In this document: positions 1 to 64,000 of the stretch, in pieces
How the letters are laid out: each line of letters opens with the position of its first letter
How positions within the stretch are numbered: the stretch's first letter is position 1
Assembly: GCA_964017185.1 (NCBI GenBank)
Contig: OZ024880.1
Coordinates: 45,769,071-45,833,070 of the forward strand
Direction of reading: 5' to 3'
DNA from: Rugalucina vietnamica
Taxonomy: Eukaryota > Mollusca > Bivalvia > Lucinida > Lucinidae
DNA length: 64,000 nucleotides
The notes under the pieces: generated by a model
Told to the model about the DNA's origin: nothing
Database searches by the model: none
The model's input: only the letters and a program-made list of their open reading frames with translations
Translations under genes and position numbers: made by a program

Positions 1-1100
1 GAGAATTCAGCAAGACTTCATGCATTTTATAGGAGATATTTTTATTTGGTCCGTCCGTTCGAGAAAAGAAAGCTTCTGTTCTTTAAAAAAAGAACCTCGT
101 GTCATAAAACAAAAAACAAAAAAAAAAAAAAACGTATTTGTTGGTTTTGATTTTACAAACACACCAATTTTCTTGTGTAGGACGTATTGGAAATTTAGAT
201 CCTTGAAAAAAAAAACTGTTCGAGCAATTTTTAGGGACCATTTCCAAGATAATTTTTGGTGTGCGAACTGCTAGGGTGTTCGAACTAATTGGTCATTTAC
301 CGTAAGTTCCGCCTCGTGAGAAAACCTGTCTTGGGGATGTACAGATACAGAAGATGGTCAGTGGCTTAAACTGTGATAGATCTGTAGGTCTAGCGTATCG
401 TCGGATATACTACCGTGAAGATCTCTTTGATATGTCTGGCTGCACATGATAAGGATCAAAATCATCCAGATAAAGTTACGTGAACTAACAGTTTGATCTT
501 GTGTTGCTGCTCATGTTGATCCGGATAAGTTTTTGCGAATTAGCTTATGGTCTGGTATGAACGCAGAAAAACGCTTACTATGTGTGGTATCTAGTCACAG
601 ACATTTCACCATCCCAGAATATTATGCTTACACTGCGGTGACCACACCGGTTTTCCAGAGACATCATTCAACGCGACTGGGAACAAACACCAACGCCAAT
701 GAAATCAATAAGCGACATTAGGAGGCATTCCTGCCAGGAAACATTTTTTTTTTACCACGGATCAACATGATACCACGGATCAACATGATTCGTGGTAAAT
801 TGTTCCCAGACAGGTATCTACACACTACAAACTTATATTGACTTAAACTGCGTTAGTTGTTCTTAATCGCATTGGTTGCCTCTGGCGTGTGATCATCCTT
901 TGTTCTGTGTGAAAACCCCGGATGCCAGACCGGAAGCGATTCAGTAACGTTACCATTCGTGTTGTTCCCTGACGTCCCCTTAATTAATGTCGCTACTATT
1001 CGACCACCACACCGCTGTGGCAAATTACTGGTTGGTTGAATCCCCACACGGTGCTACATGAGTATGGTGAGGGACACAAGTCACACATACTCCAAAGCAG
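1..1100. other. No gene recognised
   Basis: AT-rich sequence with A-runs near 88-131 and a T-run at about 746-752. A near-duplicate 15-base motif (ACCACGGATCAACATGAT) sits at about 756 and 774. No splice-bounded exon or recognisable domain was found. Confidence 0.4.
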
Positions 1101-1104
1101 CGAA

Positions 1105-1510
1105 ACGTACATAGCAGATACGTAGCACACACGCCGTTGATACGCGAGATACGCCACACGTACGTCGCTGATATGCCGTAGAAACGGAAAGAGAGTCGAG
1201 GATACGCCACACATACGTCACACATACGCCACACATACGTAGCAGATATGAAAGGTACGTGGTACATAATGCCACGGTTACGTGGCATGTTGACCGCTAC
1301 GTATGTGAGGCGTATGAGCAGTATGAGCTACGTATCTATGGCGTACCTGCCACGTTGCTTTCGTATGTGTGACGTATGTACGGCGTATTGGACCTGCCAC
1401 TTAATTGCTACGAAGTGCATACATGAAAAACGTAGCACCTCGGCGTATGAAGAGTATGAGCTACGTATTGATGAGTATGTGCTATGTGTGTTCGCGTATG
1501 TACGACGTAC
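1105..1510. repeat. TACG-rich degenerate inverted array
   Basis: The left half is built from CACATACG/TACGTC-type words (many copies of ACACATACG, GTAGCAGATA) and the right half from their complements (GTATGTGTGACGTATGT), so the block is a large imperfect palindrome of short tandem words. The short reading frames across it are repeat artefacts. Confidence 0.6.
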
Positions 1511-1749
1511 CATTCGTATCTTGACAAGCTGTTGATTCGCGAGTCGATTCGCAATAGTGTGACAGCCCTATAAATCTACAACGTAGATATATTCTGTCCT
1601 TTGACTAAAGGTCATCACTTGTAAAAACACCTGGCCACTCAGCAGATTTTAAGTTTTAATATGTTAGCTTCCTCGATTGGGCCTGTGATAATCGTCGGCT
1701 TTAATAATGTGTCATTAAATAGGATAACAAGTCATACTTGGAATCGCAT

Positions 1750-1771
1750 TTTTTTTTTTTTTTTTTTTTTT
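1750..1771. repeat. Poly(T) tract
   Basis: Uninterrupted run of about 22 T. No flanking SINE or retrogene body is recognised. Confidence 0.9.
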
Positions 1772-2154
1772 GTGAAAAAAGACGGATGCTTGCCCGAACA
1801 AAAAGATAGCAAATGCAACAGAGATTATGCTTGGTAAAGCTATCGGTGACAAACTAAGATTACTATTTGTTAGTGTATCACATAATTGATGTTAGGAGCG
1901 ATGCAGAAAAATCATGGAGTACATTCCTTTTGGTGTTTTGTCTCGAGAAGCGAACGTTTTGTCAAATCAGGCGACCAAGATAATCTAAGATCTTTTAACA
2001 TGAAATGAGAAGCGTTGCCCCTTGACCATAAGAGGGTTACAGGGTGACCACAAATATAGGAGCAGGATAATTTTAATTTTCTGAACGCAAAGCAAGTAAA
2101 ATTGAAAACATCAACAAAAGATAATTCAGTAAGCAGCTGTCTAGGACTTGCCAG

Positions 2155-2351
2155 ATTAAGTGATGGTCAAAAACCATCGAAGTTTTAAGGATTAAGTGAC
2201 GGTCAATAACTATCGAAGTGATGGTCAATAACCATCGGATTAAGTGATGGTCAATAACTATCGAAGTGATGGTCAATAACCATCGGATTAAGTGATGGTC
2301 AATGAACATCGAAGTTTGTTTTACCGTATCACGCACAGCGGCGTAAAAAAA
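2155..2351. repeat. Tandem GATGGTCAATAACCATC repeat block
   Basis: Four to five units of a self-complementary word (GTGATGGTCAATAACCATC) joined by TCGAAGT or GGATTAA. The block ends in a roughly 67-bp segment that recurs at 2909-2975. Confidence 0.8.
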
Positions 2352-2514
2352 CGGACACTGTCGTGACCACCAATTAGGAAAGATGGTCGGTCGCAACTTT
2401 AACCTTCATGAACGTTCTTAAATTTTAAAACGATGAATACATAACTAAAGTCTCTATCAGACATGTCATTTTTATATCATTATTGTATATACGTGTATCG
2501 ATGGCGATTTAAAG

Positions 2515-2705
2515 GATTGCAGTTGCCTAGTGGTTATCCCGTCGAAATCCACATCAAGACGTCGTAGTTTCGATCACCACTGAAACCGGATTATGTCATT
2601 GAACATTAACTTCCAATGATTGATACTCGTTAGAATACCCTAGAAGCGATGTCTCTGTCCAGACATGACTGAAGAAACGTTGACTAGGACGTTTAACCAG
2701 AAACT
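2515..2705 (+). mobile_element. tRNA-like SINE
   Basis: It contains a box-A-like TTGCCTAGTGGTTATCC and a box-B-like GTAGTTTCGATCACC. A body ending in ACATGACTGAAGAAACGTTGACTAGGACGTTTAA follows (quoted as separate words: ACATGACTGAAG, GTTGACTAGGACGTT). The same tail recurs in the other SINEs of this window. Confidence 0.55.
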
Positions 2706-2908
2706 GACAAACTGACGATTTTCTGCACAGACCACGTAACCAACTCTTTGACGCCACTTTAAACACCGGAATAAGTGACGTTACTAGGAAGGAACGATGT
2801 CGTTATGTGACTGAATTTTCATGATAATATCAAATTCGCACCAAAATATCTTTGGGGGTATTAAACCTTATTCAAAATTTGCATTTGGTGACGTATATCA
2901 TCACGGTC

Positions 2909-2975
2909 GGATTAAGTGATGGTTAATAACCATCGAAGTTTGTTTTACCGTATCACGCACAGCGGCGTAAAAAGG
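2909..2975. repeat. Direct repeat of 2285-2351
   Basis: A roughly 67-bp segment starting GGATTAAGTGATGG and running through TTTTACCGTATCACGCACAG matches 2285-2351 nearly exactly in the same orientation, 625 bp apart. It could be a solo or duplicated element end. Confidence 0.75.
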
Positions 2976-2978
2976 AAA

Positions 2979-3173
2979 TGAGCCTTCTCAGGAGAAAACC
3001 AACAATGTTATTTCCGATCAGGTGCGACACAAATCAGGCTGTAGTCACAGAAAAGACCTAGAAGCGGGAAATTTCGGATTTAAGAAGAACAACTGTACTA
3101 TCCGTCGAGCTAAAACAAAGTCGCTGATCAGTTCGCATATGCAGATTGTTTGTTTTCTCATGAGGCGGCTCAA
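2979..3173 (-). mobile_element. Family A MITE
   Basis: Begins TGAGCCTTCTC and ends GAGGCGGCTCA. The body is the reverse orientation of the family (ACTATCCG before the stem). The central hairpin has partly been lost. Confidence 0.75.
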
Positions 3174-3520
3174 ATGTGGCTTTGAATTTGCTTATCGGGT
3201 TATCTTTTACGCCTAAATTTTTGACGACATTAAGCCTCTTCAAACAAAACACTTTGAATACAAAGCTAATCATTTAAGCAGAAAGGCATTTGCTGTGATT
3301 GTATTAAAGTTCCTTTCTTGTCTTCACCTGAACAAGGGTAATTAGCGATTTCGAACCAGCTGGCTCCTCGTAACATATCTCGTCAATATCAAAATGTAAA
3401 TTCTATCATTAGACATGCTACTGGGCAGAGATCAACAAAGCCCTATAGATGTTTCGTTTAGGCATGGTTTCCCTTTTTGTTAAGAACTTCTAAAGCTGAA
3501 TATAAACCTTCAGTAAACAC

Positions 3521-3607
<87 letters not shown>
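3521..3607. repeat. (TC)n(AC)n compound microsatellite
   Basis: About 50 bp of CT repeats run directly into about 34 bp of CA repeats, followed by degenerate CACGCA words to about 3690. It produces Ser-Leu and Cys-Val reading frames on the two strands that are not genes. Confidence 0.95.
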
Positions 3608-3608
<1 letters not shown>

Positions 3609-3779
3609 GCCCGCGTGCACGCACGTATGCACACACGAAAACACGCATGCCTATACGCACGCACGCAGGTCTGCGAACACGCAGATGCAAACACCCACGT
3701 TGCTCCCAAAGAGTTGGCACAACTTATTTTCCCTGGAATAATAACATGACCTTAGTCAATTAATTTATTTTGCGCTCAC

Positions 3780-5016
3780 ACACACACATGCACGCACACT
3801 AAAATTTACGCAACTAATTGTAACGATATCCAGTCTCCGTATCAAACATCAAATCATCTGCGAATCCAGGTGTAAATCTGACCATATCTCCTAAAATAGA
3901 TTTTATCTGTGTGCATCTAAAATAGAGCTCAATGAGTGTATTTAGGTAGTTTGTTTAATCAATACGACATCGCCTTTCAGCGATTGATAAAACCACAGAG
4001 TTTGCCCACACAATAGAAACTTTTCCCAGACAATAGAAAACAGCTATACATCACATTTAAGTCCATATAGATTGTTCAATTAATAATAAGCTGTAATAAT
4101 GATCATATAAAGTTTTGAACAGGTTTGAGTAAACAAGACCAGATCAACTACCTAACACAGGGACCATCAGGGTCTTCACTAATAAGTCTAGATTCTTTTG
4201 CATCATATTACAGTTTAGATTGATGTTTTACAGTTGTTAGAAGCTGAAAGTATCCCAAAATATAGTGAGTTTAAGGTAGTAATGCTGTAAAGGTTTACTT
4301 AGGTGAGGATTACTTTCATCAAGAATGTTGGCATGTTGTTCCTGAAAACCCTTGATGGCTTTCAGACATAGCCAACTAAGAGAAAATTGCATTATTCTGA
4401 CATAGATTTTGATTGAATATAACCAGAGGCTTAATGCAAGTTGTCTGGTGAAGAATATTATAAGACTCTGATGTAAGAAAATTTAATAATTGCTATGCTC
4501 GAATAGATGGCCGCCTACAATTATATATTGAAATTGGAGAAACAAATCAATGGTTGTCACCAGATCATATTATATACACTGATATAGGCAGGTATCCATG
4601 GTTTCTATGCTGACAAGGCAAATGAAGTGAAGTGATCGTGTGACATTTGGACAGAAATTGTTCTTATTACATCAACCAATGCCAATAAATAGGTGATCCA
4701 TCTCACACCATATTAGCAGCAATCACGAACTTCTATTTGATAAACAAAAAGAGTTCTACATTGCCATAAAAGGTGATTTGGATTTCCAAAATGACGATGT
4801 AGAACGTAAATTGAACATTCTCAATTACCAACACATGCTTTTTGGCAATCTAAAACACCTTTTTGGCAGTAGGGAACACATTTTTGTATAAAATCACACG
4901 CTCCACATTGCCGCTAATACAGTGTGTATCTCTGAAGTCCAAAGCCCTGGGCCAACCACAAGCGTAACCTTTACACCCATTTGAATTTAACAACATCCTG
5001 TTAACCAAACAGCAAT
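3780..5016. other. No gene recognised
   Basis: AT-rich spacer with no exon with convincing splice sites, no tRNA fold and no repeat family shared with the rest of the window. Confidence 0.4.
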
Positions 5017-5253
5017 TGAGCCGCATCGTGAGAAAACCGGATTTTTGCCTATGCGAAAACAAAGGCGCAGATCAGCTTCGCAGTAACTGCGAAGCTGATC
5101 AGCGCCTTTGTTTTCGCTACACGGATAGTACAATTCCTCTTCTTCTTAAATCTGAAATTTTAAGCTTCTAGCCTTTATCTGTGACTGCACAGGCCGGTTT
5201 GTGTCGGACCTGGTCGGAAACCCCAAAGACCGGTTTTCTCGCATCGCGGCTAA
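5017..5253 (+). mobile_element. Family A MITE (CGG-end subtype)
   Basis: Left end TGAGCCGCATCGTGAGAAAA and right end TTCTCGCATCGCGGCT. The stem reads CTTCGCAGTAACTGCGAAG. The right terminus is mutated (GGCTAA instead of GGCTCA). Confidence 0.9.
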
Positions 5254-5907
5254 ATTAAAGTTGCTGAAGAACATGTATTTAAATGTATACATCAAAAGCC
5301 CATTAGTTTGGTCAACATATCAATGGGGCGTGCCAGGGAGACAGTCTCATTGCCTGCTTGATTGATCGGGTAAACGATAGGGGGCCCCAGGGCCTTCATT
5401 TACCTGTACCCTTGACAGGTGTGCTCTTAGGAAAAAAATACAACATGGGCATTTTGAAAAAGAAATGGGCTTATCAGCAAATATCTTGGTATGGCTGATT
5501 TTCATCTTAGTTTCTATATTTTTTGCATACTTGAGGTAACTTTTCTCAGGATTTGACATTATTTTTGTACCATTAATCAATTTTTTCCTATCATTGTTCA
5601 GGTGTTTCAATACCAGGGGGTATAGCATTATGTTTGAAAAACATATTGAAATAGATTTGCAATTTTATGACACTTACTAGGCTAAATCAATATCAATATT
5701 GATCAGCTGTTTTATGAGCCTTGTCGTGAAAAAAAACTACTTTTAGACGATGAGACCTTAAAATTTACTTAATCTTCGTTCACTCCTACGATATAGTATA
5801 GATGATCATACCTATAAGAAAATCTTGAGCCTCTTTTATGGCTTGTGTCAGAACTGAGAAGTCCGAAGTCCCATTCCTGTGTACTGAGCTGTCCAAACCC
5901 AAGTACA

Positions 5908-6172
5908 TCAGGAAAACATGTCCGTGCAATATATACCCCCTTAAACCCCACTTTTATATAGCAAAACTGGGGTATGCAAGGGTATACCTATTTTTATTAT
6001 TTTTGCTCCAAAACATAGATTGTGGGTACTCGTTAAACCGTGGTTCTAACGTGTACCCACAATCTATGTTTTGAGCAAAAATAAGAAAAATATCAAATTT
6101 TTTCTACTGAAAATTTTCATTTTTCACAACTCTAAAAGCCTCTGTATATTGCATGGGCATGTTTTGGTAATG
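5908..6172 (-). mobile_element. Family B foldback MITE
   Basis: Starts ATCAGGAAAACATGTCC and ends GGGCATGTTTTGGTAATGA. The core is an inverted pair GATTGTGGGTAC/GTACCCACAATC. This copy carries a mutated GC-rich loop (CGTTAAACCGTGGTTC). Confidence 0.9.
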
Positions 6173-6251
6173 AATTCTTATGACAAAGCTCTTGCAGGAT
6201 ACAATGTTCCATTCAAAGTTCAACTCTTTCAAACAGATGGACTTCACCATT

Positions 6252-6487
6252 TGAGCCGCCTCATGGGAAAACCAACAATCTGCATAGGCGAAAACAAAGA
6301 CGCAGATCAGCTTCGCGGTAACCGCGAAGCTGATCAGCGCCTTTGTTTTCGCTACTCGGTTAGTACAATTCCTGTTCTACTTAAACCCGAAATTTCAAGC
6401 TTCTAGCTGTTTTCTGTGCTTGTACAGGCCGGTTTGTGTCGGACCTGTTCGGAAACCACATTGTTGGTTTTCCCACGAGGCGGCTCA
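6252..6487 (+). mobile_element. Family A MITE
   Basis: Full-length: TGAGCCGCCTCATGGGAAAA to CCACGAGGCGGCTCA. The stem reads CTTCGCGGTAACCGCGAAG. It is flanked by TT on both sides, consistent with a 2-bp target duplication. Confidence 0.92.
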
Positions 6488-9210
6488 TTTATGTTGACAT
6501 TAATGCTGCTTTGGCACATGGCTAGTTTTGAGAATTCGGAGAAGACTTTCTGGTCTGTCTTTTAGGGTTCTTGGATCGAAGTTATAACATGTTCACATGA
6601 TCTACACATAAAATCACCCTCCTGAAGCCCCACAAAATTTCTTGCTCGGGTTTTGGTTGTTAAGGTAGATAGTATAGGAAGAGGTAGCCTCTTGTCCGGC
6701 TAAAAGTGAAAGTGTTAGAGATTACGCTGGCCAACATAGCCAGATTGTCCTGCTGAAGTGATGGAATTGACAAACAAATTCACTTACCTGCTCAGCAGTG
6801 TAGGAATGTTGATTCGATAAGGTGGAGATGTTTTGTCTATCCACTATCTGAACTCCTAGCAGACCAGGCTAGCAATGTATTACTAAAAACATGCTTTATA
6901 ATGCAAGTATGTGGTATAACTGAGCATCTTATATGAAAACAATATCTAAACGTCAAATTGCAACAGGTTGAGCCACAATCTCGGTTACGTATGCTTAATG
7001 GCGTACGCGTAACCACACTGACCTACAGTAGCAAACCCTGTTACCATGATCAGTAAATGTCAAATTTGAAACCAAAACCAATACATGTATTTTGTTTCCA
7101 AAAACCCTAAAAGTGATTGCAGATGTAACCATTGGTCAGTTGGTAACATTTGGGTATGTTATGGGACGTTTAACGTCACCAACGTCAATCGAAAAAATGA
7201 GTCAAAAGCCAGAAAAATCCCTTCGACATGCGTTCTATTCAATAAAATGATTATTTACGTAAACATTATGACCTTTGTACTTCAGACGTCCATCAAACGT
7301 CCATTATAACGTCAAAATCCAACATCCTGCATTTTAATGACTCTCATTATGTTTTTCAAATTTTCTGATTTAAAAAATGATCAATTACCAAACGTTTGAT
7401 TACAGTGCTTAAATCGAGTGTTATCTCAAAGCATATAATCCGTTTCGATCCTTTACATAACGTGATATTCTGTCTAAAGAACGTCTAAACAAACGCTCCG
7501 ATGATCCATTTCTACGGTACATGTGACGTCACTGTTGATTAAAAAGCACATCGTGTCATATGTGGGCTCGATAGATACCGTTTAGGTACAAATAGCCAAA
7601 ATCGAATAATTTAAATGACGTAAATTACTAATTTTTCTTAATTGTAAACTTCAGCATTCCGTTACCAAAATTTAACGCAACATGGGACGGCATCTAAGTA
7701 TACAATGATCCCAGTCTTTATTGCACATTATCAAGTCGACGTCACGTAACCCACATGCAAAGAATTTGTCATCTTCTCCTTCGCCCCGACGTTTACGTCA
7801 CAATTTGCGTTTTTCATAGTTTTTGACGGTTTGTCGTTAATTTTGTCAATAAAATGATGTTTTCTCATTTCATCACGTGCAAAAAGCAGTCAATAGGTCA
7901 TTTCATAAAAGGATTTCATCAAAACGTCAAATACATACGTAAAAGTTGAAATTAAGTGTGTTGCGTATTTTAATTCCTTAAGTATATTTCGACAATTTCA
8001 AGTAACTTAGTCTCTGGCTTACATTGTTCTTTCTCTATGTCAGAGGTGTTCCAGTGACAAAAACAGTGACAGTCAGCACAGACCAATCTTCCGAGCATAT
8101 GGAAGAACCTAAGAACTGTGCTGGGAGGGGAGGGGGATCTTGAAAACCAGACTGGATAAATCATGTGCATCTATAGACGAGGGTCAGCATCAACCTTCAC
8201 GCACATAAAAAAAATCATAGATGGATTGCTTTGGAAACATTTGAGAAAATAATCCTCAAAAATGAGACATTATCTTGTATGAGAAAGACATGGTATGGGG
8301 TATCTGTTCAGCAAATGTTTAGGAAAGATCCTTGACATAATCTACACGGTAAATATCGTGAACAAAGTTAGGCTTGGACTGACATTATGCATATAAGGTT
8401 AAGTAAAGCTATTAAGCTGCCTGCAAATATTTGATCGAAGTAGCAATTTTGGAGTGGGTACATGTATACGTCACAGCTAGCCTTTGAGCACTGATTCTGT
8501 CTACCTCTGCACAATGAGATGCAGGTCGTATTTGGGCCTTTATGGGCTGTGAGTTGGAATAAGTACTAAATATACTTTTTGGCACTTTTGAACCTTTTCA
8601 ACAAACCAGTTTTTATGGCACAATGCCCCTCACACAATGTTCAGTTGCTAATTTCTTTCTCTGGGAATTGCCATATTTAGTATTTAGCAATAGCGGCTAA
8701 TTTGCCCTAATGTTGCAAACAATTTGGAATTTAAGGTTCAGGGTTGTATGGTAAACACAAAGGGCTACAGTTTGACTAATTATGATCGCTTCATTTAGCG
8801 GTATACATTTCACTTCATATTACAGCCATTTTAACAAGGTCTAGATGAACCTTTTGTGTATTTAAACCCAATTTATATATCTTGTCAACATAAATATGAA
8901 TATTAAATGGATAGAAGTTGAAAGGGGGCGCCAGTAAATCAAACATTAGCCTTAATGGAAATAGTATAGCCTGAGTTAGTGTTTTGCACCATGAGTATCC
9001 ATAGACCTGTATTTGGTGGCTCCAAAACTGCACAGCTTATCCATGCCTTCTACATCAGTACAAATACAAAATTTCAAGCCACTAGCTATCTCTGTGACCG
9101 AACAGCCCATAGAAGTTTTCTTGTGATGCTGCATGCTGCTGTATTTTGCCACTGATATGCAATGCAAATGAAACACAGAGTCTGTTTGTTGAATTCACCG
9201 GTATACTATA
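6488..9210. other. Spacer; cluster of ACGTCA words
   Basis: No exon is recognised. Between about 7140 and 7960 the words ACGTCA, TGACGT and CACGTG occur far more often than elsewhere in the window. The rest is AT-rich unique-looking sequence. Confidence 0.4.
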
Positions 9211-9447
9211 TGAGCCGCGCCGTGAGAAAACGGGTCTTCGGGGTTTCCGACCTGGTCTGACACAAACCGGTCTGTGCAGCTACAGAAGCAGGCTTGAAGC
9301 TTGAAATTTTGCAAATAGGTAGAAGAGGAATTGTACTATCCGAGTAGCGAAAACAAAGGCGCTGACCAGCTTCGCGGTTACCGCGAAGCTGGTCTGCGCC
9401 TTTGTTTTCGCATAGGCAATAATCCCGTTTTCTCACGATGCGGCTCA
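9211..9447 (-). mobile_element. Family A MITE (CGG-end subtype)
   Basis: Full-length in reverse orientation: TGAGCCGCGCCGTGAGAAAA to CACGATGCGGCTCA. Perfect stem CTTCGCGGTTACCGCGAAG. Flanked by TA on both sides. Confidence 0.92.
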
Positions 9448-9978
9448 TATATACCCTTCTTGATTAATCAGATGTAATACATGTAACTGAAACTTTTTTT
9501 AATGGTTGAATAGTATTATGTTGTATTTCATTTCCATGACTGAGCATTTTTAATGTTTGGGGTATGCAAAGGGACTTATCTATTATAGTTTAAATCAAAA
9601 TGGTTTTGGCTGTTTTGATTTTTTGAATTTCAATAGATTTTCTGTTCATAGCCCTTGATAGGATTCAATTTTACATAATTATTGTGCATAAAAATGTATA
9701 AAATGTCATCAATGTTTTATCTCTCTAAATCTGTAATTTTGGTTTTTCACAGTAGTTGTGTACATGTCTTTGTCCATGTCTGTTCTTTTGTCTGTACACA
9801 AAAGAATGACAATAATGGTTGTTATCAACTCTGTAGATCTTTATTGAACTCTGTATACATGGTATAGGTCTTTGTGACTTCCAGATTTGGGACTGATAGC
9901 TGCTAAACATGTAAAGGTGTTGAAATTTAGCTTCAATGTCATTGAAAAATGTCTGTTTACATGTATATGCTGAAAACC

Positions 9979-10200
9979 TTAACTCATTTAAGCCTGGCGT
10001 CCCTTTTATGGGACATAGGCAAACAGCATAGCCCCAGATGTGACGCTGCAGAACGCGGCGTCCCATCTGGGGCTTTTCTGTTTGCTTGGAGGAATTTCAT
10101 CGAAAAATGAGATAAAAATCACTCCTAACACCCCTAAAAATGAAAGTGGAGTCACCCAATTGATAATGATGGGAAAATCCATTCGTCAAATATGGGTTAA
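9979..10200 (-). mobile_element. TTAA-flanked MITE (family I)
   Basis: TTAA|CTCATTTAAGCC at the left and ATATGGG|TTAA at the right. It carries an internal hairpin of AGCCCCAGATG/CATCTGGGGC with a GC-rich loop. The TTAA ends and C-rich termini resemble piggyBac-type elements. The same sequence is found inverted at 17900-18132. Confidence 0.65.
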
Positions 10201-10377
10201 TGACAATGTCTAATTACTGGGTGCAAAAGCTTGATCGGCAGCATGTGTGATTTATGTGGAAGCGAGCCAGCCATTGACCCTCATCTCCAGCACGTTTCAT
10301 GCAGAAGATTTTGTCACGAAAATGTTTTTATGGTCATTGTTTCCTCCTCCGCTGATTCAAGTTTGTCAGTTAGTGGT

Positions 10378-10490
10378 GAAAGATATGTGCACTGAGTACT
10401 GGTAACATGCCTGTAGGAGGCTTGCTCACTGCACAGGAACATTGTGGCGAGGATAACTGACCGCCCAGAGATGACCATGGATGTAAAGCA
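10378..10490. mobile_element. SINE-like dispersed repeat (family K)
   Basis: Shares GTGCACTGAGTACTGGTAAC and the following TGCCTGTAGGAGG body, ending near GATGTAAAGCA, with copies at 15690, 26909, 29898 and (inverted) 35238. Confidence 0.55.
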
Positions 10491-10535
10491 CCATTAGAAA
10501 TAATACAAACATACAGTGTAAGAATACTGAACATA

Positions 10536-10764
10536 TGAGCCGCCTTATGGGAAAACCAACAATCTGCATAGGCGAAAGCAAAGGCGCAGATCAGCTTCGC
10601 GGTGACCGCGAAGCTGATCAGCGCCTTTGTTTTCACTACACGGATAGTACACTTCCTCTTCTACTTAAATTAAAAATTTCAAGCTTGCTTCTGTGACTGT
10701 ATAGGCTGATTTGTGTCAGACCCGTTCGGAAACCACATTGTTGGTTTTCCCATGAGGCGGCTCA
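10536..10764 (+). mobile_element. Family A MITE
   Basis: TGAGCCGCCTTATGGGAAAA to CCATGAGGCGGCTCA. Stem CTTCGCGGTGACCGCGAAG. Flanked by TA on both sides. Confidence 0.92.
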
Positions 10765-11158
10765 TATACCTCAGGTTAAAATGAAATCAGCAACATGAGT
10801 TTCGCTTCAAACAGTATCAGGTATCATACCATTGATGGTAAAATTGAAACAATTTCTATTCAATGTGTAAAACTTTTTGGTTTGGTTACTTTAAAGATCT
10901 TTATCAATTCATGTACACAATGAAAAAGATGTCATTGTGAGCAAGGACTTTGTGAATGATATAGCGAGGTGTTTCATATGAGTTCAGTTTCGTGTTGAGC
11001 CTTACTTATCCACGCACTCATGCACACAAGCAAAATGTTTTACACAACTAAATTTCATTTGGCACTGCATTTTTATGCAGAATGGCAAACATGTGCTATT
11101 CATTATACCAAGTAATTATCTCAGTGCTTTGCCTCTTTAATTTTACAAGACAAAAACA

Positions 11159-11394
11159 TGAGCCGCCCCATGGGAAAACCAACAATCTGCATAGGCGAAA
11201 ACAAAAGCGCAGATCAGCTTCGCGGTAACCGCGAAGCTGATCATCGCCTTTGTTTTCGCTATGCGGATAGTAAAATTCCTCCTCTTCTTAAATCCGAAAT
11301 TTCAAGCTTCTAGCTCTTTTCTGTGCTTGTACAGCTCGGTTTGTGTCGGACCTGTTCGGAAACCACATTGTTGGTTTTCCCACGAGGCGGCTCA
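11159..11394 (+). mobile_element. Family A MITE
   Basis: TGAGCCGCCCCATGGGAAAA to CCACGAGGCGGCTCA, with stem CTTCGCGGTAACCGCGAAG. Full-length and little diverged. Confidence 0.92.
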
Positions 11395-11489
11395 CATGTT
11401 GTGGAAGCCAAGCATTGCATATTTTCACACAGTTCTTGGAGGCTTTCTGGGATATTCAGCATACTTTTAGCAGAGTTAAGAGAAAACAT

Positions 11490-11640
11490 GCTTTTATATT
11501 ATGCAAAAACAAAGGAGCAGATCAGCTGTACGGTGATTGCACAGCTAATGAGTTGATCATCGCCATTGTTTTGTAACACATCGCTACAAAGGATCATTTT
11601 CTCCAAAATTTCAAGTCTCTAGTGAGTAGGGAAGCTTCAT
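11490..11640 (+). mobile_element. Degenerate family A MITE
   Basis: AAAACAAAGGAGCAGATCAG, a decayed CTGTACGGTGATTGCACAG stem and AAAATTTCAAGTCTCTAG are recognisable. Both ends are eroded. Confidence 0.6.
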
Positions 11641-11878
11641 GGTTGTACTTGGAACATTTTTTCTCAAGAATGGTTGAGGATAACTTGACAATTTAAATAG
11701 AAACAGCCAGTTGCCATGGACACAGGACACTAATTTAAAACACACTCTGCTTCATTTAAATGTCATTAAAGTGGTAAACCTCTGGGGTTCTTTAAAGGGC
11801 TGCTGTAATAAAATTGGCGGACCAGTTTTACAGAGATTTTACTCATTTAATGTAGACTTCCGTCCGAAACTGAATTGA

Positions 11879-12000
11879 GACAGCATGGTGGTTCAATCAC
11901 TTGCCTTGTAATCCAGGGTTTGATCCCAGGCTACTCCAGTTTTTTGGGTGTGGCAGTTAAGATTGAATCTCCATATGACGTTAGCTGTTGAATCAGTGAG
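11879..12000 (+). mobile_element. tRNA-like SINE
   Basis: ATGGTGGTTCAATCACTTGC followed by GGTTTGATCCC (box-B-like) and AGGCTACTCCAG. A shared SINE body word, CTCCATATGAC, follows. Confidence 0.6.
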
Positions 12001-12068
12001 AGCTACGTACATAATGAGAAAACATGTCATAGAGGAGCCACTTGATCATTTTTGTTTCTGTCAACAAA

Positions 12069-12304
12069 TGAGCTGCCTCATGGGAAAACCAACAATCTGC
12101 AAAGGTATAAACATAGATGCAGATCAGCTTCGCGGTAACCGCGAAGCTGATCAGCGCCTTTGTTTTTGCTACTCAGATAGTACAATGCTTCTTCTGCTTA
12201 AATCCGAAATTTGAAGCTTCTAGCTCTTTTCTGTGCTTATACAGGCCGGTTTGTGTTGGACCTGTTCGGAAACCACATTGTTGGTTTTCTCATGAGGCAG
12301 CTCA
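12069..12304 (+). mobile_element. Family A MITE
   Basis: TGAGCTGCCTCATGGGAAAA to CTCATGAGGCAGCTCA. Stem CTTCGCGGTAACCGCGAAG. The flanking dinucleotide is AA on both sides. A matching T/A change in the two termini (AGCTGCC/GGCAGCT) is compensatory. Confidence 0.92.
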
Positions 12305-12639
12305 AATTTTGATCATTCAGCTGCTCAAATTCTGGTCCTTTCTTTTGCAGTAAAACAGGTCTTCTTGATGATGGCTCATATGTATACATAGACTGAAAGC
12401 TCCATAAGTAGCAGTGGCTGTAGCAGTACTTGAAAGCATTCATCTCATGTTTTGCTATTATTTTGTCTGATTAGATGATCAGCTGTCTAATCTAATCTCG
12501 GTATCTAAGTACTTTGGGATATAAGTATACTTCATTTGCTTCTTGTATCATGTAGATTCAGTTTAGTTGGCCTTTTGTTTGTTTTGTGGTTTAACATCCC
12601 AGTCAACAGTTTTTTGTCATCTGGAGATGGAGCCGTTGT

Positions 12640-13687
12640 CTCCAGGCCCCGAGGTTATAAAGCTGTTTTCATGCTGAACTCAGCTGAGCTTGAAATTTCA
12701 AATCCTCATAATTCCAACTTTACTAATTTCCTACATTCTGATTGGTTATTTGGAAGACTTTATACTTCGATAAAAGCAATGCGTAAGAATACTCAGTTTT
12801 TACCTTAAAAACGGCGCGACGTTACGTGATAACGTGACGTTTCTTTGAAGAAACGTTGACGTCATTAAAACTAAACGTCATAAAAACAATGGATGAACGC
12901 GTTTTGAAGGCGTCGAAATGAATATTTGGATTTTTTTTTATTAACATGGACGCTTTTTCTTTTAACAGAACACCGTACGGTAAGTGTTTTTATCTTCTTG
13001 TTGTGTGTTGAACTTTGACGTTTGAATTTCTAATGTTCCGAGCCCCAGTTCAAAAACGACATGTCTTTCTATCGGTCCAGACGGCGATAGTTTCTCCCAA
13101 AAGCACAAATTCGAATGAAGGGGAGATGTTTTAAAGCTCCCGCTTTGACAACCTGCCTAAAGCAAGCCAGATATAGCTTCTATTCATTGCGAGAAGTGAG
13201 TTTTATGCTTAGGAAATTTTCAAGATGGCTGCCTCTTGAAGATTCGTTTTGCTCTATTTTCCTTCCGCTGGCTATAAAAATTTAAATAAATATAGACAAA
13301 TGCAGTGTAATGAGACAAAGTTGGAATTATAAGGAATGAATTATTATTTTTGTTGATTTTATCGATGTGTAAACTCAGGCGAATCACTCACAAACTTTTT
13401 CATAAAGCCCTTCGGGCTTTATTTAGTTTGTGAGTGATTCGCCTGAGTTTACACATCGATAAAATCAACAAAAATAAAATTCATTCCTATAATAAATACC
13501 GAAATAGCCCAAATATATTGAAATTTAAGGTTTAGAACTCCACAGCCTGTAATTTATCCTGCTAATATATAAATAAATGTTAAAATGTCAACAATTGTTG
13601 GCATTTTAACATTTATGAGCAGGATAAATTTTAGTCTCAGCTGAGCTGAGCTTGAAAAAAAGTTTTATAACCTCGGGGCCAGGCTTC
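12640..13687. mobile_element. Composite TIR element (family C), long form
   Basis: Left end CCAGGCCCCGAGGTTATAAA and right end TTTATAACCTCGGGGCCAGG are inverted repeats continuing into CAGCTGAGCTTGAAA. The right 190 bp matches the whole of the short element at 41934-42199. The remaining 850 bp holds an ACGTCA-rich segment (12815-12900) and a long hairpin (13328-13494). No transposase frame is seen. Confidence 0.75.
13328..13494. repeat. Long perfect hairpin nested in family C
   Basis: Arms of about 75 bp (GGAATGAATTATTATTTTTG, continuing to ACTCACAAAC, and their complement) surround a small second stem, AAAGCCCTTCGGGCTTT. The near-perfect pairing suggests a recent foldback insertion. Confidence 0.85.
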
Positions 13688-13740
13688 TAGCTCAATAATA
13701 TATTATATTACCAGCAGAGTTCAAACTCCCCCAACCTATC

Positions 13741-13792
13741 TTCCCCTCCCCTCCCCCCCCCCCCCACCCCACCCCACCCCCTCCGACATCTT
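13741..13792. repeat. C-rich low-complexity tract
   Basis: Runs of C interrupted by T and A (CCCCTCCCC, CCCCACCCC) on a strand that is otherwise AT-rich. Confidence 0.85.
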
Positions 13793-14479
13793 GATCTGGA
13801 GGTCTTACAAAGAAAATTTATCGAATCTAGCAAGTGTTCCAAAAGAATGTGCATAAAATATGGTAAACTTCTCGGTCAGTGCAGTGTGGCAGTGTTTCTG
13901 TTTACTGTGTTAGAGGTAATGCATTTTGAGGTAATGCAATATCGAACAAACAGTCTGCTTTTGTCTTTGTAACTTTATTTTTTTCTCAAATATGACATGG
14001 TTCTGGTAGAGTAGGTTTTATGAGGGTTTGATTGATGTAAGGTAGTATAAACACTGACATTTATTGTGTTAGAGTTTTGACTGGGCTAACTTTGTCATAA
14101 TATTGGTATTGAGGACAGGTATGAATGTGGGGCTCAGAGTGGGGAATTTCTTATTGCAATGCCAGAATGCAAACTTTTAAAATGATACACATATAATTAA
14201 AAATAAACTTAATTATTGCCCCACACTTTAGCCCGAATATCCCCTGCCCGTCAGATACGAGGGGGGCACAGATAAAAATAACTTTACTTCTGTTGTCATC
14301 TAAGATAGAAATGTGTTATATTTAAAAAAAAAAAAAATGTATATTTGTATTCAAAGCATTGGATGCGACTTGCCAAAAATGAAGAGGTTCAAGCAAACTA
14401 CATTTCGAAACAAGTTAATCATCAAATTCACATTTTGCCTTATTGTACATGTAATGATAATTTATTCCTGTATTTCCAG

Positions 14480-14608
14480 ATCAAGCCAGTACCCCTGATC
14501 TGTCAGCGGGACAAGTCGTCATCATTGGTTGTGTGTGCGCGGCCATTCTCATAATTCTGCTCATCATACTGATCGTTGTGTTATGCAGGAGAAGGCAAAG
14601 AAACAAAA
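14480..14608 (+). CDS. Membrane protein exon: transmembrane segment
   Basis: The acceptor TTTCCAG precedes it and the donor is GTATGT. It enters in phase 1 (two bases complete the first codon) and leaves in phase 1. It encodes the juxtamembrane stretch, the membrane helix and the CRRRQRNK stop-transfer signal. Confidence 0.8.
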
Positions 14609-17600
14609 GTATGTGAGCCTTGACGCGAGAAAACCGGTCTTCGGGGTTTCCGACCAGGTCCGACACAAACCGGCCTGTACAAGCTCAGAAAAGAGCTAGA
14701 AGCTTGAAATTTCGGATTTAAGTAGAAGAGGAATTGTACTATCCGAGTAGCGAAAACAAAGGCGCTGATCAGCTTCGCGGTTACCGCGAAGCTGATCTGC
14801 GCCTTTGTTTTCGCATAGGCAAAAATCCGGTTTTCTCACGATGCGGCTCATGTGATCTCTTGAATATTATACATGTAATAATTTGAAGATGTACACAAAA
14901 AAATCATAGAAGCCTCCGCCTGGTAGTGGTAAATAAGCCATTAGCCTTGTAAAACGGGTTGTAGTTTCGATCCCAGGCTTCTCTAGTTCTTCGGATATGA
15001 AATTAAACTGAGGCCTCGTCTCCATATGACCTTGGCTGTTTAGTGGGACATAAAACACAAAATCCAAGTTATTAGATTTATTAAGATAGTTTGTACAGGA
15101 CACTGTATATCAAAACAACAAAAAAGGCTTCGAAATGATATTTATAGGTAATACTAAATCCAAGTGGTGCAAAAATGACTAAGAGTCGTCTGTAATCTCT
15201 ATAATCTTATACATGTTCATGTACATGTTTGTACATTCACAGTTCTTATGATGTTTGCTATTTCTATCTTTCAGATTATCAGCAACAACAGGACCCTCAT
15301 AGGTAAGACAGAAACACTATAAATCTCTTTGTACAAAAAAAAACAAACACTTAACAAACAAACAAACAAAAAAAAACAACAAAAACACACACACAAACTA
15401 TATGTAACAGTGATGATTCCACAGAATTCTACTAGCGTCCATGCGGTATTACAGTACAGAAAGCTGCTCAAGATTAAAAATGTTTGAACTAGGAACTTCT
15501 ATAAACACCCGTATCGTATGTCTTAAGAAATACACATAGTAGAATTTGATCAGAATGTTTAGTTTAGCTTGGTTGCTTGTGTGTCCAGTTTGTGTGAAAG
15601 CTGGCATATTCATATTCCTTTCATGAAGAATAGTCATGTTAAGTCCTCTTCCACTCTAGAAGAGCAAAATTAATAGCTTTTAATTTGGAAAGAAATGTGC
15701 ACTAAGTTCTGATAAACTGCCTGCAGGAGAACGGACTATCACAACATGGCCAGCTGTTTACTGTTGACGTAAAGCATAGACTCCAGTCTGTTATGGTGAC
15801 TTAATTATGTTGATATTTCAGCCCTAGAACAGTTCAACAAGGCAACGGAGTCATTCCTCAGAAACAACCACAACGACCATACGACAATTCTACAGGTATG
15901 GTACCCATAGCAACCATAGGTCAAGGTCATGGTAGCCATAGTAACCCAGGAACACTAACAAGAACTAACAATTACCACGGGTCTGACCCCCATCAGCTGC
16001 CGTCTCTGGCGCTCAGTAACTTGTCATGTGAGTATGACTAATACTAATACCCCTGAACCCGCTATACCTAGGGCACTGCTGATGTGACACCTCAGTAACC
16101 CCAACCCCCACACATCAGTACCACCAGTACCTACCACCAGTACCACAGGTCAAGCTTTACCAATAACAGACAACAAGGTAGTAAAACATTTGAGCCTGTG
16201 CATAAAAAAAAAAACAATTTGGGTTCCAACTAGGTCTGACTCAAACCGGCCTGTACAGTCACAGACGCAGGCTAGAAGCTTGAAGTAGTATTGTACTATC
16301 CATGCAGCGAAAAGAAAGTCGCTGATCAGCTGTGCAGTTACTGCACAGCTGATCTGCGGCTTTGTTTTTGCCTTTGCAAATTGTTGGTTCTCTCATGCTT
16401 TGGCTCATTTTTCATGCTCAACACAACTAAGCATGGAACTTAAACTGCTCATTAAAACGTTATATGGAAACTAATGTTTCATAGGAAATGTTCACTCAAA
16501 GTTTTCATGAGTCCGATAAATTTCATGCTCAGTAGAAATGTGCATGAATGCGTTTTACAAGTGGCCTGTTCAATGTAAACCCTCACCTTGCATGGTGGAA
16601 ATGTTTCCACCATGATCCAACAGGGCTTCAAATGTTGTCGGGTATTTTCATTCTCAGTAAAAACATGTAGACAGCATGCTTATGTAGAAAGGCAAACAGT
16701 CGTATCCCATGTTAACAGCATAAAAAACCCAGCCTACCTTGCTCTTATACCCTGCATTAACAATTTAGAAGCACCATCTACTTTATTCAGTTCTTTGCAC
16801 CTTTCAGTGAAGCAGCATTGTTGCATGACAGCGTTTCAGCAAGGAAAAAGTTACTTTGAATATTGACATTGCTTGTTTGCATGTGAGCTTTTCTATAACC
16901 TGCTTCTACCTTCTTGCATGTTCTTGTCACTCATTAGTCATCACAAATAATTATTCAGACACTTGCATTTAGTCTTTTCTATTGAAATGTGCAACATGTT
17001 AGGTGATACACACTCTGCCTAGATGCCAAAGTAAAGCAATTAATGCCAAGGAAATCAATTAACAGATGAATGCAGAAAATTGTATCTTGAGAATAAATCT
17101 TGGACTGAATTTGTTCTAGTAAACCTTTTAGTTTAATAATATTCATCAAATGTATTTATTGATTGTAATATTCAGCAAATATATTATCCAGCTTCAAGCT
17201 TTTCTGTAATAGCATGATGTTTAGCTTTGTTACCATGGCAACCAATGCATTGCTTTCATTTCCCTAGATTACAGTCAATCTAACCTGATCCTACTTGTCA
17301 TATTAATATTTCTGATTCCGTCTTACATTTATGAAAATAAAAAAAAAAAATGAAAATATTAATGTAAAAACCGTACTCACAGTTAATTATCTAATACATT
17401 TCATACATTAACTTTCACAAAGAAATTACACTTAACTTTTAAAGAGGCTGTTTAGAACATAATTAAATTTTATAGATATAATGAAGAACATTCATCAGTC
17501 TTATTTCTGAATTATAAATTGTTAAGTTAAAATAATTTTAAAACTTGTTTTTGGTTATTTATATAAAATGAGCACATTTTCACATCACAACATAATTCTG

Positions 17601-20407
17601 TCAGACAAAAAGTTGCTGAAGAAAATTTACAACAGAAAATTTGAGTGACCTCCCATTACGCTGCTGTTTTCAGATGGTCTTCAACTAGATAATAGAAACG
17701 GTTACCCTCCGTCCCAGTTTCATTTCAATGTAGATACATCTTACGATTCCCAGAACTATGACGCTCAATATGAGCTTGAAATGAATAGACGAAATGCAAG
17801 TAAGTCAAATCTTTCATCATCCATTATCTCCCTTTGAAAAAAATCAGTACAAACATGGTGTCAGAAGATTTCACATAGTGATTATCTCCCTTTGTAACTT
17901 TAACCCATATATGATGAATGGACCTGCACATCATTATCATTTGGATGAGCCCACTTTCATTTTTAGGGGCGTTAGGAGTGATTTTCAATTTTTATCTGAT
18001 TTTTTAATGAAATTCCTCTAAGCAAACAGAATAGCCCCGGATGGGACGCCGCAGAACGCGGCGTCACATCTGGGGCTATTCTGTTTGCCTATGTCCCATA
18101 AAAAGGACACCAGGATTATATGAGTTGATTGCCTAAATGAGTGATCTACATGTACAGGGGTGATTTTGCTTACTTCCACATTGAAACATAAGTTGCAGTG
18201 GGTACCAGTCAGAAAAGACTCGTATATGGAGGCACTTCAAATAAGTACTTTCAACTTGTGGTTCTGTGGAGAAATAAGCAAAATTTCCTTTTCACTGTGG
18301 CAAAATATTCATGTTTCGTTTTCATCTTTTCTCATCTCTTGGCCTTTGAGTGTGTGTGAAGTGTAGAGAAACTCTGCTAAACCTACTAACAGTCTTGATC
18401 TCAAGGGAAACAACTACTCCACCGGAACTGAGGGATACCTTCTACCAACTTATGATTTCTTTGTTCTTTCTGATAAATCTCTTTATATCTATTGCTTGAA
18501 TACAATATTTGTCTAGCACTTTTTTTCAGCCCATGAACAAATATCTTACAGTGAATTTTGTTATTTTTTGTATGTTCTACTTCCAGTACATGTATCTCTC
18601 TTTTTGGTGTTGATTGTCTCTGTGTGCCTATGTACATGTATGTGTTCAACATGTAATGTACCTCTGATCTTTCTATATAGTGTTTGACTGCGTGTAATGT
18701 GTATGTGTAAGTCTACTGTAGTGTACTGTGTGACCTTGTCTAACATTGATGTCTCTCTTGTCAACATATTGTCATCTCTAATGTAATTTAGTCATAAAAT
18801 GTATGTGCCTATAGCTCTTTTCTCTTGTATAATATGACGTTGTGTTCTGTCCTGTGCTGTCAAATATTAAAAATCTATATATGAGCCACCACATGGGAAA
18901 ACCAACAATCTGCATAGGCAAAAACAAAGGCGCAGATCAGCTTCGCAGTAACTGATACACAGATAGTACAATTCCTCTTCTACTGAAATCCGAAATTTCA
19001 AGCTTCTAGCTCTTTTCTGTGTTTGTACAGGTCGGTTTGTATCGGACCTGTCCGGAAACCACATTGCTGGTTTTCCCACGAGGAGGCTCAATTTTATGTG
19101 TCACATCTTGTGAAAACCTACTTTTTGTATTATACTGTATACATGTAGGAAAAACAGTGATGCAGATCTGGAGAGTGTGGGGGCCTGGTGGTAAGGTGTT
19201 GGATCGAGATTTGAGAGGTCCTTGTTTCAATCCCCAGTTAGTAAAGATACCATAATCATGTCCTTGAGCAAGACAATTTTTCAAGAGTACTGGTTAATAC
19301 ACATGAAACTGTGGCTCAGTCCCAACAATACTGAAAAAAATGTTGACTTGGATATAAATCTCTACAAAGGTGAAAAATTGTTGACTGGGACATAAACCTC
19401 AATAAAGGTGCAAATCTGCTTCCCTTCTTAACACAAACCATTGTTTGACGCAACATTTGCACGATTCTGATTGAAAGAATCCACAGTGGTGTTGCTCTTA
19501 CAAAATTGCAAACCTTACCATTTCTGAAGTTAGAAGCCTCTGTTGGCTTGCAGTTATGGTGTACTTGCTTAGTTAAGCACAAACACCATTGTTTACATTG
19601 TGAAGTTAGCCAAGATATTTCTGATAAATCTACATATGCTTTGTTGGGGCTGTTTTCAAATTTTTTGTTTCTTCTCTCTTCAGATCTCAGTGGCGACCCA
19701 TACTTTGAAAAACAAGGAGGTATGTAGTTATTCATCTTAATAGCATTATATTTTTTATTTGCATTTGAATTTCTCAGGTCCAGATTATATGAGCTCAGCT
19801 GTTTATGAGATGTAAAACCCTTATATGAGCCGCCCCATGGGAAAACCAACAATCTGCATATGCGAAAACAAAGGCGCAGATCAGCTTCGCAGTAAGCTTC
19901 CTTTGTTTTCGTTACACGGATAGGTCAATTCCTCTTCTTCTTAACTCCAAAATTTCAAGCTTCTAGCTCTTTTCTGTGCTTGTACAAGTCGGTTTGTGTC
20001 AGGCCTGTTAGGAAAACACATTGTTGGTTTTCCCACGAGACGGCTCAATTATAACACAAGAACATCAGCTTTGGCTGTAAAAATAAGCAAACGTAGTTTT
20101 CATCTGAACTTTTGTACCCTGCTTCATAGAATTATTACTTCAATCTTAGAGTAGTTGTTCTGGTTCAAAGGCCAAACCATTTCAAAGGCAGAACAAAATC
20201 ATAACATTTTCTGTTTTCTATATTTCAGATATGTCATTTAATGGTTCCCCTCGGACACCTGTGAAAGATCCACAACAGTTCATAAACTTACCCGAGGACA
20301 CTCATAAACGGGAGGGTGGGGGCAGTATGGGCAGTGGCAATGAGAGTGGATATTCAACGCCCGACCCCGCGAAACCCAAAAAGGTTATATATGAAGTTGT
20401 TGTATGA
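14480..20407 (+). CDS. Single-pass membrane protein, 3' part of gene
   Basis: Six exons join in one frame: 14480-14608, 15275-15302, 15822-16027, 17674-17799, 19684-19719 and 20229-20407. They give about 233 residues in this window. A short extracellular stretch (QASTPDLSAGQ) is followed by about 25 hydrophobic residues (VVIIGCVCAAILIILLIILI and more), then CRRRQRNK, a stop-transfer signal giving a cytoplasmic tail of about 190 residues. The tail is rich in Gln, Asn, Pro and Tyr (YDNST, SYDSQNYDAQYELEM, SGYSTPDP) and ends IYEVVV, a hydrophobic C-terminus of class II PDZ-ligand type. It looks like an adhesion receptor of the nephrin/Kirrel sort in layout, but no ectodomain is visible, so the family is not established. 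All junctions after the second are phase 1. The 5' exons should lie before 14480 or outside the window. A family A transposon sits six bases into the first intron. Confidence 0.75.
14614..14850 (-). mobile_element. Family A MITE touching a splice donor
   Basis: TGAGCCTTGACGCGAGAAAA to CACGATGCGGCTCA, with stem CTTCGCGGTTACCGCGAAG. Its first T is the sixth base of the intron, so the donor GTATGT is completed by the transposon end. Confidence 0.92.
14908..15070 (+). mobile_element. tRNA-like SINE
   Basis: CCTGGTAGTGGTAAATAAGC (box-A-like), TAGTTTCGATCCC (box-B-like) and CAGGCTTCTCTAG, with the SINE body CTCCATATGACCTTGGCTG and end GTGGGACATAAAACA. It lies in the first tail intron of the membrane-protein gene. 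Confidence 0.65.
15275..15302 (+). CDS. Membrane protein exon: 28-base mini-exon
   Basis: Flanked by TCTTTCAG and GTAAGAC. It encodes NYQQQQDPH. It enters in phase 1 and leaves in phase 2, joining the next exon in frame. Confidence 0.7.
15690..15776. mobile_element. SINE-like repeat (family K)
   Basis: AATGTGCACTAAGTTCTG, CTGCCTGCAGGAGAACGG and TTGACGTAAAGCAT match the family K copy at 10378. Confidence 0.5.
15822..16027 (+). CDS. Membrane protein exon with two donors
   Basis: The acceptor TATTTCAG opens the exon. It can end at 15895 (GTATGG donor) or 16027 (GTGAGTATG donor). Both leave phase 1 and both keep the frame open. The longer form adds 44 residues containing GSHSNPGT and the polar sequence around NNYHG. 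The second donor is the stronger match to consensus. Confidence 0.7.
16191..16407 (-). mobile_element. Family A MITE (TGTGC-stem variant)
   Basis: TGAGCCTGTGCAT to CATGCTTTGGCTCA, with stem CTGTGCAGTTACTGCACAG in place of the usual CTTCGC stem. Flanked by TT on both sides. Confidence 0.88.
16408..17673 (+). other. Intron, no further feature recognised
   Basis: AT-rich intron of the membrane-protein gene. It contains short local palindromes (for example TGGTGGAAATGTTTCCACCA near 16591) but no exon or repeat family used elsewhere. Confidence 0.45.
17674..17799 (+). CDS. Membrane protein exon: Tyr/Asn-rich tail
   Basis: Between GCTGTTTTCAG and GTAAGTC. It encodes GLQLDNRNGYPPSQFHFN and a Tyr-rich stretch (SYDSQNYDAQYELEM). 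Its tyrosines could be phosphorylated docking sites; that is inference. Confidence 0.75.
17900..18132 (+). mobile_element. TTAA-type MITE (family I), inverted copy
   Basis: TAACCCATATATG at the left and ATTATATGAGTTGA at the right. It has the same AATAGCCCCGGATGGGACGC / TCACATCTGGGGCTATT hairpin as the copy at 9979-10200, in opposite orientation. Confidence 0.65.
18882..19090 (+). mobile_element. Family A MITE, half stem deleted
   Basis: TGAGCCACCACATGGGAAAA to CACGAGGAGGCTCA. The stem stops after CTTCGCAGTAACTG and resumes at ATACACAGATAGTAC, so the second arm of the hairpin is missing. Confidence 0.88.
19170..19410 (+). mobile_element. tRNA-like SINE
   Basis: GGGGGCCTGGTGGTAAGGTG, GAGGTCCTTGTTTCAATCCC (box-B-like), CCTTGAGCAAGACA and ACTGAAAAAAATGTTGAC are shared with the SINEs at 21645 and 34492. 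Confidence 0.65.
19684..19719 (+). CDS. Membrane protein exon: 36-base mini-exon
   Basis: Between TTCTCTCTTCAG and GTATGTAG. It encodes LSGDPYFEKQG, phase 1 in and out, so it could be skipped without changing frame. Confidence 0.7.
19826..20047 (+). mobile_element. Family A MITE, stem partly deleted
   Basis: TGAGCCGCCCCATGGGAAAA to CACGAGACGGCTCA. The hairpin is reduced to CTTCGCAGTAAGCTTC. It lies 106 bases into the last intron of the membrane-protein gene. Confidence 0.88.
20229..20407 (+). CDS. Membrane protein terminal exon
   Basis: The acceptor TATATTTCAG opens it. It encodes a Gly/Ser/Pro-rich tail with SPRTPVKDP, a GGGSMGSGNESG linker and SGYSTPDPAKPKK, and ends IYEVVV at TGA 20405-20407. 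The last three residues fit a class II PDZ ligand. Confidence 0.78.
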
Positions 20408-21214
20408 TATCTGTGCAAAAACCAACCCATCCTGCCTTATTTCAACTTCTTTTCAAAAACAGTTCTTGCCTACAGTGTTGTGAGAAACTGTCGTCAATAT
20501 CGTGCTTCCATTCTCCGTGACCTTCATCATCATGTGACCTTGACCTAGTTTTATGACTTTGTGGGCGTGCATGATGCATGATGGGATATAGTTGTGTATT
20601 GTTACCATAGAAACTGTACTGTGCTACTTCTTTAAAGGCAGCTTTTCTGAGAGAAGGGAGAATAAGAAATGTAAACATGTATTATGTTATATAAATTTAT
20701 GTTACACACATTATACAAGTCTTCCGTGTGATATAAAATCCAGGAATCAAAATGGCGGGAATAAGGTGCAGGATAGTGACATAATTATGAAGTTGTGTTT
20801 TTCAAAAGGCTGATGTAAAACCTTGTCATAGATTTGGAATATTATAGAAGAAAGGAGGATATAAAATGCAATATTCTTGTATAGCTGGAAGTGTATACAA
20901 GTAATAGAAATTCATAATTGAGCGAGCAGTCATGCTCGTAGAACATGACTAGTTTGACTAGCTGAAATTATTCACTCGATCAATGCATAAAATACTATGG
21001 CAGTGAAGCTAGATGGATTATTTGTAAAAGTATGTGTGAATATTATGCTTACATGATGGTATGCCATTGAAAATGGACATGGAGATTTCGTTTGTGTCAA
21101 GTTTTTGAGACAAAACAAACTTATAGCTGCAAGCAGTTTTCAAAATTCAAATTTTACATGTAATCTTTGCACACAAACATTTACTATATTTGTAGATGTA
21201 TGAATAATGATATA
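20408..21214 (+). other. 3' flank of membrane-protein gene
   Basis: Probably the 3' UTR and spacer. There is no further exon, and no canonical AATAAA signal was located with confidence. Confidence 0.35.
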
Positions 21215-21450
21215 TGAGCTGCCTCGTGGGAAAACCAAGAATGTGGTTTCCGACCAGATCCGACACAAACCGGCCTGTACAGTCACTGATGCAGGTTAAA
21301 AGCTTGAAATTTTGGAGTTAAGTAGAGGAGGATCTGTACTATCCGAATAGCGAAAACAAAGGCGCTGATCAGCTTCGCGGTTACCGCGAAGCTGATCTGC
21401 GCCTTTGTTTTCGCATATGCAAATTGTTGGTTTTCCCATGAGGCGGCTCA
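21215..21450 (-). mobile_element. Family A MITE
   Basis: TGAGCTGCCTCGTGGGAAAA to CCATGAGGCGGCTCA. Perfect stem CTTCGCGGTTACCGCGAAG. TA on both sides. Confidence 0.92.
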
Positions 21451-21644
21451 TATCAAGTGGCCAAAACCAGTGGAGTTCTAAGGTTTCAGTTGTCAGATTT
21501 TGCATCGGTGCAAATTTTGCATATGTGAGTAAATGCTTTCTCATGGGATAATTTGCATGTATGCACATTTGGTATATTGGAGTAATGTGGTACTTGAAAA
21601 GGTGCTCTAAACTAGCCAAGTGCAAAAGCAATTTAGTGGAGTGC

Positions 21645-21835
21645 ATTGGCCTGGTGGTAGAGTGGCATACTTTATGAATCGAGAGGTCTGGGGGCGGGGG
21701 TAAGTTAAGAACCCAAGTTGTGCCAGATTGTGTTCTTGAGCAAAGCACAATAACTCCACAGTACTGGTAAATACCCAGGAAGTAATGGCTCACCCAACAT
21801 GACTGAAAATTTGTTAAACTAGGACAAACCACGAA
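21645..21835 (+). mobile_element. tRNA-like SINE
   Basis: CATTGGCCTGGTGGTAGAGT, GAATCGAGAGGTCTGG, TTCTTGAGCAAAGCACA and ACATGACTGAAAATTTG follow the same order as in the SINE at 34492. Confidence 0.65.
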
Positions 21836-23589
21836 CTATGATACAATCTGTATGACAGATGTAGCATAATATGATTCAAATAGATGTCAGGAAAATCCAG
21901 CAAATTTGGTGTAGCACCAAGAGAAGACGAACCGAGGCAAAGCATCTTGTCTTCACTTGGTGTAAAACCAAAATCTTCACTTGGTGTAAAACCAAAATCC
22001 TGTGTAAGTCACATATGACATAAGGTTCATCATTTAGCTCATTTGACATAAGGTACATCATTTCAGAAAAGGAAAGTACATGTAGTTAATAGTGGAGCAA
22101 ATATGGTTCAAAAAGTAGCTTAGAAATAGGAGTAGGTGGTCTACGGAGTACCACATTTGTTTCTATATACCAAAATGTTCGTCTTGGTCTGTAGTTTTGA
22201 AATCCAGCGTTTGCCACCTTGGCAAACCTTGCATAACTCCAGTATTCAAGATGGCGTCCAAGATGGCTGCCGTTTCTTAAAACCAACCCCTACTCCAAAA
22301 ATGCATCATGTTTTTCATGTGTTTGCATTGTAATGGTATTTTAATGCCCCATGTAAGAATGATATTTTTGTATATTTCAAGTAAAAAACCTGACAATTTG
22401 GGTAAAACAGTTGTAAAACATCATGTTTAAATTCACAAATGCACGTGCCCAAGGTTTTTAAGTAATAAAATGCTAAGATCAAGTTGTAAAACACTTAGAA
22501 CATTTTCTCAATGTTATCTTCATGTGTGTTTTTCCTTGTTAAAACAAAATCATTCAGACCCCATAACCTTTTTATAACACTATTGTTGGGGTTCAAACCA
22601 ATCTCTGTGTTAGATATATTCAATTTGTGTTATAACGAGAGTAAAGTATACAGACATATACCAAAGGTAGTATGAAATGACCATTTGGAGTCCAGCTATG
22701 ATCAGTGCTATATCCAAAACTATGTTTCTTGAAATGAGTTATAGGAAGGTTCAGATGTATTTATTCTAGAAATGAGTGGAATTTTCTTGCCCGGCAAGAA
22801 AAAGAACAAAAAAAAACAAAAAAAACTCATTTTCTTGTACATCATAAGCTCCGCAATCTTATTACGAATGTAATTCACAAATTCTGGTTCTGCAATTAAT
22901 ATAACTGGTGCAGTATTATATCTTACAATTAATACAACCTTGGTGCAGACATGGATGTACAATATGGCACTATATAAAACAAAATAATACCAAACCATGG
23001 TTTGTTTTGACACTATAATCATATGTAGGTTCTAATTCCTCATTTACTGATTATGCTTTGAGTATTTATGTACAAGGTTTATGCAAACTGTGGTGCCATA
23101 AGAACTGTAAATCCACATATCAAAGAATTCAAGCAAAAACAGTAGAGAGGTATAGTCAAACATAAGAAATGATTAGACTAACCCTAGAAGTACCATATCA
23201 TTTACAAAGTATTTTGATTGGAAGAATAATTGCTTATTTGTGGCGAGATTTGTGACCTGTTAGAAATGAAAGTAAAGTAAGTGGAAGCTGGTCGATGTTA
23301 GCATGCGCAATTGGTGAGTGTAACATTGATGTATTTATAAAAGTTGTTGAAGCAACAGGGAAAGGCAATGACTTCAAAGTGCTATACATATATGTACTAA
23401 TGGACCTTACAAATGGTGACTTAGTTGCTGCTGTAGCAATATATTGTGCTATAAAAAGAAATGGCACATTATATAACATTCAGCTATGACACTGAGCATG
23501 CTAAGGATAATTCTGTTTCATTTAGATATGCAGATACAGGTTCAAAGCTAAAAGCTGAGTATGAAAGTTCAATAATGAACGAAAATCAA

Positions 23590-23962
23590 GTTGTAGAGTT
23601 ATCCAATTAATAGACAAATTTAAACACCTGGAGTTAGAAAGCTGGGTTATATAACATAGAATGTTATAAAGACAATCCATATAAAGAGCCTTTTTACTTA
23701 ATTATGGTCAGAATTATCATTTACGTAGTTATCCACTTAATAGACAAATTTAAATACCTGGAGATGGAAAGCTGGTTTATATGACATAGAATGTTATAAA
23801 ACAAACAATATAGAGAATGCACAAGTAGGCAATGGTCAGGAAAATGTGCAATCAGAAAAAAAAATTCCACTCCGAAAGCCGAGGTGGGAAAAACTAAATT
23901 GACAATTAGGTACTTATAAAAAGAGCCTTTTTATTTAGTTATGGTCCAAATTATCATTTACG
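23590..23962. repeat. Direct tandem duplication inside long-TIR element
   Basis: GTTATCCAATTAATAGACAA with the following CCTGGAG body and TAGAATGTTATAAA recurs at about 23730. AAAGAGCCTTTTTA and ATTATCATTTACGTA recur at about 23925, giving two diverged units. Confidence 0.7.
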
Positions 23963-25334
23963 TATTGAGATTGATTTGGTACGAATCAGTGTGGCTGTAG
24001 CGCTGAATGTGTTTGATCAACAATGAAAATTAAAACTAAAGCATTTCAGCTGATGATACACACAGGCTTCTTGTAAATAATAGCAGAAGATACGATAAAT
24101 CATCAAACTATCGGTATGTTTATAAATGGTATTCTTAGAAACATTGAAATTGTAATGGATCAATCTGCCACCATTGCAAGCCTTTCAAGATATTTTACAG
24201 TACTAGACAAATGATCGGTTTCAAGTAAGAGCAATGAAATGTTTGCTAATGCTTCAGACATATCGGCTGAGCTTCAATAGACTTGCACTGTCTTTAAGTT
24301 GCTTGTAATATTACAAAAGCAGCGATTTCTATTGCATACCCAAAACATGTAGGTCTTGTTGTACATGATCAAATCTGGAGTAGACTCTTTTAACAAATAG
24401 CTTATCTTCAATATACGATTACATACCCTGAAATGAGGCAAGTTTTATCATCAGCACACAAGCTAACACTCCATAAGTTGAACTGTCCCCTCAGAAATTA
24501 CGTCAGAAATCAGGGGGTATGTTTATACTGGAAGTTACCGATAACTTTGACAATAACGAAAAGGCAGTAGATGTAAACTAACCAAATATGCAATGACCTC
24601 TATCATTCTGATTGCGCCATTTCCTGATTGTTATTTTCATTTAGCTTTGTTATCACATTATGCAGGGTCCTGAAACGAGTATAGATCTGCACCATCTAGG
24701 TGAAGATTTAGAACACTCAGAGGATCGTAGGTGGTCTAAGTTCGTAACAAAAACAGTTTGTCTTTAAACTCACTGTGCGCAGAGAAGGCAATAGTGTTGA
24801 TGGCTAAAATGCTACCTCGACAGATAACAGTTTCGGGTTTCATTGCCTGAGGTGCGTCTATCAACTGCGTATTTGGCGGAATGGGTTGCACTATGTTCAA
24901 GAACTGAAATCACCATCAGACTTTAGATTTGAATTGGACAATGAATGATAAAATAAAATGCTTAGTATTATTGGTAACACTATCAGTTGCAGCTCCAGAG
25001 CTATTGAATGACACTGTATGCTAACGTAAAGAAATGAGTGATGAATACTGCACAAGCTCTATGTGTCGACAACCATACACTGTGATATATAAATGTCAGA
25101 AATTAATGTACATGTAGTTATATACACAAATGTGCATACTATCTTTTCAGGCATGTTGACAGAGGAAAATTAGTGATTCAGATTATAAAAAGGAATTTAA
25201 GTTGCATCTGTTCAAACATACTCCAGCCCTTACCCCATGCATTTCTAGATTTGTATGCATAATGTAATATTGCCAAAGAAATATATACATGAAAATAGTT
25301 TTAAAAAGATAGATCTTAGTGTTTTAGCTTGATT

Positions 25335-25985
25335 TTTATAACTGTTTTGTTAGTAAACAAAGGTTAAAGGACACATGGGGCTTATTTTTTGCATTGTTAT
25401 ATTTTGACGGCCTTCTTGGATGCTCTTTTGAAAACCGGAGTTATGCTGGGTTTGCAGAGGCGGCCAACGCTGGATTTAAAAGCTTCAAACCTTCAAAAAG
25501 CTTGCAAGACAAAATATTTGGTATATAGAATCAATAACAATCACGATTCAAGAGCCTATATATAATGTATAGGAGAATATATATTTTTTGTTCTTTTTTG
25601 CCTTGTCAGTGAGACCTCACTCCATTCATATCTAGAATATATATGCATAATGTAGTTTTAACAATGGAAAACACATGAAAATAACAATAATAAGATAACT
25701 CTAAGTATTTGAGCATACTTGTTTCTAAACAAAAGTCAAGGGACATATGTGTCTCATTTTTTCAGAATTGTAAATTTTGACGGCCTTCTTGGATGCCATC
25801 TTGAATACTGGAGCTATGTTGTGTTTTACAGAGGTGGCAGACACTGTATTTTAATGCTACAAACCAAGACCAACACAAACACTATGGTATATAGAATCAA
25901 TAACAAATTAGATTTTAGAGCGTATTTTGTATAGGAAAATATGTACTTTTTGTTGTTTTTTTCCGTGTTGGGTAGGATGTCTAAA
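25335..25985. repeat. Two degenerate tandem units related to the right TIR
   Basis: TTTGACGGCCTTCTTGGATG occurs at about 25405 and again at about 25778. Each is followed by an ACTGGAG or ACCGGAG word, a GTTATGCTG-like word and GGTATATAGAATCAATAACA. With the TIR at 26130 they form a three-unit array. Confidence 0.7.
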
Positions 25986-26672
25986 ACCTGTTTTTAAGCA
26001 TGAATATTATATATAGAAACAATTTCTGTTTCTATAAAATCTTTAAAAATATTATATTTGATAGAAAAGAAGTAAAATAGCAGCCATAACCTTCTGATCA
26101 TAAATAATGAGCCATTAAACAAACATTCCTAGGTGAAAAACCTTGGACACGTGCATTTGTGAATTTAAATATGATTTTTACAACTGTTTTACCAAAACTG
26201 TCAGGTTTTTTTTACTTGAAATAGACAAATACATCATTCTTACGTGAAATGGGGCATTAAAATACCATTACAATGTAAACACATGAAAATTATGATGCAT
26301 TTTTGTATAGGGGTTGATTTTAAGAAATGGCAGCCATCTTGGACGCCATCTTGAATACTGGAGTTATGCAAGGTTTGCCAAGGTGGCAAACGCTGGATTT
26401 TAAAACTACAGACCAATACGAACATTTTGGTATGTAGAAACAAATGTGGTACTCCATAGACCACCCCCTTGAAAGATAGCCCATGATATTTGCTCCACTA
26501 TAACTGGATATGCAATAGTTGCTAAAAAATTGCTCATTAGCTTCATTCAGCCTATGTCTAGCATAAGTGAGCTCACTTTCATGAAGCTATGATCATGAAA
26601 ATGTATCAATGAACATCCATCTCTGCTGCTTACTCAAGAAGAGCATTTGTCTTAAATTTATGGTGAAATAAA

Positions 26673-26908
26673 TGAGCCGCCTCATGGGAAAACCAACAAT
26701 CTGCATATGCGAAAACAAAGACGCAGATCAGCTTCGCGGTAACCGCGAAGCTGATCAGCGCCTTTGTTTTCGCTACTCAGATAGTACAATTCCTCTTCTA
26801 CTTAAATCCGAAATTTCAAGCTTCTAGCTCTTTTCTGTGCTTGTACAGGTCGGTTTGTGTCGGCCCTGTTCGGCAACCACATTGTTGGTTTTCCCACGAG
26901 GCGGCTCA
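26673..26908 (+). mobile_element. Family A MITE
   Basis: TGAGCCGCCTCATGGGAAAA to CCACGAGGCGGCTCA, with stem CTTCGCGGTAACCGCGAAG. Near-consensus copy. Confidence 0.92.
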
Positions 26909-27030
26909 TATGTGCACCAAGTACTGGTAACTTGCCTTTGGTAAGCCTGCCTAGGAATAGTGCAGCCAGGGTAACTGGCTTTTGAAACATGACCATAGCT
27001 GTTGATCTTGGATGTAAATCAATCAAACAA
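26909..27030. mobile_element. SINE-like repeat (family K)
   Basis: ATGTGCACCAAGTACTGGTA, CTTGCCTTTGGTAAG and GTTGATCTTGGATGTAAATC match family K. It directly abuts the preceding family A copy. Confidence 0.5.
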
Positions 27031-27373
27031 ATGCTACCTTAACTCTCCATAGCTATGATGTGTTAGCACTGTTAATCCTACATGTACTTGTTAATTTGCA
27101 ACACAATTTCTGTGAAGATCATATTGAAATAGTGGTAAAACCTGGTGCTTAAACCACAAAAACACAGACACTCAGCGATGTCTATGATTATTTTAGCACC
27201 ATTAAGAGAGTCCTGTATAAATCTGCCTTTTCCGAGTACATGTACATAAGTTTATGGCCGATTAACATAAAGTGGATGGCTGTCTTTATCTTACAGCAAC
27301 TTCTTGTTATTTTTCATTTGCATCTTTATCGTTTACATGTATTTAATAAACATTGATTCATAGCAAATCATTT

Positions 27374-27432
<59 letters not shown>
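27374..27432. repeat. (ATC)n microsatellite
   Basis: About 19 uninterrupted ATC/CAT units. Confidence 0.95.
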
Positions 27433-27927
27433 TACATAATCACCACCACTATCAAAACTACATCATCATTTTTTCAAAGTTCCAGTTTGGTAAAATCCCT
27501 GCATTGCATGAAAATATCTCAAGAGTTGTGGCTATTAAAAAGGGTGCTGAAAGCTGTGTCAACCTGTCTGCTTTGTATGCAAATGACATGTAAAAAAATA
27601 TTTACGTTCATTCGTTAAAAGAACAAGTCTTGTCAGTAATTGACTGGTTGCTAGTGAAATGTCTCTGATGCTAACCGAGAAAGTGTAATTGTAAAAGAAA
27701 CCACCAACGCTGGCCTAAACTGTTTTAGATGGTATAAAGCCATAGACCAAAACATAAAATCTCTTTAATTTTTATGTGAGGGACTCATTTCTGTAGACAA
27801 GTTTGAAACAAAGAATTCGAGGATATATGCTAAACTGGAACTTTGAATTTTTTCTCATCACTGTCATAACATGTTATTTTCAGTTGTTACACCGTTGAAC
27901 TAAGCCAGTTTCTAAACACCTATTATT

Positions 27928-28166
27928 TGAGCCTGTGCGTAAGAAAACCAACAATTTGGGTTCCGACAAGGTCCAATACAAACTGGGCTGTACAGTCACA
28001 GAAGATTGTTAGAGGCTGGAAATTTTGGATTTAGAAAGTAGACGAATTGTACTATCCGTGAAGAGAAAACAAAGGCACTGATCAGCTTCGCAGTTACTAC
28101 TGCGAAGCTGATCTGAGCCTTTGTTTTCGCCTATGCAGATTGTTGGTTTTCCCATGTGGCGGCTCA
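27928..28166 (-). mobile_element. Family A MITE
   Basis: TGAGCCTGTGCGTAAGAAAA to CCATGTGGCGGCTCA. Stem CTTCGCAGTTACTACTGCGAAG with a slightly enlarged loop. TT on both sides. Confidence 0.9.
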
Positions 28167-28507
28167 TTTCATTATGTTATAATGTCATTTGAATATGTAT
28201 AATGTATGTCATTTGAACATGTACTAAATGCTGCCTATAGTAATATGTTTTGTACAGAAGATAAAACCTAGATTTAGTAACTAAACAATGATAATAATGC
28301 TCTATTTGTTATCAAAATATCTTTTTTATAAGACAGATAAAATAAAAACAAACAAACTCTGTATCATTTGTTTGAAATTATTTTTATAACACCCATGATT
28401 TGTTGTGAATATCATCTCTTTGGTTTGAAATTCGAGAATGAAAGAATCTTACATGAGTGACAGTTACCGCTAGACAAGTCTTTCCTAAGTGTCACTTTGG
28501 CATCAAG

Positions 28508-28900
28508 GAAGCGTGGTGGCGTAGTGTAGTGTACAGGGGCCAGTTGTTCAAAATTAAGGATGTCGTTAGTTAACAATTTGTTGAAATTTCAAACATGAAT
28601 ATTACAAATACAAATACACTGTTATTTTTTTTGTTGAAAAAATGTGAGAATCCTTTGCAATAAAAAGGATTCTCACATTTTTTCAACAGAAAATAACTGT
28701 ATTTGCTGATGTAGTCGGCATTTACTTAACAAGTTTTAAAGGTCTTAACCATGATGTTAAGCTAACAAGGTTTTGAACAACTGGCCCTAGGACACGGGAG
28801 CAAGAGGTTCTTGGTTCAATACCTACCATTGCCATATAATGTAGTAGCTCCATCCTGACATGACTGAAAAAAATTGTTGACTGGGATGATAAGCAATAAC
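28508..28900 (+). mobile_element. SINE interrupted by a family H MITE
   Basis: AAGCGTGGTGGCGTAGTGTA resumes after the insertion with GACACGGGAGCAAGAGGTTC, TTGGTTCAATACC (box-B-like), ACATGACTGAAAAAAATTG and TTGACTGGGATG. The MITE at 28534-28790 therefore landed inside an existing SINE. Confidence 0.6.
28534..28790. mobile_element. Family H TIR-MITE
   Basis: AGGGGCCAGTTGTTCAAAAT at the left and TTTTGAACAACTGGCCCTAG at the right. A strong inner hairpin, AGGATTCTCACATTTTTTCA, pairs with its complement near 28640. Confidence 0.8.
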
Positions 28901-29321
28901 CAAACCAAAACTTTGGCATCACTTTTTGTCTGTGTGCAATAAACATTTTGACCTGGATAAACAATCAAGTGGGTTCTTATGCATGAGATTGTTTACAAAG
29001 TTTTCAAGAATGTACTCAAGAATTTTGTGAGAATGGAGAAAACTCAAGTCAGGAGTTCTACCATGGAGTATGGATGTGAAAATGCTCACAGAATAGCTAA
29101 GAAAAGTAAGAATAGAAGGACCAGGACAGAGGAACGGATGCAATTAAATTTAAAATCCCAATCCAGACACAGAGTGGAAATGACATAACAAGACACACGG
29201 ACATGTGTACCACAAAAATTGAATGATGACTGGCTCTTCCCCACCTCAACCAAGAACTTACATGACATTGATGACTAGCACAACAGAGGCAGAGGAACAA
29301 AAAGGCAAAATAAAGATAAAT

Positions 29322-29455
29322 AAAAAGGTGGCCTAGTGGTTAAGCAGTGAGTTTTAGCCTGGGCTTATCCAATCTTTTTGATGAGACTAAACGTGTCCCA
29401 TCTCCACATTACCCAAGCTGTTGAGTGGGGTGTATAATATGAAGAAACAACACAA
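29322..29455 (+). mobile_element. tRNA-like SINE
   Basis: AGGTGGCCTAGTGGTTAAGC (box-A-like) and CATCTCCACATTACCCAAGC with GTTGAGTGGGGTG. The box B is decayed. Confidence 0.5.
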
Positions 29456-29569
29456 CCCACTATCTGACTGCTCTAGGATTAGAAATTGTTAGGGGTCTGC
29501 ACTGCTTGCCTAAAACTGCCGGTTGGAAATCAAAAGATCACTATAATTATTTTAATTTCTGTGATCAAA

Positions 29570-29806
29570 TGAGCCGCGTCATGAGAAAACCGGATTTTTG
29601 CCTATGCGAAAACAAAGGTGCAGATCAGCTTCGCAGTAACTGCGAAGCTGATCAGCGCCTTTGTTTTCGCTTCTCGGATAGTGCAATTTCTCATCTTCCT
29701 AAATTCGGAATTTCAATTTTCTAGCCATCTTCTGTGCTTGTACAGCTCGGTTTGTGTCAGACCTGGTCGGAAACCCCGAAGACCGGTTTCTTCGCGTCAC
29801 GGCTCA
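29570..29806 (+). mobile_element. Family A MITE (CGG-end subtype)
   Basis: TGAGCCGCGTCATGAGAAAA to CGCGTCACGGCTCA, with stem CTTCGCAGTAACTGCGAAG. AA on both sides. Confidence 0.92.
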
Positions 29807-29897
29807 AATTATAGCCGCTTTTACAATATTCTAATCTGCAAGCATAATTATGCTTGACTTTGTCCTCTGCTGGTTCATGAAGAGCATTCATCGTAGT

Positions 29898-30000
29898 AAA
29901 AGATGTGTGCACAAGGAACTGGTAATCTGCCTCTGAGAGGTAAACTGACTATCATGATAATTATGACCTCAGCTGTTGACCATGGGTGAGAAACATTAAA
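29898..30000. mobile_element. SINE-like repeat (family K)
   Basis: GATGTGTGCACAAGGAACTG, GTAATCTGCCTCTGAGAGG and CAGCTGTTGACCATGG follow the family K order. Confidence 0.5.
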
Positions 30001-30005
30001 TAAAA

Positions 30006-30240
30006 TGAGCCACTGCATAAAAAAGGAACAATTTGGGTTTCCGACCAGGTCAAATACAAACCACCCTGTGCAGTTACAGAAGCAGGCGATATGCTTGAAA
30101 TATCGGTTTTAAGAATACAAGGGATTGTACTATCCATATAGCAAAAACAAAGGCGCTGATCAGCTGTGCAGTTAATGCACAGCTGATCTGCACATTTGTA
30201 TTTGGATATGCAGTTTCTTGGTTTTCTGGTCATCAGCTCA
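30006..30240 (-). mobile_element. Family A MITE (TGTGC-stem variant)
   Basis: TGAGCCACTGCATAAAAAAG to GGTCATCAGCTCA. Stem CTGTGCAGTTAATGCACAG. Confidence 0.85.
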
Positions 30241-30360
30241 AATAACATATACAGGCTCTTTGCAGATGTCATGGCAACCAAATGTTACATGCTTTAAGCA
30301 TTTTCATGGTAATGTACAAGTTTGACTTATGAAGTAAACTTTTATGAAACAAAAACGATA

Positions 30361-30613
30361 TGAGCCGCTTCGTGAGGAAACCAGTTTTTTGACTGCGAAA
30401 ACAAAGGCGCCTATCAGCTTCGCAGTAACTGCGAGGTTCACAGTAACTGTGAAGCTGATCAGCACCTTTGTTTTCGCTACATGGATAGTACAATTTCTCT
30501 TATTCCTATATCCGGAATTTCAAGCTTCTAGCCTGCTTCTGTGACTGTACAGGTCGGTTTGTGTCAGACCTGGTTGGAAACCCTGAAGACTGTTTTTCTC
30601 GCGTCACGGCTCA
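30361..30613 (+). mobile_element. Family A MITE with expanded hairpin loop
   Basis: TGAGCCGCTTCGTGAGGAAA to GCGTCACGGCTCA. The stem region has an extra half unit (CTTCGCAGTAACTGCGAGG, then TTCACAGTAACTGTGAAG), as expected from slippage in a palindrome. TA on both sides. Confidence 0.9.
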
Positions 30614-30816
30614 TATGACCTGTTGCTTTGTTTTTCCGTTCAAAGTTAATGTGGGGCACTAATTAAAAATGTGATCAATCTGACTACATGTATAAGCATG
30701 AACGATGGTTGATGGGACACTGCTGGTTGTTTTCTCTATAGCCAGAGGTATTCATATTAATGAGCTTAAATCTGTATAGATCTGCATTCTGAAACAGAAA
30801 ATCATAAACCGCTAAT

Positions 30817-30828
30817 ATGGCAACAGAG
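30817..30828 (+). CDS. First coding exon of the 548-aa gene
   Basis: ATG GCA ACA GAG followed by the consensus donor GTAAGG. The ATG context is AATATGG. It was chosen because it opens in phase 0 into exon 2. It rests on splice-site and phase agreement only. Confidence 0.5.
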
Positions 30829-31782
30829 GTAAGGTTTTCTTTTTCCTATTCCTCTTCCAATGTACATGTATTTGTGGCATGTTGGTTAAAACTGTATACC
30901 TTTGTGCTCGTTGTTCTGATTTTTTCCTTTCAAAAATATACATGTACAGTATAATGCTGAAAAAAAGGTTGTCAATTACTCTAATGTAATTTCCTATTGG
31001 TTAGCTGCTTTTTCACATCGAAAAAAGAAAACAGGACAGTATAAGGGTTTATCATGTGGCATTGCTGATTTCCAATGGCATAAAAAGTGTTATGACCACA
31101 CATGTATTAACACTATAGTGGGAATACATAACGTCATTGACGACGTCCGTAACAACAATGCAAATTTTCATTGGAAATATGTGCAGTTTGAAAGCGATAA
31201 AATCCTATTTTACATCGAAAAAAGAAAACGGGACAGTATAAGGGTTTATCATATGGCATCACTGATTTCCAATGGATAACGTCATATAAAAAGTGTTATG
31301 ACCGCACATGTATTAACACTTTAGTGGGAATACATAACATCATTGACGACGTCAGTGACAATAATGCAAATTTTCATTGGAAATATGTGCAGTTTGAAAG
31401 CGATAAAATCCTATTTTATAAGCTATATGATAAAACAAATCTTACACTCATGGTCATTTCATATGATATTTATTAAACTCGCCAAAGGCTCGTTTAATAA
31501 ATTTCATATGAAATGACCATGACCTCTATATATGTGCAAACAAATTGCAGAAGAACATGGAACAAAAAGTATTGCCTACTGATATGATATGCATGCATCA
31601 CTTGAAACTTGTCATTCAATAAAATTCCTTTTAACAATTGAATCAAAAGGGCTCTCCAGAGTACTAGTTAAAACCAGTTGACTGGGATGTTAAACTTCCA
31701 TTCATACAAACAAACAATCGAAAGGTAAAAGCAAGTAATGATCAGGAAATGGTGCCATCAGAATCAAAGCTGATTTGTATAG

Positions 31783-31820
<38 letters not shown>

Positions 31821-33605
31821 GCACATGATGTATCATATACTCACTTTTTGTCCATGTCTGTTTTGGTATCATCCATCATTTTGCTGAATAAAGGCACAAA
31901 TTTTATTTTTTAACTCTAAATTTAAATGATAAAATTCTATAAAACATTAATTTTGCCTTCATTCTTTCAGCACTTTACATTGAAACCCTACCTTCTACCA
32001 GCCCTGCAGACACTGAAAAGACCCATCACTCCAAAACCCCAGAACACGATGCAGACAAACCCCGACATGGTTCCCTACTCCCACAATCCCCCGGGGCACA
32101 CCTGTGGACTTCCGTGCTGTAATGAAGAGTTACAGATACAACTGCGGGTCAAACGGAACCGCGGCCCCAGGACGTGTATCGGTATACAGCATGTTGACGA
32201 AATTCTGGCCGATAACTTCACATTCAGAGGAAAGATTTCAAAAGACCGACCTGGTTTAGAAAATGGATTCTTTTCTGTACAACAGAAGAAAGAGGCCCCA
32301 AAAGGGGCCATTCCTAAATTTGCTAGTGTCAGTAAGGGTATGACTAAAAAAGATGATCTGGGTCGGCATAATTTTCTCAAGGGAAGGGAGATTACTCTGC
32401 CTGAAGCAAAAGATCCTGATGCAACAAATAAGTTGTATCTTGAGGATTTCTATACTGGTGAAAGTGGTGATGATTTACTTGACGTAACGTCTGATAAAGA
32501 CATTGAATATTACATGACTGAAAGAAATCCAACTGATGCAGAAAAAGGTGTGCCTTATTCACAGAAAGACATTGATATGAAGGGATCATTTCCATGGGAA
32601 ATTGTACTAGAAGTGAAGAATAAAATGGCACCTAGTGAAAAAACAGATGATACAAGTAGTTCAAACTATTACGAAGTTTTGAACTATCCAGACAGCATTC
32701 AAAGCTCAGAGAATGAAAAGAATATAAGCGAGTCATTGACCTTGAAAAGGGTCAAGAAGTTTCCCATAGCTAAGCCTTTACCAGAAGTGCCCCCAAAAGT
32801 GCCTCTGCAGAATTTGTTCAACCATCCCCCATTGCCTAAGGATGAAGTGGAGAAAACTTCGGAAAGGAGTTTTAGCACTTTTAAACAAAACAGTACTTGT
32901 TCAGATAAAACCATAAACAAATATAACACCTACAGTACCCTATACTCACTTCAGAAAGAAGAGAGAAAGTTAGAAAATCTGCAACATAGATCACTTGATA
33001 GATCATACAGCGGACCAAAGTGGCGAATGGATGCAAGGGAAATCAATTTTCAAGCACCTGGTTTGCGAAAGACATCTACAGAAAATGAAAATACAGTAAA
33101 TCCTAAACCTCATGAAGCTTTTGATAACAAGAAAACTGAAAGTCAAACTTTAAAACCAGAGTTTCAGATAAATGAAATTCCAGGTACTGAAGATCCGGTT
33201 GAAGGTAGTGATGGGTCGTATAGCCCTAAACACACTTTTGAGGGGAGGAAGTTACATAGCCCAACCTTCAAACGTAAATCTGATGCACCTAACCCAGATA
33301 CTGATACACAATCAGTGGGCAATGATGGGTCAGAAAGCCCAAAACACACCTTTGAAGAGAAGAAAATTCAGAGCCCTACTTTCAAACGTAAAAACCAGAA
33401 TAAGAAGAAAAATCCATTTGAAAGAACGGAACGAGAAAACCAGGATTTTAACATAATGCTGAATAGTGAGTTGATGAAATTAAAGAAATTTTTTGCCCAA
33501 GATGATGAGGATGATAATGTAAACCAGAGAAGTGGTCGGTCAAACCCTGCATATGGAAGAGATGGGCGACAGCTCAAGGATAGTCCTGTCACATTGATTC
33601 TGTGA
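30817..33605 (+). CDS. Unrecognised 548-aa protein, complete two-exon gene
   Basis: Exon 1 is 30817-30828 (ATGGCAACAGAG, then GTAAGG). Exon 2 is 31971-33605 (acceptor ATTCTTTCAG), joined in phase 0, so the protein begins MATEHFTLKPYLLPALQ. No family is recognised. The N-terminal 100 residues are the most structured-looking (HTCGLPCCNEELQIQLRVKR with a CGLPCC cluster, then RTCIGIQHVDEILADNF). The middle and C-terminal parts are polar and probably disordered, rich in Lys, Ser, Pro and Asn. There are two near-identical repeats of SPKHTFE and SPTFKRK (about residues 436-450 and 475-490). A short helical stretch (LNSELMKLKKFF) leads into an acidic run (DDEDDN) and the C-terminus PVTLIL. The long reading frame that starts at 31926 includes intron sequence and is not the start. 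An alternative start is the first Met in exon 2 (32049). Confidence 0.72.
31011..31425. repeat. Tandem direct duplication, period about 200 bp
   Basis: TACATCGAAAAAAGAAAACGG, reading GGGACAGTATAAGGGTTTAT through TTGAAAGCGATAAAATCCTA, occurs twice in a row with about 95% identity by eye. It contains GTCATTGACGACGTC. It lies in the intron of the 548-aa gene. Confidence 0.85.
31450..31527. repeat. Hairpin TCATGGTCATTTCATATG
   Basis: The left arm TCATGGTCATTTCATATG pairs with CATATGAAATGACCATGA. A second stem surrounds GCCAAAGGC in the loop. Confidence 0.8.
31650..31722 (+). mobile_element. SINE 3' fragment
   Basis: CCAGAGTACTAGTTAAAACC, GTTGACTGGGATGTTAAAC and ATACAAACAAAC match the 3' end of the SINE at 34492. 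Confidence 0.5.
31780..31815. repeat. Poly(A) tract
   Basis: About 35 consecutive A, 60 bases after the SINE fragment. Confidence 0.9.
31971..33605 (+). CDS. Main coding exon of the 548-aa gene
   Basis: A single 1635-base open exon after TTCATTCTTTCAG, ending in TGA at 33603-33605. Codon usage and the repeated SPKHTFE/SPTFKRK motifs indicate real coding sequence rather than chance. The last 28 codons and the stop are duplicated 180 bases downstream. Confidence 0.8.
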   Translation, partial: HFTLKPYLLPALQTLKRPITPKPQNTMQTNPDMVPYSHNPPGHTCGLPCCNEELQIQLRVKRNRGPRTCIGIQHVDEILADNFTFRGKISKDRPGLENGFFSVQQKKEAPKGAIPKFASVSKGMTKKDDLGRHNFLKGREITLPEAKDPDATNKLYLEDFYTGESGDDLLDVTSDKDIEYYMTERNPTDAEKGVPYSQKDIDMKGSFPWEIVLEVKNKMAPSEKTDDTSSSNYYEVLNYPDSIQSSENEKNISESLTLKRVKKFPIAKPLPEVPPKVPLQNLFNHPPLPKDEVEKTSERSFSTFKQNSTCSDKTINKYNTYSTLYSLQKEERKLENLQHRSLDRSYSGPKWRMDAREINFQAPGLRKTSTENENTVNPKPHEAFDNKKTESQTLKPEFQINEIPGTEDPVEGSDGSYSPKHTFEGRKLHSPTFKRKSDAPNPDTDTQSVGNDGSESPKHTFEEKKIQSPTFKRKNQNKKKNPFERTERENQDFNIMLNSELMKLKKFFAQDDEDDNVNQRSGRSNPAYGRDGRQLKDSPVTLIL

Positions 33606-33792
33606 AGATGATGATATTATGATGATGTTGTTGTTGATGATAATGATGATGATGACGATGTTGATGATGATTATGATGATGATGATGATGATGATACAGC
33701 CAGTCAGAGAAGTGGTCAGGGTCAGTCCAATTCTGCTTATGGAAGAGATGGGCGACAGCTCAAAGACAGTCATGTCACATTGATTCTGTGAA
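33606..33792 (+). repeat. GAT microsatellite plus duplicate of the gene's 3' coding end
   Basis: Imperfect (GAT)n to about 33696, followed by CAGAGAAGTGGTC through GGCGACAGCTCAAAGACAGT and TTGATTCTGTGAAG (33705-33792). This copies 33525-33607, stop codon included. Confidence 0.9.
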
Positions 33793-33794
33793 GT

Positions 33795-34080
33795 ATCATT
33801 ACGAAAACATGCCCATGTAAAATACAGAGATTTTTGAATTTGTAAAAAATGAAAATTTTCAGTAGAAATTGTTTCATATTTTTGCTCAAAACATAGAATG
33901 TGGGTACACGTTAGAACCACCTCGGCGAGGCGGTTCTCGGCGAGGCGGTTCTAACGAGTACCCACAATCTATGCTTTGGAGCAAAAATAAGAAAAACATA
34001 TATACCCCTGCAAACCCCAGTTTTTCTATATAAAAGTGGGGTTCAATGGGGTATACTTGACATGGACATGTTTTCCTGAT
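33795..34080 (+). mobile_element. Family B foldback MITE, loop duplicated
   Basis: CATTACGAAAACATGCCC to GGACATGTTTTCCTGAT. The GC-rich loop is tandemly repeated (CGGCGAGGCGGTTCT twice). Confidence 0.9.
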
Positions 34081-34491
34081 ATATATTACAACCTCATTTT
34101 TATCGCTGTCTTTGTGGCTGTCTTATAACTTATAAGAGAAGTAAAGTTATTTACTGTACATAGGAAAATAATTGTTTTGGAGACATTACAGTGTCATGGT
34201 ATACACTGAAAATCATGTTATAATGAGGTTGAAGTTTGCCAAAAATGAAGTTGGGAGCTATGGACACATAATTCCAAAACCTTTATTTTGAACATATTGT
34301 GCCGATTTTTGTGAGAACATTATATTTCTTTAGGACTTATTGCAGTCTCCAGTAAAATCATTACATAGTATGTCCCTGTACATAGTATGTCCCTGTCATC
34401 AGTTTGTCATATATATTGCCATGGGTTCTCAGTTTATATTCTTTTGCAAAATATTGGAAAAGCCTGGAATCAAACCCCTAATTGGTGGGAG
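34081..34491. other. No feature recognised
   Basis: AT-rich sequence following the 548-aa gene. It has a direct repeat of ACATAGTATGTCCCTGT at about 34364 and 34380. Confidence 0.4.
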
Positions 34492-34690
34492 TGCGGTGTT
34501 ATAGTGGTAGAGCATCAGACCCGAATCGAGAGGCCCCATGTTTGATACCCACTAGTGGCATGGTGTTGTGTCTCTTGTTTCTCTGAGCAAGACACATTTA
34601 CTCCACAAACCCTGGAAGGGGTGGATGCATCCTGGCATGACTGAAAAATTGATGACTGGGATGTTAAACCTCAATACAAACAAACATATC
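34492..34690 (+). mobile_element. tRNA-like SINE, best preserved copy
   Basis: GTGTTATAGTGGTAGAGCAT (box-A-like), GTTTGATACCC (box-B-like), CTGAGCAAGACACATTTACT, ATGACTGAAAAATTGATGAC and TTAAACCTCAATACAAACAA. It supplies the reference order of blocks for the other SINEs here. Confidence 0.7.
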
Positions 34691-35237
34691 TGTTTACTAG
34701 GCAAGTGACACTACCAGTACAACTGGGAGAACTTTATACCAAGTTCATTTATAAGTGTTATATGTACATGTAGTCTTGTACTGGTGAATATGTGTCTAGT
34801 CTGTAGGATTTTATAATTTTGGCAAAACACAAAACCACATTTGCTTTGAACCCATTGATTTAAAATAGTGTTTTACTAATGATGAGGTATATATGTTTGA
34901 TCTTCGTTATGATTGCTTGGGCAAGAGACTTTGTGGAACTAGCAAACTTTTTAAAAATAATGAGCCATATTCTTCAAAACCGGACAAAAGGAAAAATAAA
35001 ACCACTATTTTGCACCATTAAAATGTTGACAGAATATTCTAATCTTTTTGTGTAAAACTCATGGTTCAAATAAATTTTCTCTTCTAAATTCTTTTTTTTT
35101 GTGTTTATTTCCAACCTGGATACTCATATGGTTGCAATATTTTTTTTTATTTGTTGATCTTGAGCTAAACTGTTTGATTTAAGGCTTTAAATCCGAGATT
35201 GTGAGACCATGTTTGAATTGTCAATTGTAAGGTATCC

Positions 35238-35330
35238 TAATGACAGTGCTTCTGGTTGGCTTACTAGGAGGAAGATTACCAGTACTTAGTGAAAATTCTT
35301 TTGCCACTAACTGACAACTGCTCCCCTTGA
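35238..35330 (-). mobile_element. SINE-like repeat (family K), inverted
   Basis: GCTTACTAGGAGGAAGATTA, then CCAGTACTTAGTG, is the reverse complement of the family K core. Confidence 0.5.
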
Positions 35331-35415
35331 ATCTGTTCAGCAGAAAATGGAAAGTGTATGTAAGAATAGAAGGCTTCAGTCTCAGAGAATAGCTGTAGAA
35401 ACATTTTCATTAAAT

Positions 35416-35654
35416 AAGCCGTGTCATGAGAAAGTGTCATGAGAAAACAAACACATGCGAAAACAAAGGTGCAGATCAGCTTCGCACTAACTGCGAAGCT
35501 GATCAGCGCCTTTGTTTTGGCTACACAGATAGTACAATTCCTCTACTTTCTAAATCCAAAATTTCCAGCTTGTAGCCATCTTTTGTGGTTGTACAGCTTG
35601 ATTTGTCAAACCTGTTCAGAAACCACATTGTTGGTTTTCTCATGATGCGGCTCA
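35416..35654 (+). mobile_element. Family A MITE, rearranged left end
   Basis: TAAGCCGTGTCATGAGAAAG with an 11-base duplication (GTGTCATGAGAAA) at the left end. Right end CATGATGCGGCTCA; stem CTTCGCACTAACTGCGAAG. Confidence 0.88.
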
Positions 35655-35697
35655 TATAAAATACAGCTTCAGTGCAAGGTAATAACCCAGGTGTTAA

Positions 35698-35775
35698 CTG
35701 ACAGCAGTATTTTGAGGCGTCACATCGGGAGCTATACTGTTTGCCTATGCCCACTAATAGGGTTTAAATTAGTTA
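35698..35775. mobile_element. TTAA-type MITE fragment (family I)
   Basis: GAGGCGTCACATCGGGAGCT, ACTGTTTGCCTATGCCCA and TTTAAATTAGTTAA match one end of the copies at 9979 and 17900. Confidence 0.55.
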
Positions 35776-35936
35776 AGGTATTAAAAACACAACATTTAGA
35801 CAATCACTGCCAACATTTAAAATTTTATTCTGTAATGATCTACATTAACATGATATACATAAAAAATATCACTCATACTAACCGCTTAACGGGAACAGAT
35901 TGTAAACTTCAGTTTGAGGAAAGGTGCTGATCAACC

Positions 35937-36172
35937 AGGGGCCAGTTGTTCAAAATTAACGACATGGTTAGTTAACCATTTGTTAAAATTTCAATCATGA
36001 ATATTACAACTACACTGTTATTTTTTGTAGATAAAATTTTGCATTGCAAAGGATTCTCACATTTTATCAACAACAAAATTAACAGTGTATTTGCTTATGT
36101 AGTCAGCATTTACTTGAGTTGAGGTCTTAATGATGACATTAAGCTAACAAAGTTTTGAACAACTGCGCCCAG
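35937..36172. mobile_element. Family H TIR-MITE
   Basis: AGGGGCCAGTTGTTCAAAAT to GTTTTGAACAACTGCGCCC, collinear with the copy inside the SINE at 28534-28790. Confidence 0.8.
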
Positions 36173-36420
36173 CATTTTTTGACTGTATAATGGCAAAAAT
36201 ACTTGAAAATCAAAGGATCAGTTTGATTTAATTGTCAAAAATCTTTATGAAATTGGCCAGTTGTTGAAAAAAGCATTAACCTAACAAGGCAAGAAGTCAA
36301 CTTGTCATGTACATGTATATACATATATATACACATGTATACTGATTTTATCTTAAAAATACATGTATATTCAAAACGAGAGGAAAAACAAACAGTGTAC
36401 AAATACTTTGTAATGCAATA

Positions 36421-36632
36421 TGAGCCGCTACATGAGAAAACCAACAAACTGTTTTCCGACCAGGTCTGACACAAACTGGCCTGCACAGTCACGAAGCTTG
36501 AAACTTTGTATGAAAGTAGAAGAGAAATTGTACTATCCGTGTAGTGAAAACAAAGGCTCTGATAACCACGAAGCTGATCTGCGTCTTTGTTTTCGCATAT
36601 GCAAATTGTTGGTTTTCTCATGTGGTGACTTG
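36421..36632 (-). mobile_element. Family A MITE, diverged
   Basis: TGAGCCGCTACATGAGAAAA at the left. The right end is decayed (TGTGGTGACTTGCA). The stem is reduced to AACCACGAAGCTGATC. Confidence 0.8.
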
Positions 36633-36853
36633 CATATACTTGACTGTTTGGTGATTGCAATGTCCCAAAAATTATATGAGGAAAAGAATTTAAATATTTC
36701 TCTATTTGATTTAATTTTGAAATAAAATCTCAATTACACACTTTGAAACAGAAAATCTAAACAATTTAATGCTTGAAAAACAAAAACAAAATACTAATGA
36801 AGTATTTAAACCACACTGCCCCTCGCCCAGCATTCTGTGCCTAATTTTTCAAC

Positions 36854-37134
36854 ATCAGGAAAACATTTCTGTGAAATAAATACCCCCTTATACCCCAATT
36901 TTATATAGAAAAACTGGGGTATGCCGGGGTAAACCTATTTTTCTTATTTTTGCTCAAAAACATAGATTGTGGGTACTCGTTAGAACCGCCTCACGGAGGC
37001 AGTTCTAACATGTACCCACAATCTATGTTTTGAGCAAAAAAAAAAAAGAAAAATATCAAATTTTTCTACTAAAAATTATCATTTTTTACAACTTTAAAAA
37101 TCTCTGTATATTGCATGGGCATGTTTTCATAATG
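36854..37134 (-). mobile_element. Family B foldback MITE
   Basis: ATCAGGAAAACATTTCTG to GGGCATGTTTTCATAATG. Core TTGTGGGTACTCG / CATGTACCCACAA with loop GAACCGCCTCACGGAGGC. Confidence 0.9.
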
Positions 37135-37874
37135 TGAACTGCCTTGAAAACAATATAGCGTTTCTATCTACTCAGTAAAACATGAATTGAAAGACGATAA
37201 CCAGAATTTAGAAAAAAAAAACAAAAGTGTTGGATTGAGGATGTTCAAATAAATGCAGATTTACATTGAAAATAAACAATTGATATTCACTAGAGAAAAT
37301 TGATTGCATCAAACAAATCATTTTCAACATTATGAGAAATACATCAAGTTTAAACTCTAAATCAGATGCCCTATTAAGAAAAAGTGCACCAATCAATGTT
37401 TAAACCAAATTTAAAGTATTTAGGAATCGAGAATACAGCAATTTTGAAAACCTAGGGTCTAATTCCCAACCAATGAGTCTGTGTCTAAAAAAATGTGGCG
37501 GGCACTCAAATGCTGTGAAATGTTGAAATTCTGGTAAAACTTCTAGTCCCACATGTGCCTACAAGTATATGTTCTGTCTTATTCCCACGCCGGGGCAGAG
37601 ATATTCTTATTGTCTAATTCCTAGTCACAACTGCCAAACTAGGGGAAAACACTGATAGGTGCAAAATAGATACTGAATAATTGCCACTTTGCTAAATTTT
37701 TGGACTGTAAGAAAAAGAAAAATCATGTTATAAATGCAACAAAGTTACAAAATGTTTCTAAATCTTCAGACAGCACTATATGAGCTACATTATCACAGCC
37801 TTGTCTGTTTAAGATTCTACATGTACTTGCATCACACAGAAGTATCATGCTATTGCAGAACACAATTCTTCAAA
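37135..37874. other. No feature recognised
   Basis: AT-rich spacer between the 548-aa gene and the 3' end of the BBX gene. No exon and no repeat shared with the rest of the window. Confidence 0.4.
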
Positions 37875-38103
37875 TGAGCCTTGACGTGCGAAAAGCAACA
37901 ATGTGGTTTCCGAACAGGTCCGACAGAAACCGAGCTGTACAAGCACAGAAGATGGCTAGAGGCTGGAAATTTCTGATTTAGAAAGAAGAGAGAGGAATTG
38001 TACTAGCCGTGTAGTGAAAACAAAGGCACTGATCAGCTTCGAAGCTGATCTGCGCCTTTGTTTTCGCATATGCAGATTGTTGGTTTTCTCATGAGGCGAC
38101 TCA
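37875..38103 (-). mobile_element. Family A MITE
   Basis: TGAGCCTTGACGTGCGAAAA to CATGAGGCGACTCA. The stem is shortened to CAGCTTCGAAGCTG, a perfect palindrome without a loop. AA on both sides. Confidence 0.88.
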
Positions 38104-38114
38104 AATTTTAGAGT

Positions 38115-38365
38115 TGGTTGGTTGTGTTATTGTTTCACATTCCAGTCAAAATGTTTTCAATCATGTCTGGTCAGAGTCAACACTTCTATCTCTATATACT
38201 GCCATACGCCCTCACGGTCATTCTAAACATTCCTTCTCTGTATTATCTGTACTATGGGGATTAAAATTCTCTTGCTAAAGAACCTAACCTGGCAGAGATA
38301 GGTTACGAACCCAGGATCTCTCAATATAAACTCTGATACTTAGCCACTGTGCTCCCAAACTTTAA
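38115..38365 (-). mobile_element. tRNA-like SINE, inverted
   Basis: Reads as the reverse of the family: TTCACATTCCAGTCAAAATG near the left and GGTTACGAACCCAGGATCTC, then TAGCCACTGTGCTCCC, near the right (box B and box A on the minus strand). Confidence 0.6.
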
Positions 38366-38422
38366 GAGCATTTACAAATAAGTGAATGACTAAACATTCA
38401 GGAACTTACTAGCTTTACAAAA

Positions 38423-38613
38423 TGAGCTGTGACATGAGAAAATCATTATGTGTTTTTTTTTTCATATGCTAAAACAAAGGCGCAGATCAGCACCTTTGCT
38501 TTCTCTACTCAAATAGTACAATCCATCTTCTTCAAGCACTCTTCTGTAGCTAGTTGTGAAGGCCGATTTGTGTCTGACCTGGTCGAAAACATGTTTACTC
38601 CAGTCGCCGCTCA
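38423..38613 (+). mobile_element. Family A MITE, hairpin deleted
   Basis: TGAGCTGTGACATGAGAAAA to GTCGCCGCTCA. AAAGGCGCAGATCAG is followed directly by CACCTTTG, so the stem is gone. It ends 25 bases beyond the BBX stop codon, so it probably lies in the 3' UTR. Confidence 0.85.
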
Positions 38614-38638
38614 AATCATAAAAGCCGTGACTTTCAGT

Positions 38639-39591
38639 TTAATGAGATTGCACCTCAGAATTAAAATTCACATCTTTTGCATCTGTATTAATAGCACTTG
38701 ACATTAATTTATCACAGCCTTCCGAAACCACAAACATATTGACACCGTCAGGAGTTATCTGCCCTTTTTCAAGGGTCAGCTTAAATCTGTCTCCAGGCCA
38801 ATGCTTTTCTTTAGGTATTTCTGTTTGAACCACATCTACCTTTACTGAGATATCACACTCGCCTTGCGGAACCACAACATCTTTCTGAACCACATTTTCT
38901 TTATTCTGAATGTTCACATCCTGACTTTCCCCATCGTTGTCTACTGCATTATCAGTTCGTCCCCTTTGCTCAGATATGACATCCTTGCCCAAAACCAGAT
39001 CATCTGCATACAAAACCCCACCCTCTTTCATCAAGTCACATGATTTTACTTCTGACTGGTTTGCAGATTGTTTTCTCATTTCTTGGTCTTCTGAGTCTGC
39101 CACAGTCTGTTTTTCATTACGGCACTGAGCAGTGTCCTCTAAATGCTTGGAGGATGTTTGATCTGCATCCCTATCATGCTTGAAAATGCTTTGGTTCTCA
39201 CATGAAACAAAACTACTGTCAGCATGGTCATTTTCATTAAGTGATTCCCCGTTCACATTTTTCTGCACATTTACATCACCAGAATCATGTAGGGAAGCCA
39301 TGGAGCTATTTCTGTCTTTCTCAAAGCTTGTAGCAATGTCCAGGACATTTTCAGATCTAAGTTCCACATTTCCAGTCTGAGAAGGCTGCCCACCCTCTAC
39401 ACTATCACTGTCTGTACTATTTTTGTCCAAATTCATGGAATTGTTATCTGCTTTAGCACATTTTTTACATTTTTGGTTCAAGCCTTGTGAGACAGTCTGT
39501 TGCCCTGGAGAAACCTCGGAAGGTCCAGCATCGGAGTTTTGACTAGATATGGAATCTTTCCTAGCACTGTTAACCTGTGATTTGGTTTTAC
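38639..39591 (-). CDS. BBX: BBX exon 8 (terminal)
   Basis: The acceptor CTTTTTCAG precedes GTAAAACC. It encodes about 316 residues of Ser/Asp/Asn/Gln-rich tail containing NQKCKKCAKADN (two CxxC-like cysteines) and stops at TAA 38641-38639. No domain is recognised. Confidence 0.8.
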
Positions 39592-42500
39592 CTGAAAAAG
39601 ATCATTTAGCATCAAGTTCCAAGAAAAATAATGGATGATGGATACAGGCAGAAAATTCTGTCTGCAGAGGTAGTATTTTGCTAACTAAGAATAAAAGGTA
39701 TATCGGACACTGGGCATTTGAGCCTCAGGATAAGCGGTGTGTCGGATCCTGGCCATATGCCTGTGCTGTTTAAAAGGATAATGCTTCATCCCAAAGCTTG
39801 AGGTGTGCTGTTTATCTTGAAGTTGATGCTGAATTGGAGGTGACCATTCCAAAATGACCATACTTGAACAATAAACAACAACAAAACACGCTACAGATTA
39901 AACTCGTTACAACACGTCTCACTATAATGCAGGTGTCACTATTACGTATATTGAGCCACCTCGTGGAAAAACCAACAATCTGCATGTGCGAAAACAAAGA
40001 CGCAGATCAGCTTCGCGGTAACCGCGAAGCTGATCAGCGCCTTTGTTTTCGCTACTCGGATAGTACAATTCCTCTTTGTAAATACGAAATTTCAAGCTTC
40101 TAGCTCTTTTCTGTGCTTGTACATCCCGGTTTGTGTCAGACCTGTTTGGAAACCACATTGTTGGTTTTCCCACGAGGTGGCTCATATGTAAGTAGCCTTA
40201 TTATAACAAGGTTTAACCTATAACACAGCCTGTTTCTGTGGATCCAAAAGACAGAAGAATTTTATTGAGATTGACCCATATACTCACTGTTTGTAACTAA
40301 GGACTGCGCTGGCGCTGGAAGGAGATGTGTGATACTGTGTTTCCTAGCTTTCCGTTTCCTACTTCCTGTGACTGGTTCCTTGTCTTTCTCAGGTGTGGGT
40401 ATCTTGATGTGAGGAGGCAGGGATACAGTCTTCTCCAGGTCAATCACTATGGCTACAAAGAACATATGTATTCTTTAATTCTGATGCAGTGGCAAAAGAT
40501 ATTTCGATAACCATTTTCATCCATTTAATATTATTAAAGAAAAGTGAAAATATACAGCAAATGAAAGGGAATTTTGTAGCCTACAATCCTCACACCACAA
40601 ATTGTAGGGGTGAGTTTTGGGCTTATATTACTTGGCAAGAGTAACAGGCAGAAAGCCCTCAATTTGACTATAATGTGCTGAAGGCTGTAAAATTATTAAA
40701 GCCAAAAATATAAAGCAAGCAAGAAATTCTTTACTGGTGACGAAGACTAGCTGAACACAAATTAGAGTGCTCAGCACCTTTGTTTGTCTATCTAAATAAT
40801 CTGACCCTAATTCTTCCTAAATCAGATATTTGTAAGCCTTTACTCATCTTGTGTACTTGCATGGCCCAGTTTGTGCCTGACCTGTTTCGAAACCTTGAAG
40901 ATAAGTTTCCCAAGAGATAGGTCAAAAAAATGTCGTAATTTTCAAAATATGAGCCGCCTCGTGAGAAAACCAACAATCTGCATATGCGAAAACAAAGACG
41001 CAGACCAGCTTCGCGGTAACCGCGAAGCTAATCAGCGCCTTTGTTTTCGCTACTCGGATAGTACTATTTCTCCTCTACTTAAATCCGAAATTTCAAGCTT
41101 CTAGCTCTTTTCTGTGCTTGTACAGGTTGGTTTGTGTCGGACCTGTTCGGGAACCACATTGTTGGTTTTCCCACGGGGCGGCTCAAATGTCGAAATCTGG
41201 TACCTGGCTCCTCGGCCTCCTCTGGTTTCCTGTTCGGACAGGTGTCGCTAGAATGTCGTTGTCGGGCAAACCCACGCCGCCGGCTCATGTTTTCTATGCA
41301 ACAGGCAGGTAACGTAGCTATGTGGGCCTCCAAATCAAAGTCCCTGAAAAATTCAAGCACTATGTTCAATGTTTCATTTCAAGAAAGTACATGAAAAAAA
41401 ATTCTGTTGTTTCAACTGGAATTGAAGGTAAGGGAGATTATCAAAAAATCAATTTCACTGAACTGTACATACATTGTTGTCTTTGCATGGTAAAGAATTT
41501 TCCTTTCATGAAATACAAGAAATAAAATCAGATAGAGCACAAGCAAGATTTGCAAGTCTTTTGGAAATAAGATTTCCATGCTTTGAACAAAGGGAATACT
41601 AATTTGTCAGCATCATGTGACTTCATATTTTCTCTAAAATTCAGAAGGATTTGTCTCATCTATATCAAAGCAAAATTGAGCTCTCATCTTTTCTTACAAC
41701 GACAAAGAAATATTGAAATTACTGCATCATGTGGATGACTTACCCTGTTTTATATCGCTTAGCCTCCTCAAGGGACATCACTCTGTTTTTATCTGACTCT
41801 GACGTAGTTCTCTTTCTGATTCTTCTAATGGCTGTCTCCGGCAGGATGTGGGAGTCAATGCTCTGGAAATCTTCAACTTCACCACTGTAAACAGAATGGG
41901 CTTTGATAGAAATAAACATGTCTACAAGATTTCTGACCAGGCCCTGAGGTTATAAAACTTTTTTCATGCTCAGCTCAGCTGGGACTAAAATTTATACTGC
42001 TCATAAATGTTAAAATGCCAACAATTGTTGGCATTTAATTGTTGGCATTAAACATTTATTAGCAGGAAAAATTACAGGCTTTGGTGATTTAAACCTTAAA
42101 TTTCAATGTATGTGAGCTATTTCTGTATTTATGGACAATTTAAATTTCAGTCTTAGCTGAGTTGAGCATGAAAAAAGTTTGATAACCTCGTGACCAGGCC
42201 ACTGAGATACACAAAAAGAAAGACACTCTTTTTTCATCCCTTTTCGTGAGAGATAAGTAAGCTAAAGGGAAAGAATTATATTTTGCAAAACCTTGATAAG
42301 TAAAAGAAGTTACATCCCATAGATTTGTCAAAGGCTTAATAGAAAACCGGGTTTTCACCTATGCAAAAACAAAGGTATAGATCAGCTGTGCAGTAACTGC
42401 ACAGCTGATCAGTGCCTTTGTTTTCGCTACATACACAGTACCATTCCTATTCTTTTTCAATCTGAAATTTCAAGATTCTAGCTTTAGTCCAAGTTCATAC

Positions 42501-45500
42501 AGGCCGATTTGTGCCAGACCTGGTCATAAACCCAGAAGACAGGTTTTTATTTTGTACAGTTTGTGTAATACATTATTGTGTACTATTCCTTACCTATTGC
42601 TTTTGCTGGCATGCATCATAGCAGCCATTCTCTCTTTAGACGGCTGTATAATTCCCTCATTGATCAACTCTTGGTAGCGTTGCCCCCGGTTACGCCTCTT
42701 CGACTTTCTGATTGGATGAAATTCATCTCTGTCCTCCGTCTCCGCATCATCAACACTTGAAGCATTAGAATTCTGGGAAATTGTCCTTTTACGACTTACT
42801 TGAGGCTCAGAAAATAAATTTTTTGTTTCGGTTTTTGTTTCAGTTTTTGTCTCCACCGCTTCTGTGGTGGCATCTTTTTCCTTTATCATTTTGTTATTGT
42901 CTCTGTCTTGATTAATTTCAGTATCGTTTTCATTTTTTACTTCTACAGAGTTGTTTTTGACATTTTTGTTTTCTGGTATTTCGCAACTTTGTTCCTTCAT
43001 AACTCTACTAAGAATTTTATCTTTCAAAGATTTACTGACGTATCTGTCTGTTTTACGCGGAGCAGCAACAGGATTAGTTTGACCTTGAACTTGACCTTTA
43101 GTACCATCATGCTCATCAAAAATGTTTGTTCTATTATCCTTAACACTTGTAAAATTGACAGAACTATTTAGCGCAGCTTGAACAGTGTTTGTCCCATTAT
43201 TTCCTGACTGTGTTATTAAAGATTCATGACTGTTTGACCCTTTGTCAAAAGGTGGAGGCTTCAAAGAGGCCATGTATTTTTCTGGAAGTTTTGGCATTTC
43301 CATATGACCTTGACCCATTTCCAAACTTCCTTGACCTTGACCCTGACCTTGTTTCTCCAGAGCAGCTTTCCTAGCTGCAGTTGCCAGATCGGAGTAATAT
43401 AGTTTATCGATGATATGATTCACAACCATTTTGCCACATGTCACCATCGCCGATTCTTCTTCTTCACCTTTGTCGTCCTGCTTAACGTCGGCAACCAAAA
43501 TTCGAGAAATCTCGCTCTTTTTAGGAACGCTAGTCTGTAGAACAGTATTACAGTCATTTGTCTCATTTTTAATATTCAGATTCGGAAAGCTTCCATCGGT
43601 GACTGTTTTAGACTCTGCTTTTTGCTTCCAATGAGCATTTGTCATGGCCAAAGTTTCGGAGTTAAAGTTCTTAAAGTTGTTTTTCTGTAATAAACCTGTA
43701 TAATTTGCCTTGTTGCATGTATCAAGTAGAGCCTCTGCTAACATTCCCTTATACACAGGAGCTCCAGGCTTCTTATAGTCATGTTTAGCACCTGTATCAT
43801 TACTTATTGACTGTTTGTCAAAATTACTAACTGTAGATACTGTCGGCTTCTTGTCACTGTCAAGGGCATTACTGCATGTCTGGAAATAATAAACAGTGTG
43901 TCATTATATAATTTGAAATTTTTACATTAAGTAGAAGACCAGCAATTGGCTCCGCAAAGCATCATTTATCCATTCAGCCTGCGTGTGAAATTCTAACCAA
44001 GTAGCCATAACTTAATATTAAATAAGGAACAAACTAGAAGCACTGATACACATATGCATGTTCAAATGTAAATGCAGAAATTGTTATTCTTGATATCTAT
44101 ATGTTGAAAGGTAATCAACCTGTGTGTTATTTCTACAAAACCTTGGTGGACCCTTCTTGGGGGTTTGTGTGATAAATAGAATGTGAGCCAGTGTATGAGA
44201 AAACCAACAATCATCAGAGGCGAAAACAAAGGCGCAGTAACTGCGAAACTGATCAGCGCCTTTGTTTTCGCTAATTGGATAGTACAATATCTCTTCTTCT
44301 TAAATCCGAAATTTCAAGCTTCTAGCCTGCTTCTGTGACTGTACAGCCTGATTTGTGTCAGACCTGTTCGGAAACCACATTGTTGGTTTTCCCACGAGGT
44401 GGCTCAATTAGAATGTAATAATATGAGCCTCATCTCAAGAAAAACCAGACTTTCCATAGGCAAAAACTTTTATAGATCTATACAGCAACTGTACAGATGA
44501 CCAGCGTCTTTGTTTTTGCTACGCAGTACACTAGATCAAACCAAAATTTCAAGTTTCTAGTGTTCTGTGACTGTACAGGCCAGTTTGTGTTGGTCCTGAT
44601 CAGAAAGCTCAAAGACCTGTTTTCTCGTGTCATGGTTCATTTCTAAAAATCTTTACCTTTGCCAGTTCTAATAGGTTTGCATTTGCTCCTGACATGAATC
44701 CTGTCAGCTCGAAGCCAGGACCAGTTACAGAGCCTTTGTCTGGCTGATTGGCTAGCATTGGGTTGCTGAGACGATGGTCTGTCCTCATACCAGTGTCAGA
44801 AGTTGGTTTCACTCCAGTATTGACGTCTAAGGACAGCTTTGTCTCATTACAAATTATACTTGGTAATGTTTTATTTGGATTTGCTTCAGCGTCCTGCAAA
44901 GAGTTCTGACCTGGCTTCATCTGTTGGAAACTTCCATCAGGCATGTCGGTGACAGTAGCTGTCGTGTTTTGTCCATGCCGAATTGCAAACATCTCATTAT
45001 AGTGCAGGGCAGTTTCACAAATTGTTCTATTTATAGCATCTTCTACTGCCTTCTGACTGGCTGTTTTTTTCTCAGGTTCTGGTTCCCTGTCCAGCCCTAT
45101 GACTTTCTCAGCAAGAGTGGTACCAGTAGCTGGTTCTCGGCTTTCAGGAACTTTGAAATGGTTGTCTTCCTGCCTGGTTCCCACATGTTGTTGTCCTGCC
45201 ATTAACAGCATACTGAGGCCTCCCATATTTGATGGATCTACAATGGAACATAAATTTTAGGTCATTAAACATTTATTATTGCATAAAAACAGCCATATAT
45301 TTATGAAAAGAAAGCCATGTATTAATATGGCAATTCTCGTGAACGCGTGCTGTTAATACATGGCTTTTACATATACTTGTTACAGGGCCTCACTCAAAAA
45401 TTGACATCATCGCATAACATGCATTAGATTTAACGTTATATTGTGACTTCATGATGATGTTAAAGTTTGTCCCAAAAGCAGCATTTTCAATACATTGTTA

Positions 45501-48500
45501 GCTAACGTTATTTTTCCACGCCATTTTAGGTTCATTTATTTTTGGAAAATCTGGACAATTTCTCCAAAATTTGGCATGAAATAGTTGTATAATGTAATAA
45601 TAACTATCAAACATTTTCTTTCTGATGCATTAACATCTGCTGGGCACCTGGGGAGGGGTGAACCCCTCGGCTGTCAGGCTTGGGTTTCAACGCCTATCTC
45701 GGGGCCTAGCAGATGTTAATGCATAGGAAAACATGTTTGATCCCTATATTGCAATTTTAAGTCAGCGGTTTTTCTCACTAGTTGTTGTTGCTATATTTTG
45801 TTTTAGCTTCTCACCAACTACTAATACCGTCATGTGAAAATGGTAACTTGGTTTGAAGTCTCATTAGAACTAGAAAATGTGTTTATGAAACACTATTCCC
45901 CCAACTGGTAAGCCACTTTCAAGATGTAAAAATGTCCAAAAAATGACTAAGTTCAAATTGTAAAAAAAGTGACAAAAATTAATCTGAGGAGTATATCCCA
46001 ACCACATGCATATGTTCAAAGCATGGTCACAATGTCTGCAAAGTTTCAAAAGTATCGGTATTAAATTGTAGGAGGAGTTGCGCACACAAGTTACCCTCTA
46101 TCCATCCACTAAAATGCCCGAAAAAATGACTAAGTTCAAATTGTGAAAAAAATGACAAAAAAATATTCCAAGGATTATATCCAAACCACATGCATATCTT
46201 CAGACCATGCCCATAACACATGTAAAGTTTTAAATGAATTGGCATGAAACTGTAGGAGGAGTTGTGCACACAAGGTACCCACTGCCCATTCACTTTCATT
46301 GTCAAAATGCCCGAAAAATGGCTAAGTTCAAATTGCGAAAAAAGTGACAAAAATTAATCTGAGGATTATATCCAAACCACATGCATATCTTCAAAGCATG
46401 GTCACAACATCTGTAAAGTTTCAAGAGAATCAGAATAAAACTGTAGGAGGAGTTGCGCACACAAGGTATCCACTACCTATTCACTTTATCAAGAATTAAA
46501 AAGGGAAATAACTCTCACAGAATTGGCCCCTAGCCCTTTGAATTAACCTGAAAGAAAAAATACGGGTCCTCTTAATTTTCATATACAAACTACATACCAA
46601 ATTTCAAGATCCTAGCTCTAACGGTTCCTGACCGAGTGTTCACTCATCACAGACTGACTGCACGCACTCACTCACTGCACTGCACGGACAGACCCAAACC
46701 AATGTGCCCCCTCAACTTCTTCGAAGTTGGGGGCATAAAGACAGAAGAAGCCCAGGCTCAAACTCATCACCCCATTATTTACTCTACTGTGTTACATGAA
46801 ATCAAACTTAGTATAAAAGGGGTTTGGGGTTTATGTCTAGGCCTAACACAATACATGTATATTAAAATATATTGTCCAGAAAGCTTTTTTTTTTATTTAC
46901 AAAGCAAAGGAATTGTTCAACAACCAAACCTCTGCTACAAAGCCATTACCTGCTAATTTTCCCGGCATTATTGAGCCCTCAGACAGCAGGTCCATTTCTG
47001 GGCGCAGGGCCTTCAGGCTGCCTGGTTTGGGTGAGCCCATCTTTTGATTGGGGGAGACTTTGTCTGGGTTGTGCCATTTATAGTCGGGGTTGGCCTTCAT
47101 AAAGGCATCCTTGTACTGAAACGATCCGTAATTTCAAATATTAATTAATATTCTCAAGAGATCATAAATGTACCTTAGCTTAAGTTTTTCTTTTAAGCTA
47201 AAACATGAAATATATGCTCTAATATAGGGATCGAACATGATTTTCCATTCAATAACATTTGCTAGGTCCCGAGGGGAGTGTTGAAAACCAAGGGCATAGC
47301 GAACACTCTTGAGGGACCTAGCGAATGTTAATGAATGATAAAATCATTTTTGATCACTGTTATTGCATAAATTCTGCACAAACGAAAGAGATAATGGTGC
47401 ACTATATTTTACAGCCTTGTCACATTTTCATATGCATAAAGGTTTTTGACTCTTATGCTCGTTCCCGGCGGACTTCAGTAACTCATTATTAGCATGTGCA
47501 TTGCGTCATTACGAAAACATGCCCATATGATGATATACAGTAATTTTTCAGGTCAAAAATCGATAATTTTCATAGGAAAATTTTTGATATTTTTCTTATT
47601 TTTGCTCAAAACATAGATTGTGGGTACACGTTAGAACCGCCTCGAGTACCCACAATCTATATTTTGGAGCAAAAATAAGAAAAATAGGATTACCCCTGTA
47701 TACCCCAGTTTTCTATATAAAAGTGGGGTTTAAGGGGGTATATTTTACACGGACATGTTTTCCTGATGGTGGCGCTCGGTAACGAGCATAAATAAAGGCG
47801 GTGTATGAACAGCATGTGCAGACATGAATTGCCACATTAATACTCGACTTTTTTCTTCGTTAATATACGTCTGTTAATATCATGTGCTAGACTATTTATG
47901 CAACAATATATGATAGCTTAAGTCCATGTTGTGTACATTACATAAATTCCTCCTTTACTAATAAGTTTAAGTCATAACCAATATAAAGAACAACCTATTT
48001 GATCGGATAAAATCAGAAGATTGACAAATGTAATAATTTTACAGTACAATGCATTAGGAAAACATGTCCCTGAAAAGTATACCCCCTTGAACCCCACTTT
48101 TATATAGCAAAACTGGGGTATACAGGGGTAAACCTAATTTTCTTATTTTTTTCTCCAAAACATAGATTGTGGGTACTCGTTAGAACCGCCTCGCCGAAGC
48201 GGTTCTAACGTGTACCCACAATTTATGTTTTGAGCAAAAATAAAATATCAAAATTTTTCAGCTGAAATTTTTCCATTTCTAAAGGTCAAAAAATCTTGGT
48301 GTATTGCAAGGGCAAGTTTTCGTAATGGTACCTGTTTTGCCAGATCTGTGTAGACACATTTCTCGTCCTCTTTCAAGTTGGCCCACAGATCACCGAGAAT
48401 CCGGGTCACACTTCGATTGTCAAGGTCCGGGTTCTTCTCGCGCACCATACTGCGATGGCGCTTACAGAATATAAGGAAGGCATTCATGGGCCGCCTTACA

Positions 48501-48526
48501 TCTCTCTTCTCTCCCTCCCCCTCCAT
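38639..48526 (-). CDS. BBX: HMG-box transcription factor BBX (bobby sox)
   Basis: The eight coding exons, in gene order, are 48526-48332, 47115-46950, 45237-44657, 43879-42594, 41884-41744, 41247-41204, 40452-40288 and 39591-38639. They sum to 3531 bases (1176 residues). The HMG box spans roughly residues 9-80: RRPMNAFLIFCKRHRS, then ILGDLWANLKEDEK, then YKDAFMKANPDYKW across the first junction. This arrangement is that of the divergent BBX/HBP2 box rather than a SOX box. Exon 3 opens with DPSNMGGLSMLLMAGQ, a block also found in vertebrate BBX, and exon 4 holds APVYKGMLAEALLDTC. The rest is long, polar and probably disordered with basic clusters (KRRNRGQRYQ, RKRKARKH), typical of the family. 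The start Met was chosen because only eight bases separate it from the acceptor. BBX is a nuclear DNA-binding protein linked to cell-cycle control; the target genes here are unknown. Confidence 0.88.
39952..40184 (+). mobile_element. Family A MITE in BBX intron 7
   Basis: TGAGCCACCTCGTGGAAAAA to CCACGAGGTGGCTCA. The G-to-A and C-to-T changes in the two termini match, keeping the inverted repeat. Stem CTTCGCGGTAACCGCGAAG. Confidence 0.92.
40288..40452 (-). CDS. BBX: BBX exon 7
   Basis: The acceptor TTCTTTGTAG is followed by CCATAGTG and the donor is GTGAGTAT. It reads IVIDLEKTVSLPPHIKIPTP with the basic cluster GSRKRKARKH, a likely nuclear-localisation signal. It enters in phase 1 and leaves in phase 1. 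Confidence 0.8.
40735..40922 (+). mobile_element. Degenerate family A MITE
   Basis: CTCAGCACCTTTGTTTGTCT, CAGTTTGTGCCTGACCTGTT and GAAACCTTGAAGATAAGTTT follow the family order. The stem and left end are eroded. It is immediately followed by an intact copy at 40950. Confidence 0.65.
40950..41185 (+). mobile_element. Family A MITE next to BBX exon 6
   Basis: TGAGCCGCCTCGTGAGAAAA to CCACGGGGCGGCTCA. Stem CTTCGCGGTAACCGCGAAG. It ends 18 bases from the donor of the proposed 44-base BBX exon. Confidence 0.92.
41204..41247 (-). CDS. BBX: BBX exon 6 (proposed 44-base exon)
   Basis: Exon 5 ends in phase 2 and exon 7 needs phase 1, so joining them directly gives an early stop. This segment, between ACATTCTAG and GTACCAG, starts with one base and ends with one base over (44 = 1 + 42 + 1). 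It is open (DTCPNRKPEEAEEP) and makes the whole CDS a multiple of three. The acceptor is only moderate. Transcript data would settle it. Confidence 0.55.
41744..41884 (-). CDS. BBX: BBX exon 5
   Basis: Between CTGTTTACAG and GTAAGTCATC. It encodes GEVEDFQSIDSHILPETAIR, then RIRKRTTSESDKN and MSLEEAKRYKT. It enters in phase 2 and leaves in phase 2. Confidence 0.82.
41934..42199. mobile_element. Family C TIR-MITE, short form
   Basis: CCAGGCCCTGAGGTTATAAA at the left and GATAACCTCGTGACCAGGCC at the right, continuing into CATGCTCAGCTCAGCTG / CTTAGCTGAGTTGAGCATG. The central hairpin is GTTAAAATGCCAACAATTG and its complement. The same unit forms the right end of 12640-13687. Confidence 0.85.
42334..42549 (+). 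mobile_element. Family A MITE, ends eroded (TGTGC stem)
   Basis: AATAGAAAACCGGGTTTTCA, stem CTGTGCAGTAACTGCACAG, GCCGATTTGTGCCAGACCTG and CCAGAAGACAGGTTTT. The TGAGCC termini are lost. It ends 45 bases below the donor of BBX exon 4. Confidence 0.8.
42594..43879 (-). CDS. BBX: BBX exon 4 (largest)
   Basis: Between TTATTTCCAG and GTAAGGAAT. It holds 428 residues with APVYKGMLAEALLDTCNKAN, a GQGQGQGS repeat, KTETKTETK and the basic region HPIRKSKRRNRGQRYQELI. It enters in phase 0 and leaves in phase 2. The first 40 codons precede the first internal ATG-like start and are part of the exon. Confidence 0.85.
44184..44406 (+). mobile_element. Family A MITE, first stem arm lost
   Basis: TGAGCCAGTGTATGAGAAAA to CCACGAGGTGGCTCA. 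AAAGGCGCAGTAACTGCGAAAC replaces the stem, a deletion of the left arm. Confidence 0.88.
44424..44639 (+). mobile_element. Family A MITE touching BBX exon 3 donor
   Basis: TGAGCCTCATCTCAAGAAAA to TCTCGTGTCATGGTTCA. It lies 18 bp after the copy ending at 44406 and 17 bases from the BBX exon 3 donor at 44656. Older and more diverged than its neighbour. Confidence 0.85.
44657..45237 (-). CDS. BBX: BBX exon 3
   Basis: Between CCATTGTAG and GTAAAGAT. It opens DPSNMGGLSMLLMAGQQH, the second best conserved BBX block after the HMG box. It continues as Glu/Thr/Asn-rich sequence ending LLELAK. It enters in phase 1 and leaves in phase 0. Confidence 0.87.
45308..45370. repeat. Hairpin AAGCCATGTATTAA
   Basis: AAGCCATGTATTAA and TTAATACATGGCTT form the arms around a 33-base loop containing GAACGCGTGC. 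Confidence 0.8.
45607..45740. mobile_element. Foldback MITE family J
   Basis: TGATGCATTAACATCTGCTG pairs with TAGCAGATGTTAATGCATAG. The GC-rich inner part includes GGGGTGAACCCC. It shares its outline with the copies at 47231 and 54832. Confidence 0.75.
45890..46490. repeat. Tandem repeat, period about 190 bp, three units
   Basis: AATGACTAAGTTCAAATTG, CCACATGCATATCTTCA, GTAAAGTTTCAA and CTGTAGGAGGAGTTG recur in the same order three times, each time with a different amount of change. Confidence 0.85.
46500..46735. mobile_element. Tail of a dispersed repeat adjoining the tandem array
   Basis: CAAGATCCTAGCTCTAACGG, ACTCACTCACTGCACTGCAC, and the stem CAACTTCTTCGAAGTTG followed by GGGGCATAAAG look like the 3' end of a retroposed repeat. 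The family is not identified. Confidence 0.4.
46950..47115 (-). CDS. BBX: BBX exon 2 (end of HMG box)
   Basis: Between ATCGTTTCAG and GTAATGGC. It completes the HMG box with YKDAFMKANPDYKWHNPDKV, then a linker with NQKMGSPKPGS and ALRPEMDLLS. It enters in phase 0 and leaves in phase 1. Confidence 0.9.
47231..47357. mobile_element. Foldback MITE family J
   Basis: AATAACATTTGCTAGGTCCC pairs with GGGACCTAGCGAATGTTAAT. The inner repeat is GAGTGTT / AACACTC. Confidence 0.75.
47506..47767 (+). mobile_element. Family B foldback MITE
   Basis: TCATTACGAAAACATGCCC to GGACATGTTTTCCTGAT. The loop is reduced to GTTAGAACCGCCTCGAG. Confidence 0.9.
48052..48327 (-). mobile_element. Family B MITE against the HMG-exon donor
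   Basis: CATTAGGAAAACATGTCC to GGGCAAGTTTTCGTAATGG. Its right end is four bases from the donor of the HMG-box exon (48331). Perfect core TTGTGGGTACTCGTTAGAAC with loop CGCCTCGCCGAAGCGG. Confidence 0.92.
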
Positions 48527-48534
48527 ACTGAAGG
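48332..48534 (-). CDS. BBX: BBX exon 1 of the CDS (HMG box)
   Basis: The acceptor ATATTTTCAG is followed by CCTTCAGT and ATG at 48526-48524. The first residues MEGEGEKRDVRRPMNAFLIF run directly into the HMG box, with helix I FCKRHRSMV and helix II SVTRILGDLWANL. It leaves in phase 0 at CAG|GTACC. A 5' UTR exon must lie upstream. Confidence 0.9.
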
Positions 48535-48607
48535 CTGAAAATATAAAATAAAACATCATTACTGTAGACAATCCCAATTAAATTCTAAGTATCCAGATTT
48601 GAAAGAA

Positions 48608-48865
48608 TCATATCGAAAACATGCCCATGTAATATACAGTTTTTTCTTAAGTTGTAAAAATTGAGAATTTTCAGCTGAAAAATTTGATATTTTCCATATT
48701 TTTGCTCAAAACATAGATTGTGGGTACACGTTAGAATCATCTCACTGAGGCGGTTATAACTAGTACCCACAATCTATGTTTTGGAGCAACAATAAGAAAA
48801 ATAGGTATACCAGTTTTATTATATAAAAGGAGGGTTTAAAGGGGTATACATTTTATGGAGACACA
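48608..48865 (+). mobile_element. Family B MITE upstream of the HMG exon
   Basis: TCATATCGAAAACATGCCC on the left. Core GATTGTGGGTACACG / GTACCCACAATC. The right end is decayed after GGGGTATACATTTTATGG. It is inverted relative to the copy at 48052-48327 on the other side of the exon. Confidence 0.88.
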
Positions 48866-49218
48866 GATTTATTTAGTGTAGATTTTGTCTACAGTATGTA
48901 TTGTTCAATTTGGCTATCTACACTGGAGATAAACCTAAATGTTTATGGAGAATCTTTAAAGAAATGGTTTGGTCTTCTTATGGCTTAACGTCAACAATTT
49001 TTCAGTAATGTAGGGATAATTCTTTGTTGAAATGCGGCAAATTTTTGTCTGCCTTAAATTGCCAGTTTGTAAAAGGTCACTCATGTGGGTTAATTACCCG
49101 AAATGGCACAAAATGGTTCACTCTCTTTCTTAGTTTCTTTTGACTGTTTCACTAGTTCAAAGGATATACACATACATTTCTATTTCTATTTAAATTGTAT
49201 TTCATATTTGTGATCATT

Positions 49219-49454
49219 TGAGCCACCTCATGAGAAAACCAACAATCTGCATATGCGAAAACAAAGGCGCAGATCAGCTGTGCAGTAACTACACAGCTGA
49301 TCAGCGCCTTTGTTTTCGCTACTCGATAGTACAATTCCTCTTCTTCTAAAATCCGAAATTTCAAGCTTCTAGCCTGCTTCTGTGACTGTACAGGCCGGTT
49401 TATGTCAGATCAAGTCGGAACTCCCGAAGACCGATTTTCTCGCGTCACGGCTCA
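49219..49454 (+). mobile_element. Family A MITE, hybrid ends
   Basis: The left end is the CAACAAT type (TGAGCCACCTCATGAGAAAA) and the right end the CGG type (TCTCGCGTCACGGCTCA). Stem CTGTGCAGTAACTACACAG. It looks recombinant between subtypes. TT on both sides. Confidence 0.9.
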
Positions 49455-49461
49455 TTTGTTC

Positions 49462-51366
49462 CATGACACGGTGAGGAAACTACATAGACGGAGCCATTGG
49501 CTCTGTTAAGGAAATCTTGTGTGGGTTTTTCCGGTCACGTGCGGCGCCGTCAATCTCGGCTGTTTTGGTTGACACGAAAACGTAATATTTCCATTTATTG
49601 TCAAAATTTAATTTTATACTGAACACTAGCGAGAAAAGGGGAATTGTATGAGGGGCCCATGACTTTCAACTCACTTTCTTGTATGTTTGCGAGTTCCAAG
49701 TGGACGCGGTTTCGTCTGAATCACTTTTGTCGTGAGCCACGGCGAGGTAAACAAATGTCATTTTCTATAATGACCACAGGCTTTCTATTGCTCTTTCTGC
49801 ATAAATATTACTTATCTGAATGTTTAGACCGTCCGAATGTATGAAATGATTATCTAATCCTTCCCCACTCATGAAAAACAAAATTTGAATCAAATTAAAA
49901 TAAATTGAGAAAAAATAAACAATGGCTCCGTCCATATCGGCCGGCTCTGTCTATATCGGCTGGCTCCGCTATATGAGGGTGAGTTTTACTATATTGCATT
50001 CTGTAGGCACTATATTTTGTGATTATATTTTAAATCACTACACATTTACATGAAGTGGCCAGATACTCGCAACCACGAATGAGCGTGCCCTAATATGAAT
50101 GAAATAAGAGCTGTCTGATGACAGCGTAGCTCGACTGCATCTAGCCTTGTCAAACTGGGTATCTATTTCCAAGTTTGGACCCTCTATGATAAGTAGTAGC
50201 CAAAATCTAGACCTGTAGAAAACTATACCACAAGAAAGTCAACTTTGAAGGTGTTCAAGATTTTGACCCCTAGCCCCACCCCCGAATAAGGAGGACTCAG
50301 TGGTCCATGTCATGGAATGAAAGCCAACCCTACTGAGTACCTATTGTCCAAGTTCGGACCCTCTATGATAAGCTGTTGCTTATAAAAGCTATATACATCT
50401 GTGTGACGGGAACGCGGACGCGGACGACTGAGGTAACTACAATAGCTCTTCGCACTTCGTGCAGTAAGTACTCAAGTGTGCAGTGTCAACTTTTTCAAAT
50501 GTTGGTTTTGTTCAGTTTTGCGTCCTCCAAGCTGTTTCACTGGTATTGAGACGAATGGATCGGTAAGTGGGACGAAAACGGGAGTACCCCGGGAACAAAA
50601 AAACAACACACCCGCAAGCAGAGCTTGGCTTGTTCACGTTGTCCGAGGCTGCCTTGCACCCACAGGATGATATGGTCGAATGATCAAGAGCACTGAAATC
50701 AACAACTTTAACCACGGGGCCGCCCTTTTTGAAATGATAGATGGTTCGAGAAAAGCATCACCATTCCAAAAATAACTTTCAAAAAAATAATATCACTTTT
50801 GACTGGTAAACTCAACAGCGAAACAAATCTATCGCTTCTAAAACTCACCCTCATACAGCGGAGCCAGTCGATATAGACAGTGCCGGCCGATATGGACGGA
50901 GCCATTGTTTATTTTTTCTCAATTTATTTTATTTTGATTCAAATTTTATTTTTCATGATTGGGGAAGGATTAGATAATCAATTTCATACATTCGGACGGT
51001 CTAAACATTCAGATAAGTAATATTTATGCAGAAAGAGCAATAGAAAGCCTGTGGTCATTATAGAAAATGACCTTTGTTTACCTCGCCGTGGCTCACGACA
51101 AAAGTGATTCAGACAAAACCGCGCCGACTTGGAACTCGCAAACAGACAAGGAAGTAAGTTGAAAGTCATGGGCCCCTCATACAATTCCCCTTTTCTCGCT
51201 AGTGTTCAGTATAAAGTTAAATTTCGACAATAAATGGAAAACTCACGTTTTCGTGTCCACCGAAACAGCCGAGATTGACGGCGCCGCACGTGACCGGAAA
51301 AACCCACACAAGATTTCCTTAACAGAGCCAATGGCTCCGTCTATGTAGTTTCCTCACCGTGCATGA
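49462..51366. mobile_element. Transib/RAG-like non-autonomous element with 520-bp TIRs
   Basis: Left CATGA|CACGGTGAGGAAAC at 49462 and right GTTTCCTCACCGTG|CATGA at 51366. This gives a perfect 5-bp target duplication around 1895 bp (49467-51361). The arms 49467-49989 and 50840-51361 are inverted repeats of about 520 bp, each containing the same 66-codon frame on opposite strands. The 850-bp centre has no transposase. CACGGTG ends and a 5-bp duplication are the known signature of Transib and RAG-like transposons; assignment rests on ends only. Confidence 0.75.
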
Positions 51367-51393
51367 CCACCATTCAGCTAATTTTAGACAAAT

Positions 51394-51631
51394 AAGAGCC
51401 GCGACGCGAGAAAACCGGTCTTCGGAGTTTCCGACCAGGTCCTACATAAACAGGTTTGTGTAGTCTCAGAAAATGGTTAGAAACTTGAAATTTCGAATTT
51501 AGGAAGAAGAGAAATTGTACTATCCGTGTAGCGAAAACAAAGGCGCTAATCAGCTTCGCAGTTACTGCAAAGCTGATCTGCGCCTTTGTTTTCGCATATG
51601 CAAAAATCCGGTTTTCTCACGATGCGGCTCC
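51394..51631 (-). mobile_element. Family A MITE (CGG-end subtype)
   Basis: AAGAGCCGCGACGCGAGAAA to CACGATGCGGCTC, with the outermost T/A pair mutated. Stem CTTCGCAGTTACTGCAAAG has one mismatch. It lies 28 bp beyond the Transib-like element. Confidence 0.9.
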
Positions 51632-53574
51632 TATAATCATGTTTAGGCTCTATCTTTACTCTCCACACTGGAGAAAAGCCTAAAAGCTTCATAATGCCAA
51701 AAGCTCACTCAGACTATATGTTCAGCAGGAAGACTTCAGAATTCTTTGTAATTATGTATAAATTTTTTAAATAAAGGCAACTACAAAGAAAATACGTAAG
51801 AAGGTAAGAATTATTAAAAACTGTATAAGAAAGTGAAAATGCAAATTGAAACAATTAGGTCTCTCTACAGTATGTGTACTAATCTGACATGCTATCAGAT
51901 CTTTAAGTAAGACTACTTGTTTTTGGAAACTGATTGATTCAACGGATCATTCTAATCTAAATAATTTTCGAAAATGCACCTATTGCACCTGTCAACTTTA
52001 AGTATTAATACATAGTTTCATTTACACATTTTACTTCCTGATTAGTACTTTCACCTTTTATTTCACTATATATATCACTGTAAGGCATAACGATAAGCTC
52101 ACTCTTCATATATAAGATGAAGCAGGTACAAAATGTATATATATAATTTGTAACAAAAACACACCATTTGGGAGGTACATCACAATATTTTGCTGTCAAC
52201 TAGAAGGGGTAGAACCCTTGCCACCTAAAACTGAGCATTTCAAATTTATTTCTTTAGATGAATGAGTTTTCATTAAGGTGCAAGGTCAGTACTGGTCACC
52301 AATGTCTGATCAGAAAATGATCAATTACATTAACACCTATAATATAAGACTATCTAAGTTTAGATATTGATTAATGCCCCAGTCAACATTTTTTCAGTCA
52401 CGTTAGCACGGGGACTATATTATACTGCGAGCTGTCTCACCCATCGTGTCCTACCCTAGCTGGAGGACTCCTATTTAAATGTGCAATAATAGACGTTTCT
52501 CACTGCCAAACGATATATATATATATATATATATTTAAAAGATCTTGGATTATTTTGATCTCTATTTCTATTCAGGTATGGACCCTAAACTAAAGCTCCA
52601 TACCATTGAATGAAATCTACCCTTAAAGGTACTTATAGCTTAAGGAATGCCTTATAAGTCACAAGGGGGCTGTCAGAATGTGGAAAACTTGAAAAGAAAA
52701 ACGTTAATTTAGTTATTACCACAAATTTTAACATTTTTTGAAAGTCTGACTTCTGGCCCAAATCCCAAACATACATACAAAATATATGCTTAAAGGATAC
52801 ATGTGATGAACCTAGGGTCATATGATTTAATGCCATTCATTTATCTTACAACATTAAAGAAATATATAGCTGGCTGTCAATAGCGAACTTTCGCTATTGA
52901 CAGCTGGCTGTCAGTAGCGAACTTTAGCTATTGACAGCCGGCTGTCAGTAGCCACTTTATTGGGCCTGGGTTGACAATCATATCAAACCTCATTTAACCC
53001 ACTGGCAGCCTCACTTTCATTTTGACACCCTTGAGTACCTCTTTGTGCCTAGTGTTGATATTTTGAAGAAAAAATCAGTGCAGAAGGATACACATTTCAA
53101 CAGCTGATCCGATCTGTGAACTACACATATGCACTGAAAGCACAGATGAGACCAGCAAATATGCTGTTGTTACCTTAGTTAAGCCTGTGCTATTGTAAAG
53201 ATGGCATAGATGTCATTTCACAATATTTGATTGGTGTCAAGCAGCGACCAGGGTGGCCTTGAATTTATCACTAAAAATAAAGTTTAAATCAGCATAAATT
53301 ATCTCATGGAATCCCATGAAACCTTATTCATATGATCACTGTTTTCCTTTTCAAACAACGTGAAAGAAATAAATCACAAATAAGAAGCAACTGACACTAG
53401 AAAGTGAGATAATTAAATATGCAAGATCTCACTTTTGAGTTTTGTGTACAAATTCAATGAGCATGTGTCATAAACATTTTCACCCTCCACATCTGTGCCC
53501 AATAAGGTCAATGAAAAAAGCTTTGATTTCCGAAATCAAACCGCCTATATGATAAAAGTAACTTTGAACTTACC
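51632..53574 (-). other. Likely first intron of BBX
   Basis: No coding exon. It contains an (AT)n run at about 52508-52535 and an eroded SINE on the minus strand (about 52360-52480, CCAGTCAACATTTTTTCAGT). A 46-bp-spaced hairpin array is annotated separately. Confidence 0.45.
52868..52945. repeat. Tandem hairpins of GCTGGCTGTCA
   Basis: GCTGGCTGTCAATAGCGAAC, then TTTCGCTATTGACAGC, is repeated with slight change (CAGTAGCGAACTTTAGC), so both direct and inverted pairing are possible. Confidence 0.85.
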
Positions 53575-53720
53575 TTTCCAATCGACTGTCCTTTCCTACA
53601 ATCGTTAACTTTCACAGAATTCGAGTTAAAACTCAGATAATTTCAGCCAGACATTAGGCCAAAACTTTGTCGGTGTTATAGGCTGGTTTCCAGTGAGCAG
53701 CTGCGCCGCGCACCTGTTCC
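53574..53720 (-). promoter_or_regulatory. Possible BBX 5' UTR exon and promoter
   Basis: On the minus strand GATTGGAAAG|GTAAGTTCAAAG is a consensus donor at 53573. The sequence just upstream (53690-53720) is locally GC-rich (CAGCTGCGCCGCGCACCTG). The HMG exon carries only eight bases of 5' UTR, so an upstream non-coding exon is expected. This is the best candidate, but it has no transcript support. Confidence 0.35.
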
Positions 53721-53959
53721 TCTTCAAGACTCTGCATCCTTGCAACAAGCGGGGAACCAAAATGTCAGGTCTACTTTCGATCTAGGTCAAGGATGTGAAA
53801 TGACCCCTTTTGAAATAAAATGAAATGGAACTGCATGGAATCAGTTCATTAAAATGTGCAGGCATATAAGAAAATTTAATCAAAATAAAAGGAATATATT
53901 TTCATTCATAATTATTGAGATCATAGTCCAAAATAAATGGCCTCGTGTTCGCTGGCAAA

Positions 53960-54282
53960 AAAGTAAACAGAAATGGCGGTTAACCACGTGGTTGTGACGG
54001 GGGTGAAGTATAGGTCGCCAGTGCTGTCAGAAAAATATATTACGAATTACAATTGTTTGCATGAGCGGGACAAGTGTTATTTCCATATTTTTACAAAAGT
54101 TGAGTAAACAGATTGTATATCGTATTTGTGCTCGGATACAAAATGATATTTAATGATTTCAAAAGTCGATTGACTACAAACATTGGAGCAGACAATAAAT
54201 TCACTGCTCCGTGCTATGAGCCTGCAAAATGCGCCTGAAGAAGCCAGACGACTTACATTGGTGTCTACGTCGGAAAGAAATC
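53960..54282 (+). other. Possible divergent first exon
   Basis: On the plus strand ATG at 54228-54230 starts MRLKKPDDLHWCLRRKEI and runs into the donor G|GTAAGAA. About 250 bases upstream is another ATG in a good context (AAATGGCGG) next to the palindrome AACCACGTGGTT. No downstream plus-strand exon was found in the window, so this could be a non-coding or bidirectional-promoter transcript. Confidence 0.25.
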
Positions 54283-54831
54283 GGTAAGAAATCTGAGCAT
54301 GGCAAAGAGGTCAAGACTGACATACATGTAGGCCTATGCAACATGTCAGCTCTACAAAAGGAAAGAAAAATAAAACATTCCCGTGAATGGGGCGTGCTCA
54401 TAAATGCAAATCAACTGTAAATTCTGTAACCAAACACTTCAGACAGTCATTTAATAAAACTTTCAGAAATTTTCAGGTCATCTCATTTTCAAATTATCAA
54501 TGGCACCTGTTACTTACTACAAGAAAGATCATAGTGATTATATAGACCTAAAACATACATTAGCATCATTTAGATATTAAGATATTTATTACATGATTTT
54601 CTACATCATAAAAAAACACATTCTTTTAAGAGATATTGTAGAGATAAACGGGAAGGCAAAATAAAATTCGGACAGTTTTATGGCTTTCTCGACCTTCATC
54701 CCGTCTCTTATTATTGTCGCATTTGCTCAAATGAGAACTTGAAATCGAAATCTTTCAGAGTCACAAGACTGACAATCATCATGACAAATTTCAAAGTTCG
54801 CCATATCAACAACTTTAATTAATAAGAGGAT

Positions 54832-54974
54832 AAAACATTCTTTTCCGTGCATTAACGTTTGCCAAGCCCAAGGGCAATAATGTGTTGCAGCCCGAACCGC
54901 GTAGCGGTGAGGGCTGCAACACATTATTGCCCGAGGGCTTGGCAAACGTTAATGCACTTGGAAAAGAATGTTAT
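54832..54974. mobile_element. Foldback MITE family J, near-perfect
   Basis: AACATTCTTTTCCGTGCATT at the left and ACTTGGAAAAGAATGTT at the right. The inner arms ACGTTTGCCAAGCCC and GGGCTTGGCAAACGT continue through CAATAATGTGTTGCAGCCC and its complement, so about 60 bp per arm pair. The loop is GAACCGCGTAGCGGTGA. Confidence 0.85.
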
Positions 54975-55013
54975 ATCGTCATTGTTATATACCTTTCCAC
55001 CAGTACATGTACA

Positions 55014-55015
55014 TT

Positions 55016-55066
<51 letters not shown>

Positions 55067-55095
55067 TATTTATTTATTTATTTATTTATTTATTG
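55014..55095. repeat. (TTTA)n microsatellite
   Basis: About 20 TTTA units with one interruption. All three plus frames give repetitive Phe/Ile/Tyr/Leu peptides that are not genes. Confidence 0.95.
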
Positions 55096-55287
55096 TGAAT
55101 GCTATGTCTTGAAATCGCGCATGATGACAAGCACACAGCCGTTGATTGGTAAGTGATTAGACTCAAAATGACACATTAAATTAAGATGAAATATACGTCT
55201 GAAATGTACACTCACCTGCCATGTTAAATTTAGATGGAATGAACACCTGCCAGTGTCCATAACATGTAAACAGGTGTATGTCATAGT

Positions 55288-55455
55288 CTCAGGGCAATAA
55301 CACCAAGGGCAATAACACCATTATTGCCCTGCTATGACGTCATCTCAGGGCATTAACACCATTATTGCCCTGCTACGGTGTCATCTCAGGGCATTAACAC
55401 CATTATTGCCCTGATATGACGTCATCTCAGGGCATTAATGGTATTAATGCCCTAC
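55288..55455. repeat. Minisatellite of hairpins with TGACGTCAT
   Basis: Three to four units of about 52 bp: TCTCAGGGCATTAACACCAT followed by TATTGCCCTG and a linker CTATGACGTCA. Each unit is itself a hairpin (AGGGCAATAA / TTATTGCCCT). Two units keep an intact CRE palindrome TGACGTCA; one reads CGGTGTCA. Confidence 0.85.
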
Positions 55456-56226
55456 GACGCCTAAAACAGCAGAAAGTGCTGTCCGTTACACCACGACATG
55501 TTTCTATTGTAGAGATACATTAGGTATATAACAATAATCATTAATACACTAATAATGACATTTCCTACGTTAATTAGTTCTATAAATGTACCAAGACCCT
55601 GGACATTTTGATGCATTGAAAACCGTAAGCGGTGCGTATTCTTTGTTTTTGGTAAAAAGTGAACGTGTACACTTCAAAAAAGTTGCACGACTTAAGGCAC
55701 TTTTAAAAAAATAAAAATAACAATGGTAATATGGAAATGGTGAAATGGCCCTGTTTTGGCAAAAATATATTGGTCAAAATCACTGTATCATATTTAGCAC
55801 ACGGCTGATTCTTTATGTTAGAAACTCAATATCATTATAATCAAAAGAATGATTAACTTTAAATAGTAAAACCAAAACCTTAATTTGCCCTGAGCAACTA
55901 TAAAATTTGCAAACCAAGAAAAGTGATTCGGAACTGGTAATATCACTGTATCATCCGTGGCAATGTGAGAACCGGACACTGTCAGACTTTGTTAACTTAG
56001 CTTCTGTAAATTAATGGAGCCAAAGACAAATGCTTTAATTACAGTTGTCTAGAAAAAAATGCATGCATTATCATAATAATAAATTATTGTTGTTCAGAAT
56101 TCCCACAGACTATGGGAAGCCATAGCGACATGCTTAGTGCCGTATGCTGATATCGAGTTTAGCATACACAGGGGCCTTCTCGGCCATGGGATCATACTTT
56201 GAGCCTTATTGGCAGCGTAACAAATG
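55456..56226. other. No feature recognised
   Basis: AT-rich spacer between the BBX promoter region and the PHM-like 3' end. No exon or shared repeat. Confidence 0.4.
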
Positions 56227-56275
56227 AACCATGTCGTGAGAAAACTGGTCTTTGTGGTTTTCGACCAGTCCTGAC
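56227..56275 (-). mobile_element. Family A MITE fragment
   Basis: TGAACCATGTCGTGAGAAAA, then TGGTCTTTGTGGTTTTCGAC and CAGTCCTGAC are the left 50 bp of a reverse-orientation copy; the rest is absent. Confidence 0.7.
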
Positions 56276-56368
56276 AAAATAGTTGTGGTGAAACCAGGCT
56301 GAGTGTCTGTTTTTTTTTTTTCTCACCCATCAGACAAGCATATCCCATTGTGTGCCAGTCCTAGATTA

Positions 56369-56525
56369 TAAGAATCTTATATGGGGTTCTGTTCTAGATG
56401 GAAGTTTCCAACCCAAGGGATGACCGTGCTGAGCGGAACCGAGGCTCCGCCGAGGTTCCGCTCAGCACGGTCATCCCGAGGGTTGGAAACTTCCATCTAG
56501 AACAGAACACCATATTAGATTCTTT
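56369..56525. repeat. Long perfect foldback
   Basis: The arms begin AAGAATCTTATATGG and CCATATTAGATTCTT and continue through GTTCTAGATGGAAGTTTCCA and its complement to GCTGAGCGGAACC / GGTTCCGCTCAGC. The loop is GAGGCTCCGCC. About 65 bp per arm with very few mismatches. Confidence 0.9.
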
Positions 56526-57049
56526 TTCTTGCACAACAACCCCCAAAATCTGGTTTATTTCAAGAATTTGCGTAATTCTTTTAGCCTGGGTGAGAACACC
56601 TGGGTGAGATGCAATTTTATCACCCAGACAAAAAGTGTAGCAATTTCTGTCTGGTGTGCAAGAATTTTCTGTCTCAGTACTTGTAGAATTTAGCTGTCTC
56701 AAAATGTCAATCATTTCTGTATTTGGCCAATAGAATGTGCACCTTTATGTGTACTACCATATAAGGAAGTGATAAGCTGGGTGTCAACTGTCAGTGACAA
56801 AGGTGTTAATTTCAGGAAGTTTACAGGAGTAATTGTAGTCTACTGCTTTGAGAAAAATCTCAAAATTCGATTTTGCTGAGCATTTTATGCCAAAACAATG
56901 TGCTGATTAAATATTTTTGTAAGGTCAGTGCATATACAAAATTATAGTGAAAAGAAATACATATATATATATTTTTTTTTTTTTCACAGGTTAATTTGCA
57001 TATTGTTTCATGTAACAGCACTTGAAGACTTCCAGAGTCAAATTGGTGG

Positions 57050-57143
57050 AAATCTCAGGCTCGTTTTCAGATTATTCGAGTCTCATCCTCGGAAGATCCT
57101 CGGATGAGACTTGAATAATCTGAAAACTTGCCTGAGATTTCCT
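57050..57143. repeat. Foldback AAATCTCAGGC
   Basis: AAATCTCAGGCTCGTTTTCA pairs with TGAAAACTTGCCTGAGATTT. The inner arms GAGTCTCATCC and GGATGAGACTT flank TCGGAAGATCCTCG. Confidence 0.88.
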
Positions 57144-57557
57144 TGTCTCGGCCTCAACCCCACCATAGATTCTTTTGGTCTACATAATATAACTAGTTCT
57201 TTTACCAAAGTACCAAGTCACTATTTACTGCCATATCCAGATAACAAACGTGCGGACTCTTAAATGCTATAGACCTGAACAGATCGGCACTTAAAATAAG
57301 GTAACACATATACAGTAAAAACTTTATTTTCCAAAATCGACATACATGTGCATGCATAAGTAACTGGCATTGCTCAGAATTCTTCAAGTGATTTGTGCAG
57401 ACACAATTGTGGATCATAAAAAACTGCCACTGTCCACGATAAAAAACATGTTTACTGCACACTAAACGTTTCCATTAAGGTAAATATGCATACGTTTATC
57501 AAAAATCCTCAAAGAAAAGACTTTGAATTTTGGCGGAAAACTTTCGGAAGTTACATT

Positions 57558-57777
57558 TGAGCCGCTTCATGGGAAAACCAACAATCTGTACATGCGAAAT
57601 AAACACGCAGATCAGCTTCGCAGTAACCGCGAAGCTGATCAGCGCCTTTGTTTTCGCTACACGGATAGTACACTTCCTCTCCTTCCTAAATCCGAAATTT
57701 CAATCTGTGACTGTACAGGTCGGTTGTGTCGGACCTGTTCGGAAACCACATTGTTGGTTTTCCCACGAGGCGGCTCA
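57558..57777 (+). mobile_element. Family A MITE at the PHM-like 3' end
   Basis: TGAGCCGCTTCATGGGAAAA to CCACGAGGCGGCTCA. Stem CTTCGCAGTAACCGCGAAG with one G-T type mismatch. It begins 37 bases past the stop codon of the PHM-like gene (minus strand), probably within its 3' UTR. Confidence 0.9.
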
Positions 57778-57779
57778 AT

Positions 57780-57785
57780 TTTATT
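57780..57785 (-). terminator. Candidate poly(A) signal of PHM-like gene
   Basis: AATAAA on the minus strand, 30 bases after the TAA at 57815. Normal cleavage 10-30 bases further on would fall inside the family A element. Confidence 0.5.
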
Positions 57786-57814
57786 TATGATCCGCAGCGA
57801 TTCTTGTTGGTACT

Positions 57815-58031
57815 TTAATAATTATGACGACTCCAGTGGTATTTATTTATATAAACAGTCTGGTCCGTGTCTTCCGTGTTGCTAGCGTTGACGGGAATGG
57901 TGGGGAAATGGTCGCGCCAGTGAAAGAATTCAGCATCCCACGCGCACTCCACGTGCCTCACGAGATCGTTCGAGCCGGCAGGGTAGGAATAATGGATGTG
58001 GTAATTGCACATTTCATCTGTGGCCCCGTGT
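57815..58031 (-). CDS. PHM-like terminal exon (copper-ligand Met)
   Basis: The acceptor TTAATTACAG precedes ACACGGGG. It encodes HGATDEMCNYHIHYSYPAGS and the tail to RHNY, then TAA. The frame upstream of 58031 is open by chance but is intron. Confidence 0.82.
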
Positions 58032-59907
58032 CTGTAATTAAAGAATAGGAACCATCGCATGAGAAAAATTCTAGAAGCTCCCACGGCGTTGTGGTAAAGC
58101 CACTCGCCTTTTAAGGATGTTTCGCTGCCAATGAAAAAGTATTCAAACTGGGAAATGAAGTTCCTTAGATCGACAGTTTTCATGACTCGTTCAATGCACA
58201 TCATCAATATATATTCAAATATAAAGATATTAGGAAAATATCTGCAACCGTTTACGAGATATTCAACAACTTAATTAATAAATACCGGAAGTTCCGAAAT
58301 GTCAAAAGTTTAGCAGCGTTAAACGAATCTCTCAAATTATTTCGATCTCGGGCTCTTCCTGTTTTAAATTACGCGGTCCCTTGATAATTTTCGGTCGAAA
58401 AGTACATACAAGACTGGAGACTACGCTATGACTACTTTGTAAAGTTCAAGGAACAAATAGTCTTCAGACCTTACCCATAGACCACAGATTTTTCACAAGT
58501 CGCAATTTCAAAAGAGTTATACAAATGGGAGAGACTCTAGTTCGAAAGTTAAAACAAAAATCACAAATCGTGACATGTACTTACCCTAAGTCTACATATC
58601 TGTCATGAGGGTTGTTATAGGTGCATCGACTTGCCTGAAAATAAAGCCTAACATGTCATTACGAAAACGTGTCCATGCAATATACAGAGATCTTTTGAGC
58701 ATAAAATGGGAACTTTTCGACTGAAAATTTTGATATTTTTCTTATTTTTGCTCAAAACATAGATTGTGGGTACACGTTGAGGCGGTTCTAACGAGTACCC
58801 ACAATCTATGTTTTGGAGCAAAAATAAGAAAAATAGGTTTACCCAAGTATACCCCAGTCTTATTATATAAAAGTGGGGTTTCATGAAGGGGGTATTCATT
58901 GCACGGACGTGTTTTCCTGATAAATGTCCTCCAAAAACTATTGTACCTACAGGTTAAAAGAGTGTGCTTTATTATATATGAGCCTGTGCGTGAGAAAACC
59001 AACAATTAAGCTTCCGACCAGGTCCGACACAAACCAGCCTGTACAGTCACAGAAGATGGTTAGAGGCTAGAAATTTTGGATTTAGAAAGTAGAGGAATTG
59101 TACTATCCGAGTAGAGAAAACACAGGCGCTGACCAGCAGTTACTGCGAGGCTGATCTGCGCCTTTGTTTTCGCCTATGCAGATTGTTTTTTTCCCCATGC
59201 GGCGGCTCAAATCTTAAAAGTTCTGCATCATGAAATTATTCGTTTCAGAATGCACAGAATTTCGATCGTACTCTGTTGTTTCGTTTTTGAAATATCTAAA
59301 AAAAATGAAGAAGAAGAAGAAAAAAATAACAAGTAGCCCAAGGGCAACGATCGCTCACCTGAGACTTCAAGAAATACAGTTACTGGACTAAAGAAAAGTA
59401 TACTTAAAACCATTAAAAACGCAACTGATATACAGGTTATTAATTTCTACCTTTCAGGGACACCTTGTGCGCTTAGCGAAGTCAGCTTGCCCCTCGCCCG
59501 AGAATCGTTCAGCGAAAACTGAACTCAATTTAGCATTTCTGTTTGATTTTTCGGTGAAAAATAACAAAATCATTAAAATTTGATTTTAAACCCATTCAAC
59601 CTTGCATAGCAACCCAATTTCAATGCGGAAGTATGGGGCCGAATACCAGCAACAAAAAAAAAAAAAAAAAACGGTGTAATACCGACAATTCCACCTGATG
59701 GAACGACCAAGACTGATTTCCAAATGTTCAATTTTTCGAAAAAAATACCACAGATTTTGAGAATCTACCGAAACTTCAATAAAACAGAATCATTCCATAG
59801 TTTGGACACAGGAGATGTTACGTTCTAGCATATGGGTCCATTTTATGACAGTTTTAATTTTCAAAAAAATGGCATTCTTGAATTCACTTCCTTTTGTAAG
59901 ATCAAAA

Positions 59908-59940
<33 letters not shown>

Positions 59941-62900
59941 AATGGTTTACATAGACTATAGAGCAATATTGGCATTGACCGAAAGTTTGAACACAAAATA
60001 GCTAGTCATAAAGGTTAACGTATAGCTGGATTGATAAGGTGCATTTGCTTTTGTTTTGTCCATGTTTGAGTTGTGTCCCTTAATCGACAAACGCAGATCG
60101 CTTTACTTCACTTGCTAATTTAGTTCAAGACGAATATGGCCTTCATATCGGGACGACAATTTCATGATTTTATATAATAACATTGTGAAAATATCCAAGA
60201 ATCGTTGGATAGGTTATATGCTGAAAGTTGCGTTTTTACTGGCTTCAAGTATAGTTAAAATTTGGCTTTGATTGGCCAAGCGGTTTAAGAGAAGAAGATC
60301 TTTGAAAAGTGTGTATGGACGACGGACCAGCCAAGGTCAAGAGATGACCCAAATTAATCATATACCTTCATCTTATCCATTAGTTGTTTTCATCTACCAC
60401 TTTTCAGGTTTTAGGCTGCAATAGTTTTCAAAAAAATCCATAGTTTTCACTTTTTCACATGTAAAAGCCAATGTTTCCAAACTTGACCTTGCCGTAAAAT
60501 AGGTCATGCCATCGCCGGGCCATGATTTATATACACATTGTAGTACTTGAGCCGGGGGGGTGGGGGGGGGCACTCCCTGGTAAGCAGTGTACCGATGCGT
60601 GATCAAAGGATTGTTGAACATACCCTAAACAGTGTGATCGACATTTAAAATTTGACCCCCCTTTTCACTGTGTTTGCTTTAAAATGTGACCCTTTCCACT
60701 GTGTCCCGTCAAAAAGTACCCCTTTCCACTGTAGTCAACTAAAACACTGGAATGCAATAATTCTTTTATAACCACGTGAAGATGCTATATGTGTAATATG
60801 CAAACAATCTGCCTGATGGCTTCAGAGAAGTAATTTTAAAATATAGACAGACTACAGTAACGGAAGATGGATGCCACGTACCTGCCTATCCTATAAGATC
60901 ACCTTTGAGACTTTGGCTCTGTTGGGTTAAAATGCTTAAAAATGTGGAACTGATATGATCATAAATAAACATTTGGTCATGCAATCAACACATGAAATAG
61001 CTAAAGTTACAAATAGGCAACATACAGGTACAATAAGAAAAGATGGTAAACCTTAAAATGCACATACAAAAGAAATTGTCATCACTGAAACGAGAAACAG
61101 ACTAACCACAGAGGAAGTATCGCCTTGGAACTGTCAGTAATAAAGTATTGGGGGTTTAAATTGTTTCAGGGCTTTCAAGCTTTGCCCTCAGCATCTGAAT
61201 TTGTTCAAATGTACACAGAAAATTGACACAAATATATATGAAATAATGGTTGGTTGGTTAATTTTGTGTTTTGTCCCACTAAACAGCTAAGGTAATATGG
61301 CGATAGGAAATTAGTTTAAGTCTTGTACGAAAAACTGGAGAAGCCTGGAATTGACCCCTGGTTTACAAGGCAAGCAGCTTTCCCACTACACCACTAGGCT
61401 TCTATACATACTTGAAATAAATCTTGATATAGTAGATAAATACCAAGCACTTACATATAGCAAGCATTATGGAGAGCAGGGTACAAAAGACAAGATTTAA
61501 TACAAACCATTTTTATTTGTATGAACTACTCAATTAGCAGAAACAATAATTTCTATTGAAGCAACACACATTGTTGAACAGAAAGGGAAAATCATATCTT
61601 ATCCCTTAGGTTTTAGACATTTTAGTCATTTCGGCCCAAAACATATCGGCCAAGGACGCCTCGGTCCACCCCTTTTCACAGCGTTTTAGCAGAATTGTAA
61701 AAAACATACCCTTTTTCCACAAAAACGACATTTTGCCTACCCTAAATGATGTCAGCGCTGCGCACTGCCCTTCTTGAAAAAAGTACCCTTTCTCATCGTT
61801 TTTATGATCACGCATCGGTACACTGCTTACCAGGGAGTGCCCCCCCCCCCCCCCCCCCCCGGGTACTTGAGTCATAGATGCTTCATGCTAAGTTTCGTTA
61901 AAATCGGTCCACTGGTTCCAGAGAAGATGATTTTTGAAGGGTTTTTACCATATATGCGCATGGCAGCCATCTTGGTTGTGTATCCTGGATTATTTATATA
62001 TACATTGGTTCCCACTTCCTACAGATGCTAGGACTAGTCAGCAAACATTTACGTAAAAACAAAACTCAAAAATTTCAAGCGAAATGGCAGAAATTGCAAT
62101 TTTCTGCTTTTCGTCTTATAAGTCAATGGAAACTTTAAGTTGCCATAGCAACAAAAGTAGTGGGACAAGGACAATAAAAAACACAAACTTTGTAGAGGCT
62201 ATATAATATCATAAGCATGTATGCAAAGTTTCAGCTTCATCCGCCTTACAGCTTCTGAGAAGAAAATTTTTGAATATTTTTTTTCGAAAATTTACCCTTT
62301 ACGTTGCTATAGCAACCAAACGAATAAAGCGATTTTGACAAAAGTTGTCTAAAACGGGGAGGACTACTCAATAAACATTTATGTAAAAACAAAATTTCAA
62401 TATCCTCAATGAAACCGCAGAAATTGCAAATTTCCACTTTTTGCCTTATAAGTCAATGGAAACTTCAAGTTACCATAGCAACCAAAGTAGTTGGACAAAG
62501 ACAATAAAAAACACAAACTTTGTACAGGCTAATGTCATAAGCATGTATGCTAAATTTCAGCTTCATCCCCCATACGGCTTCTGAGAAGAAGATTTTTGAA
62601 TATTTTTTTCGAAAATTTACCCTTTATGTTGCTATAGCAACAAAACAATAAAGTGATTTTTACAAAAGTTGCCTTAAACGTGAAGAACTACTCAATAAAC
62701 ATGTATGTAAAAACAAAATTCAAAAATCCCCAGCCTGACAACAGAAAATGCCAATTTCCACTTTTTCTCCATACAAGTCAATGGAAACTTCAAGTTGCCA
62801 TAGCAACCAGAGTTCTTATACGATCAAGATAAAAAACACAAACTTTCGATGCTCCACATAAAATTTGGCTTTGATCGGCCATGCAGTTTCAGAGAACTTA

Positions 62901-63481
62901 GAAGATCTTTGAAAATGTGAACGGACGCACGCACGCACGCACGGACGGACGCCGGCTCGACTACCATACTATAAGCTCCCCATGAGCCTTCGGCTCAGGT
63001 GAGCTAAAAAAAAATGATACGAGATGTAGTATTTATTACAAATTAAATATGGTCATGCTTACCACAATATCTCCTGGTTGAATGTAGAGATTTTTATGGC
63101 TTATGTCCATGAGACGCTGAAATCATGAAAAAAATAATCATGTGACTTTTAAAAGATCCTATTTTCTCAACTCAACCGTCAAAGGAAATGTATATAAAAA
63201 GTATAAACGTTCACAGTTTTATTTATGGTGCATCTTAGACGTACTTTACCTCAAAATATAGCTTAATACGCGAGTAGTATAGGGGCCTCTTTAAAGCCAC
63301 AAACTGCATCGTAGAGGGAATTTTCATGGCGCACGCTATCAAAAGGTTTGCTCTAATGTAATGAGTTTCATCGAACAGTTTGCTTAAAACAAAATGCCAC
63401 ACACCTCTGGATAAGCTGGATCTGCTCTACCAATCTCTATCCATTCATTATTTCTGTATATGTATCCAGATATTGCTTTTC
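57815..63481 (-). CDS. PHM-like copper type II monooxygenase, 3' exons
   Basis: Four exons join in frame, in gene order 63481-63405, 63116-63063, 58634-58585 and 58031-57815, giving 131 residues to the stop. The peptide contains GKAISGYIYRNNEWIEIG, then QPGDIVASRCTYNN and HGATDEMCNYHIHY. These align with the end of the second domain of peptidylglycine alpha-hydroxylating monooxygenase (GK.VSGYRVR...W.LIG; GD..A.RC; DEMCN). In PHM the Met of EMCN is the third ligand of the catalytic copper, and the Cys of RCTYN pairs with the Cys after it. The His-X-His ligands and the whole first copper domain lie upstream, beyond 64000. A C-terminal tail of about 45 residues (WDAEFFHWRDHF, one NAS glycosylation site) ends at RHNY. 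No PAL domain or membrane anchor follows, so it would be a soluble, monofunctional enzyme of the secretory path. A DBH/MOXD-type relative is the alternative. Confidence 0.8.
58585..58634 (-). CDS. PHM-like exon with RCTYN
   Basis: A 50-base exon between AAATTTTCAG-like TATTTTCAG and GTAAGTAC. It encodes ASRCTYNNPHDRYVDLG. It enters in phase 0 and leaves in phase 2. Confidence 0.75.
58656..58921 (+). mobile_element. Family B MITE in front of a PHM-like exon
   Basis: TCATTACGAAAACGTGTCC to GGACGTGTTTTCCTGAT. The loop is shortened to CGTTGAGGCGGTTC. On the minus strand it ends 21 bases before the exon start at 58634, so it may supply or displace the branch-point region. Confidence 0.9.
58979..59209 (-). 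mobile_element. Family A MITE, stem arm deleted
   Basis: TGAGCCTGTGCGTGAGAAAA to CCATGCGGCGGCTCA. GACCAGCAGTTACTGCGAGGCTGATC lacks part of the left arm (given as GACCAGCAGTTAC and TGCGAGGCTGATC). Confidence 0.88.
59282..60542. repeat. Left part of a larger interrupted repeat region
   Basis: GCCCAAGGGCAACGATCGCT, then CACCTGAG, begins here. Its inverted counterpart GGCTCAGGTGAGC is at about 62991-63005. The stretch has A-runs at 59654-59671 and 59909-59938 and, at about 60312, GGACGACGGACCAGCCAAGG. No coding frame is seen. Confidence 0.4.
60543..61871. mobile_element. 1.3-kb element, CCGGGGGG ends, 9-bp TSD
   Basis: GTACTTGAG|CCGGGGGGG at the left and CCCCCCGG|GTACTTGAG at the right: a perfect 9-bp direct duplication around 60552-61862. 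The inverted repeats continue as CACTCCCTGGTAAGCAGTGT, then ACCGATGCGTGATCA. The interior has no transposase, and a SINE is nested at 61240-61410. An 8-9-bp duplication and G-rich ends suggest a Merlin- or hAT-like origin, not resolved. Confidence 0.8.
61240..61410 (-). mobile_element. tRNA-like SINE, inverted and nested
   Basis: Minus strand: CCTAGTGGTGTAGTGGGAAA (box-A-like), GGGGTCAATTCC (box-B-like) and AGGCTTCTCCAG. On the plus strand it begins GGTTGGTTGGTTAATTTTG. Confidence 0.65.
62040..63008. repeat. Tandem repeat, period about 300 bp, three units
   Basis: AAGTCAATGGAAACTT, AAGTTGCCATAGCAACAAAA-type word, ATAAAAAACACAAACTT, CAGCTTCATCC and TTCTGAGAAGAAGATTTTTG recur three times. The array ends in GCACGCACGCACGCACGGAC, CGCCGGCTCGACTACC and CGGCTCAGGTGAGCT, followed by an A-run, as at the 3' end of a retroposon. 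Confidence 0.85.
63063..63116 (-). CDS. PHM-like exon RLMDISHKNLYIQPGDIV
   Basis: A 54-base exon between TGATTTCAG and GTAAGCATG, phase 0 in and out. It aligns to the loop before the second domain's GD..A.RC strand in PHM. Confidence 0.75.
63405..63481 (-). CDS. PHM-like exon with GKAISGYIYRN
   Basis: A 77-base exon between TTCTATTCAG and GTGTGTGG. It encodes KAISGYIYRNNEWIEIGRAD. It enters in phase 1 and leaves in phase 0. It is the most 5' exon in the window; the gene continues past 64000. Confidence 0.78.
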
Positions 63482-63578
63482 CTGAATAGAAAAACAAAAT
63501 ACGCGTCATAATCGCAGCTTTTCACTTTAAAATGCACTGGCATGCATTTAAACAAAATGGTTTTATAATCAGCGCGTT

Positions 63579-63716
63579 TCATAACGAAACCACGCCCATG
63601 CAATATACAGAGATTTTTTTAAGTTGTAAAAGTTGAAAAAATTCAGTAGTAAATCTTTGATATTTTTCTTATTTTTGCTCAAAACATAGATTGTGGGTAC
63701 ACGTTAGAACCGCCTC
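63579..63716 (+). mobile_element. Family B MITE, left half
   Basis: TCATAACGAAACCACGCCC to TACACGTTAGAACCGCCTC. The right half is replaced by AATCAATTGAAATTTTGATT, so this is a truncated copy. Confidence 0.85.
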
Positions 63717-63785
63717 AATCAATTGAAATTTTGATTATCATCAACCCGTCGAAGCGATTAAAAAGAGCGGGAGGAAGGGTATCTA

Positions 63786-64000
63786 TGATTACGAAAGCAT
63801 GTCCATGCAATATACAGAGATTCTGTGCAAAAATTTTGATATTTTTCTTATTTCTGCTCAAAACATTGATTGTGGGTACACGTTAGAACCGAGCCGGTTC
63901 TAACGAGTACCCACAACCTGTTTTGGAGCAAAAATAAGAAAAATAGGTATACCCCTGCAAACCCCAGTTTTGCTATATATAAAAGTGGGGTTTAAAGGGG
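63786..64000 (+). mobile_element. Family B MITE, cut by window end
   Basis: TGATTACGAAAGCATGTCC, core TTGTGGGTACACGTTAGAAC / GAGTACCCACAA and TATAAAAGTGGGG. The right end lies beyond the window. Confidence 0.85.

Follow-up and report, generated by a model that had tools for sequence, protein, structure and literature searches.

The RAG-like (RAGL) transposons of protostomes begin with CAC and duplicate 5 bp of target on insertion, a length that is invariable among them; pairs of terminal inverted repeats (TIRs) with no protein between them are known, including non-autonomous pairs reported in a pearl oyster, and ends from a single species resemble one another over an extended length (Martin et al. 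2020, PMC7204232). Their tip consensus is given as CACTWMCAAACKTYKBB (PMC7204232). ProtoRAG of lancelets likewise has a heptamer-like tip (CACTATG, its TR1) and a 5-bp duplication, and it carries a further sequence, TR5 (GCCATCTTG), which sits 27 or 31 bp inward of the tip heptamer (PMC8289069). The TIRs of many invertebrate RAG-like elements measure about 15–17 bp (PMC8355894), and those of the bat star element 13 bp (PMC4411706). Tips of the form CA..TG with duplications of 2–5 bp are found in most of the CACTA-Mirage-Chapaev-Transib group (PMC12730594), of which the CACTA/EnSpm elements of soybean, such as Tgmt*, are examples: they start with CAC, duplicate 3 bp, have TIRs of 13 bp and asymmetric subterminal regions, and reiterate a subterminal motif (17 bp in Tgmt*, 17–20 bp in Tgm1) in direct and inverted orientation (PMC2613891). 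Galileo, of the P superfamily, has long TIRs that hold several sites for the THAP domain of its transposase, near 70 bp, at 561–577 bp and at 701–718 bp (PMC3688188). These descriptions follow the accessible parts of the cited papers.

Here we compare with these systems a locus of the lucinid bivalve Rugalucina vietnamica, whose assembly comprises 1,089,854,562 bases in 47 contigs. All positions refer to the window, the whole stretch of 64,000 nucleotides that was analyzed. We consider it probable, with good confidence, that the locus holds a cut-and-paste long-TIR non-autonomous transposon inserted between a pair of MITE copies, on the 5' side of the exon that encodes the BBX HMG box.

Boundaries and coding capacity

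The element spans 49467–51361 (1895 bp), from CACGGTG at 49467–49473 to CACCGTG at 51355–51361; it starts with CACGGTGAGGAAACTACATAG, and its far end is the reverse complement of that sequence. Directly outside lie the two copies of CATGA that make up the target site duplication, at 49462–49466 on the left and 51362–51366 on the right. The left TIR (49467–49988, plus strand, 522 bp) and the right TIR (50839–51361, minus strand, 523 bp) enclose a central region at 49989–50838 and are 95.985% identical (about 96%) over 523 aligned columns, differing by 20 substitutions, 11 of which are transitions, and by one indel, with no difference at all in the outer 99 bp. The earlier note had described a 1895-bp element with CACGGTG at both ends, a perfect 5-bp duplication and inverted repeats of about 520 bp, and our coordinates agree with it on each of these points.

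The element is a single copy, so its boundaries are set by one duplication; neither a second copy nor an empty insertion site was found within the window. When the ends are shifted by −6 to +6 (13 offsets), a 5-bp duplication appears at offset 0 only, the other 12 offsets giving 0–3 bp, and the chance of a 5-bp match at one fixed place is p ~0.0013 at the given base composition. For comparison, we scanned the window for inverted 12-mers lying 60–8000 bp apart, overlapping ones included, which yielded 654 edge pairs. A duplication of at least 4 bp accompanies 9 of the 654 (counting tips with more than two kinds of base, low-complexity tips being left out), and 2 of the 654 start with CAC; the combination of CAC and a duplication of at least 4 bp is found in this element alone. 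The plus strand of the window contains CACGGTG at position 1047 and at the element tip.

Folded as single-stranded DNA, the outer 94 bp give a z of −2.0, with 7 of 200 shuffles folding equally well. The exact 25-bp tip had 0 matches in a collection of virus contigs and 0 in one of prokaryote contigs, collections from which little was to be expected, and no Rfam match reached the gathering score. Literature searches found no occurrence of the tip CACGGTG in any of the 10 papers listed, out of 528 matching ones, and no paper on mollusc long-TIR elements with a 5-bp duplication. Also in the center of the element is a 33-bp direct repeat (50168–50200 and 50347–50379, 88%, 179 bp from start to start), in which we saw no link to the arm motif described below.

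We counted 27 stop-to-stop open reading frames (ORFs) of 40 aa or longer that overlap the element; the longest has 81 aa. A Pfam scan of 10 of these 27 ORFs, the longest included, gave no match at E 1 or better; two right-arm mirror ORFs, at 50984–51205 (73 aa) and 51163–51348 (61 aa), were represented in the scan by their left-arm counterparts only. Because the longest ORF is 81 aa and the 10 scanned ORFs have no Pfam match, we take the element to be non-autonomous, and on the same two results we reject a decayed coding element. With its inverted ends, its CATGA pair and no transposase gene found, it is a non-autonomous DNA transposon, as had been claimed before; it is real and ordinary in kind.

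Position between two MITE copies near BBX

Inverted symmetry persists beyond the element, between 49300–49453 and 51396–51550, as it would if there were no element at all and the locus were an inverted duplication with symmetry running through its flanks and a coincidental CATGA. We regard such an origin as very improbable. The outer symmetry comes from a 236-bp MITE present in two separate, oppositely oriented copies, both outside the element: one at 49219–49454 (plus strand, 236 bp, model positions 1–236) and one at 51395–51631 (minus strand, model positions 2–235), each with a 2-bp flank match of its own (TT and TA, respectively), although such matches are weak singly. The near-identity of the arms ends at CACGGTG, the few dozen bases from there up to the MITE ends align poorly, and the restriction of the 5-bp duplication to offset 0 likewise argues for a mobile element. 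An element larger than 1895 bp was also considered and rejected: since each flank is a separate MITE copy, the outer symmetry extends no palindrome.

The ends of the flanking MITE are close to TGAGCC..GGCTCA, and it is unrelated to the element. Its model, derived from the sequence of 16 window copies, yields 66 overlapping rows when both strands of the window are scanned; 28 of them, each at a different place, exceed 98 bits, and the two flanking copies are among these. Without the element and one CATGA, about 40 bp would separate the two flanking copies. The MITE is abundant, with about one copy per 2.3 kb of window, a strongly palindromic core and some close pairs; further copies lie, for example, at 26673–26908, 6252–6487, and 40950–41185.

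The coding exon closest to the element carries the HMG box of BBX and lies on the minus strand (ORF 48251–48577); its best solved-structure match is the BBX chain 1wz6 (3.6e-20). The element is about 0.9 kb away, on the 5' side of this exon. The insertion had been placed inside BBX intron 1. BBX as the host gene is upheld by the structural match. The assignment to intron 1 is not shown: three residue patterns of vertebrate BBX revealed no coding exon upstream.

Elsewhere in the window, 5991–6090 (plus strand) and 58734–58835 (minus strand) score for Rfam MIR8562 and mir-2024, far below the gathering score; the ORFs overlapping these two places share a peptide, so the two stretches probably belong to another family of repeats rather than being microRNA genes. 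An ORF of 559 aa at 31926–33602 (plus strand, opposite to BBX) has no Pfam match at E 0.001, and longer tandem arrays occupy 62043–62846 (330 bp x 2.5), 45924–46487 (191 bp x 3.0), and 31011–31418 (206 bp x 2.0).

A motif repeated within the arms

Tandem Repeats Finder reports a 19-bp tandem array at 49924–49974, the 18-bp core of which is GGCTCCGTCTATATCGGC. This motif has four sites in each arm, in both orientations, at arm positions 12, 77, 458, and 477. In the left arm, site 1 lies at 49478–49495 (minus strand, 14/18 positions matching), site 2 at 49543–49560 (plus strand, 15/18), and sites 3 and 4 in tandem at 49924–49960 (plus strand, 17/18 each), inside the 19-bp array. The right arm mirrors the left, with sites 4 and 3 at 50867–50903 (minus strand, 15/18 and 17/18), site 2 at 51268–51285 (minus strand, 15/18), and site 1 at 51333–51350 (plus strand, 14/18). 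This makes eight sites in all, which amount to four independent ones because the arms are copies of each other.

The left arm has two sites of at least 14/18 in its outer 450 bp; among 1000 dinucleotide-preserving shuffles, none had two or more and 1 had at least one, a test that concerns sites 1 and 2, the motif itself having been derived from sites 3 and 4. At the looser threshold of 13/18, 4 of 50 simple shuffles of the whole element contained a single chance site and none contained more, and the 61.5 kb of window outside 49201–51700 contain no site at 13/18 or better.

From this anatomy we propose that a transposase made elsewhere, acting in trans, would bind the motif array of each arm, then pair the two ends, cut at the CAC tips, and insert the element with a 5-bp stagger. 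Because the transposase would bind an array in each arm, the long arms may be multi-site binding platforms. By analogy, arms with four sites are organized like those of transposons with long TIRs or subterminal repeats, such as Galileo and CACTA, and Galileo would be the nearest worked example for the proposed multi-site ends: its long TIRs likewise bear several sites, starting near 70 bp (ours has one at 77) and continuing beyond 450 bp (PMC3688188). The likeness is one of layout, and our element differs in having an extra site at 12.

Affinity of the element

The most likely lineage, judged from just the CAC..GTG tips and the length of the duplication, is the CACTA-Mirage-Chapaev-Transib group, to which we give about an even chance. 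Transib/RAG-like elements are the member of this group whose duplication length fits, and we name them as a tentative candidate.

That the element is a Transib or RAG-like derivative, with arms mobilized by a RAG1-like DDE transposase encoded in this genome, is accordingly possible but doubtful. CAC forms the first three bases of both ends, the duplication CATGA is 5 bp long (in one copy), and the tip matches the RSS heptamer at 6 of 7 positions and ProtoRAG TR1 at 5 of 7; protein-less TIR pairs and extended similarity of ends within a species, both known from protostome RAG-like elements (PMC7204232), would also suit such an origin. Against this, the protostome RAG-like consensus is matched at 4 of the first 11 positions and at 7 of all 17, and no repeated subterminal motif is described for these elements in the accessible part of that report. 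The Repbase rule places non-autonomous elements in one superfamily if their duplications are of equal length and positions 1–11 show at most one mismatch (PMC4455052); with 4 of 11 positions matching, it does not join our element to the protostome RAG-like consensus, a result that applies to that RAG-like consensus only. Arms of half a kilobase with four motif sites each, against the short TIR of RAG-like elements, lower the probability of this origin rather than exclude it, as derivatives may gain long arms. A survey of molluscs counts one Transib element in its accessible part (PMC10294476), which is a weak prior, and the target CATGA is not GC-rich, against the GC bias stated for these families (PMC8289069). 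As the earlier note had observed, nothing nonamer-like follows the heptamer, in that no A-rich nonamer is seen by eye at a spacing of 12 or 23 bp. The one resemblance to ProtoRAG TR5, also found by eye, is GCCAT alone at arm position 27, 19 bp behind the heptamer, and we treat it as a mere lead. The RAG/Transib lineage that had been suggested for the element is thus compatible with its CAC tip, 5-bp duplication and 6/7 heptamer, and is not established in view of the 4/11 tip positions and the long multi-site arms.

Within the same group, an EnSpm/CACTA- or Chapaev-type derivative would account for the motif as the subterminal repeats of that group, its duplication being unusual or longer by coincidence. 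CAC..GTG ends are those of EnSpm (PMC12730594), and a repeated subterminal motif in both orientations is found in soybean CACTA elements (PMC2613891), as it is in our arms. We nonetheless consider this unlikely: EnSpm duplicates 3 bp (PMC12730594, PMC2613891), against 5 bp here, and CACTA TIRs are 13 bp long with asymmetric subterminal regions (PMC2613891), against the symmetric arms of our element. At a match probability of 0.266 per base, a 3-bp duplication would extend to 5 bp by chance with p ~0.07, which is possible in one copy.

The element may instead belong outside the CACTA-Mirage-Chapaev-Transib group, to a superfamily with long TIRs or 5-bp duplications: Mutator-like, hAT5, P/Galileo-like or Ginger2. 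We hold this, too, as a tentative alternative. hAT5 duplicates 5 bp, as our element does (PMC12730594), and the long TIRs of Galileo with their several binding sites (PMC3688188) have been compared with our arms above. Duplications of 4–10 bp in IS256/MuDR and of 4–5 bp in Ginger2 include the observed length. Against these families, the hAT tip is YARNG, from which CACGG departs in having C, not A or G, as its third base; P/Galileo elements duplicate 7–8 bp (7 bp in Galileo itself, which has a P-type transposase), where 5 bp are observed; and Ginger2 starts with TG, where our element starts with CAC.

Returning to the Transib/RAG-like reading, its fullest form would be a RAG/Transib family with half-kilobase arms and four repeated predicted binding sites in each, whose transposase reads an array and not a heptamer plus one element. 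We rate this as improbable; if true, it would represent a different design of end recognition in the lineage that gave rise to V(D)J recombination. Should the same arms flank another transposase, the element would be one more long-TIR non-autonomous family, and CAC with a 5-bp duplication in one copy would have been too little for RAG kinship. Should they flank a RAG1-like DDE transposase (Pfam PF12940) elsewhere in this genome, they would add to the RAG lineage a family whose multi-site end is unusual, and would allow a direct test of how end recognition can change in that lineage.
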